The notes beneath the pieces were generated by a model that worked only from the letters and a program-made list of their open reading frames with translations, ran no database searches and was not told the origin of the DNA. 64,000 nucleotides of DNA from Puccinia triticina (taxonomy: Eukaryota; Basidiomycota; Pucciniomycetes; Pucciniales; Pucciniaceae). The position numbers were made by a program, and so were the translations under genes. The stretch lies in contig NC_070571.1 of assembly GCF_026914185.1 (NCBI RefSeq), positions 868,001 through 932,000 of the forward strand. Reading direction: 5' to 3'. The first letter of the stretch is position 1. Each line of letters starts with the position of its first letter. This document shows positions 1 through 64,000 of this stretch, in pieces.

Positions 1-181
1 GTTTGATCCAACAAAGGCAACACTTCTTCTCAGGCCTTCATGAATTTTTTAACTTTAAAGATTAATTGTGGGGACACCATTACATACGGTAGTTAGTTTA
101 GTGGTATTCACAGGTGCCTTTGTCCTTCACCGTTGGTAGTTGGACCACCCCTTACAATCACCGTGGGTTTGGTCCTGAGGG

Positions 182-215
182 TGTTTGTTTGTTTGTCTGT
201 TTGTTTGTTTGTTTG
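182..215. repeat. (TTTG)n microsatellite
   Basis: About eight tandem GTTT units with a single T-to-C interruption (gtttgtctg). A simple sequence repeat with no coding potential. Confidence 0.9.
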
Positions 216-307
216 AATTCGTTTTCAGCAATCCCCTTGTGAATTTATTCCCTTTCACTCTTTTATTTGGACACACTTGGTCCCTTTCAGGCCTGACAAC
301 ATGCCAG

Positions 308-343
308 TGTCACTGCGATGTACGCGCGTACATGGTAGTGACA
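308..343. repeat. 36-bp palindromic motif, copy 1
   Basis: The segment begins TGTCACTG and ends AGTGACA, around a GTACGCGCGTAC core that is self-complementary. A second copy of exactly the same length lies at 2048-2083. Function unknown; it could be the terminus of a small element or a protein-binding palindrome. Confidence 0.6.
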
Positions 344-2047
344 TGAGTAGTCTTCTGCTTCTTGTCCCCTCCTCTGACCACAGACATGGGACCAATGCCC
401 TATAATAAAGACTAACCAAATTGTATAAATTTATGCATTGTATCTGGCCCAACAAAAAAGGCAACAGTACCAAATGTTTTTGTTGTCAATGGCATTGGTC
501 CCAATCCCGTTGGAGACCCCAGTCCCTGGCTTCTGCCAAGCTCTGATCCAAACATTCAATCTATAGTAAAAAAACTTCTCCATAATTCATTATCTTCTGA
601 AAATTGTGTTGACAAAATTCCAACCTTGTAATTAAGTTGCATCTCAAAGAAAATTTCACAAGTGTTCAAACTAAATCTTGGAAGTAAAATTAGATTATTT
701 GTTTTCTGAATGCTTCTCTGAAGGCATACAAATAGAAATTTGGATGGAAATCACCTATCTTTGATGCATCCACAACACTTACAATATTTCAAGATATTTA
801 TCAACCCATTTTATTAGTGGTTGCATTTGTTCAATGTAAAGTGCGATGTAGGTCTTTCCCGCAGATCCTAGTTGTGTCCTGCATTCCGATCCCGTGAGAC
901 TTTTTACATGTGGTGCACCTGACCAAAAATAATCCGCAGCCAGCAGAAATTGTTAATATTATCATCTCCCCCACATTAGAACAACTAAACTGGCCTTCAA
1001 ATTACGTTGAATTTTATCACCATGGTTATGTCTCAAGGCTCAATGTATCCACCCAATTCCACCTCATCTCCTGGTCCGAACCCTCCACAGTTGAAATCAT
1101 CTAGCCCAGGTTCACTAATTATGCGCATTGGGGGGGGGGGCTGATGAGAAATAGGCAATTGCTTGGCATTAGTCATTACTCTTTTAACTTTGGCTGTTGA
1201 TTTTAATACCCAGAAAGATAGCACACATGTTTTCGCCCCAGATCAACAGCCACAAGAAATCTGTCAGATGAGTTGTCCCAATCCAAAAAAGATGGCTTGT
1301 GATTGGTACTGTCCCGGCTATGAATACACTTTCATCTCTTTCTTTTTTGAAGACCCGGAAAAAGCTCTCCAGACTGTGGAATCCACTGTCTGCATCCAGA
1401 AAATAACATTGTGAAGTCATTTTTGCGGGTGAGGAGAAGAGTTCCTTGCAAGCACGTTTGTGTTGTAGCAGGCGTAAAGACAAACCCTCAGGGTATGTTA
1501 AAAAGGCTTATTTCAAACATATGTCACATTTCCAGAGGATAAAAGAGAAACTGAGCACAACAAGACAAAATCTGACTCCAGAAGCCAATCACATCAAAGT
1601 TACTATCAGGTTGGTTAAGTTTGAAAAAGCAGTTTTTCAAAAGGGAAAGCATGATTTGTTTTTCCGTTTTGTTTTTGAATGGGTCATCTGGGTGAAAAAT
1701 AACTCATGGCTAGTGTGAAAACCTGGCTCAGGAGCCATCTACCCAAATCTTGAGTTCATGTCTTTATTGTTGTTAATTCTTTGCATTGTCTCATATCATA
1801 CTCAAATCACAAGTCGTCCCTTGGTAACACTTGTTATACATACACAGATGGCTTCTCAAATACTGCGTGAACAGCTCTCCCCCTCATACACCGCTCATCC
1901 ATGGCTCCTCAGAAGCATGATCCATTTCTATCATTCAAATCATCAACCACTTGTCCTCCCATGGCGTTCATATGGCATTTTACCTCCAAGGCTGATCTCA
2001 GATTCATGTGAAGGCAACCTAGTTTTGTCTTGAGATGTCTGTTTTGA

Positions 2048-2083
2048 TGTCACTGTGTTGTACACGCGTACATAGTGGTGACA
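2048..2083. repeat. 36-bp palindromic motif, copy 2
   Basis: Begins TGTCACTG, has a GTACACGCGTAC core and ends GGTGACA. It matches copy 1 in length and layout with a few substitutions. The two copies are 1740 bp apart. Confidence 0.6.
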
Positions 2084-3103
2084 ATACTCATCCTTTTTCC
2101 CACATCTCCATTGATGTCATTGAATATTTGTACCGCTGTTCTGCTCCCCAAATCCACTTGCCCCCACACTCACAAAGTTTATTTTTAGAAAGGTTATCAG
2201 ATTGAAAGCAGTTGATGCAGAGATAACACGTTGCCCTTCTGCTGAGCTTCTGAATGAATACACCCATCACATGACGTTTTGCTACATATATGTATTAATT
2301 AAGTTTACTCCGGTGTATTTCTCTTTTGAATTATCCATAGTATATATAGCTTGAAGCTTTGATTTCAACTTTTAAACCAACTTAATTTTTGTTATAACTT
2401 CACCTTTAATCAATCTCTCACCACTTGGGTATTCACGTCTTCTCTCATGCCAGAGTAAATTGAACTTTCCACCACTCATAACATACCGCTTCTAGACCTC
2501 ATTTCATCAATCAGAACACTCTGATGTCGATGATAATCATTAAATGAAGCTGGATTTCCTGTTCAAGTGGTTGTTTAGTTTTTTTCTCCCGTACATATCA
2601 CTCAGACCTATATGCATCACTCAGGCTTATTGAGAATTCCCTCGTCTCATTGAATGCTGAACTGGCTGCACTGCCTTGCATGTATTCAATTCTAGTTGCT
2701 ATTTCAGTTTAATTTGGCCTGTTATTGATGAGAGCGCTGTGCTCATCATGGGATGTGCCAAATCTTGTCATGTATGTATTTCAATGTGTTGATACATTTT
2801 GCGTCAAAATAAGCAAAAAAATTCACACACGTAGGGAGTACAGGCAGCTGTCCACATTTGAACAAAATATGGTTTGTGTGCTGAGATTCTTTCAACGTTT
2901 TTGTGTGCTTGTTTCAGACTGGCACATGTGGGAATTGATGTGTGTTCCTGCCCACCATGTCCGGTCGGACCCAGCTGTCTTGCTTTGTGTTTGAAAGTCC
3001 GGGCTTGCTGTTTCACTGTGAAACCCTCACCCGTTGCCCTTGAGACCAACTCCAAGACTCCATTCATCAAGACTTGCACACACCTTGCCACTCAGTTTCT
3101 ATC

Positions 3104-3209
3104 CACTCGCCATCACCTCGCCAATCGCCCCTGGACAAACACTCGCCATCACCTCGCCAATTGCCCCTGAACATACACTCGCCATCACCTCGCCAATCTC
3201 CCCTGAAAA
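3104..3209. repeat. 36-bp tandem repeat, three copies
   Basis: Units start at 3104, 3140 and 3176 with CACTCGCCATCACCTCGCC, an exact 36-bp period. It lies just upstream of the proposed kelch-gene start and would be 5' UTR or promoter DNA. It is open in all three forward frames because 36 is a multiple of 3, so the ORFs over it are not evidence for a protein. Confidence 0.85.
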
Positions 3210-3217
3210 AAACCAGC

Positions 3218-5865
3218 ATGCCCGAATCGCAACTTGCCAGCAGCAGCGATAACTCAATAGGAGCGAATGCCAGCACAAGCCCCGCAGCTGTCTCCATCTC
3301 GCTCAATGCTGATTTCTCCGCTCGATCGCGCGATTCAATGGCAAGTACCTCTATCTATGTTGTTGAAGCGATCTGTTCTTGATGAATAACTGATTGGTCA
3401 TTGTTCGTCCACTCCATTTGGATCAATGAATCTTTTTATAGGACAATCGATCGTGTGTTGAGTCTTGGATCAACAACCGTGAGCTCTGGCGCGACCAACT
3501 TCAGCAGAAAGTGCAGACTGATCTGATTAAACCCCGTTCCTGCCTGTGTTAGCGATAGCTCCCCCAGAATCAACCAATCAATCCAGCTCGGTGGATATTG
3601 TCCGCTTGGATCAGACAGACCAATCTACCTCGGTCAGTTCATTAATTCCAACTCTTTGCTACCTGAATCAGCAATTACTCATCGCCACTCCTTTCAATTT
3701 TATGAATAGATATCAATGGGTCAGGATGCTCAAAATGCTGTTCAAGATCGGCCTGAGGGTAGTGAGTCCTGCCAAGTAGTAAACAAACAACATACCAGTC
3801 ATTTTCTGACCAATTTTTTTTGGTTATGTATATGCTGGCTCAACAGCATCAACGGAACAAAGTTGGATTGAAAAATACATTGCCTGCAAGGATCATCGCC
3901 AATTGATCCATCATCCCCTGCGATACACCTGGGCAACCAGACAGACAATTTGGAACGAGAAGGTTTCCGTGAAGCCACCATTCCCCCGTGTTGGCTCGGC
4001 CACCACCACTCACTTTTCTCTCATGGCTCCACCTACAATGTTTTCCTTTGGTGGTTCTTTCAATGGTTGTTTGCAGCAAGATCTCTTCTCTTTTTCTCCT
4101 GATCCTCAATGTCCCGAATTGCACCTCACAGTCTCTGTTCTCAACACACGCGGCTCAAACCCGGCACCTCGCTCTGATGCCGTTTTGGCTGCAAACGATG
4201 GCCAGCTTTTTCTTTGGGGTGGCCAGCTCTCCTCAGAGGGTGTCGCCAAGCAAGACACGAATCTCTATGTACTTAAGCTGTCGACACATTCCTGGACTCG
4301 CTCAGAAACGTCGGGCCCCTCTCCCCATGCTGTGGCTGGCTCAACTGCTACACTATTCAAGGATTTTCTTTACCTCTTCGCTGGTGAAAACCTTGATGGC
4401 TCCATCAATGGCGACCTTTGGCGAATAGGTGTGGATTGGGATACATGTAAGCCATCATCTGTCTATAATCATGCGCCTGGTACCCAGTAGAGTTGATTTT
4501 TGCAATTTGATTTATATGTACAACAACCCAGCTCCATCACCTCTTTACTGGCATCGTTACTCGTTTGCACAGGACCTGAAACTACCTCCTGCTCGTACCA
4601 GGCACTCAGCAGTACAGTACAGGAAATCCTGGATCATCTTTGGCGGCACAAGCAGTATGGATCTACTCAACGATCTCTGGGAGTACTCTCTTGAAAATCA
4701 AGAGTGGAAGCCTATCTCTGTAGAGACTGTAAAATGAAGATGTGTCTGGTGAGAGTCGAACTCACGACCTCAGCTATGCTGAGACACATACTAGAGTGCT
4801 GCCTTTACCAACTAGGCTACAGACGCTTGTGGCTGCCAGCTGGGTGGTTGGTTGGTAGTGCTCATGGGTCAATCCGACAGCCCTCCATACTGTGGTGATA
4901 CATCATGGTAGCAGACTAACAGACAACTCAACACCCCCCCTTGCTACATGATGGGAAGTGGGGATTGACCCCAAGAGAGAGTGGGAATGAGACCCAGGAA
5001 AGATGATCAGTGTAGGGATTGAACCCGTGATCTAGATGTAGGCTTATAGGGGTTTGTGTGGTCTTACAAGTAAGCATTCACAAATTCATCAAGTCTCTAT
5101 TGTAAGCGAGTAGCGCTCAGGTAGCTCTGGGCTCATAACCTGTAGAGACTGTAAAATGAAGATGTGTCTGGTGAGAGTCAAACTCACGACCTCAGCTATG
5201 CTGAGACACATACTAGAGTGCTGCCTTTACCAACTAGGCTACAGAAGCTTGTGGCTGCCAGCTGGGTGGTTGGTTGGTAGTGCTCATGGGTCAATCCGAC
5301 AGCCCTCCATACTGTGGTGATACATCATGGTAGCAGACTAACAGACAGCTCAACAATCTCTTGCTCTGGTTTAATCCCAGCTCCTCGCAAACTGCATTTG
5401 GCAACCCGAATTGAAGACTACATGTATGTTCTTGGTGGTACTGGCAATGATGGTGCCATACTCCACGACATGTATGCTCTAAACCTAAAATGTTCGTGTT
5501 TATTTCCTTGCTTCTCTCTCCAATTGATCTTTTTTTATGACTCACTTCCAACAAATTTTTCAGCTCATGTTTGGTATGCTTTGCCGGTCGGTGGCCTTGA
5601 GCAAATCATCAATTGTGGCCAGCTCTTAGCTTCTTGGAACGAATCCATCTACGTTTGGGGTGGTCAGGCAACGAATCTGGGAAAGCTCAGCAATACTTCA
5701 CTTTACCACACTCTCAACATCCCCGTGAATCCTACCTCCGCCAGTCAACCTCTCTCGCCAATATTCTCCTTGCTTGCAAAAGAGGAATATCCAACCAATC
5801 CATTTGTGTATGTCCTTTCTTCCCTTCGTGCATTTCCTTCCTCCCTTGTCAGTGGTATTGCGTAG
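3218..5865 (+). CDS. Kelch-repeat (galactose-oxidase-like beta-propeller) protein, multi-exon
   Basis: Seen: kelch blades recur as hydrophobic-GG motifs: MFSFGGSFNG, LFLWGGQ, WIIFGGTSSMDLLNDLWEYS, MYVLGGTGNDG and IYVWGGQ. Proposed exons, all phase-compatible: 3218-3340, 3442-3478, 3568-3632, 3710-3758, 3847-4446, 4532 to about 4720, 5381-5491 and 5564 to about 5865. The start ATG at 3218 gives a polar, Ser-rich N-terminus without a signal peptide. The first intron (3341-3441) keeps the frame only with a GC donor (GCAAGT). The exon 6 to exon 7 junction holds duplicated repeats (4718-5355) and its splice phase could not be closed. After about 5805 the sequence keeps kelch-like fragments in shifted frames (SAVGETIIF, SVGQTIIL) up to 6034, so the C-terminus is decayed or more exons exist. 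Known of the family: kelch propellers are protein-interaction scaffolds, and cell-polarity proteins of the Tea1/Kel1 type carry them. The specific partner is unknown, and it may be a pseudogene. Confidence 0.6.
4742..4826 (-). tRNA. tRNA-like (Leu/Ser type II shape), probably a tRNA-derived repeat
   Basis: On the minus strand: an acceptor stem pairing 6 of 7, an A-box-like TAGCCTAGTTGG, a D-stem GCCT/AGGC, a long variable arm CTCAGC-ATA-GCTGAG, a perfect T-arm GTGAG-TTCGACT-CTCAC, and 85 nt in total. The anticodon arm does not form a regular 5-bp stem with a 7-nt loop, so no anticodon can be assigned. It is duplicated at 5164-5248. More likely a SINE-type pol III promoter unit than a working tRNA gene. 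Confidence 0.45.
5164..5248 (-). tRNA. tRNA-like unit, second copy
   Basis: The copy of 4742-4826 inside the second direct repeat. It carries changes in the T-loop (TTTGACT instead of TTCGACT on the sense strand) and in the acceptor stem. These changes weaken the B-box and argue that this copy is a non-functional repeat. Confidence 0.4.
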
Positions 5866-6115
5866 GAGTAGTGCAGTTGGTGAAACCATCATTTTCTCCA
5901 CGGCTACTCCTACAATATGCTATCTGATTGAGGGAAAGTTATTTGGGTGCAAGCAGAAGAGTGTTGGCCAAACCATCATTTTGGCCGCGCTCATGCTGCT
6001 GGCTGCACCCCCATCGCACCACTCTCAACACTGAAATTAAGTGTGGTTCACTACTGATTTTTCCTATTTGCCTCCTATTCATAGGCCCCACCGCCGAATT
6101 CGACCGCAGAAACAA

Positions 6116-7183
6116 ATGAAACACCATGAGAAAGCGCGAGAAAAACGAGAAGCACCGCTTTGTCTTCCTAACCAGCATCACCACATCTACCATTGTGTTA
6201 TTGAAAAATTTTGTCAACATGATCCGTGCCCTTCCGAACTTTTCACAAGCCAGAAGACCATCAAGGAAGAATACTACTCGCTCACACATGGTGTTTGCAT
6301 CGTTGTGCCCAAGGACCTCCCCCCATTCTGCATGGCCGCCTGGTATCCTTTCGAGACAATGGCCGCTGATGAGAAGAAAGGGTGGGAAAGATTTGTCTTG
6401 CACCTTCTCAGCCAAATCGACTATGTAGCCGAAGTCAAAACAAATGGCCCACAGAAAGGTGGAACCTTGTGGGGTGATGGTTGGCGTAAGTGCTCCAAGA
6501 ACACTGAGCACTTTGGAAGGTTTTGTGCTGTTGAAATGCTGCGGAAACAAATGCGCCTGCTCAGATTTGACCCCGATGACCAGAAGGCCCGTTTACTCGA
6601 AGCTGGCAAATGGCTCTCAGACCACTTGAAAGCCTTTGCACCCACTGTGCACGAAAACTATCACAAAACCCTAACAATCAACCAATATCCTTCGATGAAT
6701 CACACAGAATTTGGCGAACCTTACACATCTTCCGACTTTGCCTCTTTCCTCACTTTCACTATGTATGACTTCTACAATCTCCCACACAACGGCAATGACG
6801 TCAACGACTGGACCTTGGTGGGTTGGATCCCAATCTTCAATCCTCAAAACGGCGACAATCCTCAAATCTTAGCCAATGAAGGGTTTGATATGATTGGTGG
6901 GCAGTTTAATTTTCGTGATTTTCAAGTGTGTTTGGACTTGAATAAGACACTGGGTGTTACCCTCTGTGTGTTCCGCTCCCAAGATTATCGTCACCAAACT
7001 CTCTCTGGCTGTTCCCCGTCTGGCATGTACACCAGACTTGGATTTTCTTGTCAAATAAACGAAAGAATGGCAAAAGCTATCACTGCTTATATTCAAGGGC
7101 ATTATGAAAAAAAATTAAAAATCGGTGGTCTGAATGATCAAATTGAAGAAGCAAATGCTCCTCCCAAAAAAAGAAAGACCTAG
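6116..7183 (+). CDS. Tet-like 2OG-Fe(II) oxygenase domain protein
   Basis: The frame is open from a good acceptor (tattcatag, exon from 6085) to the stop at 7183. The first ATG in that exon is 6116, giving 355 aa; an upstream coding exon is possible. Seen: the N-terminal part has PFETMAADEKKGW and LWGDGWRK, resembling conserved stretches of the fungal Tet-like 2OG oxygenase family as I remember it. The core has LPHNGNDVND followed by LVGWIPIF, then a distal DYRHQT and YTRLGFSC. These fit a double-stranded beta-helix with a proximal His/Asp pair, a distal His and a 2OG-binding Arg. The proximal motif reads H-N-G-N-D, not a textbook HxD, so activity is uncertain. The C-terminus PPKKRKT is basic and resembles a nuclear signal. 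Family knowledge: such proteins are greatly expanded in some basidiomycetes and linked to mobile elements. The substrate (5-methylcytosine or another) is not shown here. Confidence 0.6.
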   Translation: MKHHEKAREKREAPLCLPNQHHHIYHCVIEKFCQHDPCPSELFTSQKTIKEEYYSLTHGVCIVVPKDLPPFCMAAWYPFETMAADEKKGWERFVLHLLSQIDYVAEVKTNGPQKGGTLWGDGWRKCSKNTEHFGRFCAVEMLRKQMRLLRFDPDDQKARLLEAGKWLSDHLKAFAPTVHENYHKTLTINQYPSMNHTEFGEPYTSSDFASFLTFTMYDFYNLPHNGNDVNDWTLVGWIPIFNPQNGDNPQILANEGFDMIGGQFNFRDFQVCLDLNKTLGVTLCVFRSQDYRHQTLSGCSPSGMYTRLGFSCQINERMAKAITAYIQGHYEKKLKIGGLNDQIEEANAPPKKRKT

Positions 7184-8250
7184 TTGTATTTAGTTGGCAT
7201 GTTTTCTTCTTGTGGCTCTTTTCTCTTTATCTACCAGAATCACCAACCATTAAACTCAGTTGTTTATCTCTTGCAGTGAAAAAGATTATTCATTTTGTTC
7301 CATTCAACTAAAATTCACTTCATTGGAGAAAGACCTGATATGTTATTCTCACTCATGGTGTGTTGAAGTATCTAATTATCCCTAAAATTCCTCTATTTCC
7401 CCCAAACTAAAATTCTGTGTAGGTAAATGGGAAATTACAAAGTTATACGTAGCAAAAGCCTGATATTTATAAGAATTACAATTCTGAGGCACTGGTACAT
7501 CCAATTCATACCACAGTGCTCCTTTTCCTGTTGGTTGCAATTTTAATCTTTATTATATTTCACATTGGAAATGGATCCTTGGTTGCCAGAACATGACAGT
7601 GACTAATTTACATGAAAATCATCAAGCCTTTTGCTTGAAATGTGCTGCCATGGAAATTTCCCATTGCTATTTAAATTTCAGAATCAAATCAAATCTGAGA
7701 AACTCATTGTGCCAAAAACCTTCTCTCATTTTGTGTTGAAATCATAATTAAATCATTGTAATTTTGAGTTTGGGGGTACATTGGGTAGTTTTAACACCAA
7801 TCAAATAGTTTTTCAGTTTTAATCCAGTCTGTTGAAGATGCTTTCCTGAATTTATGTTTTGTATGGAAATTTGAAAAAGGAAACTGCCAAAAATTGGTGG
7901 TATTTTTTTCTCACTGGGCCATGCAGCAGATTCTGACAGTGTTTCAGCGATATATCTATTTCAACCAAAATCATTTTTGGTTGAATTGGCCACTTGTGAA
8001 TTGCGCTCCCAAATAATTGGGATTGAAGTTTGATTGGAGCATTTTACACAGCTTCTTTTTTATGGCCTGTTGCACATACTGAATCATTCCAAATAAAATT
8101 ATATGACTGTAGTCTTTATGTATCATCTGAATTTTATTTTTCTCTTAAATTCTACTTATATTTCAATTGCAGCCAATTTGTGATTCTTGATCAGTTTAGG
8201 TTCTAGTTTACTTCTGCAATAATCTTATAACACTATTGCTATAAGTTGTG
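7184..8250. other. AT-rich intergenic DNA
   Basis: There are no open frames of note and no repeats I could define. It probably includes the 3' UTR of the oxygenase gene. Confidence 0.6.
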
Positions 8251-8254
8251 GATC

Positions 8255-8440
8255 AGCTCAGAAGTAATTCAAGAGTAGCTCCAATTGTGTTTTGGTGGAT
8301 CCCAGTTGATATCCAAATGAATTCCAGAGGAGTTCTGGAGGATTTCATGTTGAGTTCCACATGGATTTTGGGTAATTTCTGGAGGATTTTGGCCAAAGTT
8401 CCAAATAAGTTCCACAACAGTTCCAGAATTTATCCTCATA
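8255..8440. repeat. Degenerate TTCCA/GGAAT short-motif repeat
   Basis: GTTCCA, AATTCCAG and GGAGGATTT motifs recur every 10-20 bp (for example near 8319, 8352, 8398, 8409 and 8420). It looks like a strongly decayed minisatellite. The open frame across it is low-complexity and not a convincing protein. Confidence 0.4.
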
Positions 8441-8834
8441 TTTCATACTATGAATACTCAAGGCATCCAGCACAGTTACAAAAAAAGGGTATGGTATGGC
8501 ACTCTCTGGAGAGTGCGTCAAAGTCTCCCCTGGTGGAAGGTCGGTGAGCAAGTACCGCGTTTCGCGAGTGATGTGGAAGAACAAGGTGAGGATGTGGAAG
8601 AACAAGATGAGGTTCAGAGGAAGTCGGGTTCAGGATGGTCAGTGGGATTGGTCGTGGGGAGAAGACAGAATCGATTCTTGGTCGGGGAGGATAAACTGGC
8701 AGCGGTGGTGCGGTAGGAGTGACAGTCTTGACGAGGTTTTCAGAGGGAAAGAAGATCTTCTTGGGCAGAATGGCCTGAGCTTTCAATGTCGGCACTGCAA
8801 GTGGGGGTCCCCGTAAGCAACGCCCTTTGTGCAA

Positions 8835-10457
8835 TCAATGGACATTGCGAGCGGGGGAGGGTACGTACTCGGCGTCCCTTGGTTCGGGCAGATTGTGGCA
8901 GAAGTCTAAGAGGGAAGCCTCGTTAAAGTGGGGGTCTTCAGGGATGAATTCGTCATCCCGCGTAGCTGCCGAACAGGTTAACTGAACGATGGCGTCTGGG
9001 TCGCCCGCCATTGCGGCGGCTTGGGCGTTGGCAGTGATCACTTCTTGCGTGTCGGTGTAGTTCAGAGACAAGGCCTGTACTTCACCGTCGACTAGGGTGA
9101 GGCAGGCCGCTGAGAGCTTGTCTAGGTCGGGTGCTTCGTTTGAGAGGCCGGCAACGCCAGCGGGTCGGCCGGTTGGTCGGCCTGCAGTTTGTTGTCTGGT
9201 TTTTGTGGACGGCTGGTTCTTCGACGACCACGCTACCGGTGGAACGTAGTCTGCTGGTTTCGGGGGGGTGACAAAAGACGCTGGGATCTCCACCCGACTC
9301 TTTTCCATTGTGTTCGGGCAAGATCTCGGCGCGCTGCCACAATGCTTCTTGCAGAAATGGCAGAGGCCAAGGCTGTCCAGGTACGCGTGGAGGCGCCAGA
9401 CCGTGTCAATCGTGCGGTTGGTCCCATTGGCAGTGTGTGCTGTTCGACGGAGGCGTAGGACGGATGTTTTTACCAGGTTTGTGTAGAATCCGCTGGTACG
9501 GCTTTCGAACTTGCCGTACTTGAAGTTGGCTGACTGGAGGACCTGATGGTCGTCGATTTTCGCTTGAAGAGCCTCTGGAAGGCCAAAGGTGACCGCTTCG
9601 GCCAGTGCGTGGTCGTCTTGAGTGTGAGCGTCGAAATTTACCAGGCTTTGTAACGTGCATGCTCGAGTACTGAATTCCAGGAACGTTTCCGATTCTGACA
9701 TCTTCAGTTGGGCGATATTACGTTTAAGGGCGGTCTTCCATTCGACCGGGAGTGCAAATTCGAAGAGCCGTTTTCTGAATTCCTCCCAGGACTTCCCTTC
9801 GAACTTGGCGGCTTCGTTTGCATAAAAAGAGAGAAGGTTTGTTTCTACAATGAGTCCACCAATGATGATCCGCTTGTCGTCCGCGTGTGTCACCGCTTTA
9901 GTGGTGAAAAAGATTTGTACGCCTTGGATCCAACGAAGGAATACCTCAACGTCTTGGAACGGCCCCTTGAACGAAGGGCCATCCGAGATTTTGAACCGTT
10001 GTAAGTCAATTCGGCCTGGCGCAGTTTGCGGGGATGGAGAGCCTTCGAGTTTTGGACCAGTGTTCCTACTCCAGGCGTCAAGTGCGGCCTTCACATCGGC
10101 TCGGGCCTGGGCTTGGATCGCTTTCAGTTCGGCTCGGGCCTGTGCTTGCGCGGCTTGCGCCGCCTCCTGGGCCGCGAGAAGTTGCTTGGCGGTGTTCTGT
10201 TGGAGGACCAGAATGGCCTGGATGAGGTCGTTATTCGACATCTCGGCCGGTTCTGTTTGCTCGCCGGCGGAGCCTTGCGGGTTGGATGGTTGGTTCTGCA
10301 TTGTGTTAGTGCTGGGGTTGTCGGGTGAGGGGACGTTGATGGCGGTGGGTGCGGCTAGGGCGGCTTCTATGCGGGCCCGACGTCTGATCTCCCGGGCGAG
10401 TTGTTCCGGGTCTTGGAGCGGGAGAAGTGGGTCGGTGTTTGATTGACGGGTGCTCAT
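8835..10457 (-). CDS. Gypsy-type retrotransposon Gag
   Basis: 540 aa from the ATG at 10457 (reading begins MSTRQSNTDPLLP). The N-terminus is polar, followed by an Ala/Gln-rich helical segment (AAQEAAQAAQAQARAELKAI, roughly residues 90-130) that probably forms a coiled coil. A Retrotrans_gag-like region (VEVFLRWIQGVQIFF, FAEFALP-type helices, ARACTLQSLVNFD-like stretch) spans about residues 160-290. A Cys/His cluster CHFCKKHCG near residue 375 resembles a degenerate zinc knuckle. The frame is uninterrupted, unusual next to the decayed neighbours, yet no pol follows. Gag forms the virus-like particle. The specific family is not assigned. Confidence 0.75.
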   Translation of the reverse strand: MSTRQSNTDPLLPLQDPEQLAREIRRRARIEAALAAPTAINVPSPDNPSTNTMQNQPSNPQGSAGEQTEPAEMSNNDLIQAILVLQQNTAKQLLAAQEAAQAAQAQARAELKAIQAQARADVKAALDAWSRNTGPKLEGSPSPQTAPGRIDLQRFKISDGPSFKGPFQDVEVFLRWIQGVQIFFTTKAVTHADDKRIIIGGLIVETNLLSFYANEAAKFEGKSWEEFRKRLFEFALPVEWKTALKRNIAQLKMSESETFLEFSTRACTLQSLVNFDAHTQDDHALAEAVTFGLPEALQAKIDDHQVLQSANFKYGKFESRTSGFYTNLVKTSVLRLRRTAHTANGTNRTIDTVWRLHAYLDSLGLCHFCKKHCGSAPRSCPNTMEKSRVEIPASFVTPPKPADYVPPVAWSSKNQPSTKTRQQTAGRPTGRPAGVAGLSNEAPDLDKLSAACLTLVDGEVQALSLNYTDTQEVITANAQAAAMAGDPDAIVQLTCSAATRDDEFIPEDPHFNEASLLDFCHNLPEPRDAEYVPSPARNVH

Positions 10458-10529
10458 ACAGTCGAGAGCTCGTCGAGGCGTTGGCGGGGGATAGGACCGT
10501 TTAGGCAGCAAGTATTCAGTGGAGGCAGT

Positions 10530-10690
10530 GGGGATTCAGTGGGGCAGTGAGTGGTTCAGTGGGGCAGTGAGTGGTTCAGTCGGTCGTTCAGTATTTGGTG
10601 GCAGTGGAGGTTGGGCAGTGGGCAGTCGGGTGAGGGGCAGTGGGCAGTGAGCAGTGGGGAAGCAGTGGGGAAGCAGTGTGGGGAAGCAGT
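10530..10690. repeat. GGCAGTG-rich minisatellite in the Gypsy D leader
   Basis: Short imperfect tandem units of cagtggggcagtgagtggtt and gggaagcagt types. It lies between LTR and gag and is non-coding. Confidence 0.7.
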
Positions 10691-10762
10691 CGTAGTTTGA
10701 AAAAAGTTTTTTCGCTTGCCAAATCAAGGAGTCGACGAAAGGGTGGAACTAGAAAAAAAAAG

Positions 10763-11120
10763 TGTAAGGACTCCAATTAGGGGAGTCCTTCACTGTCCGT
10801 CGAGTGGGGGACACAGAGGAGAACCTCGAGGCAAGATTCCAGTTCACGGGTCTGTATTGCTGATAGGAGGGGACAAATCTAGCCGGGAGAGATATGGTCG
10901 CGGTGATCTCTACGTAAGTACATGAACAAAAATGGGAAGAGACAGAAAACAAGTAAAGAGGAAGGGAAAAGGAAAGAAACGGCTTACCTAGCCGGGAGAG
11001 ATATGGTCGCGGTGATCTCTGCCGGCTAGGAGGGGGAAATGAGAGCTACAAGATATACGTGGCCGGATGGGGTTCCTGTGATACCTCTTGTGAAACCTAG
11101 CGGCGCGCGGGGGCTTCACA
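10763..11120 (-). repeat. 5' LTR of Gypsy D
   Basis: 358 bp bounded by TG...CA on either strand (sense start TGTGAAGCCCCC, end GTCCTTACA). It contains two copies of a hairpin block, AGCCGGGAGAGAT...ATCTCT, at 10881-10911 and 10990-11028. The sense strand then reads CTAG|GTAAGCC and a long pyrimidine tract. The layout is homologous to the LTR at 50270-50608. Confidence 0.75.
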
Positions 11121-12640
11121 TGAAGCTCGTCCGGGGTCCGAGTAGTGTGTATGCCCCTACCCCGGTACGGGGGGGGGGGGGTATGTGTATAGATATGGCC
11201 GTACCTTCTTCGGAGGGTATGGTTTTTCAGGGGTTTGAGTGCGTATGGGTTTTGGGTTCAAGGCCCATACACAACTTCACCGATCTTCCAATATATACGT
11301 CACCGTCGCCGATGGTTGACCGCTGGCGCCCTTGAGTTCTTGCCCCAACCATACCAACAACTAGCCTGAACCCTGCTGGTGAGCAGAGTTCATTTTTGAG
11401 GTGAGTCCTTTGCGTCATTCCTCGATAACTGGGCGACCATGTTGGTTGATTTTTGATATGCAGCTGTCCGATTAATTACCGCTACCACCCGCACCACCAA
11501 GTTTGACAGGTCTTTGGGATTCTGGTGGGGTTTCTTTCGCCGACAAGGTTTGTTTCCAGCCTGCAATGTACATAGCGGCCGGTCCTGTCCGTGGGTTTTG
11601 TTCCTGTCCCGGTATGGATATGGTGTACCCCATAGGGGGTATGGGTATAAGCCAACGTCTTTGACCACCTTCCGATCCCGCCAACCTCGACCAACTCGAT
11701 CCTTGATCTGCAGCCTTAACACCCCACCAGCGCCACCTGTCGTCGCCTGTCGAGCGAGCTGGTTCCTCTTATTTTTTTTCCGGCTGAGTAGGCAGTAGTC
11801 TTGATCATGTTGTGTGTAAATGTGTAGCTGTCAGATTAACCTTCGCGGCCACAAATGCCAATATTGTTCAAGCTTGGACCGCTTTCCTCTTGACCCAATC
11901 TGAGCTCAGCTGTTTTATGGTGTTGGAGCCATGGGTCTTGCTTTTCGCGTTGGGTACTTCAGGTAAATGTGTATCCCCTGAGGGACTGGTAAGCTATAAA
12001 AGAGGCCTCTTCCCAGCCCCTTCTCCTCACTCACTCCTCATCCCACCAGTACCATACTCGCCTCGTGCTAATTCATATCCTATTTGAACAGAGCGTCCAC
12101 CGCTTGGCCACGTCCTGAGTATGTCTCTTTATCATAGCTACTAGTTTTTGTGTTCCATTACCGGCCGTTCATGTCTCTGTCTTTAATCTTCTTGGATTCA
12201 TTGGAGTCAAGCCCAGCTCAACGCCATCGATCGATCCGCGAATTTGAGAGCCTGTCGTGCTCTTCGTGTCTGCACCAACCGTCGGATACTAATTGATCCG
12301 TCCGCCGTCGATCAGGATAAACAAGTAAGTTTCTCCTTTTCTATCCGACCATGTCGGGTCCAGGTTGATCCGGATATCCGCCCCGTAACTACTGGGTACT
12401 GATTGGCTCGATCTCTTTGAACAATCCGCTGATTTGCGGGCCCGTCGTGCTTGCCGCCAACGCCCAGATACCGACCAGCGCTTTTGTGATCAATCCGACT
12501 GACGCCAAGCAGTTCATCCAGCTCGAGTAAAGTGCATAGTTCTGGTAGATAGTATTGATCTAGCCGTTGTAAAGTGCCCTTTTGCTAAAAATAAATAAAT
12601 AAATAAAATAAAAATAAACTAAAGTAAAATGAATCCAAGA
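11121..12640. other. Degraded LTR-like DNA, no gene
   Basis: No coding sequence is recognised. It includes CCCATACC/GGTATGGG-type short repeats (11150-11660), a TATA box (11996) and two diverged copies of a GATCCGCGAATTTG-type block around a GTAAGTTTCTCC donor-like site (12220-12540). It ends in an AAAT microsatellite (12585-12625). Confidence 0.45.
11990..12012 (+). promoter_or_regulatory. TATA-box core promoter, probably of an old LTR
   Basis: AAGCTATAAAAGAGGCC followed by a pyrimidine-rich initiator-like region about 30 bp downstream. No gene follows on the plus strand; the sequence downstream resembles an LTR R/U5 region. This is inferred from consensus only. Confidence 0.4.
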
Positions 12641-12806
12641 CGGAATTGAAAGCCCCCTCCCCCAACTTAGCAGGTTGTCCTCAACCTTGAAGAAAGTGAC
12701 ACTTCAAGGATAATTAAATTTCCCAAAAAAAATACTCAAAGTTTGAGGTTGGGAAAATCATTGAAAAAAAATCACTCTGTACTGAAAAAAAATGCAAACT
12801 GAGCGT

Positions 12807-13200
12807 GCTCAGCCAAAAAAATAAAAATGTGTCAGACTGAGTAAAAAACAATGGGGCACATTTTTGGGATGATTTTTTGGAAGGGCCTGCACAAGGCCCG
12901 CATGGGCCACTGACAGGCCCGTTGGGCCCATTGAAAAAGTAGTATTTGTTTGGAATTCCGATGCTCTGCTAAAATGTGAAATGGGTCAAACTGAATAAAA
13001 AAAATGGGGGTACATTTTTGGGGAGATTTTTTGGACGGGCCTGAATGAGGCCCACATGGCCCTCACAAAGCCCACTGGGCCCATTGAAAGAGTAGCCTTG
13101 GTCAAGATTGCCTATGCTCAGCTAAGAAGCAAAAATGTGTCAACCCAAGTAAAAACCCTAGGGGCACATTGTTGGGGAGGCTTTTTTGGATGGGCCTGCA
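12807..13200. repeat. About 155-bp satellite-like tandem repeat, 2.5 copies
   Basis: Units begin near 12807, 12963 and 13116 (GCTC-A/T-GC..). Each contains a GTGTCA..CTGAGTAAAAA segment, GGGGCACATTTTTGGG, and paired GGGCC motifs (GGGCCTG, AGGCCC, TGGGCCCATTGAAA) that can fold. The third unit is cut at 13200 by different DNA. Divergence is about 20-25% by eye. Confidence 0.75.
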
Positions 13201-14022
13201 TCAGTATGCTTGGCAAGTTTTAATCAAATGATAGGTCTGGTCTAGTTCCAGATGAAGTTGTTTGATGACAGGTATGTGAGATTTGAGATTGAGTTCAGTA
13301 GTTATTTGCAAATATAAGGGTTGTAGTGATGTGTGGTGGTGATGGCAAGTATGAAGGGTGGTATGTAAATAACTGGTGAGTACTGAGCTGAGGAGCTGAC
13401 AACTGGGGAGGAGAGAGCACCTTATATAGAAAAAAGTGGAGCCCCAGAGGGGCTTGTGGGTTAGGGTTTCAGCTGATCTGGACAACAGTGTGAGGGATTT
13501 TAGCTGGTTGGAGTAGATACAAATGATGTCATAATGTGTCAGGGGTACATAAATGATGTCATAAGAATACAGTAGGGCTGCATGAAGGCTGCTTAAAGTG
13601 ACAGTAGACTGCATGAGTTGACAGGTGGATGCAGGGGGTGCATAAATGTGTCTGAGGCTGCAGAGTCAGTGCGTGATGACATCATAATATGGAAATGGAA
13701 GAGTACTTGATAATATGTAATGACTGTAGTCTGATGGGGAGATTTATGCTTGTATCCTGTGATGTGTATAAGCATAATGCTGTGATCTTTGACTTGAGGC
13801 TTGTGACAGGTTGGTGATTTGGTATGTTGAACGTGTGATGGGTGTCCAGTGTCCAAAGAAGTGTAGGTTTCAATCCAGAGGGGCTCCAGTGACGCTTCCA
13901 GTGGTGACTAGGGGTGAAATTGGCCGTAGAATCCATTTCTGGGTTCCATTTGATGGTATCTTGAGGCTTATTGTGAGTAAATATGTAGTATAGAAAAAAC
14001 TTTTGATTTTTCACTTTTTCGT
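13201..14022 (-). other. Unassigned repeat-like DNA with a minus-strand TATA motif, possibly an LTR
   Basis: No protein is recognised. On the minus strand TCTATATAAGGTGCTCTCTCC lies at about 13420-13440, followed by pyrimidine-rich DNA, which is LTR-like. It abruptly truncates the 155-bp satellite on the left and meets the broken Copia gag on the right. I could not find matching ends or a target duplication. Confidence 0.35.
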
Positions 14023-14458
14023 CTACCACACCAGAAGCGGGGCGACCGAGTTGGGTGTTGGGGGTGGCAGTTTGGCATCACTGCAGAGGGTTGGGAACAA
14101 CAACCTCCAGTGCCCCAGCACCTTACAGTATGCACAGGGTTTGCCGATGTAAACGTTTGGGTTGCTTGGGCTGTGGTTTCCTTTACAAATGTTGTTGAGT
14201 GCTGCCGCAACGTCGTTGATGGTTGGATTTCCCGGATTGCCCACATTTCACTACCAAGATGGATGAATTTGCGATGTCATATATTGATCAATATAGCGTA
14301 TATTGATCAATATAGCGTATATTGATCAATATAGCGTATATTGATCAATATAGCGTATAGTGATCAATATAGCATATATTGATCAATGTTTTTTTATTCC
14401 TCTTGATAACTTTGTCTGTGCTCCATTTCTCCTTAATAATCTTCTATAATCTCTCTCC

Positions 14459-15241
14459 TGTGAGAATACACGCCTAGGTGAACGGCAGCGCACTCATAAA
14501 TTGAGAAAGCGGCGCAATCTCAATCAGCTGCGGATTATGGTGAGCTAAGCAAACCACTTCCGCAGTCCAAAGATAAAAGCTGCGGAGTCGTAAAACTGAC
14601 ACATCGAGTTGATGTATGCAGGTCCGACCTTAGCAAGCAGCAAAAACAACCTCAAGGCAAATCCTGCCCACTGATCTCTTGCGGACAGAATAGCCGAAGC
14701 AAGCACCACAGGTAAGCGGCTGGCTATAATGTTCGAGGAGAAGATTAAGATGTAGAGCTAATGCCGCATTCCCCCAGATTCTGCGAAACAGAATAAGACG
14801 GACCAAACCGATTCCACTCAAAGAGCTGGAGCGAATCGGTTAGTAGTCTTGTCCCACAGCGTGAAACATGAAGGTCTAACTGAGAGCTGGATAACTCGAC
14901 TCTGTTCCAGATAACGTCACAGCTCTCATAGATCGTTTCTCTTACGCCAAGTAACCGGATAAGGAACAGCAATAGCTTCATCCAAGTAAGGACCAGAGGT
15001 CTCTGAACAACTGGAAGACAATCGGCTAACAAATGAAATTGTGCAGACCGTACTTAATTCACAGGAAGAAGAACAAAGTTCTTCCCTCTTCTACTTTCCT
15101 ATCTACATCACAAAGCAGCCTATTTGCCTGCTTTTAGGTAAAAATCCTCATTTGATTTTTACTCTATTAAAGATGTATTTAGTCTTAAAGTTGAGGTTCT
15201 GATGAACAGAAATAAAACTCTTAGTCTTTTGAGTTCTTTCA
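14459..15241. mobile_element. Solo LTR in CACTA-like element 1
   Basis: 783 bp from TGTGAGAATACACG to GAGTTCTTTCA, flanked by the 5-bp duplication TCTCC (14454-14458 and 15242-15246). Element 2 lacks it at the same site, which gives an empty-site comparison inside the window. Family unknown; strand not determined. Confidence 0.85.
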
Positions 15242-15954
15242 TCTCCTTCCCCCTGTATTTGCTTCAAGCCACAGGAATCTTTTTTTTTGGCTGATAACAT
15301 TCATAAATTTCTACATACACCTTTCAATGGAGGACTTCCCGTCAAGTCTGAGAGCCTCCCAGATCTCAATTTACACACCCAAATTCTTAATTTTTGACAA
15401 AAAGGGAAATTTTTTCCTAGCCCTACAGTTCATTACTTTCATGTGCACTGGTTGAGTTTTTGATAGGTGTCTTAATTTAGGATTTAGAGAGGCATCTAGA
15501 GCTCTCTAAATGGTGACGGGAAGTTATCCAATTCTTCATGAAAAAAAGACATTGCAAGTTTTAGGATTAATCCAGAGTGGCTGAGGGGTCTCAAATTTTT
15601 TTTCTTTATTTTTTTACTTCAACATTTGATGTTATCAGAATTCTCCAAATCTACTTTTTTTCAAAAAAGGAAAAACATTGACCCCTGACCTCTCTCATGA
15701 TACCATCCTGCAAACATTGTTAATTTGGTTGGTTGAACTTCCTGAAGATATTGCACATCATACTTGAAGTGCTACACGCATAGAAAGCCTTTTTGAAATT
15801 AGTTTACCATGGTTTAGCATATTTTTGTCAGGTTCTTTTTTTTTATCTACTTTTGTTATCAACCACAGATTAATGAGGAATAATCCACATAAAGTTTCAT
15901 GGGACAACTGTTCTGCATATAAAACCCAGAAATATTGTGTTTGGGGTCACATCC

Positions 15955-17490
15955 GTTATGGAGCAGCTACAATCTAATCAGTTCCCAAATATCACTACTT
16001 TGGTAGTTTCTTGGTGTTTCTGCCAGTATACCTCATCCCAGCATGGGAATTGTTCTGCCATATGGTTACCAAAATGTTTAAAAGGCCCCAAAGCTTCATT
16101 ATGCACCTTTACTGACCACGAATCCCCCAAATGTAGAAGCTACAGTTTGATCAGTTTGCAAATATCACTACTTTGGTAGTTTCTTGGTGTTTCTGCCACT
16201 ATATCTCAACCCAGCGTGGGAATCCTTCTACCATGTGGTCACCAAAATATTGACAAGCCCCCAAAGTCTGCAATATTACATTTGGGGGTTTTGCGGTCAT
16301 TAAAGATACATAGTGAAAATTTGGGGGCTTGTTAACATTTTGGTAACTATATGGCAGAAGAATTCCCACCCTGGGATGAGATACAGTGGCGCAAACACCA
16401 AGAAACTACCAAAGTAGTGACATTTGGGAACTGACCAGACTGTAGGTCCTACATTTGGGTGTTTTGTGGTCAGTAAAGTTACATAATGAACTTTTTGGGG
16501 CTTGTAAAAAATTTTATAACCATATGGCAGAAGTATTCCCACACCTGGATGAGATATAGTGGCAGAAACACCAAGAAGCTACCAAAGTAGTGATATTTGG
16601 GAACTGATCAGATTGTAGCTGCTACATTTGGGGGTTTTGTGGTAATTAAGGGTACATAATGAATCTTTGGGGGCTTTTAAACATTTTGGAAACCATATGG
16701 CAGAAGGATTACCATGCTGGGATGACATATAGTGACAGAAACACCAAGAAACTACCAAAGTAGTGATATTTGGGAACTGATAAGACTGTAGCTGCTACAT
16801 TTGGGGGTTTTGTGGTCATTAAAGGAATATAATGAGTCTTTGGGAGCTTTTTAACATTTTGGTAACAATATGTCAGAAGGATCCCCAGGCTGGGATATGA
16901 TATAGTGGCAGAAACACCAAGAAACTATCAAATTAGTGATATTTGGGAACTGATCAGACTGTAGCTTCTACATTTGGGGGTTTTGTGGTCATTAAAGGTC
17001 CATAATGAATCTTTGGGGGCCTGTAAGCATTTTGGTAACCATATGGCAGAATTATTCCCACGCTGGGATGAGATATAGCGGCAGAAACACCAAGAAACTA
17101 CCAAAGTAGTGACATTTGGGAACTGATCAGACTGTAGCTTCTACATTTGGGGCTTTTGTGGTCATTAAAGGTACCTAATGAGACTTTGGGGGCTTCTAAA
17201 CATTTTGGTAACCATATGGCAGATGTATTCCCACGCTGGGATGAGATATAGTGGCAGAGACACCAAGGAACTACCAAAGTAGTGATATTTGGGAACTGAT
17301 CAGAATGTAGCTGCTACATTTGGGGGTTTTGTGGTCAGTAAAGGAACATAATGAATCTTTGGGGGCCTCTAAACATTTTGGTAACCATATGGCAGAAGGA
17401 TTCCCACGCTGGGATGAGATATAGTGACAGAAACACCAAGAAACTACCAAAGTAGTGATATTTGGCAACTGATCAGATTGTAGCTGCTGC
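15955..17490. repeat. 173-bp tandem array, 2 direct then 7 inverted units
   Basis: A TCTGATCAGTT-type marker occurs at 15973 and 16146 in forward sense, then as its complement about every 172-173 bp from 16434 to 17470. Each unit contains ATATCACTACTTTGGTAG, TCATCCCAGCGTGGGAA and ACCACAAAACCCCCAAATG. Orientation switches near 16270. Short ORFs in this array are repeat translations, not genes. Confidence 0.9.
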
Positions 17491-19446
17491 ATAATGGATG
17501 TGACCCCAAACACAATAGTTCTGGGTTTTATATGAAGAACAAGTGTCTCAAGAAATTTTATGTGGAAATATTCCTCATTAATCTGTGGTTGACAACAAAA
17601 GTAGATAAAAAAAAGAACCTGACAAAAATATGCTAAACCATGGTAAACTAATTTCAAAAAGGCCTTCTATGCATGTAGCACTTCAAGTATGATGTGCAAT
17701 ATCTTCAGGAAGTTTGACCAACCAAATTAATAATGTGTGCAGGATGGTATCATGAGAGAGGTCAGGGGTCAATGTTTTTCCTTTTTGAAAAAAAAGTAGA
17801 TTTGGAGACTTCTGATAACATCAAATGTTGAAGTAAAAAAAAAAAGAAAAAAAAAATTGAGACCCCTCAGCCACTCTGGATTAATCCTAAAACTTGCAAT
17901 GTCTCTTTTTCATGAAGAATTGAAAGGTGTATGTAGAAATTTTTGAATGTTATCAGACAAAAAAAAAAATTCCTGTGGCTTGAAGCAAATACAGGGGGAA
18001 GGAGAGAGATTATAGAAGATTATTAAGGAGAAATGGAGTACAGAAAAAGGTATCAAGAGGAATAAAAAAAAATTGATCAATATAAATTGATCAATATACG
18101 CTATATTGATCAATATATGACATTGCAAATTCATCCATCTTGGTAGTGTTTGGGTAGTGTTGTGTTTGTTGATTGTTGGTTGGAGGTTGTCGTGGTTGTC
18201 CCGCATATCTGCCGCGTGGAACAAAACGGTTGTTAGATTGTGGTGGTGTGGTCCATGTTGGTTGTCTTTGGGTTCCCCAATGTTGGTTATTTGATCCGGC
18301 TTGATTTTGGTATGATCGGAATACCAAGACAGTCAATGGTTGTCTGGAGTCAAAATAAACACTCTTGCCATATGCTGATGTTATGATTTTCTGGACATCG
18401 CAGGCAGTGTCACCTTCTTTGGATCCAAGCTGTAAAAAAATATTCTGGAACATTTGCAACCTAGACATAGACAGTGGGACGGGAGAAACGGCCTAGAGTA
18501 TGAGGCTCTCAACCAACGGTGGCAAGTTATCTCCCACCTTCTTGAGATCAGCAAAAGTGTTGAAAAGCTTGTTGAAGAAGCCTTGGACTTGAGGCGGTTT
18601 GGTTGTTGGACCTGTGATGCAGAATTCAAGTAGTTTGTCAATGAGTTCCATTTGTCGGAACCAAATGGTGCCTTGGAAATTGGTTTGAAGGGCATCAAAA
18701 GCCTCAGTGCCTGTGGTGAATCAATTGGTAATTGATTGGAGTTCATCGTGTATTGTGATTTGAATGAGGTACAAGATGCTGGAATTTTCTTGAGATTTGA
18801 CTTTTGTGTAGTTGACCGGGTCATCAAGGAGATTTGGGATGTTGAGCGTGAGTAGTAAAACCCAATTAAGGCTTTGCTTCCACTTGGTGAAATTGGACCC
18901 ATCTGCAGCCAGGGGTTTGACGTCTTGCTTGTATAGACTCGGTTGTTGTCGGAACTTAGCTTTTGGAGATATTTCGGATGTTGATTGTGACATGGATAGA
19001 CTTGGAGAATTGGGATTCAGCAAGAACTCAGAGACGTTTGATAGATTTTCCGTTGACGATGTATTGGAGGGTGAATAAGATGGTGAGGGACCTTGCGGTA
19101 CGTTTGTCTTTGGTCAATATTCAGGTATAGGGATGAGAGTCGTTATTGGTAATCCAAAAAAGTTTTGGACTATGCAATATTTGGGCGGAGCCGGAGCCAA
19201 AAACGATAAGCCTTTGTTGATGTGTCAAGTTACTGTTTTGGAGAAGACGTAGGATATTGCCGATATGAATGGGGATGAAGGATGCTCAATGTCAAAGGGA
19301 TTTGTTTTTTCCTTGATCAGGGATGGAGGTAGCAGGGGTAGTTTGAAAAGTGTTCTGTACGACTTTGTCTGTTTCAGATGCTTTGCTCTTGTCGGTGGAG
19401 GTAGAGGTCCCAATAGTTCAAGTTGATCTCGACAGGTTTTTACCAT

Positions 19447-19964
19447 AAAACGGGTTGAATGTTGCCGGAAGTCAATTTATAAAAGCTAGCTTGTTGGTAG
19501 ATCAAAGACTCTTAATCTGTTGTAGTCTGGAAAAAACAATGAATATGAATTGCTCCGCCTCCCCCTCCTCTTGACCACTCCACACTACAATTGTGGAGTT
19601 TGCACACCCCACTCCACTACAGTGTGCAGAGTTCACACTTCATCCATTCCAATGACCGGTCATGGAGTGGGGTGTATACCCCACCCTGCCAGTCATTGGG
19701 TGGAGTGCCACTTCACGGTTATTGGAGGGAGCACCACTCAACTTGATGACCCGTGATCCCCATCCAATAAGTGGTTGTTGAGTGGAGTGGGGCTTCATCC
19801 AATGACCAGTTGTTGAGTGGAGCCACGTCATTGGATGGAGTTTGGACTCTACTCAATTGTAGCACACTCCATCTGATGACCCGTCATTGAGTGGGGTGTA
19901 TGCTGGTGTATGGTATGAAAACAAACTGTAAGTTGAAAAAAAACTAAATGTAGATTTCATTGAG
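19447..19964. repeat. TGGAGTGG/CCACTCCA and CATTGGATGGAG-type degenerate repeats
   Basis: From about 19560 to 19900 the sequence is built from variants of GGAGTGG, its complement, and CCAATGAC/GTCATTGG in both orientations, so it can form many hairpins. There is no convincing ORF. It borders the 3' LTR of Copia B. Confidence 0.6.
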
Positions 19965-20800
19965 TGTAAGATTTGAGACAACTAAGATTTATTTCTATGT
20001 TAGAAACTAGCCACTTAAGAAGTATATACATGAAATGGTATGAAACTGAGAGTAACCAGTGAAACATTGGTGAGATGAAAAGATTAAGCAATATTCACCT
20101 AAGAGTAGGTGAAGAAACCTTGCTACTGAGCTGGTGTATGGAAATACGGGGAAGGAGCACAAGTTTTGGGAACTGGAAGGGATTGGCTAGAGACAGGAGA
20201 GTTAAGAGTTCTGGGGCAAAAGCATGCAAGGTATCAGCATGTCGCCTGGTTGCTTCTTAGCTAAGATGAAGAGGAAGTACCTCTTGTAGTCTGCACACTC
20301 ATCTTGACGGTTATCCGTTAGACCAACAATGGAGCTGCCTGTTTAGGACTGATTGATGTGGCAACACCTGTGTTAGATATCTATGCACATTGCGGTGAAT
20401 GATACTAATAGAAAGACTCACTCGTTGTTTGGTGAACTTATGCGAGTGGTTAGGCTTGAAGGGCTGGTGGTTATTCTGGTGGAGAGCGAGCCGAGTGAGT
20501 TAGGCGATGGTTAGTCTGGATGCCTCAACTCCTGGCTCGAACAACTCTCTTAAATACTCACAGTTTTGAATCTCTGAGACCTGCGGCTGCCCTGACGTTG
20601 CTGAGTTCTGAGCTCGGGTATTGCGCCCTTGGGTTCTTGTTGCTCATCTGATCTGCAGTAGCGGATGTGAGACATGTCAGTCAATTGACTGTCGCTTGTG
20701 TCTAGAGGGATGAAACAGGCGGCTTACGTTGCAGTGCATCAAAGCTTGTATCTCCCCTGCGCCTCTTGGCGCCTTGCGCAGCGGAAACTGTATTCCGACA
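19965..20800 (-). repeat. 3' LTR of Copia B
   Basis: 836 bp, beginning on the sense strand TGTCGGAATACAG directly after GGCAACCCAGCC. It matches 39229-40048. It has a 16-bp extra segment near its end (TAAGATTT duplicated around GAGACAAC at 19967-19990). Confidence 0.85.
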
Positions 20801-22838
20801 GGCTGGGTTGCCTTGAGCAGCTATGCTCAAGGCAGATGAGGGAGCTGCGATGACTCCTATTGCTTGAAGTGACCTTCTGATTGAACATCTTCCTGTTGGC
20901 TTGGTTAGGAAGTTGGCAAAGTTATTGATGGTTTGGATGTAGTGGAGAACAATCAACTTTGATGTGACAAGCTTGCGGACAAAGTGAAGCCTTATGTCCA
21001 TGTGCTTGGTGCGGAATCCGTTTTGAGAAATCTCGCTTCTTGCTAGATCTATTGCGCCTTGATTGTCAACACCCACGAATAGTTGGTGCCATGTGTAGTC
21101 TAGATTTATTTCATTGATTAAGCTTTCTAACCATGCTATTTCTCAGCCTAGGTCTGATAGTGCCTTGTACTCAGCTTCTGTCGATGAAAGTGATACTGTT
21201 GATTGAAGAGATGCCTTCCAAGATATGAGCTGTGATCTATTTAAGACTGCATATCCAGTCGCTGATCTTCTTGTGTCGGGACAGTTGCCCCAATCCGAGT
21301 TGACATGGGCTTGGATTTCTAGGTTGGGTGACTTCGTGAAGACAAGCCCCACGTGTTTTGTGCCGAGTAGGTAATGGAACACCTGCTGAGCGGAATAGAA
21401 GTGCTGAATACCTGGCTTCTTGAGGTGCTGAGAGAGAACGCTCACGGCGTATGAGATGTCACGGCGAGTGAGTATACTCAAGTAGTTGAGCGAGCCAATT
21501 AGCGCACGGTAGTTCACATTGAGCCTTGATAGTTCTTCAATTTCACTGGGAGTTGCTGCCTTGAGGTGAGTCTTTGGGTTCATTGGACAGGTTGCTGGAA
21601 TTGCTGAATCAAGACTAAATTTGTTTAACTTTCTCTCAATGTACTGCGTCTGATGAATATGAAGGTGATTCTTGGTCCAATCAATGTTCATACCAAGCAG
21701 GAAGGAGGCCTCCCCTAGGTACTTGATGTCAAATTCTTGTTCCATTTTGTCTTTGAAGACCGCCAGGTTGCTGCTGACAATGACAATGTTGTCAACATGG
21801 CAGTACAGCCAAGTTGGAGTGCTGGATGTCCGATAAAACACACATGGATCAGAAACCAAGGTCAAGAATCCAATGGTCTTGAGATAATTTCTGAGTCTCT
21901 TGTACCACACCAAGGAGGCCTGCTTAAGACCGTAGATGGCCTTCTTTAATTCAAAAACTGTTCCCGTTGGGCATTTGTATCCTTGAGGTGGGGTTAAGGT
22001 GACCGTGTCTTCAAGTGGGCAAGTGAGGAATGCGCTTCTCACATTGAGTTGATGGATTTGCAGGTTGTTGTTTACGGCAAACAATAGGATTAGGCGGAGA
22101 GAGGCTGGCTTTCCTGTTGGAGCATACTTGAGTTCAAAGTTCACCCCAAACATTTGACGAAAGCCCTGAGCACAGATCCTGGCCTTGTACTCGACGACTT
22201 GGTTGTTGGGTCCAAGCTTTTTTTGGTACGCCCAAGTCGAGGCAATCGGGTTGTTGGTAGGTCTTCTTTTCCTTTCAATCCAGACTTGATGTTTTCACAT
22301 ATTGTTGATTTCCTTTAATTCGGCTTCAATCCATTGCTGTTTGTCTTGACACTTCATGGCGTGATGATGTGACTTGGGGTCTGTTGAAATGGCTACGTAG
22401 CAGACTGGTTTCCGCGCTTGTTTCCCTTTGATGATATTGCCTTGATTCACCGAGCTATCAATGTTCTCCGCCGGAGCAAAATCCTTGACGTAAAGCCAAC
22501 GTTTTCCAGTTTCAGGACTGACCGGATGCGAATCAACAGGAGAGTTCTCAAGATTTTCGTCTTTTTCTCTGGACTCTTGCACGTCATTGTGCTCAACGTT
22601 TGAAGTTTCATCAAATGGTAGAATCGGGTCTTCATTGAAGATTGGGAGAGACAATTTGAGACTTTCAAGCGTGTCGTGGCTGCGATTCACTGCTTGACAT
22701 ACCAGAAAAACATTTTCTTCAAATCTGACTTGTCTGGTGACTATGATTGCTTGGTCCTCATGACGTAGGATCCGGTAGGCGGAGAAATCATTCGCGTATC
22801 CAATCATTGTGCTTTCCCAGGCAATGGAGTCGAACTTG
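20705..22838 (-). pseudogene. Copia B reverse transcriptase and RNase H, broken
   Basis: RVT_2-type reverse transcriptase: ELKYAPTGKPASLRL, AIYGLKQASLVWYKRL, then the catalytic box reads HVDN (expected HVDD or YVDD), which alone would inactivate it. RNase H: VNSDWGNCPDTRRSATGYAV, STEAEYKALSDLG, then VDNQGAIDLARSEISQNGF. A stop interrupts between 21076 and 21143, and another break lies near 22290. The reading frame runs past the internal region into the 3' LTR (from 20800 on the minus strand), as in the intact relative. The N-terminal linker (MIGYANDFSAYRIL) is the direct continuation of the integrase fragment at 36899. Confidence 0.9.
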
Positions 22839-22841
22839 TTG

Positions 22842-23172
22842 TGTTAGGATAGTCTACGCTTAGTCTCTCTTTTTTTCTTTTCTGTGCTACACACATGTTT
22901 CTTTCATTTCACACACATTTCACCTAATGTATGTAGTGTACCTGAGACTGCGGGCGTGGAAGGCTCCTTTCCTCATCCTTCCACACTTCACGCTCACTCA
23001 CCTCACCTCGTGCCCGTTGCTCTCAGGTACAGTAGTTTCTTTCTCTCACTTATCATCTTTTCCTTTGTTTCTCTTTTCTCTTCTGCTTGTGTGTAATGAA
23101 TAATCCTTCCACACTTCACGCTCACTCACCTCACCTCGTGCCCGTTGCTCTCAGGCCTAGTTCATCTTATCA
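22842..23172 (+). repeat. 5' LTR of Copia A with an internal 52-bp duplication
   Basis: It carries an exact 52-bp direct repeat (22975-23026 and 23103-23154), each copy ending GTTGCTCTCAG. The spacer between them starts GTACAG and is pyrimidine-rich, so the arrangement looks like an intron with identical exon ends. Confidence 0.85.
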
Positions 23173-23192
23173 GGTTATGAGCCCGCGCTAGG
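23173..23192 (+). other. Primer-binding site, initiator tRNA-Met anticodon half
   Basis: GGTTATGAGCCCGCGC follows the LTR end TTATCA directly. Its complement contains CTCATAACC, the initiator tRNA-Met anticodon loop and stem (positions about 32-40). Drosophila copia is known to use a cleaved initiator tRNA-Met half in this way. Confidence 0.75.
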
Positions 23193-24258
23193 CTCCAGCT
23201 CCGCAATTGACCAGGCACGTTAAATATCGGTCTTCTTTGAGTGACATTCTACCAGTGGACTACTATAAAGGATCAAAAGAATCTCGTCGCCTTGCTCTTT
23301 GAAATGGCCAACAATAAACAACCCTCAACCTCGGGCAAAGCCCCCGCATCCTCCGTCGATGCAACTGTGCACATCAACACTAACTCATCGGCAGTTCTCT
23401 CTCAGAAATCAGCTGCCGCTCGTCTCCCCATTCTCACGGAACCCGGCCCAGATTCCAACTTCCCGGACTGGGACCTCGTGATGAACTCCTACTCCGACAC
23501 CGTCAACATGGACTATGTCATCGAAAAGCCGATGCCCGCGCAACCGCCAGCCTCATGGGCGGCAGACAACAAAACTATTTGCACCATCCTTACACAAACG
23601 ATCATAGGCTCGAACTTACTCACTGTCCAAACCTACAAGAAGAACGCGTATGGCATGTGGCAGGCGCTTGTTCGCTCTCACCTAGACTCGTCGACAGGTG
23701 GCAGAGTCTACTGGCTCCGCAAGCTCCTTCTCGCAAAAAATGGAAGGCGATGACCTTCTCTCGCATCTCAACACTATGGCGAAGGCATACGATCGCCTCA
23801 ACGCTCTCATCACCCCGGATAAACCCCTCACTCCATCCGTGTACACGCCGCTGCGCTCCTCAGTTTGATCCCGGACGACTGGATGGCGTGCGTCTCCCAT
23901 CTGATGAATCAAGATGGAGTGCAGTCCGAGACAATCGTCTTGGCTCTGAAAAACAAACACACCCGGCGACACTCTCAAGCCGAGGTGGTTCCCTCTGCCT
24001 CATCGGCTAAAGCCAGACCTCGATCTGACAAACGGCCAGGCGATCGCAATCGGAAACCCCTTCACTGCGATTTCTGCAACGCAGACGGTCATGATCTCAA
24101 CCGCTGCAACAACACCCGCAGGATCCTGGCTGAACACAAAGCCAATCAAAAGCCTTGCGTGTCTCAAAAGGACGACGACACAATTAAAGGTCGGTTAAAT
24201 CAACCAGCGGCTCAAGCAGGCCGAACCTCGGCAGCCACTTTGGGACGATCTGCCCATT

Positions 24259-27155
24259 CACTACCAAGATGGATGAATTTGCGATGTCGTATATTGATCA
24301 ATACAGCATATATTGATCAATTTATATTGATCAATTTTTTTTTTTTTTTTATTCCTGTTGATACCTTTGTCTGTGTTCCATGTCTCCTTAATACTCTTCT
24401 ATAATCTCTCTCCTTCCCCCTGTGTTAGCTTCAAGCCACAGGAATCTTTTTTTTTTTGCCTGATAAAATTCATGAATTTCTACATACACCATTCAATTCT
24501 TCCTGAAAATGCAAGTTTTAGGATTAATCCAGGGTAGCTGAGGGGTCTCAAATTTTTTTCTTTTTTTTACATCAACAATTGATGTTATCAGAAGTCTCCA
24601 AATCTATTTTTTTGCAAAAAAGGAAAAGCATTGACCCCTGACCTCTCTCATGATACCATCCTGCACTCATTCTTAACTTGGTTGGTTGAACTTCCTGAAG
24701 ATATTGCATATCATACTTGAATTACTACATGCATAGAAGGCCTGTTTGAAATTAGTTTACCAGTTTAGCATGTTTTTGTCACGTTCTTTTTTTTATCTAC
24801 TTTTGTTATCAACCACAGATTGATGAGGAATATTTCCTCAGGAAATTTCATTGGGAAATTTTTCTGCATATAAACCCAGAAATATTATATTTGGGGTCAC
24901 ATCCATTACGCAGCAGCTATAATTTGATCAGTTGCCAAATAACACTACTTTGGTCGTTTCTTGGTGTTTCTGCAACTATATCTCATCCCAGCCTGGGAAT
25001 TTTTCCAAAATATTGGTACCAAAATGTTGCCAAGCACACAAAGTTTCATAATGTACCTTTGCTGACCACAAAACCCCCAAATGTAGCACCTACAGTCTGA
25101 TCAGTTTCCAAATATCACTACTTTGGTAGCTTCTTGGTTTTTCTGCCACTATATCTCATCCCAGCGTGGGATTCGTCTGTCATATTGTAACAAAAATATT
25201 TACAAGCCTCCAAAGTTTCATTATGTACCTTTACTGACCACAAAACCCCCAAGTTTAGCGGCTAAAGTCTGATCAGTTTCCAAATATCACTACTTTGGTA
25301 GTTTCTGGGTGTTTCTGTTGCTATATCTCATCCCAGCGTGGGAAGTCTTCTGCCATATGGTTACCAAAATGTTTAAAAGCGGCCAAAGTTTCATTATGTA
25401 CCTTTGCTCACCACAAAAACCCCCAATGTAGAAGCTACAGTCTGATCAGTTTCCAAATATCACTACTTTGGTAGCTTCTTGGTTTTTCTGCCGCTATATC
25501 CCATCCCAGCGTGGGTATTCTTCTGTCATATTGTAACAAAAATATTTAAAAGCCCCCAAAGTTTCATTACGTACCTTTGCTGACCACAAAACCCCCAAAT
25601 GTAGCAGCTACAGTCTGATCAGTTTCCAAATATCACTACTTTGGCAGTTTCTGGGTGTTTCTGCCACTATATCTCATCCCAGCGTGGGAATTCTTCTGCC
25701 GTATGGTTACCAAAATGTTTACAAGCGGCGAAATCTCCATTATGTACCTTTACTGACCACAAAACCCCCAAATGTAGCAGCTACAGTCTGATCAGTTTCC
25801 AAATATCACTACTTTGGCAGTTTCTGGGTGTTTCTGCCACTATATCTCATCCCAGCGTGGGAATTCTTCTGCCATATGGTTACCCAAATGTTTACAAGCC
25901 CCCACAGTTCCATTACGTTCCTTTACTGACCACAAAACCCCCACATGTAGCAGGTACAGTCTGATCAGTTTCCTAATATCACTACTTTGGTGGTTTTGGG
26001 GTGTTTCTGCCACTATATCTCATCCCAGCGTGGGAATTCTTCTGCCAGGGTGTTACCAAAATGTTTACGAGCGGCGAAATCTCCATTATGTACCTTTACT
26101 GACCACAAAACCCCCAAATGTAGCAGCTACAGTCCGATCAGTTTCAAAATATCACTACTTTGGTAGTTTCTGGGTGTTTCTGCACATAATGAAACTTTTG
26201 AGGCTTGTAAATATTTTTGTTACAATATGACAGAAGAATTCCAACGCTGGGATGAGATATAGTGGCAGAAAAACAAAGAAGCTACCAAAGTAGTGATATT
26301 TGGAAACTGATCAGACTGTAGGTGCTACATTTGGGGGTTTTGTGGTCAGCAAAGGTAAATTATGAAACTTTGTGTGCTTGTAAACATTTTGGTACCAATA
26401 TTTTGGAAGAATTACCAGGCTGGGATGAGATATAGTCGCAGAAACACCAAGAAACAACCAAAGTAGTGCTATTTGGGAACTGATCAGATTATAGCTGCTG
26501 CATAAGGGATGTGACCCCAAATATAATATTTCTGGGTTTTATATGCAGAAAAATTTCCCAATGAAATTTTCTGAGGAAATATTCCTCATCAATCTATGGT
26601 TGATAACAAAAGTAGATAAAAAAAGGAACCTGACAAAAATATGCTAAACCATGGTAAACTAATTTCAAAAAGGCCTTTTATGCATGTAGTACTCCAAGTA
26701 TGATATGCAATATCTTCAGGAAGTTCAATCAAACAAGTTAAGAATGAGTGCAGGATGGTATCATGAGAGAGGTCAGGGGTAAATGTTTTTCCTTTTTTGA
26801 AAAAAAGTAGATTTGGAGACTTCTGATAACATCAATTGTTGATGTAAAAAAAGAAGAAAAATTGAGACCCCTCAGCTACCCTGGATTAATCCTAAAACTT
26901 GCATTTTCAGGAAGAATTGAATGGTGTATGTAGAAATTCATGAATCTTATCAGGCAAAAAAAAAAAATATTCCTGTGGCTTGAAGCCAACACAGGGGGAA
27001 GGAGGGAGATTATAGAAGAGTATTAAGGAGACATTGAACACAGACAAAGGTATCAACAGGAATAAAAACATAAAAACAAATGATCAATATAAATTGATCA
27101 ATATACGCTATATTGATCAATATACGACATCACAAATTCATCCATCTTGGTAGTG
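24259..27155. mobile_element. Non-autonomous palindromic CACTA-like element 2
   Basis: Starts CACTACCAAGATGGATGAA and ends CTTGGTAGTG, with the 3-bp duplication ATT on both sides (24256-24258 and 27156-27158). 2897 bp. It has the same subterminal TGATCAATAT tracts, the same mirrored inner blocks and the same 173-bp array as element 1, here eight forward and two inverted units. No transposase. Excising it rejoins the Copia A gag and protease frame (LGRSAH to DSHEEDNQ), which supports the boundaries. Confidence 0.8.
24905..26490. repeat. 173-bp tandem array, 8 direct then 2 inverted units
   Basis: The TCTGATCAGTTTCC-type marker lies at 24923, 25096, 25268, 25441, 25614, 25787, 25960 and 26133, a strict 172-173-bp spacing. 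Orientation switches near 26183 and two complementary units follow. Unit sequence matches the array in element 1. Confidence 0.9.
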
Positions 27156-30100
27156 ATTCCCATGAAGAGGACAATCAATCGGACTATTCAGGCTCCGAGC
27201 TAGAGGTCACTGCAGGCAATGCTGTTGCTTCTGTCTCCGCCAGCTTCGACTCGACCGATTCCGGAGACGCCAACATAGACTCCGGGTGCTCCCTTTCCAT
27301 GACCCCGAATACCACCGCTCTCACCAGCCTTCAAAGCGACCATACTCCTGTTTGTCTTGCCGACCACTCCGTGGTCGAAGCCACTCACAAAGGACTTGCA
27401 AGGCTCCCCATCAAAGGCGGCCCCACTCTAAAAACGCTAGTGGTTCCCTCACTCCATGAACCTCTCCTATCAGTGGCAGGCATTTGCGATGTGGGCTTCA
27501 CGGTTGTCTTCAGCAAATCTTCCTGCGACTTCTACAAGTTCTCCAATCTCAAACTCAAAGGAGAAATAGCGGGAAAAGGGTACAGGAGAGGAAACCTCTT
27601 CTATCTTCCCTCTGAGCCTGTGAGCTTGTCTTCCACTTATACCTACTCCCCCAATCCCGTTGACACCTCTCTCTTCGGCTACCATCTTTGTTTCTCACAC
27701 ATTGGACTCAAACCGCTGAAATCAGTACTAAAAAAGAACCGCATTATTCCTTCAGTTATGAACGAGATCACGGTTCAAAAGTGTCCAACCTGTGTTCAAG
27801 CAAAGATGCACCGGAAATCCTTCAAATCTCGATCATCCTACCGTTTGACGACTCCTGGCAAACTAGTCCACTCTGACGTTGGCTCTTAGGAGGTGGTCTC
27901 GCGCAAAGGTTATAAATATTTCATCACCTTCATAGATAATTGTTCCAAGTTTCTCTCTGTTTATCCAATGAAATTCAAAAGTGATTCGTTTGCATGCTTC
28001 AAACTTTTTCAAGTTTTCTTTGAGAGAGACGGAAAGAACAAGATTCTTTCACTCAGAACTGACAACGGAGGAGAATACATCTCAAAAGATTTTGAGAACT
28101 ATCTTGCCACCGCTGGAATTAAGCATGAACCCGGCCCACCTCATTCCCCGGAACTAAACGGTGTAGCGGAACGTACAAACAGGACAATCAGCAATCTTGT
28201 GGCTCGTCTTTAATCCATGCAAGACTCCCCAAATCCTTTTGGGTTGATGCACTTCAACACTCCCTTTACTCCCACAACTTGATCCCCTGCAACACGCCCC
28301 AAGGGTTTCTTTCTCCCACCACGATCCTTGGACGCAAAGAAGTCGATTTCAATTCTCTGCATCCCTCTGGCTGCCTAGCTTGGTACAAAGTCCCAAAGGC
28401 GGAAAGGAAGAAACTTGATCTCAAGGGTCGCGCATCTATACTTCTCTCATACCTATCAGACGGCAACGGTTTTTGTCTCTTCAATCTAGAAAAACATTCA
28501 GTCATCAAGTCAAGAGATGTCATCTTTGACGACTCCTCCTTTCTGTATGGCACCACACTCCGTTCCTCCCTGGAACCACTCCCGGTGGAGATCTCCTGGC
28601 CCCAACCCAGCACCTTGTCACCCACGCTTCCGACATTATTGCAACAGTCCTCTCAGGAGACACTCCCACTACATCAACCAGCTGTCCCAGACACTCCATC
28701 CGCTCCCAAGCATCATTCTCCTGCAAGACCTCTCAAAAAGATTTCAACACCGGATCTCCCCCCTCTAGACGTACCTCTTTGTCCTCGCTTTGATCGCCGC
28801 CTGACCGCATCCATTCATGCACCAGGCAACGCTCCTCGTGAACCCATCTCTATCAGCTCTGACTTGGATACCTCTCCAGTTGAGCATCTATCCCCGGACA
28901 TTTCCATCATTTCCCTTCCTCCCCTTTTAACTATACCTGATCGCTCTTCTTTGCACAGCTCTCCATCAACCACATCTCCCAAATCAGATGCCCAAGTCCC
29001 CCACACCAATCCATCTCCTCCCTTATCTCCAAAACCCCCGTCCCCACCTACCAAACCACCTTTGCCATCTCCTCGCCCCCCATCTCCACTCCCTAGGCAA
29101 CGCTCCGGACGCGAACGCAAGGCTCCGGATCGCTATGGCACATGGTCAAAAAATGCCACAGTGAAAAATGATATCAACACGCCAAAAACCTGGCGCCAAC
29201 TTCTAAAATCACCCAACAAACACTGATGGCTCAAGGCCGCCGAAGACGAATTTGCCACCCTTCTTGGCATGCAAACTTGGCGTCTTGTTCCCAGACCAGC
29301 CAAACGGAAAATTATCAAATCTAAGTGGGTATTCAAAGTCAAGCGCCGACCTGATCAAAGCATCCAGAAACTCAAGGCTTGTCTTGTCGCCATGGGTTAC
29401 ACTCAAGTACACGGCCTTGATTACGACAAAGTCTTCTCTCCAACACTTTGCCTTGAAACACTTTGCCTTATATTTAGCCTCCTAGCATGCCAAAACTGGA
29501 AAGGCCGTCAGGTAGATTTCAAGACTGCCTTCCTCAATGGTGACTTGGATAAACCTATCTATATGGAACAACCCCCTGGTTTTGAAGACTCTCAACACCC
29601 AGACTGGGTCTGTGAAGTGAATTGATCACTCTACAGACTCAAGCAATCCCCACGACAATGGAACATCAAGCTGCACAAGGCCCTTCTAGATCTTGGTCTC
29701 TCCAACTCCAAATATGATCCGACTCTCTACTTCAAGGTCGTTGGAGGCTCACTTGTTGGCGCTCTAACCACTCATGTAGATGACCTGGCTATTGTTGGCG
29801 AGCCCTCTTTTGTTGGCTCTCTGATCTCCTCCGTTGGCAAACACTTTGAAATTGGGGCAGACGAAGATTTACATCACTTTCTCTCCATCAGGATCACCCG
29901 CAATCTTCCAACACTTCACGTGTTCCTCAATCAGTCGCACTACATTACCAAAATCTGTCAACGCTTTCTTGACGGCAAACATGTATCAGTACCAACTCCA
30001 ACCGACTGCAACTTCAAAAACTTAAGGCGTAAAACACAATCAGATCCTCCATCGCCAGGTCCATACAATCAACTTATTGGCTCCCTAGTGTGGGTGTCAC

Positions 30101-31061
30101 AATGTACCCAACCGGACATCTCATTTGCGGTTAACCGCCTCTCACAGCACCTGAAAGACCCCTTGTCCGCTCATTGGTTTGCCGGCCTTCGTATCCTAAA
30201 CTATTTGGCTTCAACCAAGGACCTGAAACTTCGCCTGGGGGGTCAACTCGAATGCTCCGGCTTCTCCGACTCTGACTGGGCTGAGGATTGTGATGACCGC
30301 CGGTCCACCTCCGCCTACACTTACCGCATTGGGGATGGCGCCATCTCCTGGAAGTCCAGAAAACAGGCAACAGTTTCCTTATCCAGCACCGAAGCGGAAT
30401 ACAAAGCTCTCTCCAACTCTTGTAAGGAGGGCCTTTGGATCTGACATCTCCTCAGCGAACTCCATCTTCGACCAGACACAGCAATTCCCCTTCACATTGA
30501 CAATGAAGGAACCGAAGCCTTAGCAAAAAATCCTGAACACCACGCAAGAACCAAACATATCCACGCGCGCTACCACTTCATCAGAGAATGTCTTCAAGAA
30601 GGAGAAATTTCTCTTCTCCATGTCTCAACCAAAGACATGTTGGCTGACATGTTGACCAAACCACTTCCCCGTGTCTCTCTGGAAAAACACCGTCAGATGT
30701 TTGGAATTGTTAAATAACGCTCCTATCCCTAATCCTCTGCTTACCTTCTCCATATCCCCTCCACTCATTTTCTCTCCTCTCCCACTCTACTGAAGACATA
30801 TCCCTTTCTTCTTATCCACAAATCTTATTTCCTTCCTTCAGTTTATCTCTCTGCTTTTCTTTCTCTCTATCTTTTTTTTTTTGTTTCACATGTATGCAGC
30901 AAGGGGGGGTGTTAAGATAGTCTAGGCTTAGTCTCTCTTTTTTTCTTTTCTGTGCTACACACATGTTTCTTTCATTTCACACACATTTCACCTGATGTAT
31001 GTAGTGTACCTGAGACCGCGGGCGTGGAAGGCTCCTTTCCTCATCCTTCCACACTTCACGC

Positions 31062-32101
31062 TGTGGTGGCCCCTCTCGTGGCCAGCTATTCAGGAGCATC
31101 ACCGCCGCCAGCAGGATCATCAAGACTCAAGTTTATTTTCACTTCCCAAGACTCAATTTCCACGCTGGGGTGGACAGAAATCCGTCATTGGGTCCCGCGA
31201 CTCAATGAAAGTTGATTAGGTAATCCGACATTGGGTCCCGCGACTCAATGAAAGTTGATTAGGTAATCCGACATTGGGTCTTGCGACTCAATGAAAGTTA
31301 TGGTGCAGTCCCGACTCCCCAGGCCTCAAGATCTCTTCTCATCACATTTCCACCTTCAACTGGCTCCCCTATCTCTCCTTTTCCTTCTGTCCATTTTCCC
31401 ATCTCCCTTCCTTCTCAGTTCCCCATGCCTCTTCAGCTTTCTTGGTCCTAACACAGCGCCTGATGTGGGTTTATTTCCTTGTTTGTTTCTGATTTCTTTC
31501 TCTTCTGTTTGTTCTGCCTGTCTTGAGTGTTTTCTGTTTTCTCTTTCCTCTTTTTATTTTCCTCCCTCTGGTTCTTTTCTTCCTGACTCATCACGCTGTG
31601 TTTTCCTTAATTTTCCCTTGTGTTGTTTCCTTTCTTCTTTTTTATCTTGTTTGTTGTGAGTGTGTGCGCGTGTAGCGCGCGGAGGATGTGATGAAATGTA
31701 TGTGACATGTCGCCCGGAGTCCAAGTTCAGCTCGAACTTGGATGATGGGTGGCCATGGCATTCTGATCCCCGGAATACGGACCATCACTGAGCTTATAGA
31801 TCCTATCTTCAGAGTTTCAACTTACGGGCTCCGCCCGCCGATCATCCTTCATCAGAGTTTTCCGGATCTTTTTCCTTCCTCTTCCTTAAGATCACATCTC
31901 CCTTCCCCTCAAACAAAACAACCGCCGCCGAGGATCCAAACCCCCGGCGAACTTCTCAAAACCACCCAAAACCCAATAGCTATCCCTGATCCCCCCCATT
32001 TTCAGCGCTCATCACCACGGACCACCCAGCCACGAGGGCAGCCTAAACAGCACCCATCCCCTCACACGACTGCCTCCGCTTGTACGGACAGGAGTCTCTC
32101 A
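31062..32101 (+). repeat. 5' LTR of the gag-only element
   Basis: TGTGGTGGCCCC...GGAGTCTCTCA. It includes three 43-bp tandem units from 31186, each with the foldable CATTGGGTCCCGCGACTCAA and followed by TTAGGTAATCC. The many ORFs across it repeat in the 3' LTR and are not genes. Confidence 0.9.
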
Positions 32102-32103
32102 TT

Positions 32104-32158
32104 TGGTCCCCCGAGCCGGGATCGAACCAGCGACCTCAAGATTTACAGTCTCGCACTG
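32104..32158 (+). other. Extended primer-binding site: 55-nt complement of mature tRNA-Tyr(GUA)
   Basis: Begins TGGTCCCCCGAGCCGG two bases after the LTR. Its complement reads, from the 3' end: CCA, acceptor strand, a perfect T-arm (GCTGG-TTCGATC-CCGGC), a 5-nt variable loop, then an anticodon arm CGAGA-CTGTAAA-TCTTG with GTA at canonical positions 34-36. The inclusion of CCA and the absence of an intron mean a mature tRNA was the source. Ordinary PBSs are 8-18 nt. Confidence 0.85.
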
Positions 32159-32249
32159 TGGTTTTGAGGCGCTCCGAGCGGTTCTAATTCTATCCTTTCC
32201 TCTCCCATCTTCCGCGGAGTCTTCCGGAATCGAGGCTGATCTTCGTTTT

Positions 32250-32340
32250 GAACATTCCGCTCCGCAACCTTGTCTATTCCGCTCCTCAACTTTGTCTATT
32301 CCGCTCCGGAACCTTGTCTATCCCCCCTCCGCAATCGTCG
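32250..32340 (+). repeat. 22-bp tandem repeat in the leader
   Basis: Three to four copies of TTCCGCTCCGCAACCTTGTCTA with small changes. Non-coding leader between PBS and gag. Confidence 0.75.
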
Positions 32341-32890
32341 AGGTCCGATTTTCCGCTGTTTGTTCCGCTTGAAGCGGAGTCGTCGAGTCCTCGTTTCATT
32401 GGATCAAGTTGTTTTGGGATCGGTCCGAGATCGCTTCAAGCAACACACGTCGAGATTCAAGAGTCTTTCTTTCTGCAATCTCTCATTCTCGACCGGCGTC
32501 CCCTCCTCCGCCTTTTATCTCGAGTTGTGTTCCGCATCCTTCTTTCGACCAACCCAGAACTCGGCTGATCGACTAGAAGAATCTCCAGCCCCTCTCCTTT
32601 TCTTGTCTTCAGATCTACGGTCCCCACCTCCCTCTTCCCATTTCTAGAAGCTTGACCGGACGTCTATATCGCCCGGCCATCTCCCTCCCTTCTCCCTTCG
32701 TCACCAGGAGCTCAGCTGAGCCTCCTAATCGTCTCAGCAGGCGGACCGAGCTCTCTCTTGTCACAGGCAGCTCGTACCAGTATCCTCAGCTCGATTCAGG
32801 ACCCGACGGCAATCACGACCCGCTCAAGTGTCCTTCTTCCATTCTTTTTTTTTCTCTCTGGTGTCATAAGTGGGGCACAGGAGGATCAAA

Positions 32891-33001
32891 GTAAGTCCCC
32901 TCCAGTCGTGCACCTCCGAAGGCTACTACTATTGTCATTGTCGCAACATCACATTCGCCACATCTGTGAGCCTCGAGCACTGTTCCGATCTCTCTTTGCA
33001 G
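32891..33001 (+). other. Intron-like block 1 of 3 in the gag-only element
   Basis: 111 nt from GTAAGTCCCCTCC to CTCTTTGCAG, located in the leader just before the gag ATG. Consensus donor and acceptor. Homologous to the blocks at 34287 and 35495 (shared GTAAGT, CTCC, TGCACC, CGCCAC, TGTGAGC landmarks). Confidence 0.6.
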
Positions 33002-33026
33002 TGTCCGCCTTCCCCAGCTTTTCAGG

Positions 33027-35498
33027 ATGGCAAATGTCGAAGTGGCGGGAGCTCCGCCGAAGTCCACGATGGTCAGAATCGCGCCACGGAATGTTTGGTG
33101 CTTTGATGAATCTGATGGCGAAGGTTTTCTCAAAGCCTATGAAGCTGCGGCAAAGTCAAGTGGCGCCTCCGAGTGTGATAAGGAAGCTGCTCCGTGGTCA
33201 CTTCGAGATCTCAAAGATTTACTCCTTTGGTGGTCTGCGAAAGAAGACATTTCCGCCGCACGGGACTACCCAATCTTTTCTCAAGCCTTCAATTCGATCG
33301 TTTCGTATTTATATCGTGAAAATCCGGCCCACGTGGAAAGAATCCCAGCGCTATGCTCTCAAGCCTTTTCTCTGGTTTCTCGACGATCACTAGCGGCCAG
33401 GCTAGCGTCTCCGGTGGAAAAAGACAAGACCTGGGTTTTCCATTGCAGTGCGGGAGAAGTTATTGACGATGTTCCGTTGTCTTTTGTGTCCTCCAAACCA
33501 ATTGTGGAAGTGGGTCAATGTAATCTTGAGCATTCAAAGCAATCAACACTAGAAGCATCGCAGTCCATCAGATCACTCAATTCTGTCTCCAACACTTCAG
33601 AAAGAACGGAGTCGGAGCTAAGCCGTCTAGAGGAATTTCAAGCATTGGAGAGGAGGTTGAAGGAAATGATCTCCGTCACCGCTCTCAATCACACCGTCCG
33701 GCCCCTGCTCATCTGTTACTATTGCCATTGCAACGGGCATGGATTCGGACACTGTCCTGATCTCCAGCGGGACAAGATGGATGCCCTTGTCAAACAGAAG
33801 GGAAAGCTTTTCTTCCTTCCCAGCGGCACTCCCGTTCCCTTCGATCCTAGTCGGCCGATCCGCAGTGTGGTCATCTCCGCACAATTCAACTCCGCAGCGC
33901 TTCAGTCACAGAGGGGTCAATGGGGTCCCTCTGAGAAGAAAGGCTCCACACCCCGGACAAATCGAAGGCCACAGATTCACTCGTTGCCCTCCATCTTCTC
34001 CGCCCCCGGCGTTGCCCGGTCAGCCGTCTCACCTCCGCCCACTTCCCCGGTGTATCATTGTTTTTCTAGCCGCGGAACTGCAAGTACCGCCCATTTGGAT
34101 TCAAGCACTCCGCCATGTTCTGTCGGTTCTGTACAGGCGGTGGATAGAGTTCTTAGGAAGATCCTTGATCTGATGGTTCCGGGGTTTTCCACTTCCGCTT
34201 TGGCCAACAACCACCTTCCCAAGAGTCATACCACCAAGAGGAAAAAGGCAAGAAAAGTGATTCCGCGGAGGCATAGAGGAGCGAAAGTAAGTTCTCTCCA
34301 ATGTGCACCTCCGGAGCGTGATGCTACCATCTCCATCAAAACCCTATCTCGTGCCACACTCGTGAGCAATGGACAACCTTCCACCCTTGTTTCTCCAGGT
34401 GGAACAGACCCGACTCACTGCGATAACCTCCGCAAAGAGGTTAAACTATCCCCACCAATCTTTGATTCCCTGCTCCGCCCAGTGGCGGAGTCTTTGATCC
34501 CGCCTTCTCGCCTCCGAAACAAGGTTAAACTACACCCCCGTCCTTCTTTGATTCCGATTCCCAATCTCTGTTCCGGTCGCCGACTCCGCCAGGAGGCGGA
34601 GCATCTGATTCCTCCTCCTACCCTCCGAGACGAGGTAAAACTATGTTCCACCCCCGATCTCAGCTCTCAGCCCCGCCAGATGGCGGACCCATTGATCCCA
34701 TCTTCCGCCCTCCGAGACGAGGTTAAACTATGTTCCAGCCCTTCCCCGACTCCAACCGCCGATCTTTGTTCTATTCGCCAACTCCGCCGGGCGGCGGAGC
34801 AGTTGATTCCGCCCTTCAGCCTCCTAGACGAGGTTGAACTAGCTTCTCAATCCGCATCCAATCTTATTTCCGAGTCAATCCATTCTCTGAATCAAAAAAC
34901 CGTTCCAGACCATCTCCGCACTTCTCCTACCCTCCGAGACAAGGTTAAACTATGTTCCACCTCCTATCCGACTGCTGCTTCCAACCTCCGCTCTAGTCTT
35001 CAGCCCCGCCAGATGGCGGAGCATGCAATTCCGATCTCCGATCTCTGTTCTAGTAGCCAGCTCCGCCAGGCGGCGGAGCATTTGATTCCACCTTCTAGCC
35101 TCCAAGAGAAGGATCAACCAACCCCTTTTCTATCCAGCATTTCGGAGCCGCCCTGCGCGCTCAATGATACCGTTGCATCCCCACCATTTGAGCCCCTCTA
35201 CTTGACAACCTCAGAATCCTCTTCAATCTCGACTTCACCTCGAACCCCCGCTATGGCTCCCAGTTTTGCTTCACCGCTCTTCCCAACGCGCTCCCATCTT
35301 TCCATCCAGATCCCAGTTCTGCCTCAATCCTCCAACTCAACTCCATCCGAGCTTTCTGATCTGACCCCTAGCAACTCTCAATCATCCCCCTCATCTCCGA
35401 TCCACAAGTGGGGTGTACTGGGCTCTTTCCATTTGGTTGGTGGAGAAGTCGTGGTTTGTCGTGGTTATTCCCGTGGGGGCATTACTGACCAGAAGTAA
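33027..35498 (+). CDS. Retrotransposon Gag with CCHC knuckle and repetitive C-terminus
   Basis: 823 aa from ATG 33027 (MANVEVAGAPPKS), uninterrupted. The N-terminal ~200 residues are helical and capsid-like. A CCHC zinc knuckle CYYCHCNGHGFGHC (C-x2-C-x4-H-x4-C) sits at about residues 230-243. The C-terminal half is Ser/Pro-rich with about six imperfect repeats of the type RQAAEHLIPPSxLRDEVKLCS (about residues 470-695), whose DNA carries palindromes such as CTCCGCCAGGCGGCGGAG. An intron-like block (34287-34398) lies inside the frame; splicing it out would shift the frame to a stop soon after, so either the unspliced form is used or two products exist. The ORF ends at TAAGT of a third intron-like block. 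No pol domain is present. A functional structural Gag in trans is likely. Confidence 0.7.
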   Translation: MANVEVAGAPPKSTMVRIAPRNVWCFDESDGEGFLKAYEAAAKSSGASECDKEAAPWSLRDLKDLLLWWSAKEDISAARDYPIFSQAFNSIVSYLYRENPAHVERIPALCSQAFSLVSRRSLAARLASPVEKDKTWVFHCSAGEVIDDVPLSFVSSKPIVEVGQCNLEHSKQSTLEASQSIRSLNSVSNTSERTESELSRLEEFQALERRLKEMISVTALNHTVRPLLICYYCHCNGHGFGHCPDLQRDKMDALVKQKGKLFFLPSGTPVPFDPSRPIRSVVISAQFNSAALQSQRGQWGPSEKKGSTPRTNRRPQIHSLPSIFSAPGVARSAVSPPPTSPVYHCFSSRGTASTAHLDSSTPPCSVGSVQAVDRVLRKILDLMVPGFSTSALANNHLPKSHTTKRKKARKVIPRRHRGAKVSSLQCAPPERDATISIKTLSRATLVSNGQPSTLVSPGGTDPTHCDNLRKEVKLSPPIFDSLLRPVAESLIPPSRLRNKVKLHPRPSLIPIPNLCSGRRLRQEAEHLIPPPTLRDEVKLCSTPDLSSQPRQMADPLIPSSALRDEVKLCSSPSPTPTADLCSIRQLRRAAEQLIPPFSLLDEVELASQSASNLISESIHSLNQKTVPDHLRTSPTLRDKVKLCSTSYPTAASNLRSSLQPRQMAEHAIPISDLCSSSQLRQAAEHLIPPSSLQEKDQPTPFLSSISEPPCALNDTVASPPFEPLYLTTSESSSISTSPRTPAMAPSFASPLFPTRSHLSIQIPVLPQSSNSTPSELSDLTPSNSQSSPSSPIHKWGVLGSFHLVGGEVVVCRGYSRGGITDQK
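34287..34398 (+). other. Intron-like block 2 of 3
   Basis: 112 nt from GTAAGTTCTCTCC to GTTTCTCCAG, starting exactly at a codon boundary of the gag frame. It is open in frame (translated VSSLQCAPPERDA...), so retention is possible. Confidence 0.55.
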
Positions 35499-35605
35499 GT
35501 CCCCCTCCTTAGTATGCACCGTAGGGCTTCTCTACACTGTTTGTAAGCATTACGTCGCCACGCTGTGAGCCGCCTTCGGGATCTCTGTTTGGGTTTTCTT
35601 TCCAG
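35495..35605 (+). other. Intron-like block 3 of 3
   Basis: 111 nt from GTAAGTCCCCCTCC to TTCTTTCCAG. Its donor overlaps the gag stop codon: the TAA is part of GTAAGT, so splicing would remove the stop. Confidence 0.55.
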
Positions 35606-35676
35606 GTTTCCGTCTCTTTCTTTGGCCGCATGGAACGTTGAAGGAGTCTGGGGACAGACTCCAAGTGGTGGGTGGA

Positions 35677-36716
35677 TGTGGTGGCCCCTCTCGTGGCCAG
35701 CTATTCAGGAGCATCACCGCCGCCAGCAGGATCATCAAGACTCAAGTTTATTTTCACTTCCCAAGACTCAATTTCCACGCTGGGGTGGACAGAAATCCGT
35801 CATTGGGTCCCGCGACTCAATGAAAGTTGATTAGGTAATCCGACATTGGGTCCCGCGACTCAATGAAAGTTGATTAGGTAATCCGACATTGGGTCTTGCG
35901 ACTCAATGAAAGTTATGGTGCAGTCCCGACTCCCCAGGCCTCAAGATCTCTTCTCATCACATTTCCACCTTCAACTGGCTCCCCTATCTCTCCTTTTCCT
36001 TCTGTCCATTTTCCCATCTCCCTTCCTTCTCAGTTCCCCATGCCTCTTCAGCTTTCTTGGTCCTAACACAGCGCCTGATGTGGGTTTATTTCCTTGTTTG
36101 TTTCTGATTTCTTTCTCTTCTGTTTGTTCTGCCTGTCTTGAGTGTTTTCTGTTTTCTCTTTCCTCTTTTTATTTTCCTCCCTCTGGTTCTTTTCTTCCTG
36201 ACTCATCACGCTGTGTTTTCCTTAATTTTCCCTTGTGTTGTTTCCTTTCTTCTTTTTTATCTTGTTTGTTGTGAGTGTGTGCGCGTGTAGCGCGCGGAGG
36301 ATGTGATGAAATGTATGTGACATGTCGCCCGGAGTCCAAGTTCAGCTCGAACTTGGATGATGGGTGGCCATGGCATTCTGATCCCCGGAATACGGACCAT
36401 CACTGAGCTTATAGATCCTATCTTCAGAGTTTCAACTTACGGGCTCCGCCCGCCGATCATCCTTCATCAGAGTTTTCCGGATCTTTTTCCTTCCTCTTCC
36501 TTAAGATCACATCTCCTTTCCCCTCAAACAAAACAACCGCCGCTGAGGATCCAAACCCCCGGCGAACTTCTCAAAACCACCCAAAACCCAATAGCTATCC
36601 CTGATCCCCCCCATTTTCAGCGCTCATCACCACGGACCACCCAGCCACGAGGGCAGCCTAAACAGCACCCATCCCCTCACACGACTGCCTCCGCTTGTAC
36701 GGACAGGAGTCTCTCA
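35677..36716 (+). repeat. 3' LTR of the gag-only element
   Basis: 1040 bp, the same length as the 5' LTR, with two differences noticed (a C/T near 36512 and a C/T near 36545). Confidence 0.9.
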
Positions 36717-36898
36717 ACGCTCACTCACCTCACCTTGTGCCCGTTGCTCTCAGGTACAGTAGTTTCTTTCTCTCACTTATCATCTTTTCTATGTTTCTCT
36801 TTTCTCTTCTGCTTGTGTGTAATGAATAATCCTTCCACACTTCACGCTCACTCACCTCACCTCGTGCCTGTTGCTCTCAGGCCTAGTTCATCTTATCA

Positions 36899-39162
36899 TG
36901 TCGTCACGCTTGACCTTCTCCTTCAGAACCCAGGCGCGGCAGCCGAAAGGTTTGAAAAACTTGATGTTCGGGTGCAGCTTCAGGAAGAGTGTTATCGGTG
37001 CTGAGCGCGATTTTGAGAGTGAGGGTAGCGAGTTGGTTATGGCTGCAGCGGTGATTACCGCCTCGCCCCACCACTTGGCAGCCAGATTGGCCTGCAGCAG
37101 AACACAGCGTGTCATCTCAATGATTGTCCTGTTCGCGCGTTCCGCGACACCGTTATGCTGAGGGGTGTAGGGTGGAGAGATGTTATGTTGTATACCCTCT
37201 TGTTGAAGAATTTTGCCAAGGGCCTTGTTGCAGAACTCCCCTCCACCATCTGTCACACTCTTCTTGACTTGATTTCCCGTCTGCTTTTCAAATTTTGTTT
37301 TGAAGTCTATGATCGAGGAAACCGCATCTGATTTTTCTTTGAGAAGGCTGATGTGAATGTAGCCGGTATGCTGATCAACAAGCGTAAGAAAGTAGCGAAA
37401 TCCGCTGTTTGTGGCTGGCCAAATAGGGCCAACTAAGTCGCCATGCACAACGTCAAGAGACTGCTCAGTGGGGGAGAAATGACCCTTGAATGGTAGTTTT
37501 ACCATCTTTCCTTGCATACAGGCTGAGCAGGCAGACCTTTCCCTCGTCATGTTTTGATTGCCGATGATTGCTCTGATCCTTGCTGCGCTGGCATGGCCGA
37601 ATCTCTGGTGCCATGTCATGAAAGTGTTGGTTGGGGCAGTCACAACGGTGCTGAACAAAGCTTGCGTTGGTGGGATAACGCCTTCAATGCAAAATAGGTT
37701 TTCTTTGGTGTTGATTAGAAGACTATGTTCATCGTTCAGCTTGACTATCATTCTTCCATCCTTGTTGGTGATTTCAGCTTTTTCCTTGATGAGATGTGCA
37801 AATGAGACGAGATTGGTGGACAAGTTTGGGACATATGTTGATATAGTATATTAGCATTTCCTTATGTAGTATGCTTCTAACCTATACACCCACAACTTAG
37901 CCTATATTATACATGTATAAGTCTAGTTGTTCTCTTTACTGTTATCCTTCCTAACTGAATGATGATTTTACTTTGACTTACTGTGCTCGGACTTTGTCCT
38001 CAACACCTTGTCAAATCTCTCTTAGTCTTGTGTCACCCCAGTTACCCTCAACAACATAGAGGGCATTGCGCAGGATGATTGTTGGCCTGTTATTGAAATT
38101 TAGCCTCACAGTGCCTTGTTGGGTTCCAATCATTTCCGGATTTTTGGTTCCGGACCCTGTAACAATTGGAATGTTCACGTTGAATGAATCAGTGAAGTAA
38201 CCAATTGAGTTGAACATGTGCTGGCTTGCGCCAGAGTCGAGAATGACCGAGTCCTTTTTGACTTTCTGCAATTAGGTTTGGTATGCAAAGCTTTGCGTTG
38301 ATCCAGATCCAGCAGTGGTGGTGTGCATATTGGTGGCCTTTCTCTTTGTTGGACAAAGTTCTGGGTGTAGCGTCCAACATAGCTCTTCTGGATGCGCAGC
38401 GTCCAGATTGTGTCTTCCTTGCTTGCATGCGGCAAACGGTCTCTTTCTTGGGTTTTTTGTGGTTGAGAGTGCCGTGCCTGCCGGTGGATCGGATCCGGGC
38501 CCATTTGAGATCATCTTCAGCTTTGTTACTTGTTTGTGATTTGCAATCAATCTGAGCTTGTCCAAGAGTAGAAACGGGTTCGCCAACGTTTCCATGTCAC
38601 CAAGAATTTGCTCCATGACCATGGGTCTTCTTTTGGTGATGGTTTCTATGATGCTGACACTTATGAGCTTGTTCATAACATTTAGCCCGATTGTGCTGAT
38701 TTCTGCTAGCGCGGCTTTGACTTTGATGATGTACTTCAGCAAATCGTTGTTGTATGAGATTCTCAGATATTGTGACCATACTCTGTATATTCTGTAAATC
38801 GTGGCAGTGGCGTAGTTGTTCTTTAATCACATCCATATCTTGTGGGGGTCGCGACCGCACATGCTGCTGAGACTAGTCAAGATTTTGGGAATGATCTTGG
38901 AGTTTAGGTTAAGCCAAGCTTTGAGTTTTTGTTCCTTGATCTTCTTGTCTTTTGATTCCGAAATGTCTTTCTTGACTACAGACCAGAGTTTCTTGTATTC
39001 CATATATGCACTCATTGTGTTTTGCCAATTCACATAATTACTGCCGTTGAAGGTGGGAATCACTATGATGTCTTTTTCTTCTTTGGTTTTCAAAATGACT
39101 GCCGCTCCGGAGTTTGGAGCGTTGGCTGGAAGAAGTGATCCTTGGCGAGTAGCGGATGGCAT
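36899..39162 (-). pseudogene. Copia B gag, protease and integrase, broken
   Basis: Gag N-terminus at 39162 (MPSATRQGSLL... KEEKDIIVIPTFNGSNY), then a frameshift near 38825. A non-canonical Cys/His stretch (CKQGRHNLDAAHPEELCWTL) and the protease DSGASQHMFNS (about 38230) follow, with a stop between them near 38272. The insertion of a solo LTR (37836-38053) splits NALYV from PNLSTNLVS. The integrase has the HHCC region (WHQRFGHAS, CSACMQGK) and the catalytic D-D-E (VHGDLVGP, VTDGGGEF, NGVAERANR). It stops at 36899, where Copia A is inserted. Confidence 0.9.
37836..38053. mobile_element. 218-bp solo LTR
   Basis: Inverted termini TGTTGA...TCAACA, 5-bp duplication ACATA at 37831-37835 and 38054-38058. 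Removing it plus one duplication restores the Copia B reading NALYVPNLSTNLVS. No internal region, so it arose by LTR-LTR recombination. Confidence 0.85.
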
Positions 39163-39210
39163 CTTTGATCCTGCTCCTAGTTGCTAAGGTTGGGTTGAGG
39201 TCGTTTGAGC

Positions 39211-39228
39211 TATTCAAGACTGTAAATC
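39211..39228 (-). other. Primer-binding site of Copia B (tRNA-Tyr anticodon half)
   Basis: On the minus strand GATTTACAGTCTTG follows the LTR end CTTACA directly. The first 12 bases are the complement of tRNA-Tyr positions 29-40, including anticodon GTA. Confidence 0.7.
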
Positions 39229-40048
39229 TGTAAGATTAATTTCTATGTTAGAAACTAGCCACTTAAGAAGTATATACATGAAATGGTATGACGCTGAGAG
39301 TAACCAGTGAAACATTGGTGAGATGAAAAGATTAAGCAATATTCACCTAAGAGTAGGTGAAGAAACCTTGCTACTGAGCTGGTGTATGGAAATACGGGGA
39401 AGGAGCACAAGTTTTGGGAACTGGAAGGGATTGGCTAGAGACAGGAGAGTTAAGAGTTCTGGGGCAAAAGCATGCAAGGTATCAGCATGTTGCCTGGTTG
39501 CTTCTTAGCTAAGATGAAGAGGAAGTACCTCTTGTAGTCTGCACACTCATCTTGACGGTTATCCGTTAGACCAACAATGGAGCTGCCTGTTTAGGACTGA
39601 TTGATGTGGCAACACCTGTGTTAGATATCTACGCACATTGCGGTGAATGATACTAATAGAAAGACTCACTCGTTGTTTGGTGAACTTATGCGAGTGGTTA
39701 GGCTTGAAGGGCTGGTGGTTATTCTGGTGGAGAGTGAGCCGAGTGAGTTAGGCGATGGTTAGTCTCGATGCCTCAACTCCTGGCTCGAACAACTCTCTTA
39801 AATACTCACAGGTTTGAATCTCCGAGACCTGCGGCTGCCCTGACGTTGCTGAGTTCTGAGCTCGGGTATTGCGCCCTTGGGTTCTTGTTGCTCATCTGAT
39901 CTGCAGTAGCGGATGTGAGACATGTCAGTCAATTGACTGTCGCTTGTGTCTAGAGGGATGAAACAAGCGGCTTACGTTGCAGTGCATCAAAGCTTGTATC
40001 TCCCCTGCGTCTCTTGGCGCCTTGCGCAGCGGAAAATGTATTCCGACA
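39229..40048 (-). repeat. 5' LTR of Copia B
   Basis: 820 bp, sense start TGTCGGAATACATTTTCC and end AATCTTACA. It matches 19965-20800 with scattered differences. Confidence 0.9.
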
Positions 40049-41000
40049 TTTAGCACAGATGATCTCTGTTACTTGATTCAGTAAACTCCGAGGTTTGATT
40101 TTCTTGGATAATTCATTTGTACCAGAAGAAAAGGTCTAACATAACTCAGATTGTATGAGATGATAGGCAAGAAGCAAGGCTTTATGCCAAGCAAGTTTTT
40201 AAGGTTAAAAATGTTGAAAGCAGGAAACTGTGATGGTTTGAAGAAACCACCCAGCCATCTTGGCACGCCAAAAAGGGGCGATAGCACGCAAGTCCGAACT
40301 TAACAAAGTCCCTCAAGACTTTGGGGCTGAACTCACGAAGCAAGCCTCCATCAGGAGGGACTTAGACCCTAGCACCCCAAGCTTGCATAGCAAGAATGGA
40401 ATTTTGGGGTACTTTTTTGATTTTTTCTATAGCTCACCTATCACACCCACTCCCATGTGATTAGCTCATGGTCAGCAGAAGATGATGGAGAAAAGAGTAG
40501 AAATTATTCTACCCCCATTGATCTCCTCTACATTTTATTGTGGACAGAACTGTGGAACTGAGTTGCTTGAGCACAGACCTTTTCCATGTAAAATCCACAG
40601 ATCCAGTGTTTTTGATGTTTTTTTTTTTGGAGTGGAGGGAATGGATTGAGATGCCTCAAATTCTCCAGGTTGGACGGGCAGAATCCAGTCTTCAACCTCA
40701 GCAAATTTAATCTCAAGAAGGTTTTGGCAGCAAGGAATTATACACTGTTGAAAATTCCTCCCATCAAAATCTAGAATCTTGCCCCCGCAAAAAGGGGCGA
40801 TAAGGCGCAAGTCCCTCCTGCCGAGGGCTATCGGAGGCTTGCTTTGCAAGACAAGACGCCCGCAGCAGCGAGGGGCTTGTGTTAAGTTCGACGTAGCAAG
40901 GATTGAGATGGATGAAGCACTGGAGAGAGCTAGAGTTTAAAACGAGTGCGAAATGATCTGATAGGTGTACTGTGACGACCGACAATCAAGAAAGGAGCGG
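40049..41000. other. Non-coding repeat region with inverted MITE-like segments
   Basis: No gene is recognised. Segments at about 40291-40362 and 40810-40893 are inverted copies of one another (GAACTTAACA, GCAAGCCTCC, AGGAGGGACTT). AAAAAGGGGCGATA occurs in the same orientation at 40270 and 40792. It looks like a rearranged dispersed repeat. Confidence 0.5.
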
Positions 41001-41169
41001 GAAAAAAAAGAAAAATCCTAATCGACTCAGGGCTCGATCGGAGACTTTATATCTTGGCCTCACATCACAAAAGCTTCAACTCAAGTCTCGCTGCGTTCTG
41101 GCGCATGCTCCGTTGGCAGTATAGAGTTTAATGGAGTCTGAAGAGTGAGAACATGGACTTCATTCCAAT

Positions 41170-42045
41170 TTACAAGTTCTGGACTTCAAGCGCTTGGTGA
41201 ATCTTCTCCCATGGTAAATCCTTTCTCAGTTGAGGGGGGAGCAGTTGTCGATACTTCCTACACAACTCAAGATCAGCTTGTTCTTTCATTCTTCTGGTTA
41301 CAGTCCGGCCTTCCAACCAGTGTTGCAAATCACGAATATGGGAATCAGGTAGAGTTGCGTAGTATTTGTGATTATGGTGCTGCTTATTTGAACCGATAAT
41401 AAACGCTAGCGCACAGTCCTCAATACATTCACAGACGTCCTTTGCTATGCACCCGCAGTTTGTATGACAACACCCCGTTTCTCTCAACAGCGTGCCATCA
41501 CCGCGATAGACCGCGACCTTTCCACATTCGTATTGACAATCACAGTAAGCTTTCGGCATTTTGAGTATGATATGCTCGCCATTTGGGCCAATAATAATCA
41601 CGTAAGCTGCCCCTGGGTCTTCATATTCAAGAATGTAGTTGATGAGCTTATCTTCTTCAGGAGTTACATCAGCTTCTTGAGCCGCCAGCCTATCTGCGGT
41701 GATTATTCTGGGTGGCTTTAAAATCGTATCTTGCGGTTTTGGGTCGAAGAGTTTTGTCATTGATTCCTGGTCTGGGCCAGGGATGTTGACTTCTTTATTT
41801 CTTTTTAAATGATGGAGAGGATCCAATTTCTGAAAGTATATCGTAGGATCACTTGTTCCTCCTGCGTATCGCATTCGCAAGTTATGAATCGGATAAGATT
41901 CCGAGAGGGAAAAAGGAACGGGAGAAGGTCTCATCTCCGCTTCAATTACGGGGGGGTTTGTAGCAAGACCACGAACGGGGGCGGCCATGGCACATCTTGG
42001 TACCAAGTAATAGCACAAAAGCGTTATCGCGGAGTGCCTTAACAT
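41170..42045 (-). CDS. Secreted Cys-rich protein, effector candidate
   Basis: 291 aa from ATG 42045. The N-terminus MLRHSAITLLCYYLVPRCAM is hydrophobic, with a likely signal-peptidase site after AMA. No transmembrane segment follows. A Cys-rich block lies at about residues 168-215 (YCDCQYECGK, GCCHTNCGCIAKDVCECIEDC), suggesting a disulphide-stabilised secreted domain. The segment KVAVYRGDGTLLRETG and the preceding PEEDKLINYILEYEDPG match the divergent neighbour at 43023 (RVRVYGADGELLHETG, DEEQKKIDYILKNYETG). I recognise no named family. The uninterrupted frame in a repeat-rich setting and the paired paralogue suggest a real, expressed, fast-evolving gene; a role in host interaction is inference only. 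Confidence 0.65.
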   Translation of the reverse strand: MLRHSAITLLCYYLVPRCAMAAPVRGLATNPPVIEAEMRPSPVPFSLSESYPIHNLRMRYAGGTSDPTIYFQKLDPLHHLKRNKEVNIPGPDQESMTKLFDPKPQDTILKPPRIITADRLAAQEADVTPEEDKLINYILEYEDPGAAYVIIIGPNGEHIILKMPKAYCDCQYECGKVAVYRGDGTLLRETGCCHTNCGCIAKDVCECIEDCALAFIIGSNKQHHNHKYYATLPDSHIRDLQHWLEGRTVTRRMKEQADLELCRKYRQLLPPQLRKDLPWEKIHQALEVQNL

Positions 42046-42274
42046 CAGAAATTGTCTAATTAGTATATATGGCTAGAAGTAAGGGTTGAAGATGCTTGGA
42101 TGCGGCGTACTGGGGGGAGGGCTGGTGAACAGATTTGGTATGTAACAAACTAGGGACGTTTGGGATGAAGATTGGAGCTCAGTGACATTTAACAGGGCCT
42201 GCTAACATAGGTGGTCAAGAAGTCCTTCTCTCGACGGTAGCAAAAAGTGTTTTTACGGTCGGTATGCTCCCGAG

Positions 42275-42435
42275 GTAATGTCCTGGTGTCCTACACCCTT
42301 ATACTTGCAATCTCACAAGAATTACAGTCTATACGCAGGCAGTCTACGTATTCAGTTTCTCTTACGGCATGAATACGTAGACTGACTGCGTATAGACTGC
42401 AATTCTGGTGAGATTGCAAGTCACCAGGACATTAC
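42275..42435. repeat. Large hairpin between the divergent secreted-protein genes
   Basis: Arms 42304-42354 and 42370-42420 (51 nt) are complementary at 48 positions around a 15-nt loop. A further 14-bp stem GTAATGTCCTGGTG / CACCAGGACATTAC (42275-42288 and 42422-42435) extends it, leaving a one-sided bulge. It could be a MITE remnant or a dsRNA/milRNA-type precursor. Confidence 0.8.
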
Positions 42436-43022
42436 TGCGGGAAAAAAATGCACCCTGAGGGTCCAATGTACGCGATTTCAGAACCTCGAATATTTATGTC
42501 GGTAACCTGAACGTGTTGCAGGCGGCGAAGCTACCTCTGAACTCTAGTAAAGGTTTAAGCGGCGAGCAACATCGAACGTGGACAGCGCGCGTTTTACATC
42601 ACAGTGCTTCGGAATACCACAGCCGCAAACTGCGGGCTCGTAATCGCCCTGGGGCTAAAAATTGACTGCCAAGGTATACCTCCGATGATACATACATGAA
42701 TTCAGATTTCTGCCCCACTCGTTGTAGCTCGACATGAATATACTCTAGGATATGATCTTGCGCAGTGGTTTTAGTGAACTTCGCCAGAAGAGTAGAGGTT
42801 TGTCGCAAAATCATACTGCAAAAAAGTTGACGTTCCAGTCTCAGCGAGAATCGTCGGTGAGTCACTTCGACGAGATTCTTCTCTCGATATGAAGTTTCTG
42901 GTCTCACGCCAGCTGTTCTGATTCTTTGTCTTAGTCTAAAGGCAGCTTCAATCCTTCTTTCAGCATAGAAAATTCATATCAAAATAGATCCAGTGAATAT
43001 ATATCAAGCTCAAGTGACTCCT

Positions 43023-43613
43023 ATGTTAAATTTTCCTTCAATAATACTACTATGCTCTGCGCTAAGCTTTGTCCCCGCTGCCCCCGTTGATCACTTAACA
43101 CCAGCAGCTTCTTCAGAGAACATCCCGTGCACATGCCCAAGTGTGTATTTCCCAGTAGAACCACCTGCTCATTTACGAACAGGAGAAATGGATCATTCAC
43201 AACCAGGAGAAATCCCCGGCCAACCATGCATAAATGGCATGTACCCACGTGACCCCCAACTGACAATGGATCCGCCCGAATACCTACCAAAGACCATTCC
43301 CAGAAAAGCTACCGATGAGGAACAAAAGAAGATTGATTATATTCTCAAGAATTATGAAACGGGGAACAATTTCATACTCAATAAATCTCCATATCCTACT
43401 CTACTAGCAAAACCTTATCTTCAGAAAGAATGGGATTTTGGGAGGGTCAGGGTCTATGGTGCGGATGGTGAACTATTACATGAGACAGGTCGTATTTATT
43501 TGAACCGGGTTTCAGCTACGAAGGCCGCAACAAATGTCATAAACTCATTTTTTGAGGCCATTAAAGAGGCCAGCAAGCGCAAGGACAGCAAGCGCAAGTA
43601 TAAAAAGAAGTAG
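43023..43613 (+). CDS. Secreted protein paralogous to the divergent neighbour
   Basis: 196 aa from ATG 43023; the GTG-led extension upstream is not a start. The N-terminus MLNFPSIILLCSALSFVPAA is a clear signal peptide with cleavage near PAA|PVD. The middle is Pro-rich (IPCTCPSVYFPVEPPAH). The homologous core is DEEQKKIDYILKNYETG and RVRVYGADGELLHETG. The C-terminus is strongly basic (KEASKRKDSKRKYKKK), unlike its partner, and it lacks the partner's Cys cluster. It is head-to-head with the 41170-42045 gene, about 980 bp apart, so they may share a promoter region. An effector-like role is inference. Confidence 0.65.
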   Translation: MLNFPSIILLCSALSFVPAAPVDHLTPAASSENIPCTCPSVYFPVEPPAHLRTGEMDHSQPGEIPGQPCINGMYPRDPQLTMDPPEYLPKTIPRKATDEEQKKIDYILKNYETGNNFILNKSPYPTLLAKPYLQKEWDFGRVRVYGADGELLHETGRIYLNRVSATKAATNVINSFFEAIKEASKRKDSKRKYKKK

Positions 43614-43869
43614 CCCAGATACGTCCAAGTCTGCCTTTTTAGTTGGAACCAACCACCATCATTTATAATCAGCTGCACTTAAGATAAATTGATTTACTAG
43701 GGGGGTTCACAATTGAAATTTACAAAAATTTGGAGTAGAGAATTGTAATGGTTTGGACCCATTGCGAGGTACCCGGCACCCGCGGCGCACCTGCCGGGCA
43801 GTGCCGGGTGCCTGTTTTTTGGGCTTGAGGTACCGCCCAAGTGCCTCCCCCAGATGCGGCAGAGGCTGG

Positions 43870-44510
43870 AGCCCGTTCCAAATACATAACACCCAGGAGC
43901 TGGGCTTTGACCAGCTCGCTGTGAGAAATACAAACCTCTCGGCGAGATGGATTTGTACCAGCTTGCCAAGAGGAATACATCCCTCGGATCCCGAAATTAG
44001 TCAGTCCTCCTTTCTGAGTTGGCAGGCTGGCGCCCCTTGCACGAAGCGCGAGCCTCCGTTACAGAGACCCTGCGGGGCTCTCCTCCAGAGAGGCTTGGTC
44101 AAGCTCGCTCGGATCCTCCCAGCGAGCTGGATTTTGATCAGCTCGCCAAAAGGAATACACGCCTCTCGGCGAGATGGATTCTTACCAGCTCTCCAAGAGG
44201 AATACATGTCTCCTGGAGAGCTGGAATTTGACAAGCTCCCGAGAGGAATACACACCTCTCGGCGAGCTGATCAAAGTCCAGCTCTCCAGGAGACTTGTAT
44301 TCCTCTTGGCGAGCTGGTAGCCAAGAGGTATGTCTCTTGGCCAGCTGGAAAAAGTCCAGCTCGCCGAGAGGTATGTCTCTTGGCAAGCTGGTCAAAGTCC
44401 TGCTCGCCAAGAGAAATACACACCCCCTGGATAGCTGGTTAAAGTCCAGCTCGCCAAGAAGAATACACACCTCCTGGCAAGCTGAATTTTTACACCAGCT
44501 CTGAGAAAAT
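43870..44510. repeat. Palindromic CAGCTCGCC/GGCGAGCTG repeat cluster
   Basis: About a dozen units of CCAGCTCGCCAAGAGGAATAC and its complement in both orientations, separated by 20-30 bp. Each pair can fold. The long ORFs on both strands here are repeat translations. The core CTCGGCGAG also appears in the arrays at 60000 and 61050. Confidence 0.8.
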
Positions 44511-44645
44511 TGGAGCAACTGAAATAGATTTCTTTATTAGATGCTGAGAGAAACTAACTAGATACAAGTAAAACAATTAAAACTTGTAGGCTAAATTTAC
44601 CTGATTGAGGCGTGGTATTCTCAACCAAAGCTAGAACTGTGTGGA

Positions 44646-46465
44646 GTGGCAAAAATTGTGCGGAGATTGCAGCATATACTCTGGGGCGTCTATTTCAAAT
44701 TGCTTGTCAATGCAGAGGCTCTGGTGCGGATGATCAACTGTCTGTTGTTGCCCCAAACATCCATGACGCGCTGGGTGGCGTTCTTGCAGTTGTTTTCCTT
44801 TGAAGTGGTTCACATGCCAGGGAAAGCGTTCACGTTACTGGACGTGCTTTCCCACATTCCGTTAGAAGACGACAAAGATTGGTTTGCGTTGGCCAAGCGG
44901 CGTATTCTCAACGTGCGGATGGAAAGTGAAGCGACTGCGCAAGAGGGCGGGGGCTTGCCAGTGAGGCAGACAGCTAGGTACAATTACTTGGCGAATTTCT
45001 TGACAAGTCTTTGCTACCCTGTGGGAATTGAGTCTACGGTGCAGCGCTGGATCAAGCGGATAGCGGCGAATTTCTTTGTACATGAGGGTTAGCTGTGGTT
45101 TCGGAGCGCACCAGTGCATCCAGTGGTGGTGGTGTGGCAGTCTTGCAGATTTTACACAAGGAATTGGGTCACCAAGGCGAAGCAGAAACCAAACAACGCA
45201 TGCAGGCACGGTTTTGGTGGCCAGGCATTACGAGAAGCGTGTGGCAATGGGTAAAAAGTTGTGAGCAATGCCAAAAGTGTAGCCTGCAATTGCCCAAAGA
45301 GATTGGTAAGCCTACGGAGATGGATACACTTTTCAGTTGGATATCCATGGACGTGGTGCACATCAAGGCGGGAAAATTCAAGTACTTGATTGTGGTGCGT
45401 GACAATCTTTCTGGATGGGTGGAGGCGCAGCCGCTGGTGAATTACGGCGGCGAAAGTCAAGCAGTTTTTGGAAGAAGACTGGTTTGCAAGGTTTGGGTGT
45501 GTGTGGTTGATCACTGTGGATGGCGGCACGGAGTTTTGCGGCAGCTTGTGGAAATTAGTGGAATCGTGCAGCGCTAAGTTTGGCAAAGTGATGGAGTACT
45601 ATCCGGAAGGTGCGGGAATGATTGAGCGTGGCCATCAGCAGATCAAGAGTGCTCTGGTGAAGCTGTGCGGCGAAGACGGTAAGAAGTGGCAACAGTATTT
45701 GCCTGCCGTGATGTTTGCAGACCAGATTTTCACTAAGCCAACTACAGGGTACTTGTCTTATGAGATGCTGTTTGGGTGCAAGCCAGTCCTGCCAGTGGAC
45801 ATAGAGATGTTCACGTACTGGGTGGTAGACTGGTGGAAAGTTAAATCAGTGGACAAATTGCTCCTGGTGCAAGCGGAGCAGCTGTTGCGGTGGGATTTGA
45901 CTATTGCAAAGGTGGCGGCGCGCCTCAAGGAGAGTTGTGCTAAGGGGGTGCGCTATATTGGTATCGCCGCTGCTCCTACAGGCTGCGCAATTCACTCCGC
46001 AAGGGGGAATTGGTTCTGCTTTATAATTGTAGCCTCAAGTCGCAGTGCAGAAAGCTGTTTGCTAATTGTTGGAATGTTCCTTTTTGTGTTGTGTTGCAAT
46101 TACCGGGCAGTAGTTACGAGCTGGAAGAACTGGAAGGGACGCCCTTGAAGCGGTGGGTGGCGGCTACTCACGTCAAATGGTTTTATGCGCAGGGTTCTAC
46201 AGATTTTGACCAGACTTTGGAATCGGATGACTCTGAGGAGGAGGTTCAGGTTCTGGGCGATGCTTTGTCTTTGGCAAGCTCTGACAACACGGAAGGCACA
46301 GATGCAGCGGCAAGCAACGGAGATTTGGGCTCAGAGGTTGTGTCAGATGGAGAAGGTGTGGATCAGGCACCTCCACCCTTGCAGCAAAGTCAGAGATTGC
46401 GGACCGCTGGGGACAGTGGTAAAAAGGCTGGGGCGGGATTTGTGGCAGGCAGAAGCCACAAGTGA
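44646..46465 (+). pseudogene. Gypsy pol remnant: RNase H, integrase and C-terminal domain
   Basis: RNase H end: AEALVRMINCLLL and FSFEVVHMPGKAFTLLDVLSH. Integrase zinc region HKELGHQ...WWPGITR...CEQCQKC. Catalytic core SMDVVHIK (D), ITVDGGTEFCG (D) and AGMIERGHQ (E) are all still readable. The C-terminal strand region has SYELEELEGTPLKRWVAATH. Frame breaks occur near 45092, 45470 and 46000. The tail is acidic and Gln/Ser-rich and ends at 46465. No LTR could be assigned, and RT and gag are missing upstream. Confidence 0.8.
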
Positions 46466-46539
46466 TTATTGGTGAGGGGGTACGCTATCTGGTCTACAGC
46501 CAGGTTACATAGCCACCCCAGAATTTTTGTTACCCTATA

Positions 46540-46931
46540 GCAACAGTGGGCCACTACACTGCGCTAGAAATCAGCTATGTAACTGCCAATTACAGCGGTG
46601 CAGCTGGCAACATGATTTTCCAAACTCCCTGAATTGCGCAGTCCTAATTGACTGATCTCCCAGTGAGGCTTATGGTTCAATCCACACAAGGCAAACAGTT
46701 AAATTCTGCCAAACAGACCATGTTAGCTGAACTGTCCTCAAAATGGAATTTTTGCTCTGCATCTGGTGACCAGGATGTCCTGACTCCCTGATGCAACAGT
46801 CCTGCTCAACCATTTTGATCAGGGAGGCTCCTAGAATATCCTCACCAGTTTAAGTGGTTTGATGCTGCAGAAAGGGCCGCGTGATCTGCTGTTAGCTCAT
46901 TTTTTGGCATAGCATAGTGGCCCACTGTTGC
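46540..46931. mobile_element. 392-bp MITE
   Basis: Perfect inverted ends GCAACAGTGGGCCACTA, flanked by CTATA on both sides (46535-46539 and 46932-46936). No coding capacity. If the duplication is only TA it would fit Tc1/mariner-type; five bases fits other groups. Superfamily not assigned. Confidence 0.75.
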
Positions 46932-46936
46932 CTATA

Positions 46937-47475
46937 ATCTGAGTTTGGTTTCTGTTTTGTTATATTTTTCACTGGCTTGTTGTCTATCTGTATTTCTAGG
47001 TGCAGGGTACGGGGATTTTTGTGCGGAAAAATCTTTCTGAGGCAGACCAGGTACCTTGCGCGTTTTGCAGGCTCTTGGATGGCAGATTGGTCTCTTCTCT
47101 GGTTTTTTTCTCTGGATTTCTCTCTTGGATTGTGGATCAGTGCCTTCTCTGGATTGTGTTACAGTAAAGCGGCGGAAAAAATATAAAATGAAATGAAATA
47201 AAAAAGAAGAAGGATAAAATAGAAAATAAGGAAGTGCAGGGACTAAAGTGATTCTCTTTCTGGGGCAGTAAAGGCACTAATAAAAATCTTGGTGGACTGC
47301 AGAGGATGGCGGACCTTTGGCTCACTATTTTGTTTGCCAGTCTCTCTCAATGTGGCGGTCATTTGTGCACGGGGCTCAGAACCTGTATGTATGTATTACA
47401 AGTGTTTTCCAGCAGGACAGGAATATATACAAGAGGGGGAGACAACAAAAGAGGAGCGGAAAATGAAAAGGGAAG
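46937..47475. other. Non-coding stretch, nothing assigned
   Basis: It probably includes the 3' end of the Gypsy remnant. A purine-rich AAATGAAATGAAAT tract lies near 47190. No domain is readable. Confidence 0.4.
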
Positions 47476-48162
47476 CTAGGGAAGGGCGGAGTGAGAAGCG
47501 CGACGGGTGCGCTCCACAGGAGGGATGGTGCAGAGCTGTGGCGTAGACACCTGTACCGGGTGCGGCTTGTTTTGCAGCTCTCCATCTAGATCGCGCCAAG
47601 CTTGGAGGATGTGTTTGTTGGTGGGAAAAATGATGGCTAGCTCAAGGCGTTCGGCAAGTTGGTGGATTCTGGCGAGAAGAGTCACGTACCTACAACAGTG
47701 TTGAGTGGGTGACACGGCGGCTATGTAAAGTAGGTCGTGGTACATGCCGCAGAAGGCGCCCAGGTATTCGAGTACGGCAGTCGCGGGAAATACCACATCC
47801 TCCCAGATGGGATTGTTGGGGAAGGTGTCGTGCAAGTTGCGGGAAATTTCTTTGACTCGGCGATCTAACACCGCACCATGATTGATGGGGCGGTGCGGAG
47901 GCGGTACATGGATTGGCACGGACTGGGCTCAAGGGAGCGGACGCAGAGTGTCGGGATTTGACAATACGGCCGGGGTGGTAGTCTGCGGGGGCGCAAGGAT
48001 TCGAGGTGCCTCTTGACAGGTATCAGCCAGCAGGGAAGGCGGGTTTGTAGACTCCACCGTATGGATTGAGGAGGCGCAGGCGGCTCGGGCTTGTGGGATC
48101 TTGGCATTTGGCATGGTCTGAGGCGACCTGTCAGGAGTATGGAATGGGCCGTTTGGCGCCAT
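47476..48162 (-). pseudogene. Hypothetical protein or gag-like ORF with one in-frame TGA, next to the Harbinger insertion
   Basis: From ATG 48162 (MAPNGPFHTPDRSP) the frame is Pro/Thr-rich, meets one TGA at about codon 78 (after LRPLP), then continues in the same frame with a helical region (EISRNLHDTFPNNPIWEDVV, HCCRYVTLLARIHQLAERLE). I do not recognise it; the layout would fit a retrotransposon gag. Immediately upstream, TTTTTCCGCTTCAG (48186) looks like an acceptor. A donor CTCCAG|GTACAT lies beyond the transposon at 63847, so the Harbinger may sit in a former 64-nt intron; the upstream exon frame could not be closed. Confidence 0.4.
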
Positions 48163-48506
48163 CTCGGTGTCCTCAGCTGGGGTGGCTGAAGCGGAAAAAG
48201 GGCTCAAAGTTAGAGCATTCACATTTGTCGGGTTAAGTTGACGATTTTGGGCAACTTAACCCGGCCGGCACTCGCATTGGTCCGGGCTAACCCCCGGCTA
48301 ACAAGCCCCAGGCTTGATTTCTGGCTAGAGCCCGCTAAATTTAGCAAGCCTTAGCCTGAAATCAAGCCTCAGGCTGGGGCATTTTGAATATGCAATACTT
48401 AGCCTGGAAATCGCAAGGTTAACCTCCCCGAGCATTTCGGGGAAAAGAAAGGAGAGATAAAGACAAGTACATCCACACGCCAGCAAGATCAATCACGCAT
48501 CCTACG

Positions 48507-49599
48507 ATGGGACAACATCCAAACTTTTTGCCTTCCGAGGACGAGATCTTGGCGCGCTGCTGGATTGAGATATCGAAGGACACAATCTTAAACAATTCGC
48601 AGAAAAAGGATGAGTTTTGGGTCCGAATCACAAAGAGCTTCCACAAACGCACGCACACCACCGGTAGTGACAGCGCTAGACCAAAAACAACACTTTCAAA
48701 CAGGTACGTGGCTAGCTCATATCTATCATATTTTGCTGCACAAACTAAAGCATTGGTTTAGGTGGGATCTCCTCCAAAAGGGTACCGTCAAGTTTTCCGG
48801 TTGTTACAACAAGATAAAGAAAAACCCACCCTCAGGAACGACCGAAGCAGACATTCTGAAACAAGCAAAAAAAGCGTCCTATGACAAGACTCACAAGATG
48901 TTCACCTACGATACAGCTTGGGCCGTTCTCCGATACCACGAGAAGTGGAGGGATGCCTCCTTTCCTAGCAGTACCAAAAAGAGTGCACCGTCGACACCTG
49001 CACCGTCGACAACCCCTGCACCTTCTTCTGAAGCCCACGCGAACACTCAAACAGCGGCATCTGACAATGCTGAGGATCCCCCTTTGAGTCTTAATGAGAT
49101 GGCACCCCGACCTGTGGGTATCAAACAAGCTAAACAAAAAGCCGCTGACAACCGCTTATCCGAGAAAAAACTCAAGATTATGGAGAAGAATGCGGCTGAA
49201 GGGGCAAAGCGAAGCGCCCAATTCAAGAAAGCAAATAAATTACAAGAGCAAACAAATAAAATATCTAAACTAGAGGCCGAGTTGAAGTTGGAACAAATGA
49301 ACATGTCAATTATGGATAAGGATCTCTCTACTCTTACGGACCCCTACGCAAAGGAGTACTTCATGACCAAAGAGAAAGCAATAATGGAAGAGATGCGAGA
49401 AAAGGAGTGGAAGAAACAGCAGCAATCAGAAGCTGCTTTAAATGCAATACCCTTGAGCGATGATCAGTCCAATTCCCCCAATTCCCAATCTGCATCCCAA
49501 TACAAGGGTGAAGACAGCAAATTGGAAAGCGAAGACCATAACAGCGCCAATGATGAAGACACTTTGCCCTTGGATCCACTACTTGGCGAGCTTGCTTAA
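48507..49599 (+). CDS. Harbinger accessory protein, Myb/trihelix-like DNA-binding
   Basis: Two exons, 48507-48703 and 48762-49599 (intron GTACGTGG...TTGGTTTAG), 344 aa. The N-terminus LPSEDEILARCWIEISKDTI, then FWVRITKSFHKRT and the conserved CYNKIKKNP...Y..AWAVLRYHEKW form the trihelix (no-apical-meristem-associated-like) domain, residues about 8-125. A low-complexity Ser/Thr/Pro linker follows, then a long charged coiled coil (about 190-285: ADNRLSEKKLKIMEKNAAEG, KLEAELKLEQMN). In PIF/Harbinger elements this second ORF helps the transposase bind ends and enter the nucleus. The frame is intact, unlike the transposase. Confidence 0.8.
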
Positions 49600-50269
49600 T
49601 ACACATTTCCCCCCATTTTTACTCCAGTTTTTTCATTCTCACATACTTAGTTTGTCAAAAAAAACACATTGTATTTCATTTTTTCTCTAGAAATGAAAAA
49701 AGTGAAACAAATTTTGAATTGGCTAGTCACTATTGCTGTCATCATCACTACTGCTATCACTAATATCACCAATCTGATGTTGAGTGCGGTATTGTCGATA
49801 TTGCACATCTACAAGGTCTTGTAAGAGATACCTATAATGGAACTCTGAATGCATGTCCATTTGTCTGAATGAGATCTCGGTGGAGTCAAGTGTTGGCTGG
49901 TTGGGGATTGGGGGAATCACTCGGGTGTTGTATGGTAGGCAATTTGGGAGTTCAAACGGTTCTGCACATTCATCTATGATCATATTGTGCAGAATGATAC
50001 AACATAACATGATATTGTTCAGTCTAAGCTTATTAAAACTACGGGCGGGGACTTCCAATATTTTAAATCTTCCTTTGAGTGCGCCAAAAGCTCGTTCAAT
50101 GTCTTTTTGGGTGGATTCTTGCGCTTTTGTATATGCCTTGGATTCTGGATCGATGCTGCTTGACTTGGATTTCATCATAGTTGGCCAATTAGGATAGATT
50201 CCATCGGCAAGGTAATAACCATAGTGATATTGGTTGTTATTAATGGTGAACTCGACCTGAGGACCACGC

Positions 50270-50608
50270 TGTAACCCCCCGCCTTTGGGGTGTCACAAGA
50301 TGGATCACAGGATCCCAAACAGACCCATACTTAGTCCAACCATTCCCCCGCCCCTCCTAGTTCAGCAGAGATGTTCCTTCCATCTCTCCTGAGCTAGGTG
50401 AGTCCGCCCAGTTTCCTCTTCTCTCTCCTTTCCTCTCAGCTTGTACATAGTCTAACAGAGATGTTCCTTCCATCTCTCCTGAGCTAGGATTGCGCAATCA
50501 AAAGAAACATTGGTTCCAGAAGTCCTCCCAAGGCCTCAGCCTTGTCCTCAGCCTTGTCCCCTTGCCCTTGTCATCGCACAGTGAAGCTCTCCTTGTTGAG
50601 AGCTTACA
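50270..50608 (+). repeat. 5' LTR of Gypsy C with duplicated hairpin and intron-like spacer
   Basis: Hairpin block at 50357-50397 and 50448-50487 (CAGAGATGTTCCTTCCATCTC core). Between them runs GTGAGTCCGCC...CTCTCAG (50398-50439). The LTR ends AGCTTACA and is followed by C-T9-C. Confidence 0.85.
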
Positions 50609-50952
50609 CTTTTTTTTTCTTGAACCAACCTCGTGGCTGCCTTCCAAAAGAAGCCCGGCCTGTCCTCGCCCTCGAACCTCGCAACTGGCCCATAAAGCCC
50701 CTCGCCCTCGAACCTCGCAACCGGCCCAGAAAGCCTCCTCGTCCTCGAACTTTGCAACCGGCCCATAAGGCCCCCTTGCCCCTCGCCCTTCGCCCGTCGC
50801 TGCCCGCTCCCTGTTGACCCCCCGCCCTCGCCTGTCCAATGCCTAACCAACAATCTCAATTACTTTCCCGCCTCTCTGACCGTCTCAAGAAAAGGATTAG
50901 GTCGGGCTATGCCGCTGATTCCTTCTGAAAAGCAGCTAGGAAGGCCACCTCT

Positions 50953-51667
50953 TTGCGTCCAGACTACACGATAATTGACGATTTCCTTTTCTTTGATGGA
51001 CGTCTGATCCTCCCAGCAGACTCAGCACTCCTACTTGAATTGGTCTTCAGAACCAATAGAAAAATGGGACACCCGGGGTTCCTTGAACTGTTTCGTGATC
51101 TTCGTGGGCCGTTCTTTTGGCCGCGCATGCGCGATGAAATCAAGATTTACACTCAAAGGTGTCCTACCTGCCAAAAAGTCCCAACACCAGCATCTCCCAC
51201 CGCCGATAACCCGCCAAGAAGTAGATCCGAGTGGTGTGAACGCATCAAACCTGAGCAGAAGCCATCCCTTCACCCTCAAGACGCCAGGAATCTGAACCTT
51301 GGCCCTGCCTTGAGCTGCTTTCCCTCCAACCAGACCGCTGCCAACCACGAGGAGCGCATTGCCCGCATGGAAAAAGCCTTACTTGCCCTTTCCGCCACTC
51401 TTCCTCGGTCAGCCTCGCCACCATTGAAGGCCTTTGGATCATTTCGATATTCGCTTGACTGGGGCCTTGAGCCCCTGGTATCCAATGAGACAGTGACGTA
51501 CTTGGCTACTAGTTGGCAAGAGAGGCAATCGGCGCCACGACGTTCGCCGCCTACCACTCCTTTCGCCAGGCACCGGGCCGGCAGTTACAGAAGCTACTCC
51601 ACCCCCAGATCCTCTACGTCGCACTCTCCTTCGTTGGCCTCAGCATGTTCCCCACCCACTCCTACGT
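50953..51667 (+). pseudogene. Gypsy C integrase zinc-domain fragment fused to unrelated sequence
   Basis: LRPDYTIIDDFLFFDGRLIL, then GHPGFLELFRDLRGPFFWP and CPTCQKV form the H2C2 zinc-binding region of a Gypsy/Ty3 integrase. No catalytic core follows; instead a gag-like linker (NHEERIARMEKALLALSATL) and a Ser/Pro-rich tail. A stop precedes the fragment near 50928. The intact Copia is inserted at the end. Confidence 0.65.
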
Positions 51668-52321
51668 TGTCAGATTCCCCAACCTGTCGCAGACAGTAGT
51701 GTGAAACGTGTAAAACACGACACAAGCTACCTTGCACAGCCTGGTAAGCCACAGAGTTTCAGCTCCTTGAATATCCAAGGAATGAAAATAACTTCAGCCT
51801 CTTCTTCGGAATATCCAGGCAAAACCCGCCACAGGTATCCGAGGGAACAGGCCCAAGCCTCACGACCCACCAGAGGTGGAGGCGAGACCAAGGCGAACGA
51901 GATGGACAGAAAAACCACCTCATTACTCGCGCAAAGAATAACCTCGCCAGCGTTAGCCACCAGAATTAGTCTTAATAAAATTAAGCATTGATCAATAACA
52001 TCATCGGAAGAGGCATAGTTGAACAAAGGAGACCAGTCATTCTCGTCAACCAATAAGATCAATCACAGATCTTTTTCTTGTTCCTTTTCGATCATCTTTT
52101 TTCTTTTTCAAAATCTTTCTCCGCAAAATCCTCATCTCAGTCGATCACCTCCACTTTCACCAGAAACACAGCCAAGAAGCAAACAGTCTGTTCTGCTCTT
52201 AGGTACTTAACATTTCATTTGTTTAGCTACAATGAAGTTTCTTTCTGTTTCATTGTACATAGTTAAGAAGAAACTTGAGTCTAACAATAATGAAATACTC
52301 TTAGTTGCTTGGAATTTTACA
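51668..52321 (+). repeat. 5' LTR of Copia F
   Basis: 654 bp. It includes a 97-codon frame (51701-51991) that is the end of the polyprotein as duplicated from the 3' LTR. A polyadenylation-like AATAAA lies at about 51975. Confidence 0.95.
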
Positions 52322-52339
52322 GATTTACAGTCTCGACGC
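52322..52339 (+). other. Primer-binding site of Copia F (tRNA-Tyr anticodon half)
   Basis: GATTTACAGTCTCGACGC begins at the base after the LTR. Its first 14 bases are exactly the complement of tRNA-Tyr positions 27-40, and the same 14-mer occurs inside the extended PBS at 32139-32152. Confidence 0.8.
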
Positions 52340-52388
52340 ACGACGCTATACCTCCTCGACCCACAGCAACAAAAAGAGCAGAGCAGAT

Positions 52389-55300
52389 ATGGCACCAGCA
52401 GCGACCAGCAAGAAAGAGGAGAAGGACATCATTGTGATTCCCTCCTTCAATGGCTCCAACTATCAAAACTGGTCGGAAACCATGCGAGTCTACCTCGAGT
52501 TCAAGAAACTATGGTCAATCTGCGAAAATCCACTTCCGGACCCGGTTCCTGAGAAAGAGCAGGAGAAAGTCAATGAAGTCTGGCTAGTTCTCAACTCGAA
52601 AATCAGCCAAGAAATCTTCAACAGCCTGTCGACCGTCTGCGGTAGGGATCCTTACAAAATCTGGAATCGCTTGAAGGACAATTATGCGGCTGCATCAATC
52701 TACAGCATCTACAGGGTCTGGTCCGGCTACTTGAACGTCCGGCTAGAGGACGATCTCCTCAAATTTGTCGTCAAAATTGAAAGCGCACTTTCAGAGGCCA
52801 GCGCCATCGGAATTGACGTCATGCAGGATATTGTTAGCTGCTCAATCATAGAGCAAGTCACCAATAAGAAACCTGATGTCATGGAAAGGCTTCTGACCGA
52901 CATGACGAGTCTATCGAACCCGTACACCCTGCTTGACAAGCTTCGTCAGATCTCTAACCACGAACAAGTTCGCAAAGCTAGGAACGCTATCACTGCGGCA
53001 TCTGGATCAGGATTAGCTCTAGCTACCATCTCACAGAGTCGAAAGCGCCCTTATATCAGCTGCAAAGGTGGAAAACACAACCCCGAGGCATTCCACGAAG
53101 AAAGTCAGTGTTGGACCCTGCACCCAGAGCTGCGTCCTCCCAAAAAGAACAAGGCCGCTAGCTATGCAACCACGGCCTCGGCACCAAACTCGCAGGCCGC
53201 AAGCGCTGAACACTACGCCTACCACACCGGCAGTGAGAAAACAAGCAAGAACGCGGTCATATTGGACTCTGGGGCGAGTCAACACATGTTCAACTCACTC
53301 GACTTCTTTACCGAGACGGAACCCACCTTTGTATACATCGTCACTGGATCCGGCAAAGAAAGCTCCAGCTTAATGGCAACCAGAAAAGGTACTGCCAGGT
53401 TGATGCTGAAAGATAACTCCATCATCACACTCCACGACGCTCTCTTCGTTCCCAACCCGTCCACCAATTTGGTGTCTTTTGCCCGGCTCATTCAAGAAAA
53501 AGCTGAGATTGTCTTGGAAAGCGGAATCATGTTCATCACCCTGAACGGCAAACACACTATCTGCGCAGACACAACCAAGAACGTCCTTGAAATTGTGGGC
53601 TTACTGTCTCCGTCCGAACACGCCATGTCCAGCACAACCACAATTCCTAGTGAATTCGAGAGATGGCACAAGCGCCTTGGACACGCAAGTTTTGCGCGCA
53701 TTCAGGCCGTCATTGATGAACCTTTCCCCAGGAACTTAAGAGAAACATGCCAAACGTGTGTGAAAGGAAAAATGAGCAAGTTGCCATTCAAGAGCCATTT
53801 TTCGCCCACCAAACACTCCCTTGAAGTCATCCACGGAGATCTGGTTGGGCCAATCAGCCCGGCTACCAACGGTGGGGCCCGTTACTTTCTTACCTTGGTC
53901 GACCAACACACCGGCTTCATCAACATCAGCCTTCTCCGCGAAAAATCTGACGCGGTCAAGGCGATCATTGACTTCAAGACACTCTATGAGAAACAAACCG
54001 GTAACTTCATCAAAAAGCTCGTGACCGACGGGGGCGGTGAATTTTGCAATAAGTCCCTTGGCGAAATTCTCCAGCTTGAAGGAATTCAACACAACATCTC
54101 ACCGCCTTACACTCCACAGCACAACGGCATAGCGGAACGGGCAAACCGCACGATCATCGAAATGACACGATGTCTTCTTCTCCAGTCCAACATGGCGGCC
54201 GAATGGTGGGGAGAGGCAGTCCTAACAGCTGCCACCACCACCAACTGTCTTCCATCCTTAGCTAGGAGCCGATCTCCCCCGATGCAGCTCTTTGTTAAAC
54301 ACAAACCAAATGTACATTTCCTCAAACCCTTTGGGTGTCGGGCATGGGCTCTGAAGCCGAAAGTCAATCGGGAGGCCAAATTCAATGCCATTGCCTGGGA
54401 TGGCACCCTCATTGGATTCACAAATGACATGTCAGCCTACCGGATTCTTCGGCACTGCAATAACAAGGTTATTGTCTCACGTCAAGTCCAGTTCGACGAA
54501 AGCAACTTTCCAACATGTCCAGCCCTAAGCAAAAGTCACAATGTTACGCTCGAAGAATCCAGCTCATCCTTGCCGATATTCCAGTCGGAGCCACTTCTTC
54601 CTTTTGAGGAGTCAGCAATTGAGGCCTCCGACATCCCTGACGATGAACTCATTGAAGATCCGGTTGAGAATCATCCCATCAGCCCGGAGCCTGGCAAACG
54701 TTGGGTCTACGTCCAGGGCTACCAGCCTCCCAAACCAATTGAGAGCGCCATCGATGAAAGCAACATCATCTCCGGCGGTCGCACTCGTCGACAAGTGTGT
54801 TACATCTCGACATGCACTGATCCTAAGTCGCACGTCATGGCCATGAATAGCCCCGATTCGCAGCACTGGAAAGAAGCGGAACTCAAAGAAATCAACAACA
54901 TGAAGAAGCATCAGGTATGGATTGAACGTCCCAAAGAATCTTCCGACTCACCAATTGCTTCCACATGGGCCTACCGAAAGAAGCTTGGCCCTGACAATCA
55001 GGTCATTGAATACAAAGCGCGCATCTGTGCGCAGGGATTTCGCCAGACCTTCGGAGTCAACTTCGAGCTCAAATACGCTCCGACAGGCAAGGCGGCATCA
55101 CTCCGCCTCCTACTCTCTTTTGCTGTCAACAATGATCTTCTAATCCATCAGCTTGACGTTTGCAGCGCGTTTCTCACGTGTCCCCTCAGCAACACTGTCA
55201 CTCTCACGCCCCCTCCAGGTTATCCCTGTCCGGACGGCACAATCTTTGAACTCAAGCGAGCCATCTATGGCCTCAAACAGGCCTCTTTGGTCTCGTACAA

Positions 55301-56729
55301 ACGGCTCAATGGCTTTCTTGAATCTGTTGGCTTTCGAGCGACCCTTTCCGACCCGTGCGTCTTTCATCGGTCCGATAGTCCGAGTCGACCAGCCACGTGG
55401 ATATATGCCCACGTTGACGATCTTGTGGTCATCAGCAAGGACCCCTTGGTCCTCAAATCCGAGATTGAGAAGGAATTTGACATCAAGTACCTTGGACAGG
55501 CAGAATTCCTCCTTGGCATGAACATCGACAGAACGCCGAACGGACTACACGTCCATCAAACGCAATACGTAGAAAGAAAGTTGGTTGAATACGGCCTTGA
55601 CCAAACTCCTCCTGCATCCTGCCCGATCAACCCCAAGACCCATCTTCGCAAGGCTACAACAGATGAAATCGCTGAGCTTCAAAACCTTGGGGTAAACTAC
55701 CGTGCCCTCGTTGGGTCACTCAACTATCTTAGCGTTCTCACCCGCCCTGATATTTCCTACGCCGTCAGTGTACTTTTGCAACATCTTGAATCTCCGGGTA
55801 TTCAGCATTACCGCGCGGCTGAGCAGGTGTTTCGGTACCTATCCGGTACCAAACAAGTGGGGCTTGTGTTCTCAAAACAACCCAGCCTCGCAATCAGTGC
55901 AAATGTGGATTCTGACTGGGGTAACTGCCCCGACACCAGAAGATCGGCAACAGGATATGTAGTCATCACCAATCAACAAGTCCTTTCATGGAAAGCAAGC
56001 AGACAGGCAACAGTGTCTCTCTCATCCACCGAAGCAGAGTACAAGGCTTTGTCAGATCTCGGCAGGGAACTCAAATGGCTAGCGAATCTCATATCGGAAA
56101 TTGATCTCGATTACTCTCCAATCAATATACCGGTAGGAGTAGACAATCAAGGTGCCATTGATCTAGCGCGAAGCGAAATCTCTCAAAACGGCTTCTGCAC
56201 GAAGCACATGGACATTCGCCTGCACTTTGTCCGAGAGCTAGTCACGTCCAACCTCATCAAGCTGCGGTACATCAAGACAGACACCAACTTCGCGCACTTT
56301 CTCACTAAACCAACGGGACGCTGCACCATACGAAGATCGCTGGCAGCAATTGGAGTAACTGCTCCAGTTTCTGCTTCTCGCCTGGCGACTCAAAGCAACC
56401 CAGCCTGTCAGATTCCCCAACCTGTCGCAGACAGTAGTGTGAAACGTGTAAAACACGACACAAGCTACCTTGCACAGCCTGGTAAGCCACAGAGTTTCAG
56501 CTCCTTGAATATCCAAGGAATGAAACTAACTTCAGCCTCTTCTTCGGAATATCCAGGCAAAACCCGCCACAGGTATCCGAGGGAACAGGCCCAAGCCTCA
56601 CGACCCACCAGAGGTGGAGGCGAGACCAAGGCGAACGAGATGGACAGAAAAACCACCTCATTACTCGCGCAAAGAATAACCTCGCCAGCGTTAGCCACCA
56701 GAATTAGTCTTAATAAAATTAAGCATTGA
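52389..56729 (+). CDS. Copia Gag-Pol polyprotein, intact
   Basis: 1446 aa from ATG 52389 (MAPAATSKKEEKDIIVIPSF). Order with approximate residues: Gag (10-250); a Cys/His stretch SCKGGKHNPEAFHEESQCW in place of a classical knuckle (about 220-240); aspartic protease VILDSGASQHMF (about 293); integrase HHCC (WHKRLGHAS, CQTCVKGK); integrase core D-D-E (IHGDLVGP about 483, VTDGGGEF about 546, NGIAERANR about 583); RVT_2 reverse transcriptase (RICAQGFRQTFGVNFELKYA start, AIYGLKQASL, HVDDLVVIS about 1005); RNase H (VDSDWGNC about 1172, STEAEYKAL about 1215, VDNQGAIDLA). The last 107 codons lie inside the 3' LTR and give a basic tail. Upstream in-frame codons from 52305 use no ATG of good context, hence this start. 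No frameshift between gag and pol, so protein ratios need another mechanism. Confidence 0.92.
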   Translation: MAPAATSKKEEKDIIVIPSFNGSNYQNWSETMRVYLEFKKLWSICENPLPDPVPEKEQEKVNEVWLVLNSKISQEIFNSLSTVCGRDPYKIWNRLKDNYAAASIYSIYRVWSGYLNVRLEDDLLKFVVKIESALSEASAIGIDVMQDIVSCSIIEQVTNKKPDVMERLLTDMTSLSNPYTLLDKLRQISNHEQVRKARNAITAASGSGLALATISQSRKRPYISCKGGKHNPEAFHEESQCWTLHPELRPPKKNKAASYATTASAPNSQAASAEHYAYHTGSEKTSKNAVILDSGASQHMFNSLDFFTETEPTFVYIVTGSGKESSSLMATRKGTARLMLKDNSIITLHDALFVPNPSTNLVSFARLIQEKAEIVLESGIMFITLNGKHTICADTTKNVLEIVGLLSPSEHAMSSTTTIPSEFERWHKRLGHASFARIQAVIDEPFPRNLRETCQTCVKGKMSKLPFKSHFSPTKHSLEVIHGDLVGPISPATNGGARYFLTLVDQHTGFINISLLREKSDAVKAIIDFKTLYEKQTGNFIKKLVTDGGGEFCNKSLGEILQLEGIQHNISPPYTPQHNGIAERANRTIIEMTRCLLLQSNMAAEWWGEAVLTAATTTNCLPSLARSRSPPMQLFVKHKPNVHFLKPFGCRAWALKPKVNREAKFNAIAWDGTLIGFTNDMSAYRILRHCNNKVIVSRQVQFDESNFPTCPALSKSHNVTLEESSSSLPIFQSEPLLPFEESAIEASDIPDDELIEDPVENHPISPEPGKRWVYVQGYQPPKPIESAIDESNIISGGRTRRQVCYISTCTDPKSHVMAMNSPDSQHWKEAELKEINNMKKHQVWIERPKESSDSPIASTWAYRKKLGPDNQVIEYKARICAQGFRQTFGVNFELKYAPTGKAASLRLLLSFAVNNDLLIHQLDVCSAFLTCPLSNTVTLTPPPGYPCPDGTIFELKRAIYGLKQASLVSYKRLNGFLESVGFRATLSDPCVFHRSDSPSRPATWIYAHVDDLVVISKDPLVLKSEIEKEFDIKYLGQAEFLLGMNIDRTPNGLHVHQTQYVERKLVEYGLDQTPPASCPINPKTHLRKATTDEIAELQNLGVNYRALVGSLNYLSVLTRPDISYAVSVLLQHLESPGIQHYRAAEQVFRYLSGTKQVGLVFSKQPSLAISANVDSDWGNCPDTRRSATGYVVITNQQVLSWKASRQATVSLSSTEAEYKALSDLGRELKWLANLISEIDLDYSPINIPVGVDNQGAIDLARSEISQNGFCTKHMDIRLHFVRELVTSNLIKLRYIKTDTNFAHFLTKPTGRCTIRRSLAAIGVTAPVSASRLATQSNPACQIPQPVADSSVKRVKHDTSYLAQPGKPQSFSSLNIQGMKLTSASSSEYPGKTRHRYPREQAQASRPTRGGGETKANEMDRKTTSLLAQRITSPALATRISLNKIKH

Positions 56730-57059
56730 TCAATAACATCATCGGAAGAGGCATAGTTGAACAAAGGAGACCAGTCATTCTCGTCAACCAATAAGATCAA
56801 TCACAGATCTTTTTCTTGTTCCTTTTCGATCATCTTTTTTCTTTTTCAAAATCTTTCTCCGCAAAATCCTCATCTCAGTCGATCACCTCCACTTTCACCA
56901 GAAACACAGCCAAGAAGCAAACAGTCTGTTCTGCTCTTAGGTACTTAACATTTCATTTGTTTAGCTACAATGAAGTTTCTTTCTGTTTCATTGTACATAG
57001 TTAAGAAGAAACTTGAGTCTAACAATAATGAAATACTCTTAGTTGCTTGGAATTTTACA
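56406..57059 (+). repeat. 3' LTR of Copia F
   Basis: 654 bp, nearly identical to the 5' LTR. It is preceded by GCAACCCAGCC, which is also found before the Copia B 3' LTR. The polyprotein stop is at 56727-56729, 324 bp into the LTR. Confidence 0.95.
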
Positions 57060-57064
57060 TACGT

Positions 57065-57530
57065 TACCCACTCAAAGCCATCCTTTCCTTGCCACTCCGG
57101 GGCACCATCCACCAGCTCTTCTCCCAGCCGAAGCGGCTCCTCATCCTCTCCAGCCACGGAACCGGCTTCCTCAACATCCTCACTGGTGCCATCTCCGCGA
57201 TCTGGTTCGCTTCCCCGCCCAGCCTTGGTACACTCCCCCTCCCGCCAACCAAACACTGTCCTGAAGCCACCCCTTCCCCCCAGAAGCTCCACATCCTATC
57301 CGCCATGGCACCACAGCCTCTCCACGGCCGACCCGCCCCCAACTCGCCCACCATGGTTCTCCCGCCCAGCGCCTTCGCCGCCTCCAGCTCTACGCCCAGC
57401 ACGGGCACCGGCCACCGCAAGAAGGCCATCCTCAAGCCCATCTATTCCCACCACCGCCTCCCGTTTGCCTTTGCCGCCCGACCGTTGTGGTGCTCCATTC
57501 CAAACCATAAGTAGTATTTTATTGCTTTCT
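57065..57530 (+). pseudogene. Gypsy C interior, hydrophobic/Pro-rich remnant 1
   Basis: One frame reads GFLNILTGAISAIWFASPPS, which resembles ALLNILIGAIYPICFAAPLS at about 58820. It is not a known domain. It may be a diverged internal duplicate of the frame below. Confidence 0.35.
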
Positions 57531-58430
57531 TTTACATATATTCATCATTACATTGAACATTTCCCCATAACCCTTCACAAATACCTCATTATTATTGCAT
57601 ATTCAGATTCTACATTAAATTTCACATATAGTCACTCATACATAGTATACCCTTATCTTCAATGGTTCAGTAGTTATAGAGGATATAAGACTTACAGACA
57701 ACCTACAGTCTTCATTAGTTACAATACTCAATTCATTAGTAACTTACTTGAATCATTACAGTACATTACTTTTACATAATTACTTTCACATCCTAAACCC
57801 TTTACATACATTTCTCATTATGTACTATACCTATTGTACACATTACATCATTAGATCTGTGCTTACTTCTTTTCAGTAGTGCTCATCATTACAAGTTGTT
57901 ACTATGTTCTCATCACTCTTCCCCATTAGTACATTCTTTTATTCCCATAACCAACATTCCCCTTTCAGCATTGCTCATCATTACACACTGTTACTATGTT
58001 CTCATCACTCTTCCCCATTTGTACATTCCTTTATTCCCATAGTCAGAATGCCTCCACTGTCTGTGCTCATCCTTTCTTCATATAAGAACTGTCCTTCCCC
58101 CCTCACTTGTACCCTATGCAGAGAACTATATGCAGATTATTAGATACAGAAATTATAGTGCCCAAATCTCATCAACCCATTGCCAGTGAATCATTGCCAT
58201 TGCTTTCCCCCTTCAACCATTGCCCCAACCCTCTCATCCTCAGTAGTCAGTAGTCAGCTCATAGTACTAGCTCCTAAGATCAAGCAGAAATCAGCCACAC
58301 CTTTTTCTTCTTTTTCTTAGTGTTACTCTCATCCCCTCAGCATTAGTCAGGAAGGCAGCCTCATCAGCACCCTTGCATAGCTTACATTAGTACTAGTGTT
58401 GCTATCCATTTCCCTTCCAAGCTCTATTCT
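57530..58430. repeat. G-poor (A/C/T-rich) region with an about 81-86-bp duplication
   Basis: The plus strand is strikingly depleted of G for about 900 bp (ATTCATTACATT-type). A block containing TACTATGTTCTCATCACTC is duplicated at about 57885-57955 and 57967-58040. No gene. Confidence 0.6.
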
Positions 58431-58435
58431 CCCCC

Positions 58436-59384
58436 TTGAGTAGTTCCACACCGTACCTGTCCAGGGCCAACCAGCCTTGGGACGGTACCCTCGACTGTCT
58501 GCTTGCCGCACTTGCCTACGCCGCCTACGCCATTGATCTCCCCGGCATTGCCAGATTTGTGTTGCTCTTCATCCCCTCCGCTGTGTTCCGCTCCCTCACC
58601 CAACTCACCTCCAACCTCTCCAAACAAGCCCTCTCCGCGACCCGTGCCGTCAGCCACGTCCCCAGTCAAAGAAAGCACACGCCCTCCTACCCCCCAGAAC
58701 TCCCCCTCCGCCTTCCAAGAGCCAATCTTGGCCACCTCTAAAGCAAGCTACCCGCCATCAACTCTATCCCTGAACATGCCCTGCCCACCTCACTCGAGCT
58801 CATCCAGAGCAAGCAGGACCTCTCCGCCCTGCTCAACATTCTCATCGGGGCCATCTACCCAATCTGCTTTGCTGCCCCGCTCAGCTGTCTTCTCACCGCC
58901 CTCGTCTCCTCCGCCGCCTGCCAGCTTGCACGCACCAGCGGCCCACTCATCCTCAGACTCATCCCCTGCCCCCTCTTCCTCATCCAGCGCGCCATCGACC
59001 CATTCAGACTCAAAGGCTCTCCTAATATGTTCAACACCCTCAACGCCCTTGCCGCCTACCTCCTCGCCTTCCGCATTGAGCTTGCCCAAGATCAACACCA
59101 TCATCTCCACCAACAAGATTGCCGAGTCCCTGGCTTCTCCCATCCAAACATTACCCCCACCTCCTTCAAGTTCATGCCCCCAGCCTCCTCCTCAAGCAGA
59201 CCCCAACTCAGAGGAATATCTCAGGGCCTTGGACGAAGCATGGGAGGCGTTCGAGGCTGAACTGGACCTCAAGTTTGGTACTGGTCCCAAAATCAACATC
59301 AATTCCCAGTATCAGGAAAGCCTCAAAGATGATATGACTGACTCAGCCTCACCCGCAACACCCACTCCTGCATCCACCTCCTGA
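58436..59384 (+). pseudogene. Unrecognised hydrophobic ORF of Gypsy C, frame-shifted
   Basis: The first frame has DCLLAALAYAAYAIDLPGIA and FVLLFIPSAVFRSLTQLT (membrane-like). After a stop at about 58740, a second frame has LLNILIGAIYPICFAAPLSC and GPLILRLIPCPLFLIQRAI. The final frame to 59384 reads NSEEYLRALDEAWEAFEAEL, an acidic helix. At least two frame changes. It could be a captured host membrane-protein gene or an env-like third ORF; no homologue recognised. Confidence 0.4.
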
Positions 59385-59999
59385 TTTGCTTCCCCGACCC
59401 TTTGCTCTCCGCTCCCGACACCCCAACTGCACCAAATTTCCCCGACAGCATCATCACCAACACCCTCCCCAGCTGACCAGGAAAAAACAATAGTCCCTTG
59501 GAGACAAGTGACATTTGACAGCTTTGGTTGCAGCTCCAAAGTAGCTCTGATCCTGTGCCACCTGTGTCCTTGGTGCTCAGTGTGTTTTAGTGGTTTATGT
59601 ACATACATATCCTCATGGCTCAGTGCTCACTGGCCCAGCTCAAGGATCCCCAGTGCCACCCAGCATTGTTCATTCTGGCACAGTTTGAGCCACTGAGCTA
59701 TGAGCCTATGACTGTTGGGTGCAAGTTCAACAAGCCTGCCTAGACCTGCGTCTTGCTATGTAGATGTACATACAGCAAAGGCAGGGAAGTTTGTGCTGTT
59801 AAACACATATGTATGTAAATACTTCCCCTGATCTGCAAAACAGGCGTTGATCAACGCATGCCCGTCCCTTGGGGGCACGCCCACGCCCACGCCCTTTGAA
59901 AAGGGTGTGCGGGGCCGCATGCCCTGTATTTGCCAAGGTCGTGCAAGTCAAAGGGCGTGCACGCCCCTGTATGGGCGTGCACCTTGCCTGCTTGCCCAG

Positions 60000-60226
60000 A
60001 GGGATACCTCTCGGCGAGCAGGCGTACACATCCCTGCCCGCCAAGAGCCCTTCGGCGAGCAGGCATACACATCCCTGCTCGCCGAGAGCCCTTCGGCGAG
60101 CAGGCATACACATCCCTGCTCGCCGAGAGCCCTTCGGCGAGCAGGCATACACATCCCTGCTCGCTGAGAGCCCTTCGGCGAGCAGGCATACACATCCCTG
60201 CTCGCCGAGAGCCCTTCGGCGAGCAG
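60000..60226. repeat. 41-bp palindromic tandem array, left side
   Basis: Five units of CCCTTCGGCGAGCAGG-CATACACATC-CCTGCTCGCCGAGAG. Each unit is itself a 12-bp stem with a 9-10-bp loop. ORFs on both strands (MCMPARRRALGEQGC-type) are repeat translations. Confidence 0.9.
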
Positions 60227-61046
60227 TGTGGTGGCCATTTTCGTGGCGCCCGTGGCGCAGCGGATTCCTCAACTTTTCAGACGTCAAGACAACAGCTCAC
60301 GGGTCGTCAAGATCAATCAGCGCGCGTCGCGCGCGGCGGAATCATCAAGGCGTTTCAGGACCAGCGGTTTCCTTCCGGCGGATTTTCTTTTCTTTGGCTC
60401 TTTGATCTTATTTTCTTAAGATGTTTGTTACTCTTCCTTTTTTTTTATGTTCTCTCCTCTTTTTTTTTTTTTTCATACTGCGCGCGTTGGATGGTTAGAT
60501 TGTGGTGGGTTGGTTTTGTTCTTAGCCTCTCAGTTGTTGTGTCTTTCCCTTTTCAGTTGTGGCGCGCGCATAGGCGCGCGGGTGGTTGTGATGACCTGTC
60601 ACAAGATTGTCATCATCCCTGAAGTTTAAGTTCTTCGGAGCTTAGGCGGAGGGGACGGCATGGGATTTCGTCTGAACCAAAATTTTGTTTGTCAGATCAT
60701 CTCATCAACTTGAATCAAAATTTTATTGATCTTTGTTCGCCGATATACTCGCGGGAGCTTCTGAGTTTCTCCTCTCAGCCCCCGCGCCGATCCTCTTCCA
60801 GATTCCTGTCCTTTAAGATCACTGTCCCCGGTCCAGTTCGCCGGCCCTTTTCCCCAGATTCTCAGAAAACAAACCACCACCGACGGGAATCTACCTCCCG
60901 TCGTCTCAAACCAAAATCCCCCCCCCTCAAATTTCCGCTATCACTCGAATCCTAGAATCTCCCCGGACCACCACGAAGGCAGCGCTCAACAGCGCACATT
61001 CCCTTCCAGTAACTGCCGCCGGCCCAGCACCGGTCGGAGTTCCACA
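60227..61046 (+). mobile_element. 820-bp solo LTR related to the gag-only element
   Basis: TGTGGTGGCCATTTT...GGAGTTCCACA with the 4-bp duplication GCAG (60223-60226 and 61047-61050). The start TGTGGTGGCC, the 4-bp duplication and the overall layout match the LTR at 31062-32101, so it is a diverged member of that family. Confidence 0.85.
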
Positions 61047-61745
61047 GCAGGCATACACATCCCTGCTCGCCGAGAGCCCCTCAGCGAGCAGGCATACACA
61101 TCCCTGCTCGCCGAGGGGGCTCTCGGCGAGCAGGCATTCACATCCCTGCTCGCCGAGGGGGCTCTCGGCGAGCAGGCATTCACATCCCTGCTCGCCGAGG
61201 GGGCTCTCGGCGAGCAGGCATTCACATCCCTGCTCGCCGAGGGGGCTCTCGGCGAGCAGGCATTCACATCCCTGCTCGCCGAGGGGGCTCTCGGCGAGCA
61301 GGCATTCACATCCCTGCTCGCCGAGAGCCCCTTGGCGAGCAGGTGTACGTGGCGAGCAGTTATACTTGCACCTGCCCGCCGAGGGGCTCTCGGTGAGCAG
61401 GCTCGGCGGGCAGGTGTATGTATACCTGCTCGCCGAGGGGTAAGCCCCTCGGCGAGCAGGTATACTTGCTCGGCGGGCAGGTGCATGTGTGCCTGCTCGC
61501 CGAGAGGCTCCCGCCAAGGGGCTCTCGGTGAGCAGGCTCGGCGGGCAGGTGTATGTATACCTGCTCGCCGAGGGGCTCTCGGCGAGCAGGGATGTTATGC
61601 CTGCTCGCCGAGGGGCTCTCGGCGAGCAGGGATGTTATGCCTGCTCGCCGAGGGGCTCTCGGCGAGCAGGGATGTTATGCCTGCTCGCCGAGGGGCTCTC
61701 GGCGAGCAGGGATGTTATGCCTGCTTGCCGAGAGGTATCTCTCTC
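61047..61745. repeat. 40-43-bp palindromic tandem arrays, right side, with orientation switch
   Basis: About six units of GGCGAGCAGGCATTCACATC with CCTGCTCGCCGAGG (61080-61330), a mixed zone (61330-61560), then four reverse-oriented units GGCGAGCAGGGATGTTATGC (61560-61740). It mirrors the left array. Confidence 0.9.
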
Positions 61746-62439
61746 GGCGAGCCTCCTGCACGCCCATGTAGGGGCGTGCACGCCCTTGCATGCCCATGTA
61801 GGGGCGTGTACGCCCTTGCATGCCCATGTAGGGGCGTGTACGCCCTTACACGCCCATACAGGGGCATGCCTTGCACCCCCATACAGGGGTGTGCACGCCC
61901 TCCGCAAATACAGGGTGTGTGGCCCTACACGCCCTTTTCGAAGGGTGTGCGGCCCCACACGCCCTTTTCAAAGGGTGTGGGCATGGGCGTGCACCAGGGG
62001 GATGGGCATGCATTTATCAACACCCTTGTCCCAGTGCCAATGTAGAGAGAGGGGTGTTGAACAACTCAAGTACCTGTTGCTTGAGCAGATTAGTCCTGAG
62101 CAGATGCACATCACAAGCTGTGTGTGCACATGGCAGAATGAGCTACACTAGCTGCTGCTGGCTGTGCAAGGCAAACAAATGTATACTTAGTTATTGCATT
62201 TGTGCTATGATGTACCAGCTGTGGATAGATGCTGGATAGAGCCAGAGCTGTTCAAATGTCACTTGCTTCCAAGGGAACATTGTTTTTTCCTGGTGCAGTC
62301 TGTCCCACCCACATCCTCAGATCTTCCTGTGCCCCGACTGCCAGATTCAATCCAAGTCTCCAGCCCACCCAACGTCCCCCCTCCTCCCATCCCCATGCAC
62401 AACATTGTTATCTTCCCTTTTTTCATAGGGGGGGGAGAA

Positions 62440-62778
62440 TGTAACCCCCCGCCTTCGGGGTGTCACAAGATGGATCACAGGATCCCAAACAGACCCATAC
62501 TTAGTCCAACCATTCCCCCGCCCCTCCTAGTTCAGCAGAGATTTTCCTTCCATCTCTCCTGAGCTAGGTGAGTCCGCCCAGTTTCCTCTTCTCTCTCCTT
62601 TCCTCTCAGCTTGTACATAGTCTAACAGAGATGTTCCTTCCATCTCTCCTGAGCTAGGATTGCGCAATCAAAAGAAACATTGGTTCCAGAAGTCCTCCCA
62701 AGGCCTCAGCCTTGTCCTCAGCCTTGTCTCCTTTCCCTCGTCATCGCACAGTGAAGCTCTCCTTGTTGAGAGCTTACA
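62440..62778 (+). repeat. 3' LTR of Gypsy C
   Basis: 339 bp, matching 50270-50608 with a handful of differences. It is followed by the duplicated target CACGC and the interrupted Harbinger transposase exon. Confidence 0.9.
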
Positions 62779-63810
62779 CACGCTTGTAAAGGGTATCTTC
62801 AAACAGCGGAGATTGGTCGAGGATGTTCAGATCATTCAAAGAGCCTGGTGATCCAAAAAACGCATGCCATATTCGTGTGTCTTGAGTGGCGACTGCTTCA
62901 AGAACAACGGTTGGATATTTTTCTTTCCCCTTGTATTTTCCTGCTAGAGAAACAGGACAGTTCTTCCAGGCCCAGTGAGTACAATCAAGACTTCCGATGC
63001 ATCCAGGAAAACCTTGCTTGGCGTTATCGTAAAGAATCTTCCGGAGATCGGACACATTTGGCGATCTGAGAAACTCTTCTTTGTCAAGCTTGACAATTCC
63101 TTGTGTGAAGAGGTGCAGTGCATTGCGACTAGTCGTATCGGCAAGGCAAGAATATTCATCCATTGCATCTGAAGCAACTCTGTAAGCAAGAATCCGCAAA
63201 GCAGCTGTTACTTTCTGTTTGGTACTGAGACCCAAAACACCACAGCAGTCCTGTTCAAAGAAATTTCAGTTCAAATCCAGATTTTTTATTGTAAATACCA
63301 TCAAAAGACGCACCTGTTTCTGCAAAAAATAATTATCATGATTAACCAAGTCGTTACTGATCTGCTGAAGATGCTTTTTGTGATTCTAAATCTTCTCCGG
63401 AATTTGCGGTTGGTGTAAGTTGCAGTGCCAGAAAGATAATCCGATTGCAACTTGAGCTGCCCTTTGTATTGTCTTTGATCTATGCTTGGTCCTCGGGCAT
63501 TGATTGGGATATCTTCTTTGTCGCTATTGGTGAAGTATTGGAGCATTTCTTCCAGCGGATCCGGCTCGGCCATCATCCACTGGAGGGTGGTATTGAGTTG
63601 TCGAGATGGCATTTGGGGGTGTTTTCCTAGCTATTGATCAAGCCTCCCAATTTGGCTGCCTTGCATCTTTGGCTAAATTTCAGGTCAGTTGACCTTAACC
63701 TTACCCAACAAATGCGGTTGCCCGGTTTAGTTAGCCTAGGTCAGCTAACCTGCCCATAAACCCAGGCTTACTTAGCCTGAAAATCTAGCCAACGAATGTG
63801 AATGCTCTTA

Positions 63811-64000
63811 GCAAAGAAACAACCAGCGGATTGGAAAAGTTATGTACCTGGAGCCTGGGGAAACGTGGGCTTGGGAGATAATACAATTGGCAATGGGTAT
63901 CACGGAAAAGCAAGCGGCAAGGCCCAGAGTTTGTGGAGCAGTGGAGAACGGGTTATTTGGAGATTGTCCCAGAGGGCCCTCTGAGGGTTGCTTTGAACGG
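63811..64000 (-). other. Host DNA right of the Harbinger element
   Basis: Continuation of the sequence left of 48210. A donor-like CTCCAG|GTACAT (minus strand, 63847) may pair with the acceptor at 48186. No frame could be joined with confidence, and the window ends here. Confidence 0.3.

What the first reader, a model, noticed from the sequence alone, without database searches (positions are those of the whole stretch)
32104..32158. A retrotransposon primer-binding site that is a 55-nt copy of mature tRNA-Tyr
Immediately after the 5' LTR, 55 bases are complementary to tRNA-Tyr(GUA) from the CCA end through the T-arm and the whole anticodon arm, with canonical numbering kept (GTA at 34-36). 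Known PBSs are short because reverse transcription normally halts at a modified base in the T-loop. CCA and the missing intron point to a mature tRNA template, so reverse transcriptase seems to have read deep into its primer and the copy was fixed. Longer pairing might strengthen priming or packaging.
Basis: partly seen in the sequence, partly recalled or inferred. Interest (0 to 1): 0.85.

Follow-up and report, generated by a model that had tools for sequence, protein, structure and literature searches.

The report
Retrotransposon carrying most of its primer tRNA
A mobile element in what looks like a rust-fungus genome begins its internal part with an exact 50-base complement of a mature tyrosine tRNA, and many related elements carry the same block ending at the same tRNA base, which suggests that the copying enzyme reads far deeper into its tRNA primer than usual.

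Summary
Bases 32104-32153 are the exact complement of mature tRNA-Tyr(GUA) positions 76-27, CCA included and intron absent; 32154 also fits G26. The 55 nt claimed are 51 contiguous matches, 53 of 55. The block sits two bases behind a 1040-bp 5' LTR; the LTRs differ at 2 sites.

It is not private to this copy. The genome has 315 exact copies of the classical PBS word (control 0) and 311 of the word for tRNA positions 48-27 (control 0). Of 86 sites read, chosen only by the classical PBS, 83 carry the block through C27. Positions 58-27 show 4 non-CpG changes in 2158 cells, although gag frames in 18 of 20 loci compared are only 31-58% identical to a reference. Past C27 the match stops: base 25 fits in 1 of 83. 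The end falls next to G26, the usual m2,2G26 site.

Best reading: plus-strand strong-stop synthesis copies the primer past A58 to C27 and re-supplies the block. Selection for tRNA annealing is the main rival. The extension can also fold back on a tRNA-like arm downstream. Retroviral primer over-extension sequences are the nearest known thing, but shorter.

The parts
31062..32101 (+). 5' LTR, 1040 bp, TG...CA
31058..31061 (+). target duplication ACGC, left copy (5 bp ACGCT if the first T of the LTR is counted)
   Evidence: empty paralogous site at 22990-22993
32102..32103 (+). TT spacer between LTR and PBS
   Evidence: sequence
32104..32121 (+). classical 18-nt PBS, complement of tRNA-Tyr 76-59
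32122..32153 (+). PBS extension, complement of tRNA-Tyr 58-27 (T loop, T stem, variable loop, anticodon arm)
32154..32154 (+). junction base opposite G26; the short junction starting here varies in base and length (0-2 nt) between copies
32134..32149 (+). hairpin arm 1 (inside the tRNA copy)
   Evidence: fold
32155..32169 (+). hairpin arm 2, resembles the tRNA anticodon arm in sense orientation, pairs with arm 1 partly by G-U
32180..32183 (+). GGTT, pairs with AACC 32125-32128 to close the structure
32970..35498 (+). open frame of 842 aa with a CCHC-like knuckle, gag-like (28% identity over 362 aa to the gag frame of an autonomous relative); no pol found in this copy
35665..35676 (+). purine-rich stretch before the 3' LTR, probable PPT
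   Evidence: sequence
35677..36716 (+). 3' LTR, 2 differences from the 5' LTR
36717..36720 (+). target duplication ACGC, right copy

Best explanation
The element belongs to a clade of Ty3/gypsy retrotransposons primed by tRNA-Tyr. In this clade the plus-strand strong-stop DNA copies the attached primer tRNA past A58, through the T loop and the anticodon arm, and stops at C27, in front of G26 (often m2,2G in eukaryotic tRNAs of this geometry). That DNA end anneals to the matching 50 nt at the 3' end of the minus strand, so the long copy is usable and is renewed from the mature tRNA during replication. Shown: the exact 50-nt block, its sharp end at 27/26, its sharing across highly diverged families, the mature-tRNA source, and a junction that changes faster than its surroundings. 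Inferred: the reading by reverse transcriptase, the block at a modified G26, and the renewal. The sequence after the junction can fold back on the anticodon-arm half of the extension. I infer that this occupies that half in the RNA and leaves the T-arm and acceptor half free for the primer.
For: Exact complement of the genome's own mature tRNA-Tyr. 83 of 86 sites chosen only by the classical PBS reach C27; base opposite 27 is G in 83 of 83, opposite 26 C61/T11/G7/A4, opposite 25 as in the tRNA in 1 of 83. Positions 58-27: 4 non-CpG changes of 2158 cells against 34 of 498 CpG cells, as expected for decay after insertion. Mean identity among 81 sites: 97.6% in the extension, 60% in the LTR end, 57% in the next 32 nt, 28% further on; gag frames of 18 of 20 loci are 31-58% identical to that of L044, 2 of 20 65-68% (partial alignments). 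Changes in the extension do not favour G-U-compatible ones (16 keep, 18 break pairing). In 40 family-A loci the junction differs in 33% of 24 pairs that are at least 98% alike downstream, a random 3-nt window in 5% (pairs not independent). tRNA-Tyr here has a 5-nt variable loop; m2,2G26 causes reverse-transcriptase misincorporation in fission yeast, i6A37 does not (PMC4697793, passages). Trm1-family matches are present.
Against: A58 is expected to carry m1A, which stops retroviral enzymes (PMC13191261, passages), and GCD14/Trm61-family matches exist; yet T opposite A58 is invariant in 83 of 83, so neither stop nor misincorporation shows there. C opposite G26 in 61 of 83 is also what faithful copying gives, and the junction is unchanged in 4 of 7 close clusters, so it is not rewritten every cycle. 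Within family A the 13 nt of arm 2 are as constant as the PBS (0 of the 24 closest pairs differ there, while 42% of them differ somewhere in 47 nt of PBS), so selection alone can hold a block. Yeast Ty1 and Ty3 do not inherit the primer sequence (PMC5371799, passages). Modification of this tRNA was not measured.
Confidence: 0.6

Rival explanations
1. The long block was copied from tRNA once and has since been kept by selection, because the RNA must anneal to the T arm, anticodon arm (and in some families the D arm) of the primer, as an extended or bipartite PBS.
For: Two sites (L088, L099) carry, about 40 nt further on, an exact 16-nt complement of the tRNA D arm 25-10, and four more (L073, L102, L080, L072) carry changed forms at the same offset; two of these four score no higher than 3% of shuffles. 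The exact form with its flanks is at 3 places genome-wide. Extended primer contacts including the D arm are known for Ty3 (PMC5371799, passages). Calculated full annealing is far more stable than the separate folds (-131 against -28 and -36 kcal/mol, unmodified RNA). Arm 2 of family A shows that selection can keep a block constant.
Against: Changes found in the extension do not favour G-U-compatible ones. The extension is intact in every family seen, while the D-arm block, which lies beyond G26, is exact in only 2 of 86 sites. In the RNA the anticodon-arm half is predicted to be folded on arm 2.
Confidence: 0.25
2. The primer is not the whole tRNA but a 3' fragment that begins at C27; copying runs off its 5' end and adds untemplated bases.
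For: Same end point and 0-2 extra bases at the junction in family A. Rust Copia elements are inferred to prime at the anticodon loop of tRNAs, tRNA-Tyr among them (PMC10886601, passages).
Against: That priming site is the anticodon loop, not 26/27; no fragment data here.
Confidence: 0.1
3. The block and the junction are simply part of a conserved RNA hairpin, and only its loop varies.
For: Fold of the window copy z -3.7; pairs between extension and downstream 20.2 on average against 12.9 with shuffled downstream, 83 sites; by eye, in families B-F the variable part lies in the hairpin's tip.
Against: In family A the loop is CTCG plus the junction; CTCG stays fixed apart from CpG decay while the next base varies. 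Positions 76-56 are outside the hairpin and equally intact. Mean z over 83 sites is only -1.6, 37% are below -2, and some are about or above 0.
Confidence: 0.04
4. A tRNA pseudogene, SINE or chance match near the LTR.
For: Rfam gives an antisense tRNA match below its cut-off.
Against: CCA present, intron absent, antisense, 2 nt behind the LTR end in the copies read; no chance matches.
Confidence: 0.01

Closest known systems
Primer over-extension sequence of lentiviruses and spumaviruses
   Same: Complement of the primer tRNA directly behind the PBS that lets over-long plus-strand strong-stop DNA be used (PMC13191261, passages)
   Different: There the usable stops are m1A58, psi55 and m5U54, all in the T loop; here the complement reaches C27, 32 nt beyond the classical PBS
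Extended or bipartite PBS of yeast Ty1 and Ty3
   Same: Ty3/gypsy machinery in the autonomous relatives; contacts with T arm and, in some families here, a D-arm complement
   Different: Ty1/Ty3 segments are separate, the anticodon arm is not named among the contacts in the passages seen, and the primer sequence is not inherited (PMC5371799, passages)
Half-tRNA-primed Copia elements and Helenus TRIMs of rust fungi
   Same: Probably the same host order; tRNA-Tyr without intron; anticodon region complementary to the PBS (PMC10886601, passages)
   Different: Those prime at the anticodon loop and are Copia-linked; here the PBS starts at CCA and the autonomous relatives are Ty3/gypsy
Retroviral PBS renewal by copying of the primer tRNA
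   Same: PBS sequence supplied by the tRNA through plus-strand strong-stop DNA (here inferred)
   Different: 50 nt instead of 18, end at the anticodon/D-arm border

Membership tests
LTR retrotransposon | two near-identical LTRs, TG...CA, target duplication, PBS behind the 5' LTR | tested here: met
Ty3/gypsy | order RT-RNase H-integrase in pol | tested here: met
   3 of 6 frames of relatives scanned (L041, L044, L046) show RT, RNase H, integrase in that order; L049 shows RT and RNase H; the frames of L047 and L042 match nothing. Best solved-structure match of the L044 frame is Ty3 Gag-Pol. The window copy itself has no pol and no Pfam match
Primer over-extension sequence | tRNA complement directly contiguous with the PBS beyond position 58 | tested here: met
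Primer over-extension sequence | over-long strong-stop DNA is made and used | not testable with these tools
   needs cDNA ends
Retroviral-type inheritance of primer sequence | marked primer sequence appears in progeny | not testable with these tools
   only indirect:
Ty1/Ty3-type bipartite PBS | separate second segment complementary to the D arm | tested here: inconclusive
   exact in 2 of 86 sites, changed in 4 more; the U3 region was not tested
Half-tRNA priming | PBS begins with the complement of the anticodon loop next to the LTR | tested here: not met
   PBS begins with TGG, complement of CCA
Self-priming (Tf1 type) | no tRNA complement in the PBS | tested here: not met

The most novel reading that the evidence does not exclude
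A whole clade of Ty3/gypsy elements has moved its plus-strand stop from m1A58 to m2,2G26 of the primer tRNA, so that two thirds of a tRNA are inherited through reverse transcription, and the elements have evolved a tRNA-mimicking arm downstream that masks the extra part in the RNA until the primer or the DNA strand displaces it.
Probability: 0.35. Interest if true: 0.85.

Novelty: new variant of a known kind. Interest (0 to 1): 0.7.

Why it matters
The stop that defines the PBS is taught as a consequence of m1A58. Here hundreds of genomic sites seem to record another stop 32 bases deeper, in a group whose yeast relatives are said not to inherit the primer at all. If true, a genome sequence alone shows where a reverse transcriptase stops on a tRNA, poses the question how it passes A58, and shows how a PBS can grow. 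It also gives a marker for the clade.

Tried and rejected
Pfam found nothing in the window's gag-like frame. The snoU31b and tRNA matches are below their families' cut-offs. ARAGORN (bacterial settings) called no tRNA in L051 and L052 and a tRNA-His in L053 and L054, probably the tRNA-Tyr gene misread. Extended PBSs for other tRNAs were sought with a general motif: 2 and 19 places against 1 and 1 in controls. The 19 include one word five times and another three times; for the latter no tRNA gene with the matching acceptor ends was found, for the former the search did not complete. So other extended PBSs are neither shown nor excluded, and the motif assumes a standard T loop. I first took the junction as rewritten at every cycle; one search shows it is mostly inherited within close clusters, so I withdrew that. 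The 40 loci (40 of 425 candidates scored) were picked by likeness to the window, so the main counts use the 86 sites (all 82 on contigs C1-C3 and 4 of C4, of 315). 'Carries the block' means at most 5 differences in 50 nt. Three broken sites (L082, L092, L112) were left out of the counts; one search also dropped two copies (L069, L070) of a tandem segment. My regular expressions left 25 of 83 sites without a family letter; the families are therefore by eye. Relatives from other species could not be searched as DNA.

Full report
What is there. The window lies in a 122.8-Mb genome of 18 contigs. Among named hits, the reverse transcriptase of an autonomous relative (L044) matches Puccinia coronata (91%) and P. 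striiformis (73%) best, so the host is most likely a rust fungus; that is inference. The element spans 31062-36716: LTRs of 1040 bp with 2 differences, TG...CA ends, a duplicated ACGC, and an empty copy of the target at 22990. Its inside holds one open gag-like frame with a CCHC-like knuckle and no pol that I found, so it is probably non-autonomous. Of six relatives' frames scanned, three show RT, RNase H and integrase in Ty3/gypsy order, one RT and RNase H, two nothing; the best solved-structure match is Ty3 Gag-Pol.

The tRNA copy. Four tRNA-Tyr genes were found with a pattern and read. The exons are identical in all four; introns of 14-26 nt sit after A37; CCA is not encoded. The element's 32104-32153 is the exact complement of the mature tRNA, positions 76-27; 32154 is the complement of G26; 32155 breaks the match. 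In all 51 contiguous, 53 of the 55 claimed.

How general it is. The classical PBS word with its TT spacer occurs 315 times (147 + 168; control 0), the word for 48-27 occurs 311 times (158 + 153; control 0). I read 86 of the 315 sites: all 82 on contigs C1-C3 and 4 on C4 (fetched; listed). 83 carry the block to C27 with at most 5 differences; 3 break off into other sequence after 36, 34 and 22 nt (L112, L082, L092). None of the 86 breaks at the classical border 59/58.

How exact it is. In 83 sites, positions 58-27 hold 4 non-CpG changes in 2158 cells and 34 changes in 498 CpG cells, the pattern of decay after insertion. Counted on 81 sites, 16 of the changes would still pair with the tRNA by G-U and 18 would not; 54 of 81 sites are perfect over 50 nt. 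Mean pairwise identity is 97.6% in 58-27, 60% in the LTR end before it, 57% in the 32 nt after it and 28% beyond. The gag frames of 20 loci were compared with that of L044: 18 are 31-58% identical and 2 are 65-68% (partial alignments); the window's own is 28%. So one 50-nt DNA block has stayed the same, apart from decay, while nearly everything around it changed.

Where it ends. Opposite C27 the base is G in 83 of 83. Opposite G26 it is C in 61, T in 11, G in 7, A in 4; opposite C25 it fits in 1 of 83. In the 40 family-A loci the junction after CTCG reads CAC, GAC, AAC, TAC, CTAC, GTAC, ACAC, TCAC, CCAC, AC or GC before the constant TGTGG. Of 24 pairs at least 98% alike downstream, 33% differ at the junction, against 5% for random 3-nt windows; the pairs are not independent. 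By cluster (97% or more alike) 3 of 7 hold a junction change and 4 do not. In the same 24 pairs arm 2 (13 nt) never differs and the 47 nt of PBS differ somewhere in 42%. So the junction is a hot spot but mostly inherited, and arm 2 is as constant within the family as the tRNA copy.

Why G26. G26 is often N2,N2-dimethylated by Trm1 in tRNAs whose variable loop has 5 or more bases; in fission yeast 27 of 36 G26 tRNAs give misincorporation there, lost in a trm1 deletion, while i6A37 gives none and A58 some (PMC4697793, passages). The tRNA-Tyr here has a 5-nt variable loop (AGGTC), and Trm1-family and GCD14-family matches are present. The end of the block at 27/26 is thus where a reverse transcriptase that had passed A58 would next be held up. 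What allows it to pass A58 is unexplained; T opposite A58 never varies in the 83.

The hairpin. Downstream of the junction the sequence differs by family (families by eye), yet in the representatives folded it can pair with the anticodon-arm half of the extension: family A by ACTGTGGTTTTGAGG, others by CGAGAC with GGTC, TTGAGGCGC or CTTGAGG. The window copy folds with z -3.7. Over 83 sites the extension makes 20.2 pairs with the downstream 50 nt, against 12.9 with shuffled ones; mean z -1.6, 37% below -2, some about or above 0. The support is good for family A and modest elsewhere. Two sites, L099 and L088, carry after the hairpin an exact complement of the D arm (25-10), and L073, L102, L080, L072 a changed one; the last two score at a level that 3% of shuffles reach, though at the same offset. 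The exact form with its flanks occurs 3 times in the genome. This block lies beyond G26 and is rarely exact, as expected if only 76-27 is renewed from the tRNA; but it also speaks for pairing with the tRNA as a function.

Mechanism. Shown: mature tRNA source, fixed end, wide sharing, exactness, a fast junction. Inferred: plus-strand strong-stop DNA runs to C27, anneals over 50 nt to the minus strand and renews the block. Selection for annealing remains a serious rival (0.25). A fragment primer starting at C27 would give the same end (0.1).

What is known. From passages of a 2026 review (PMC13191261): retroviral plus-strand strong-stop normally ends before m1A58; when it runs on, only products to psi55 or U54 are usable, helped by a short primer over-extension sequence. 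From passages of a Ty3 review (PMC5371799): yeast Ty1 and Ty3 do not inherit the primer sequence and have bipartite PBSs. [quoted passage not shown] From passages of PMC6317226: plant PBSs are mostly 3'-end, half-tRNA or self-priming types. I found no report of a 50-nt PBS in the listings, in an open-access library only; other than the papers named I saw titles and abstract starts. That tRNA-Tyr in particular carries m1A58 and m2,2G26 is recalled from yeast and not tested here.

Noticed in passing
4718-5355 (minus strand): Two 216-bp direct repeats, 99% alike, 422 bp apart, each with a tRNA-like sequence (ARAGORN); inside begins GGTTATGAGCCCAGAGC, which looks like the complement of an initiator-tRNA anticodon loop (recalled). 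Probably a Helenus-type TRIM.
   Followed up: partly
24258-27156: Large inverted repeat of about 1.3 kb arms with 173-bp tandem repeats inside.
   Followed up: no
36888-37850 (minus strand): Open frame with GAG-pre-integrase and integrase core, Copia-like, directly beside the element.
   Followed up: no
L001/L003, L006/L007: Pairs with 99% identical internal starts but LTRs only 85% and 80.5% alike, as if LTRs were exchanged at or near the PBS.
   Followed up: no
L068, L069, L070 (C1:4162602, 4239976, 4317351): Three identical PBS regions spaced 77.37 kb apart: a tandem segmental triplication or an assembly effect.
   Followed up: no
34475-35131: Six diverged repeats of 69 nt inside the gag-like frame.
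   Followed up: no
C2:2193939, C4:5780166, C4:7358765, C16:3934022, C17:1581113 of G000: One 24-nt word with the layout of a PBS extended into the T loop occurs at five places; no tRNA was matched to it because the search did not complete.
   Followed up: partly
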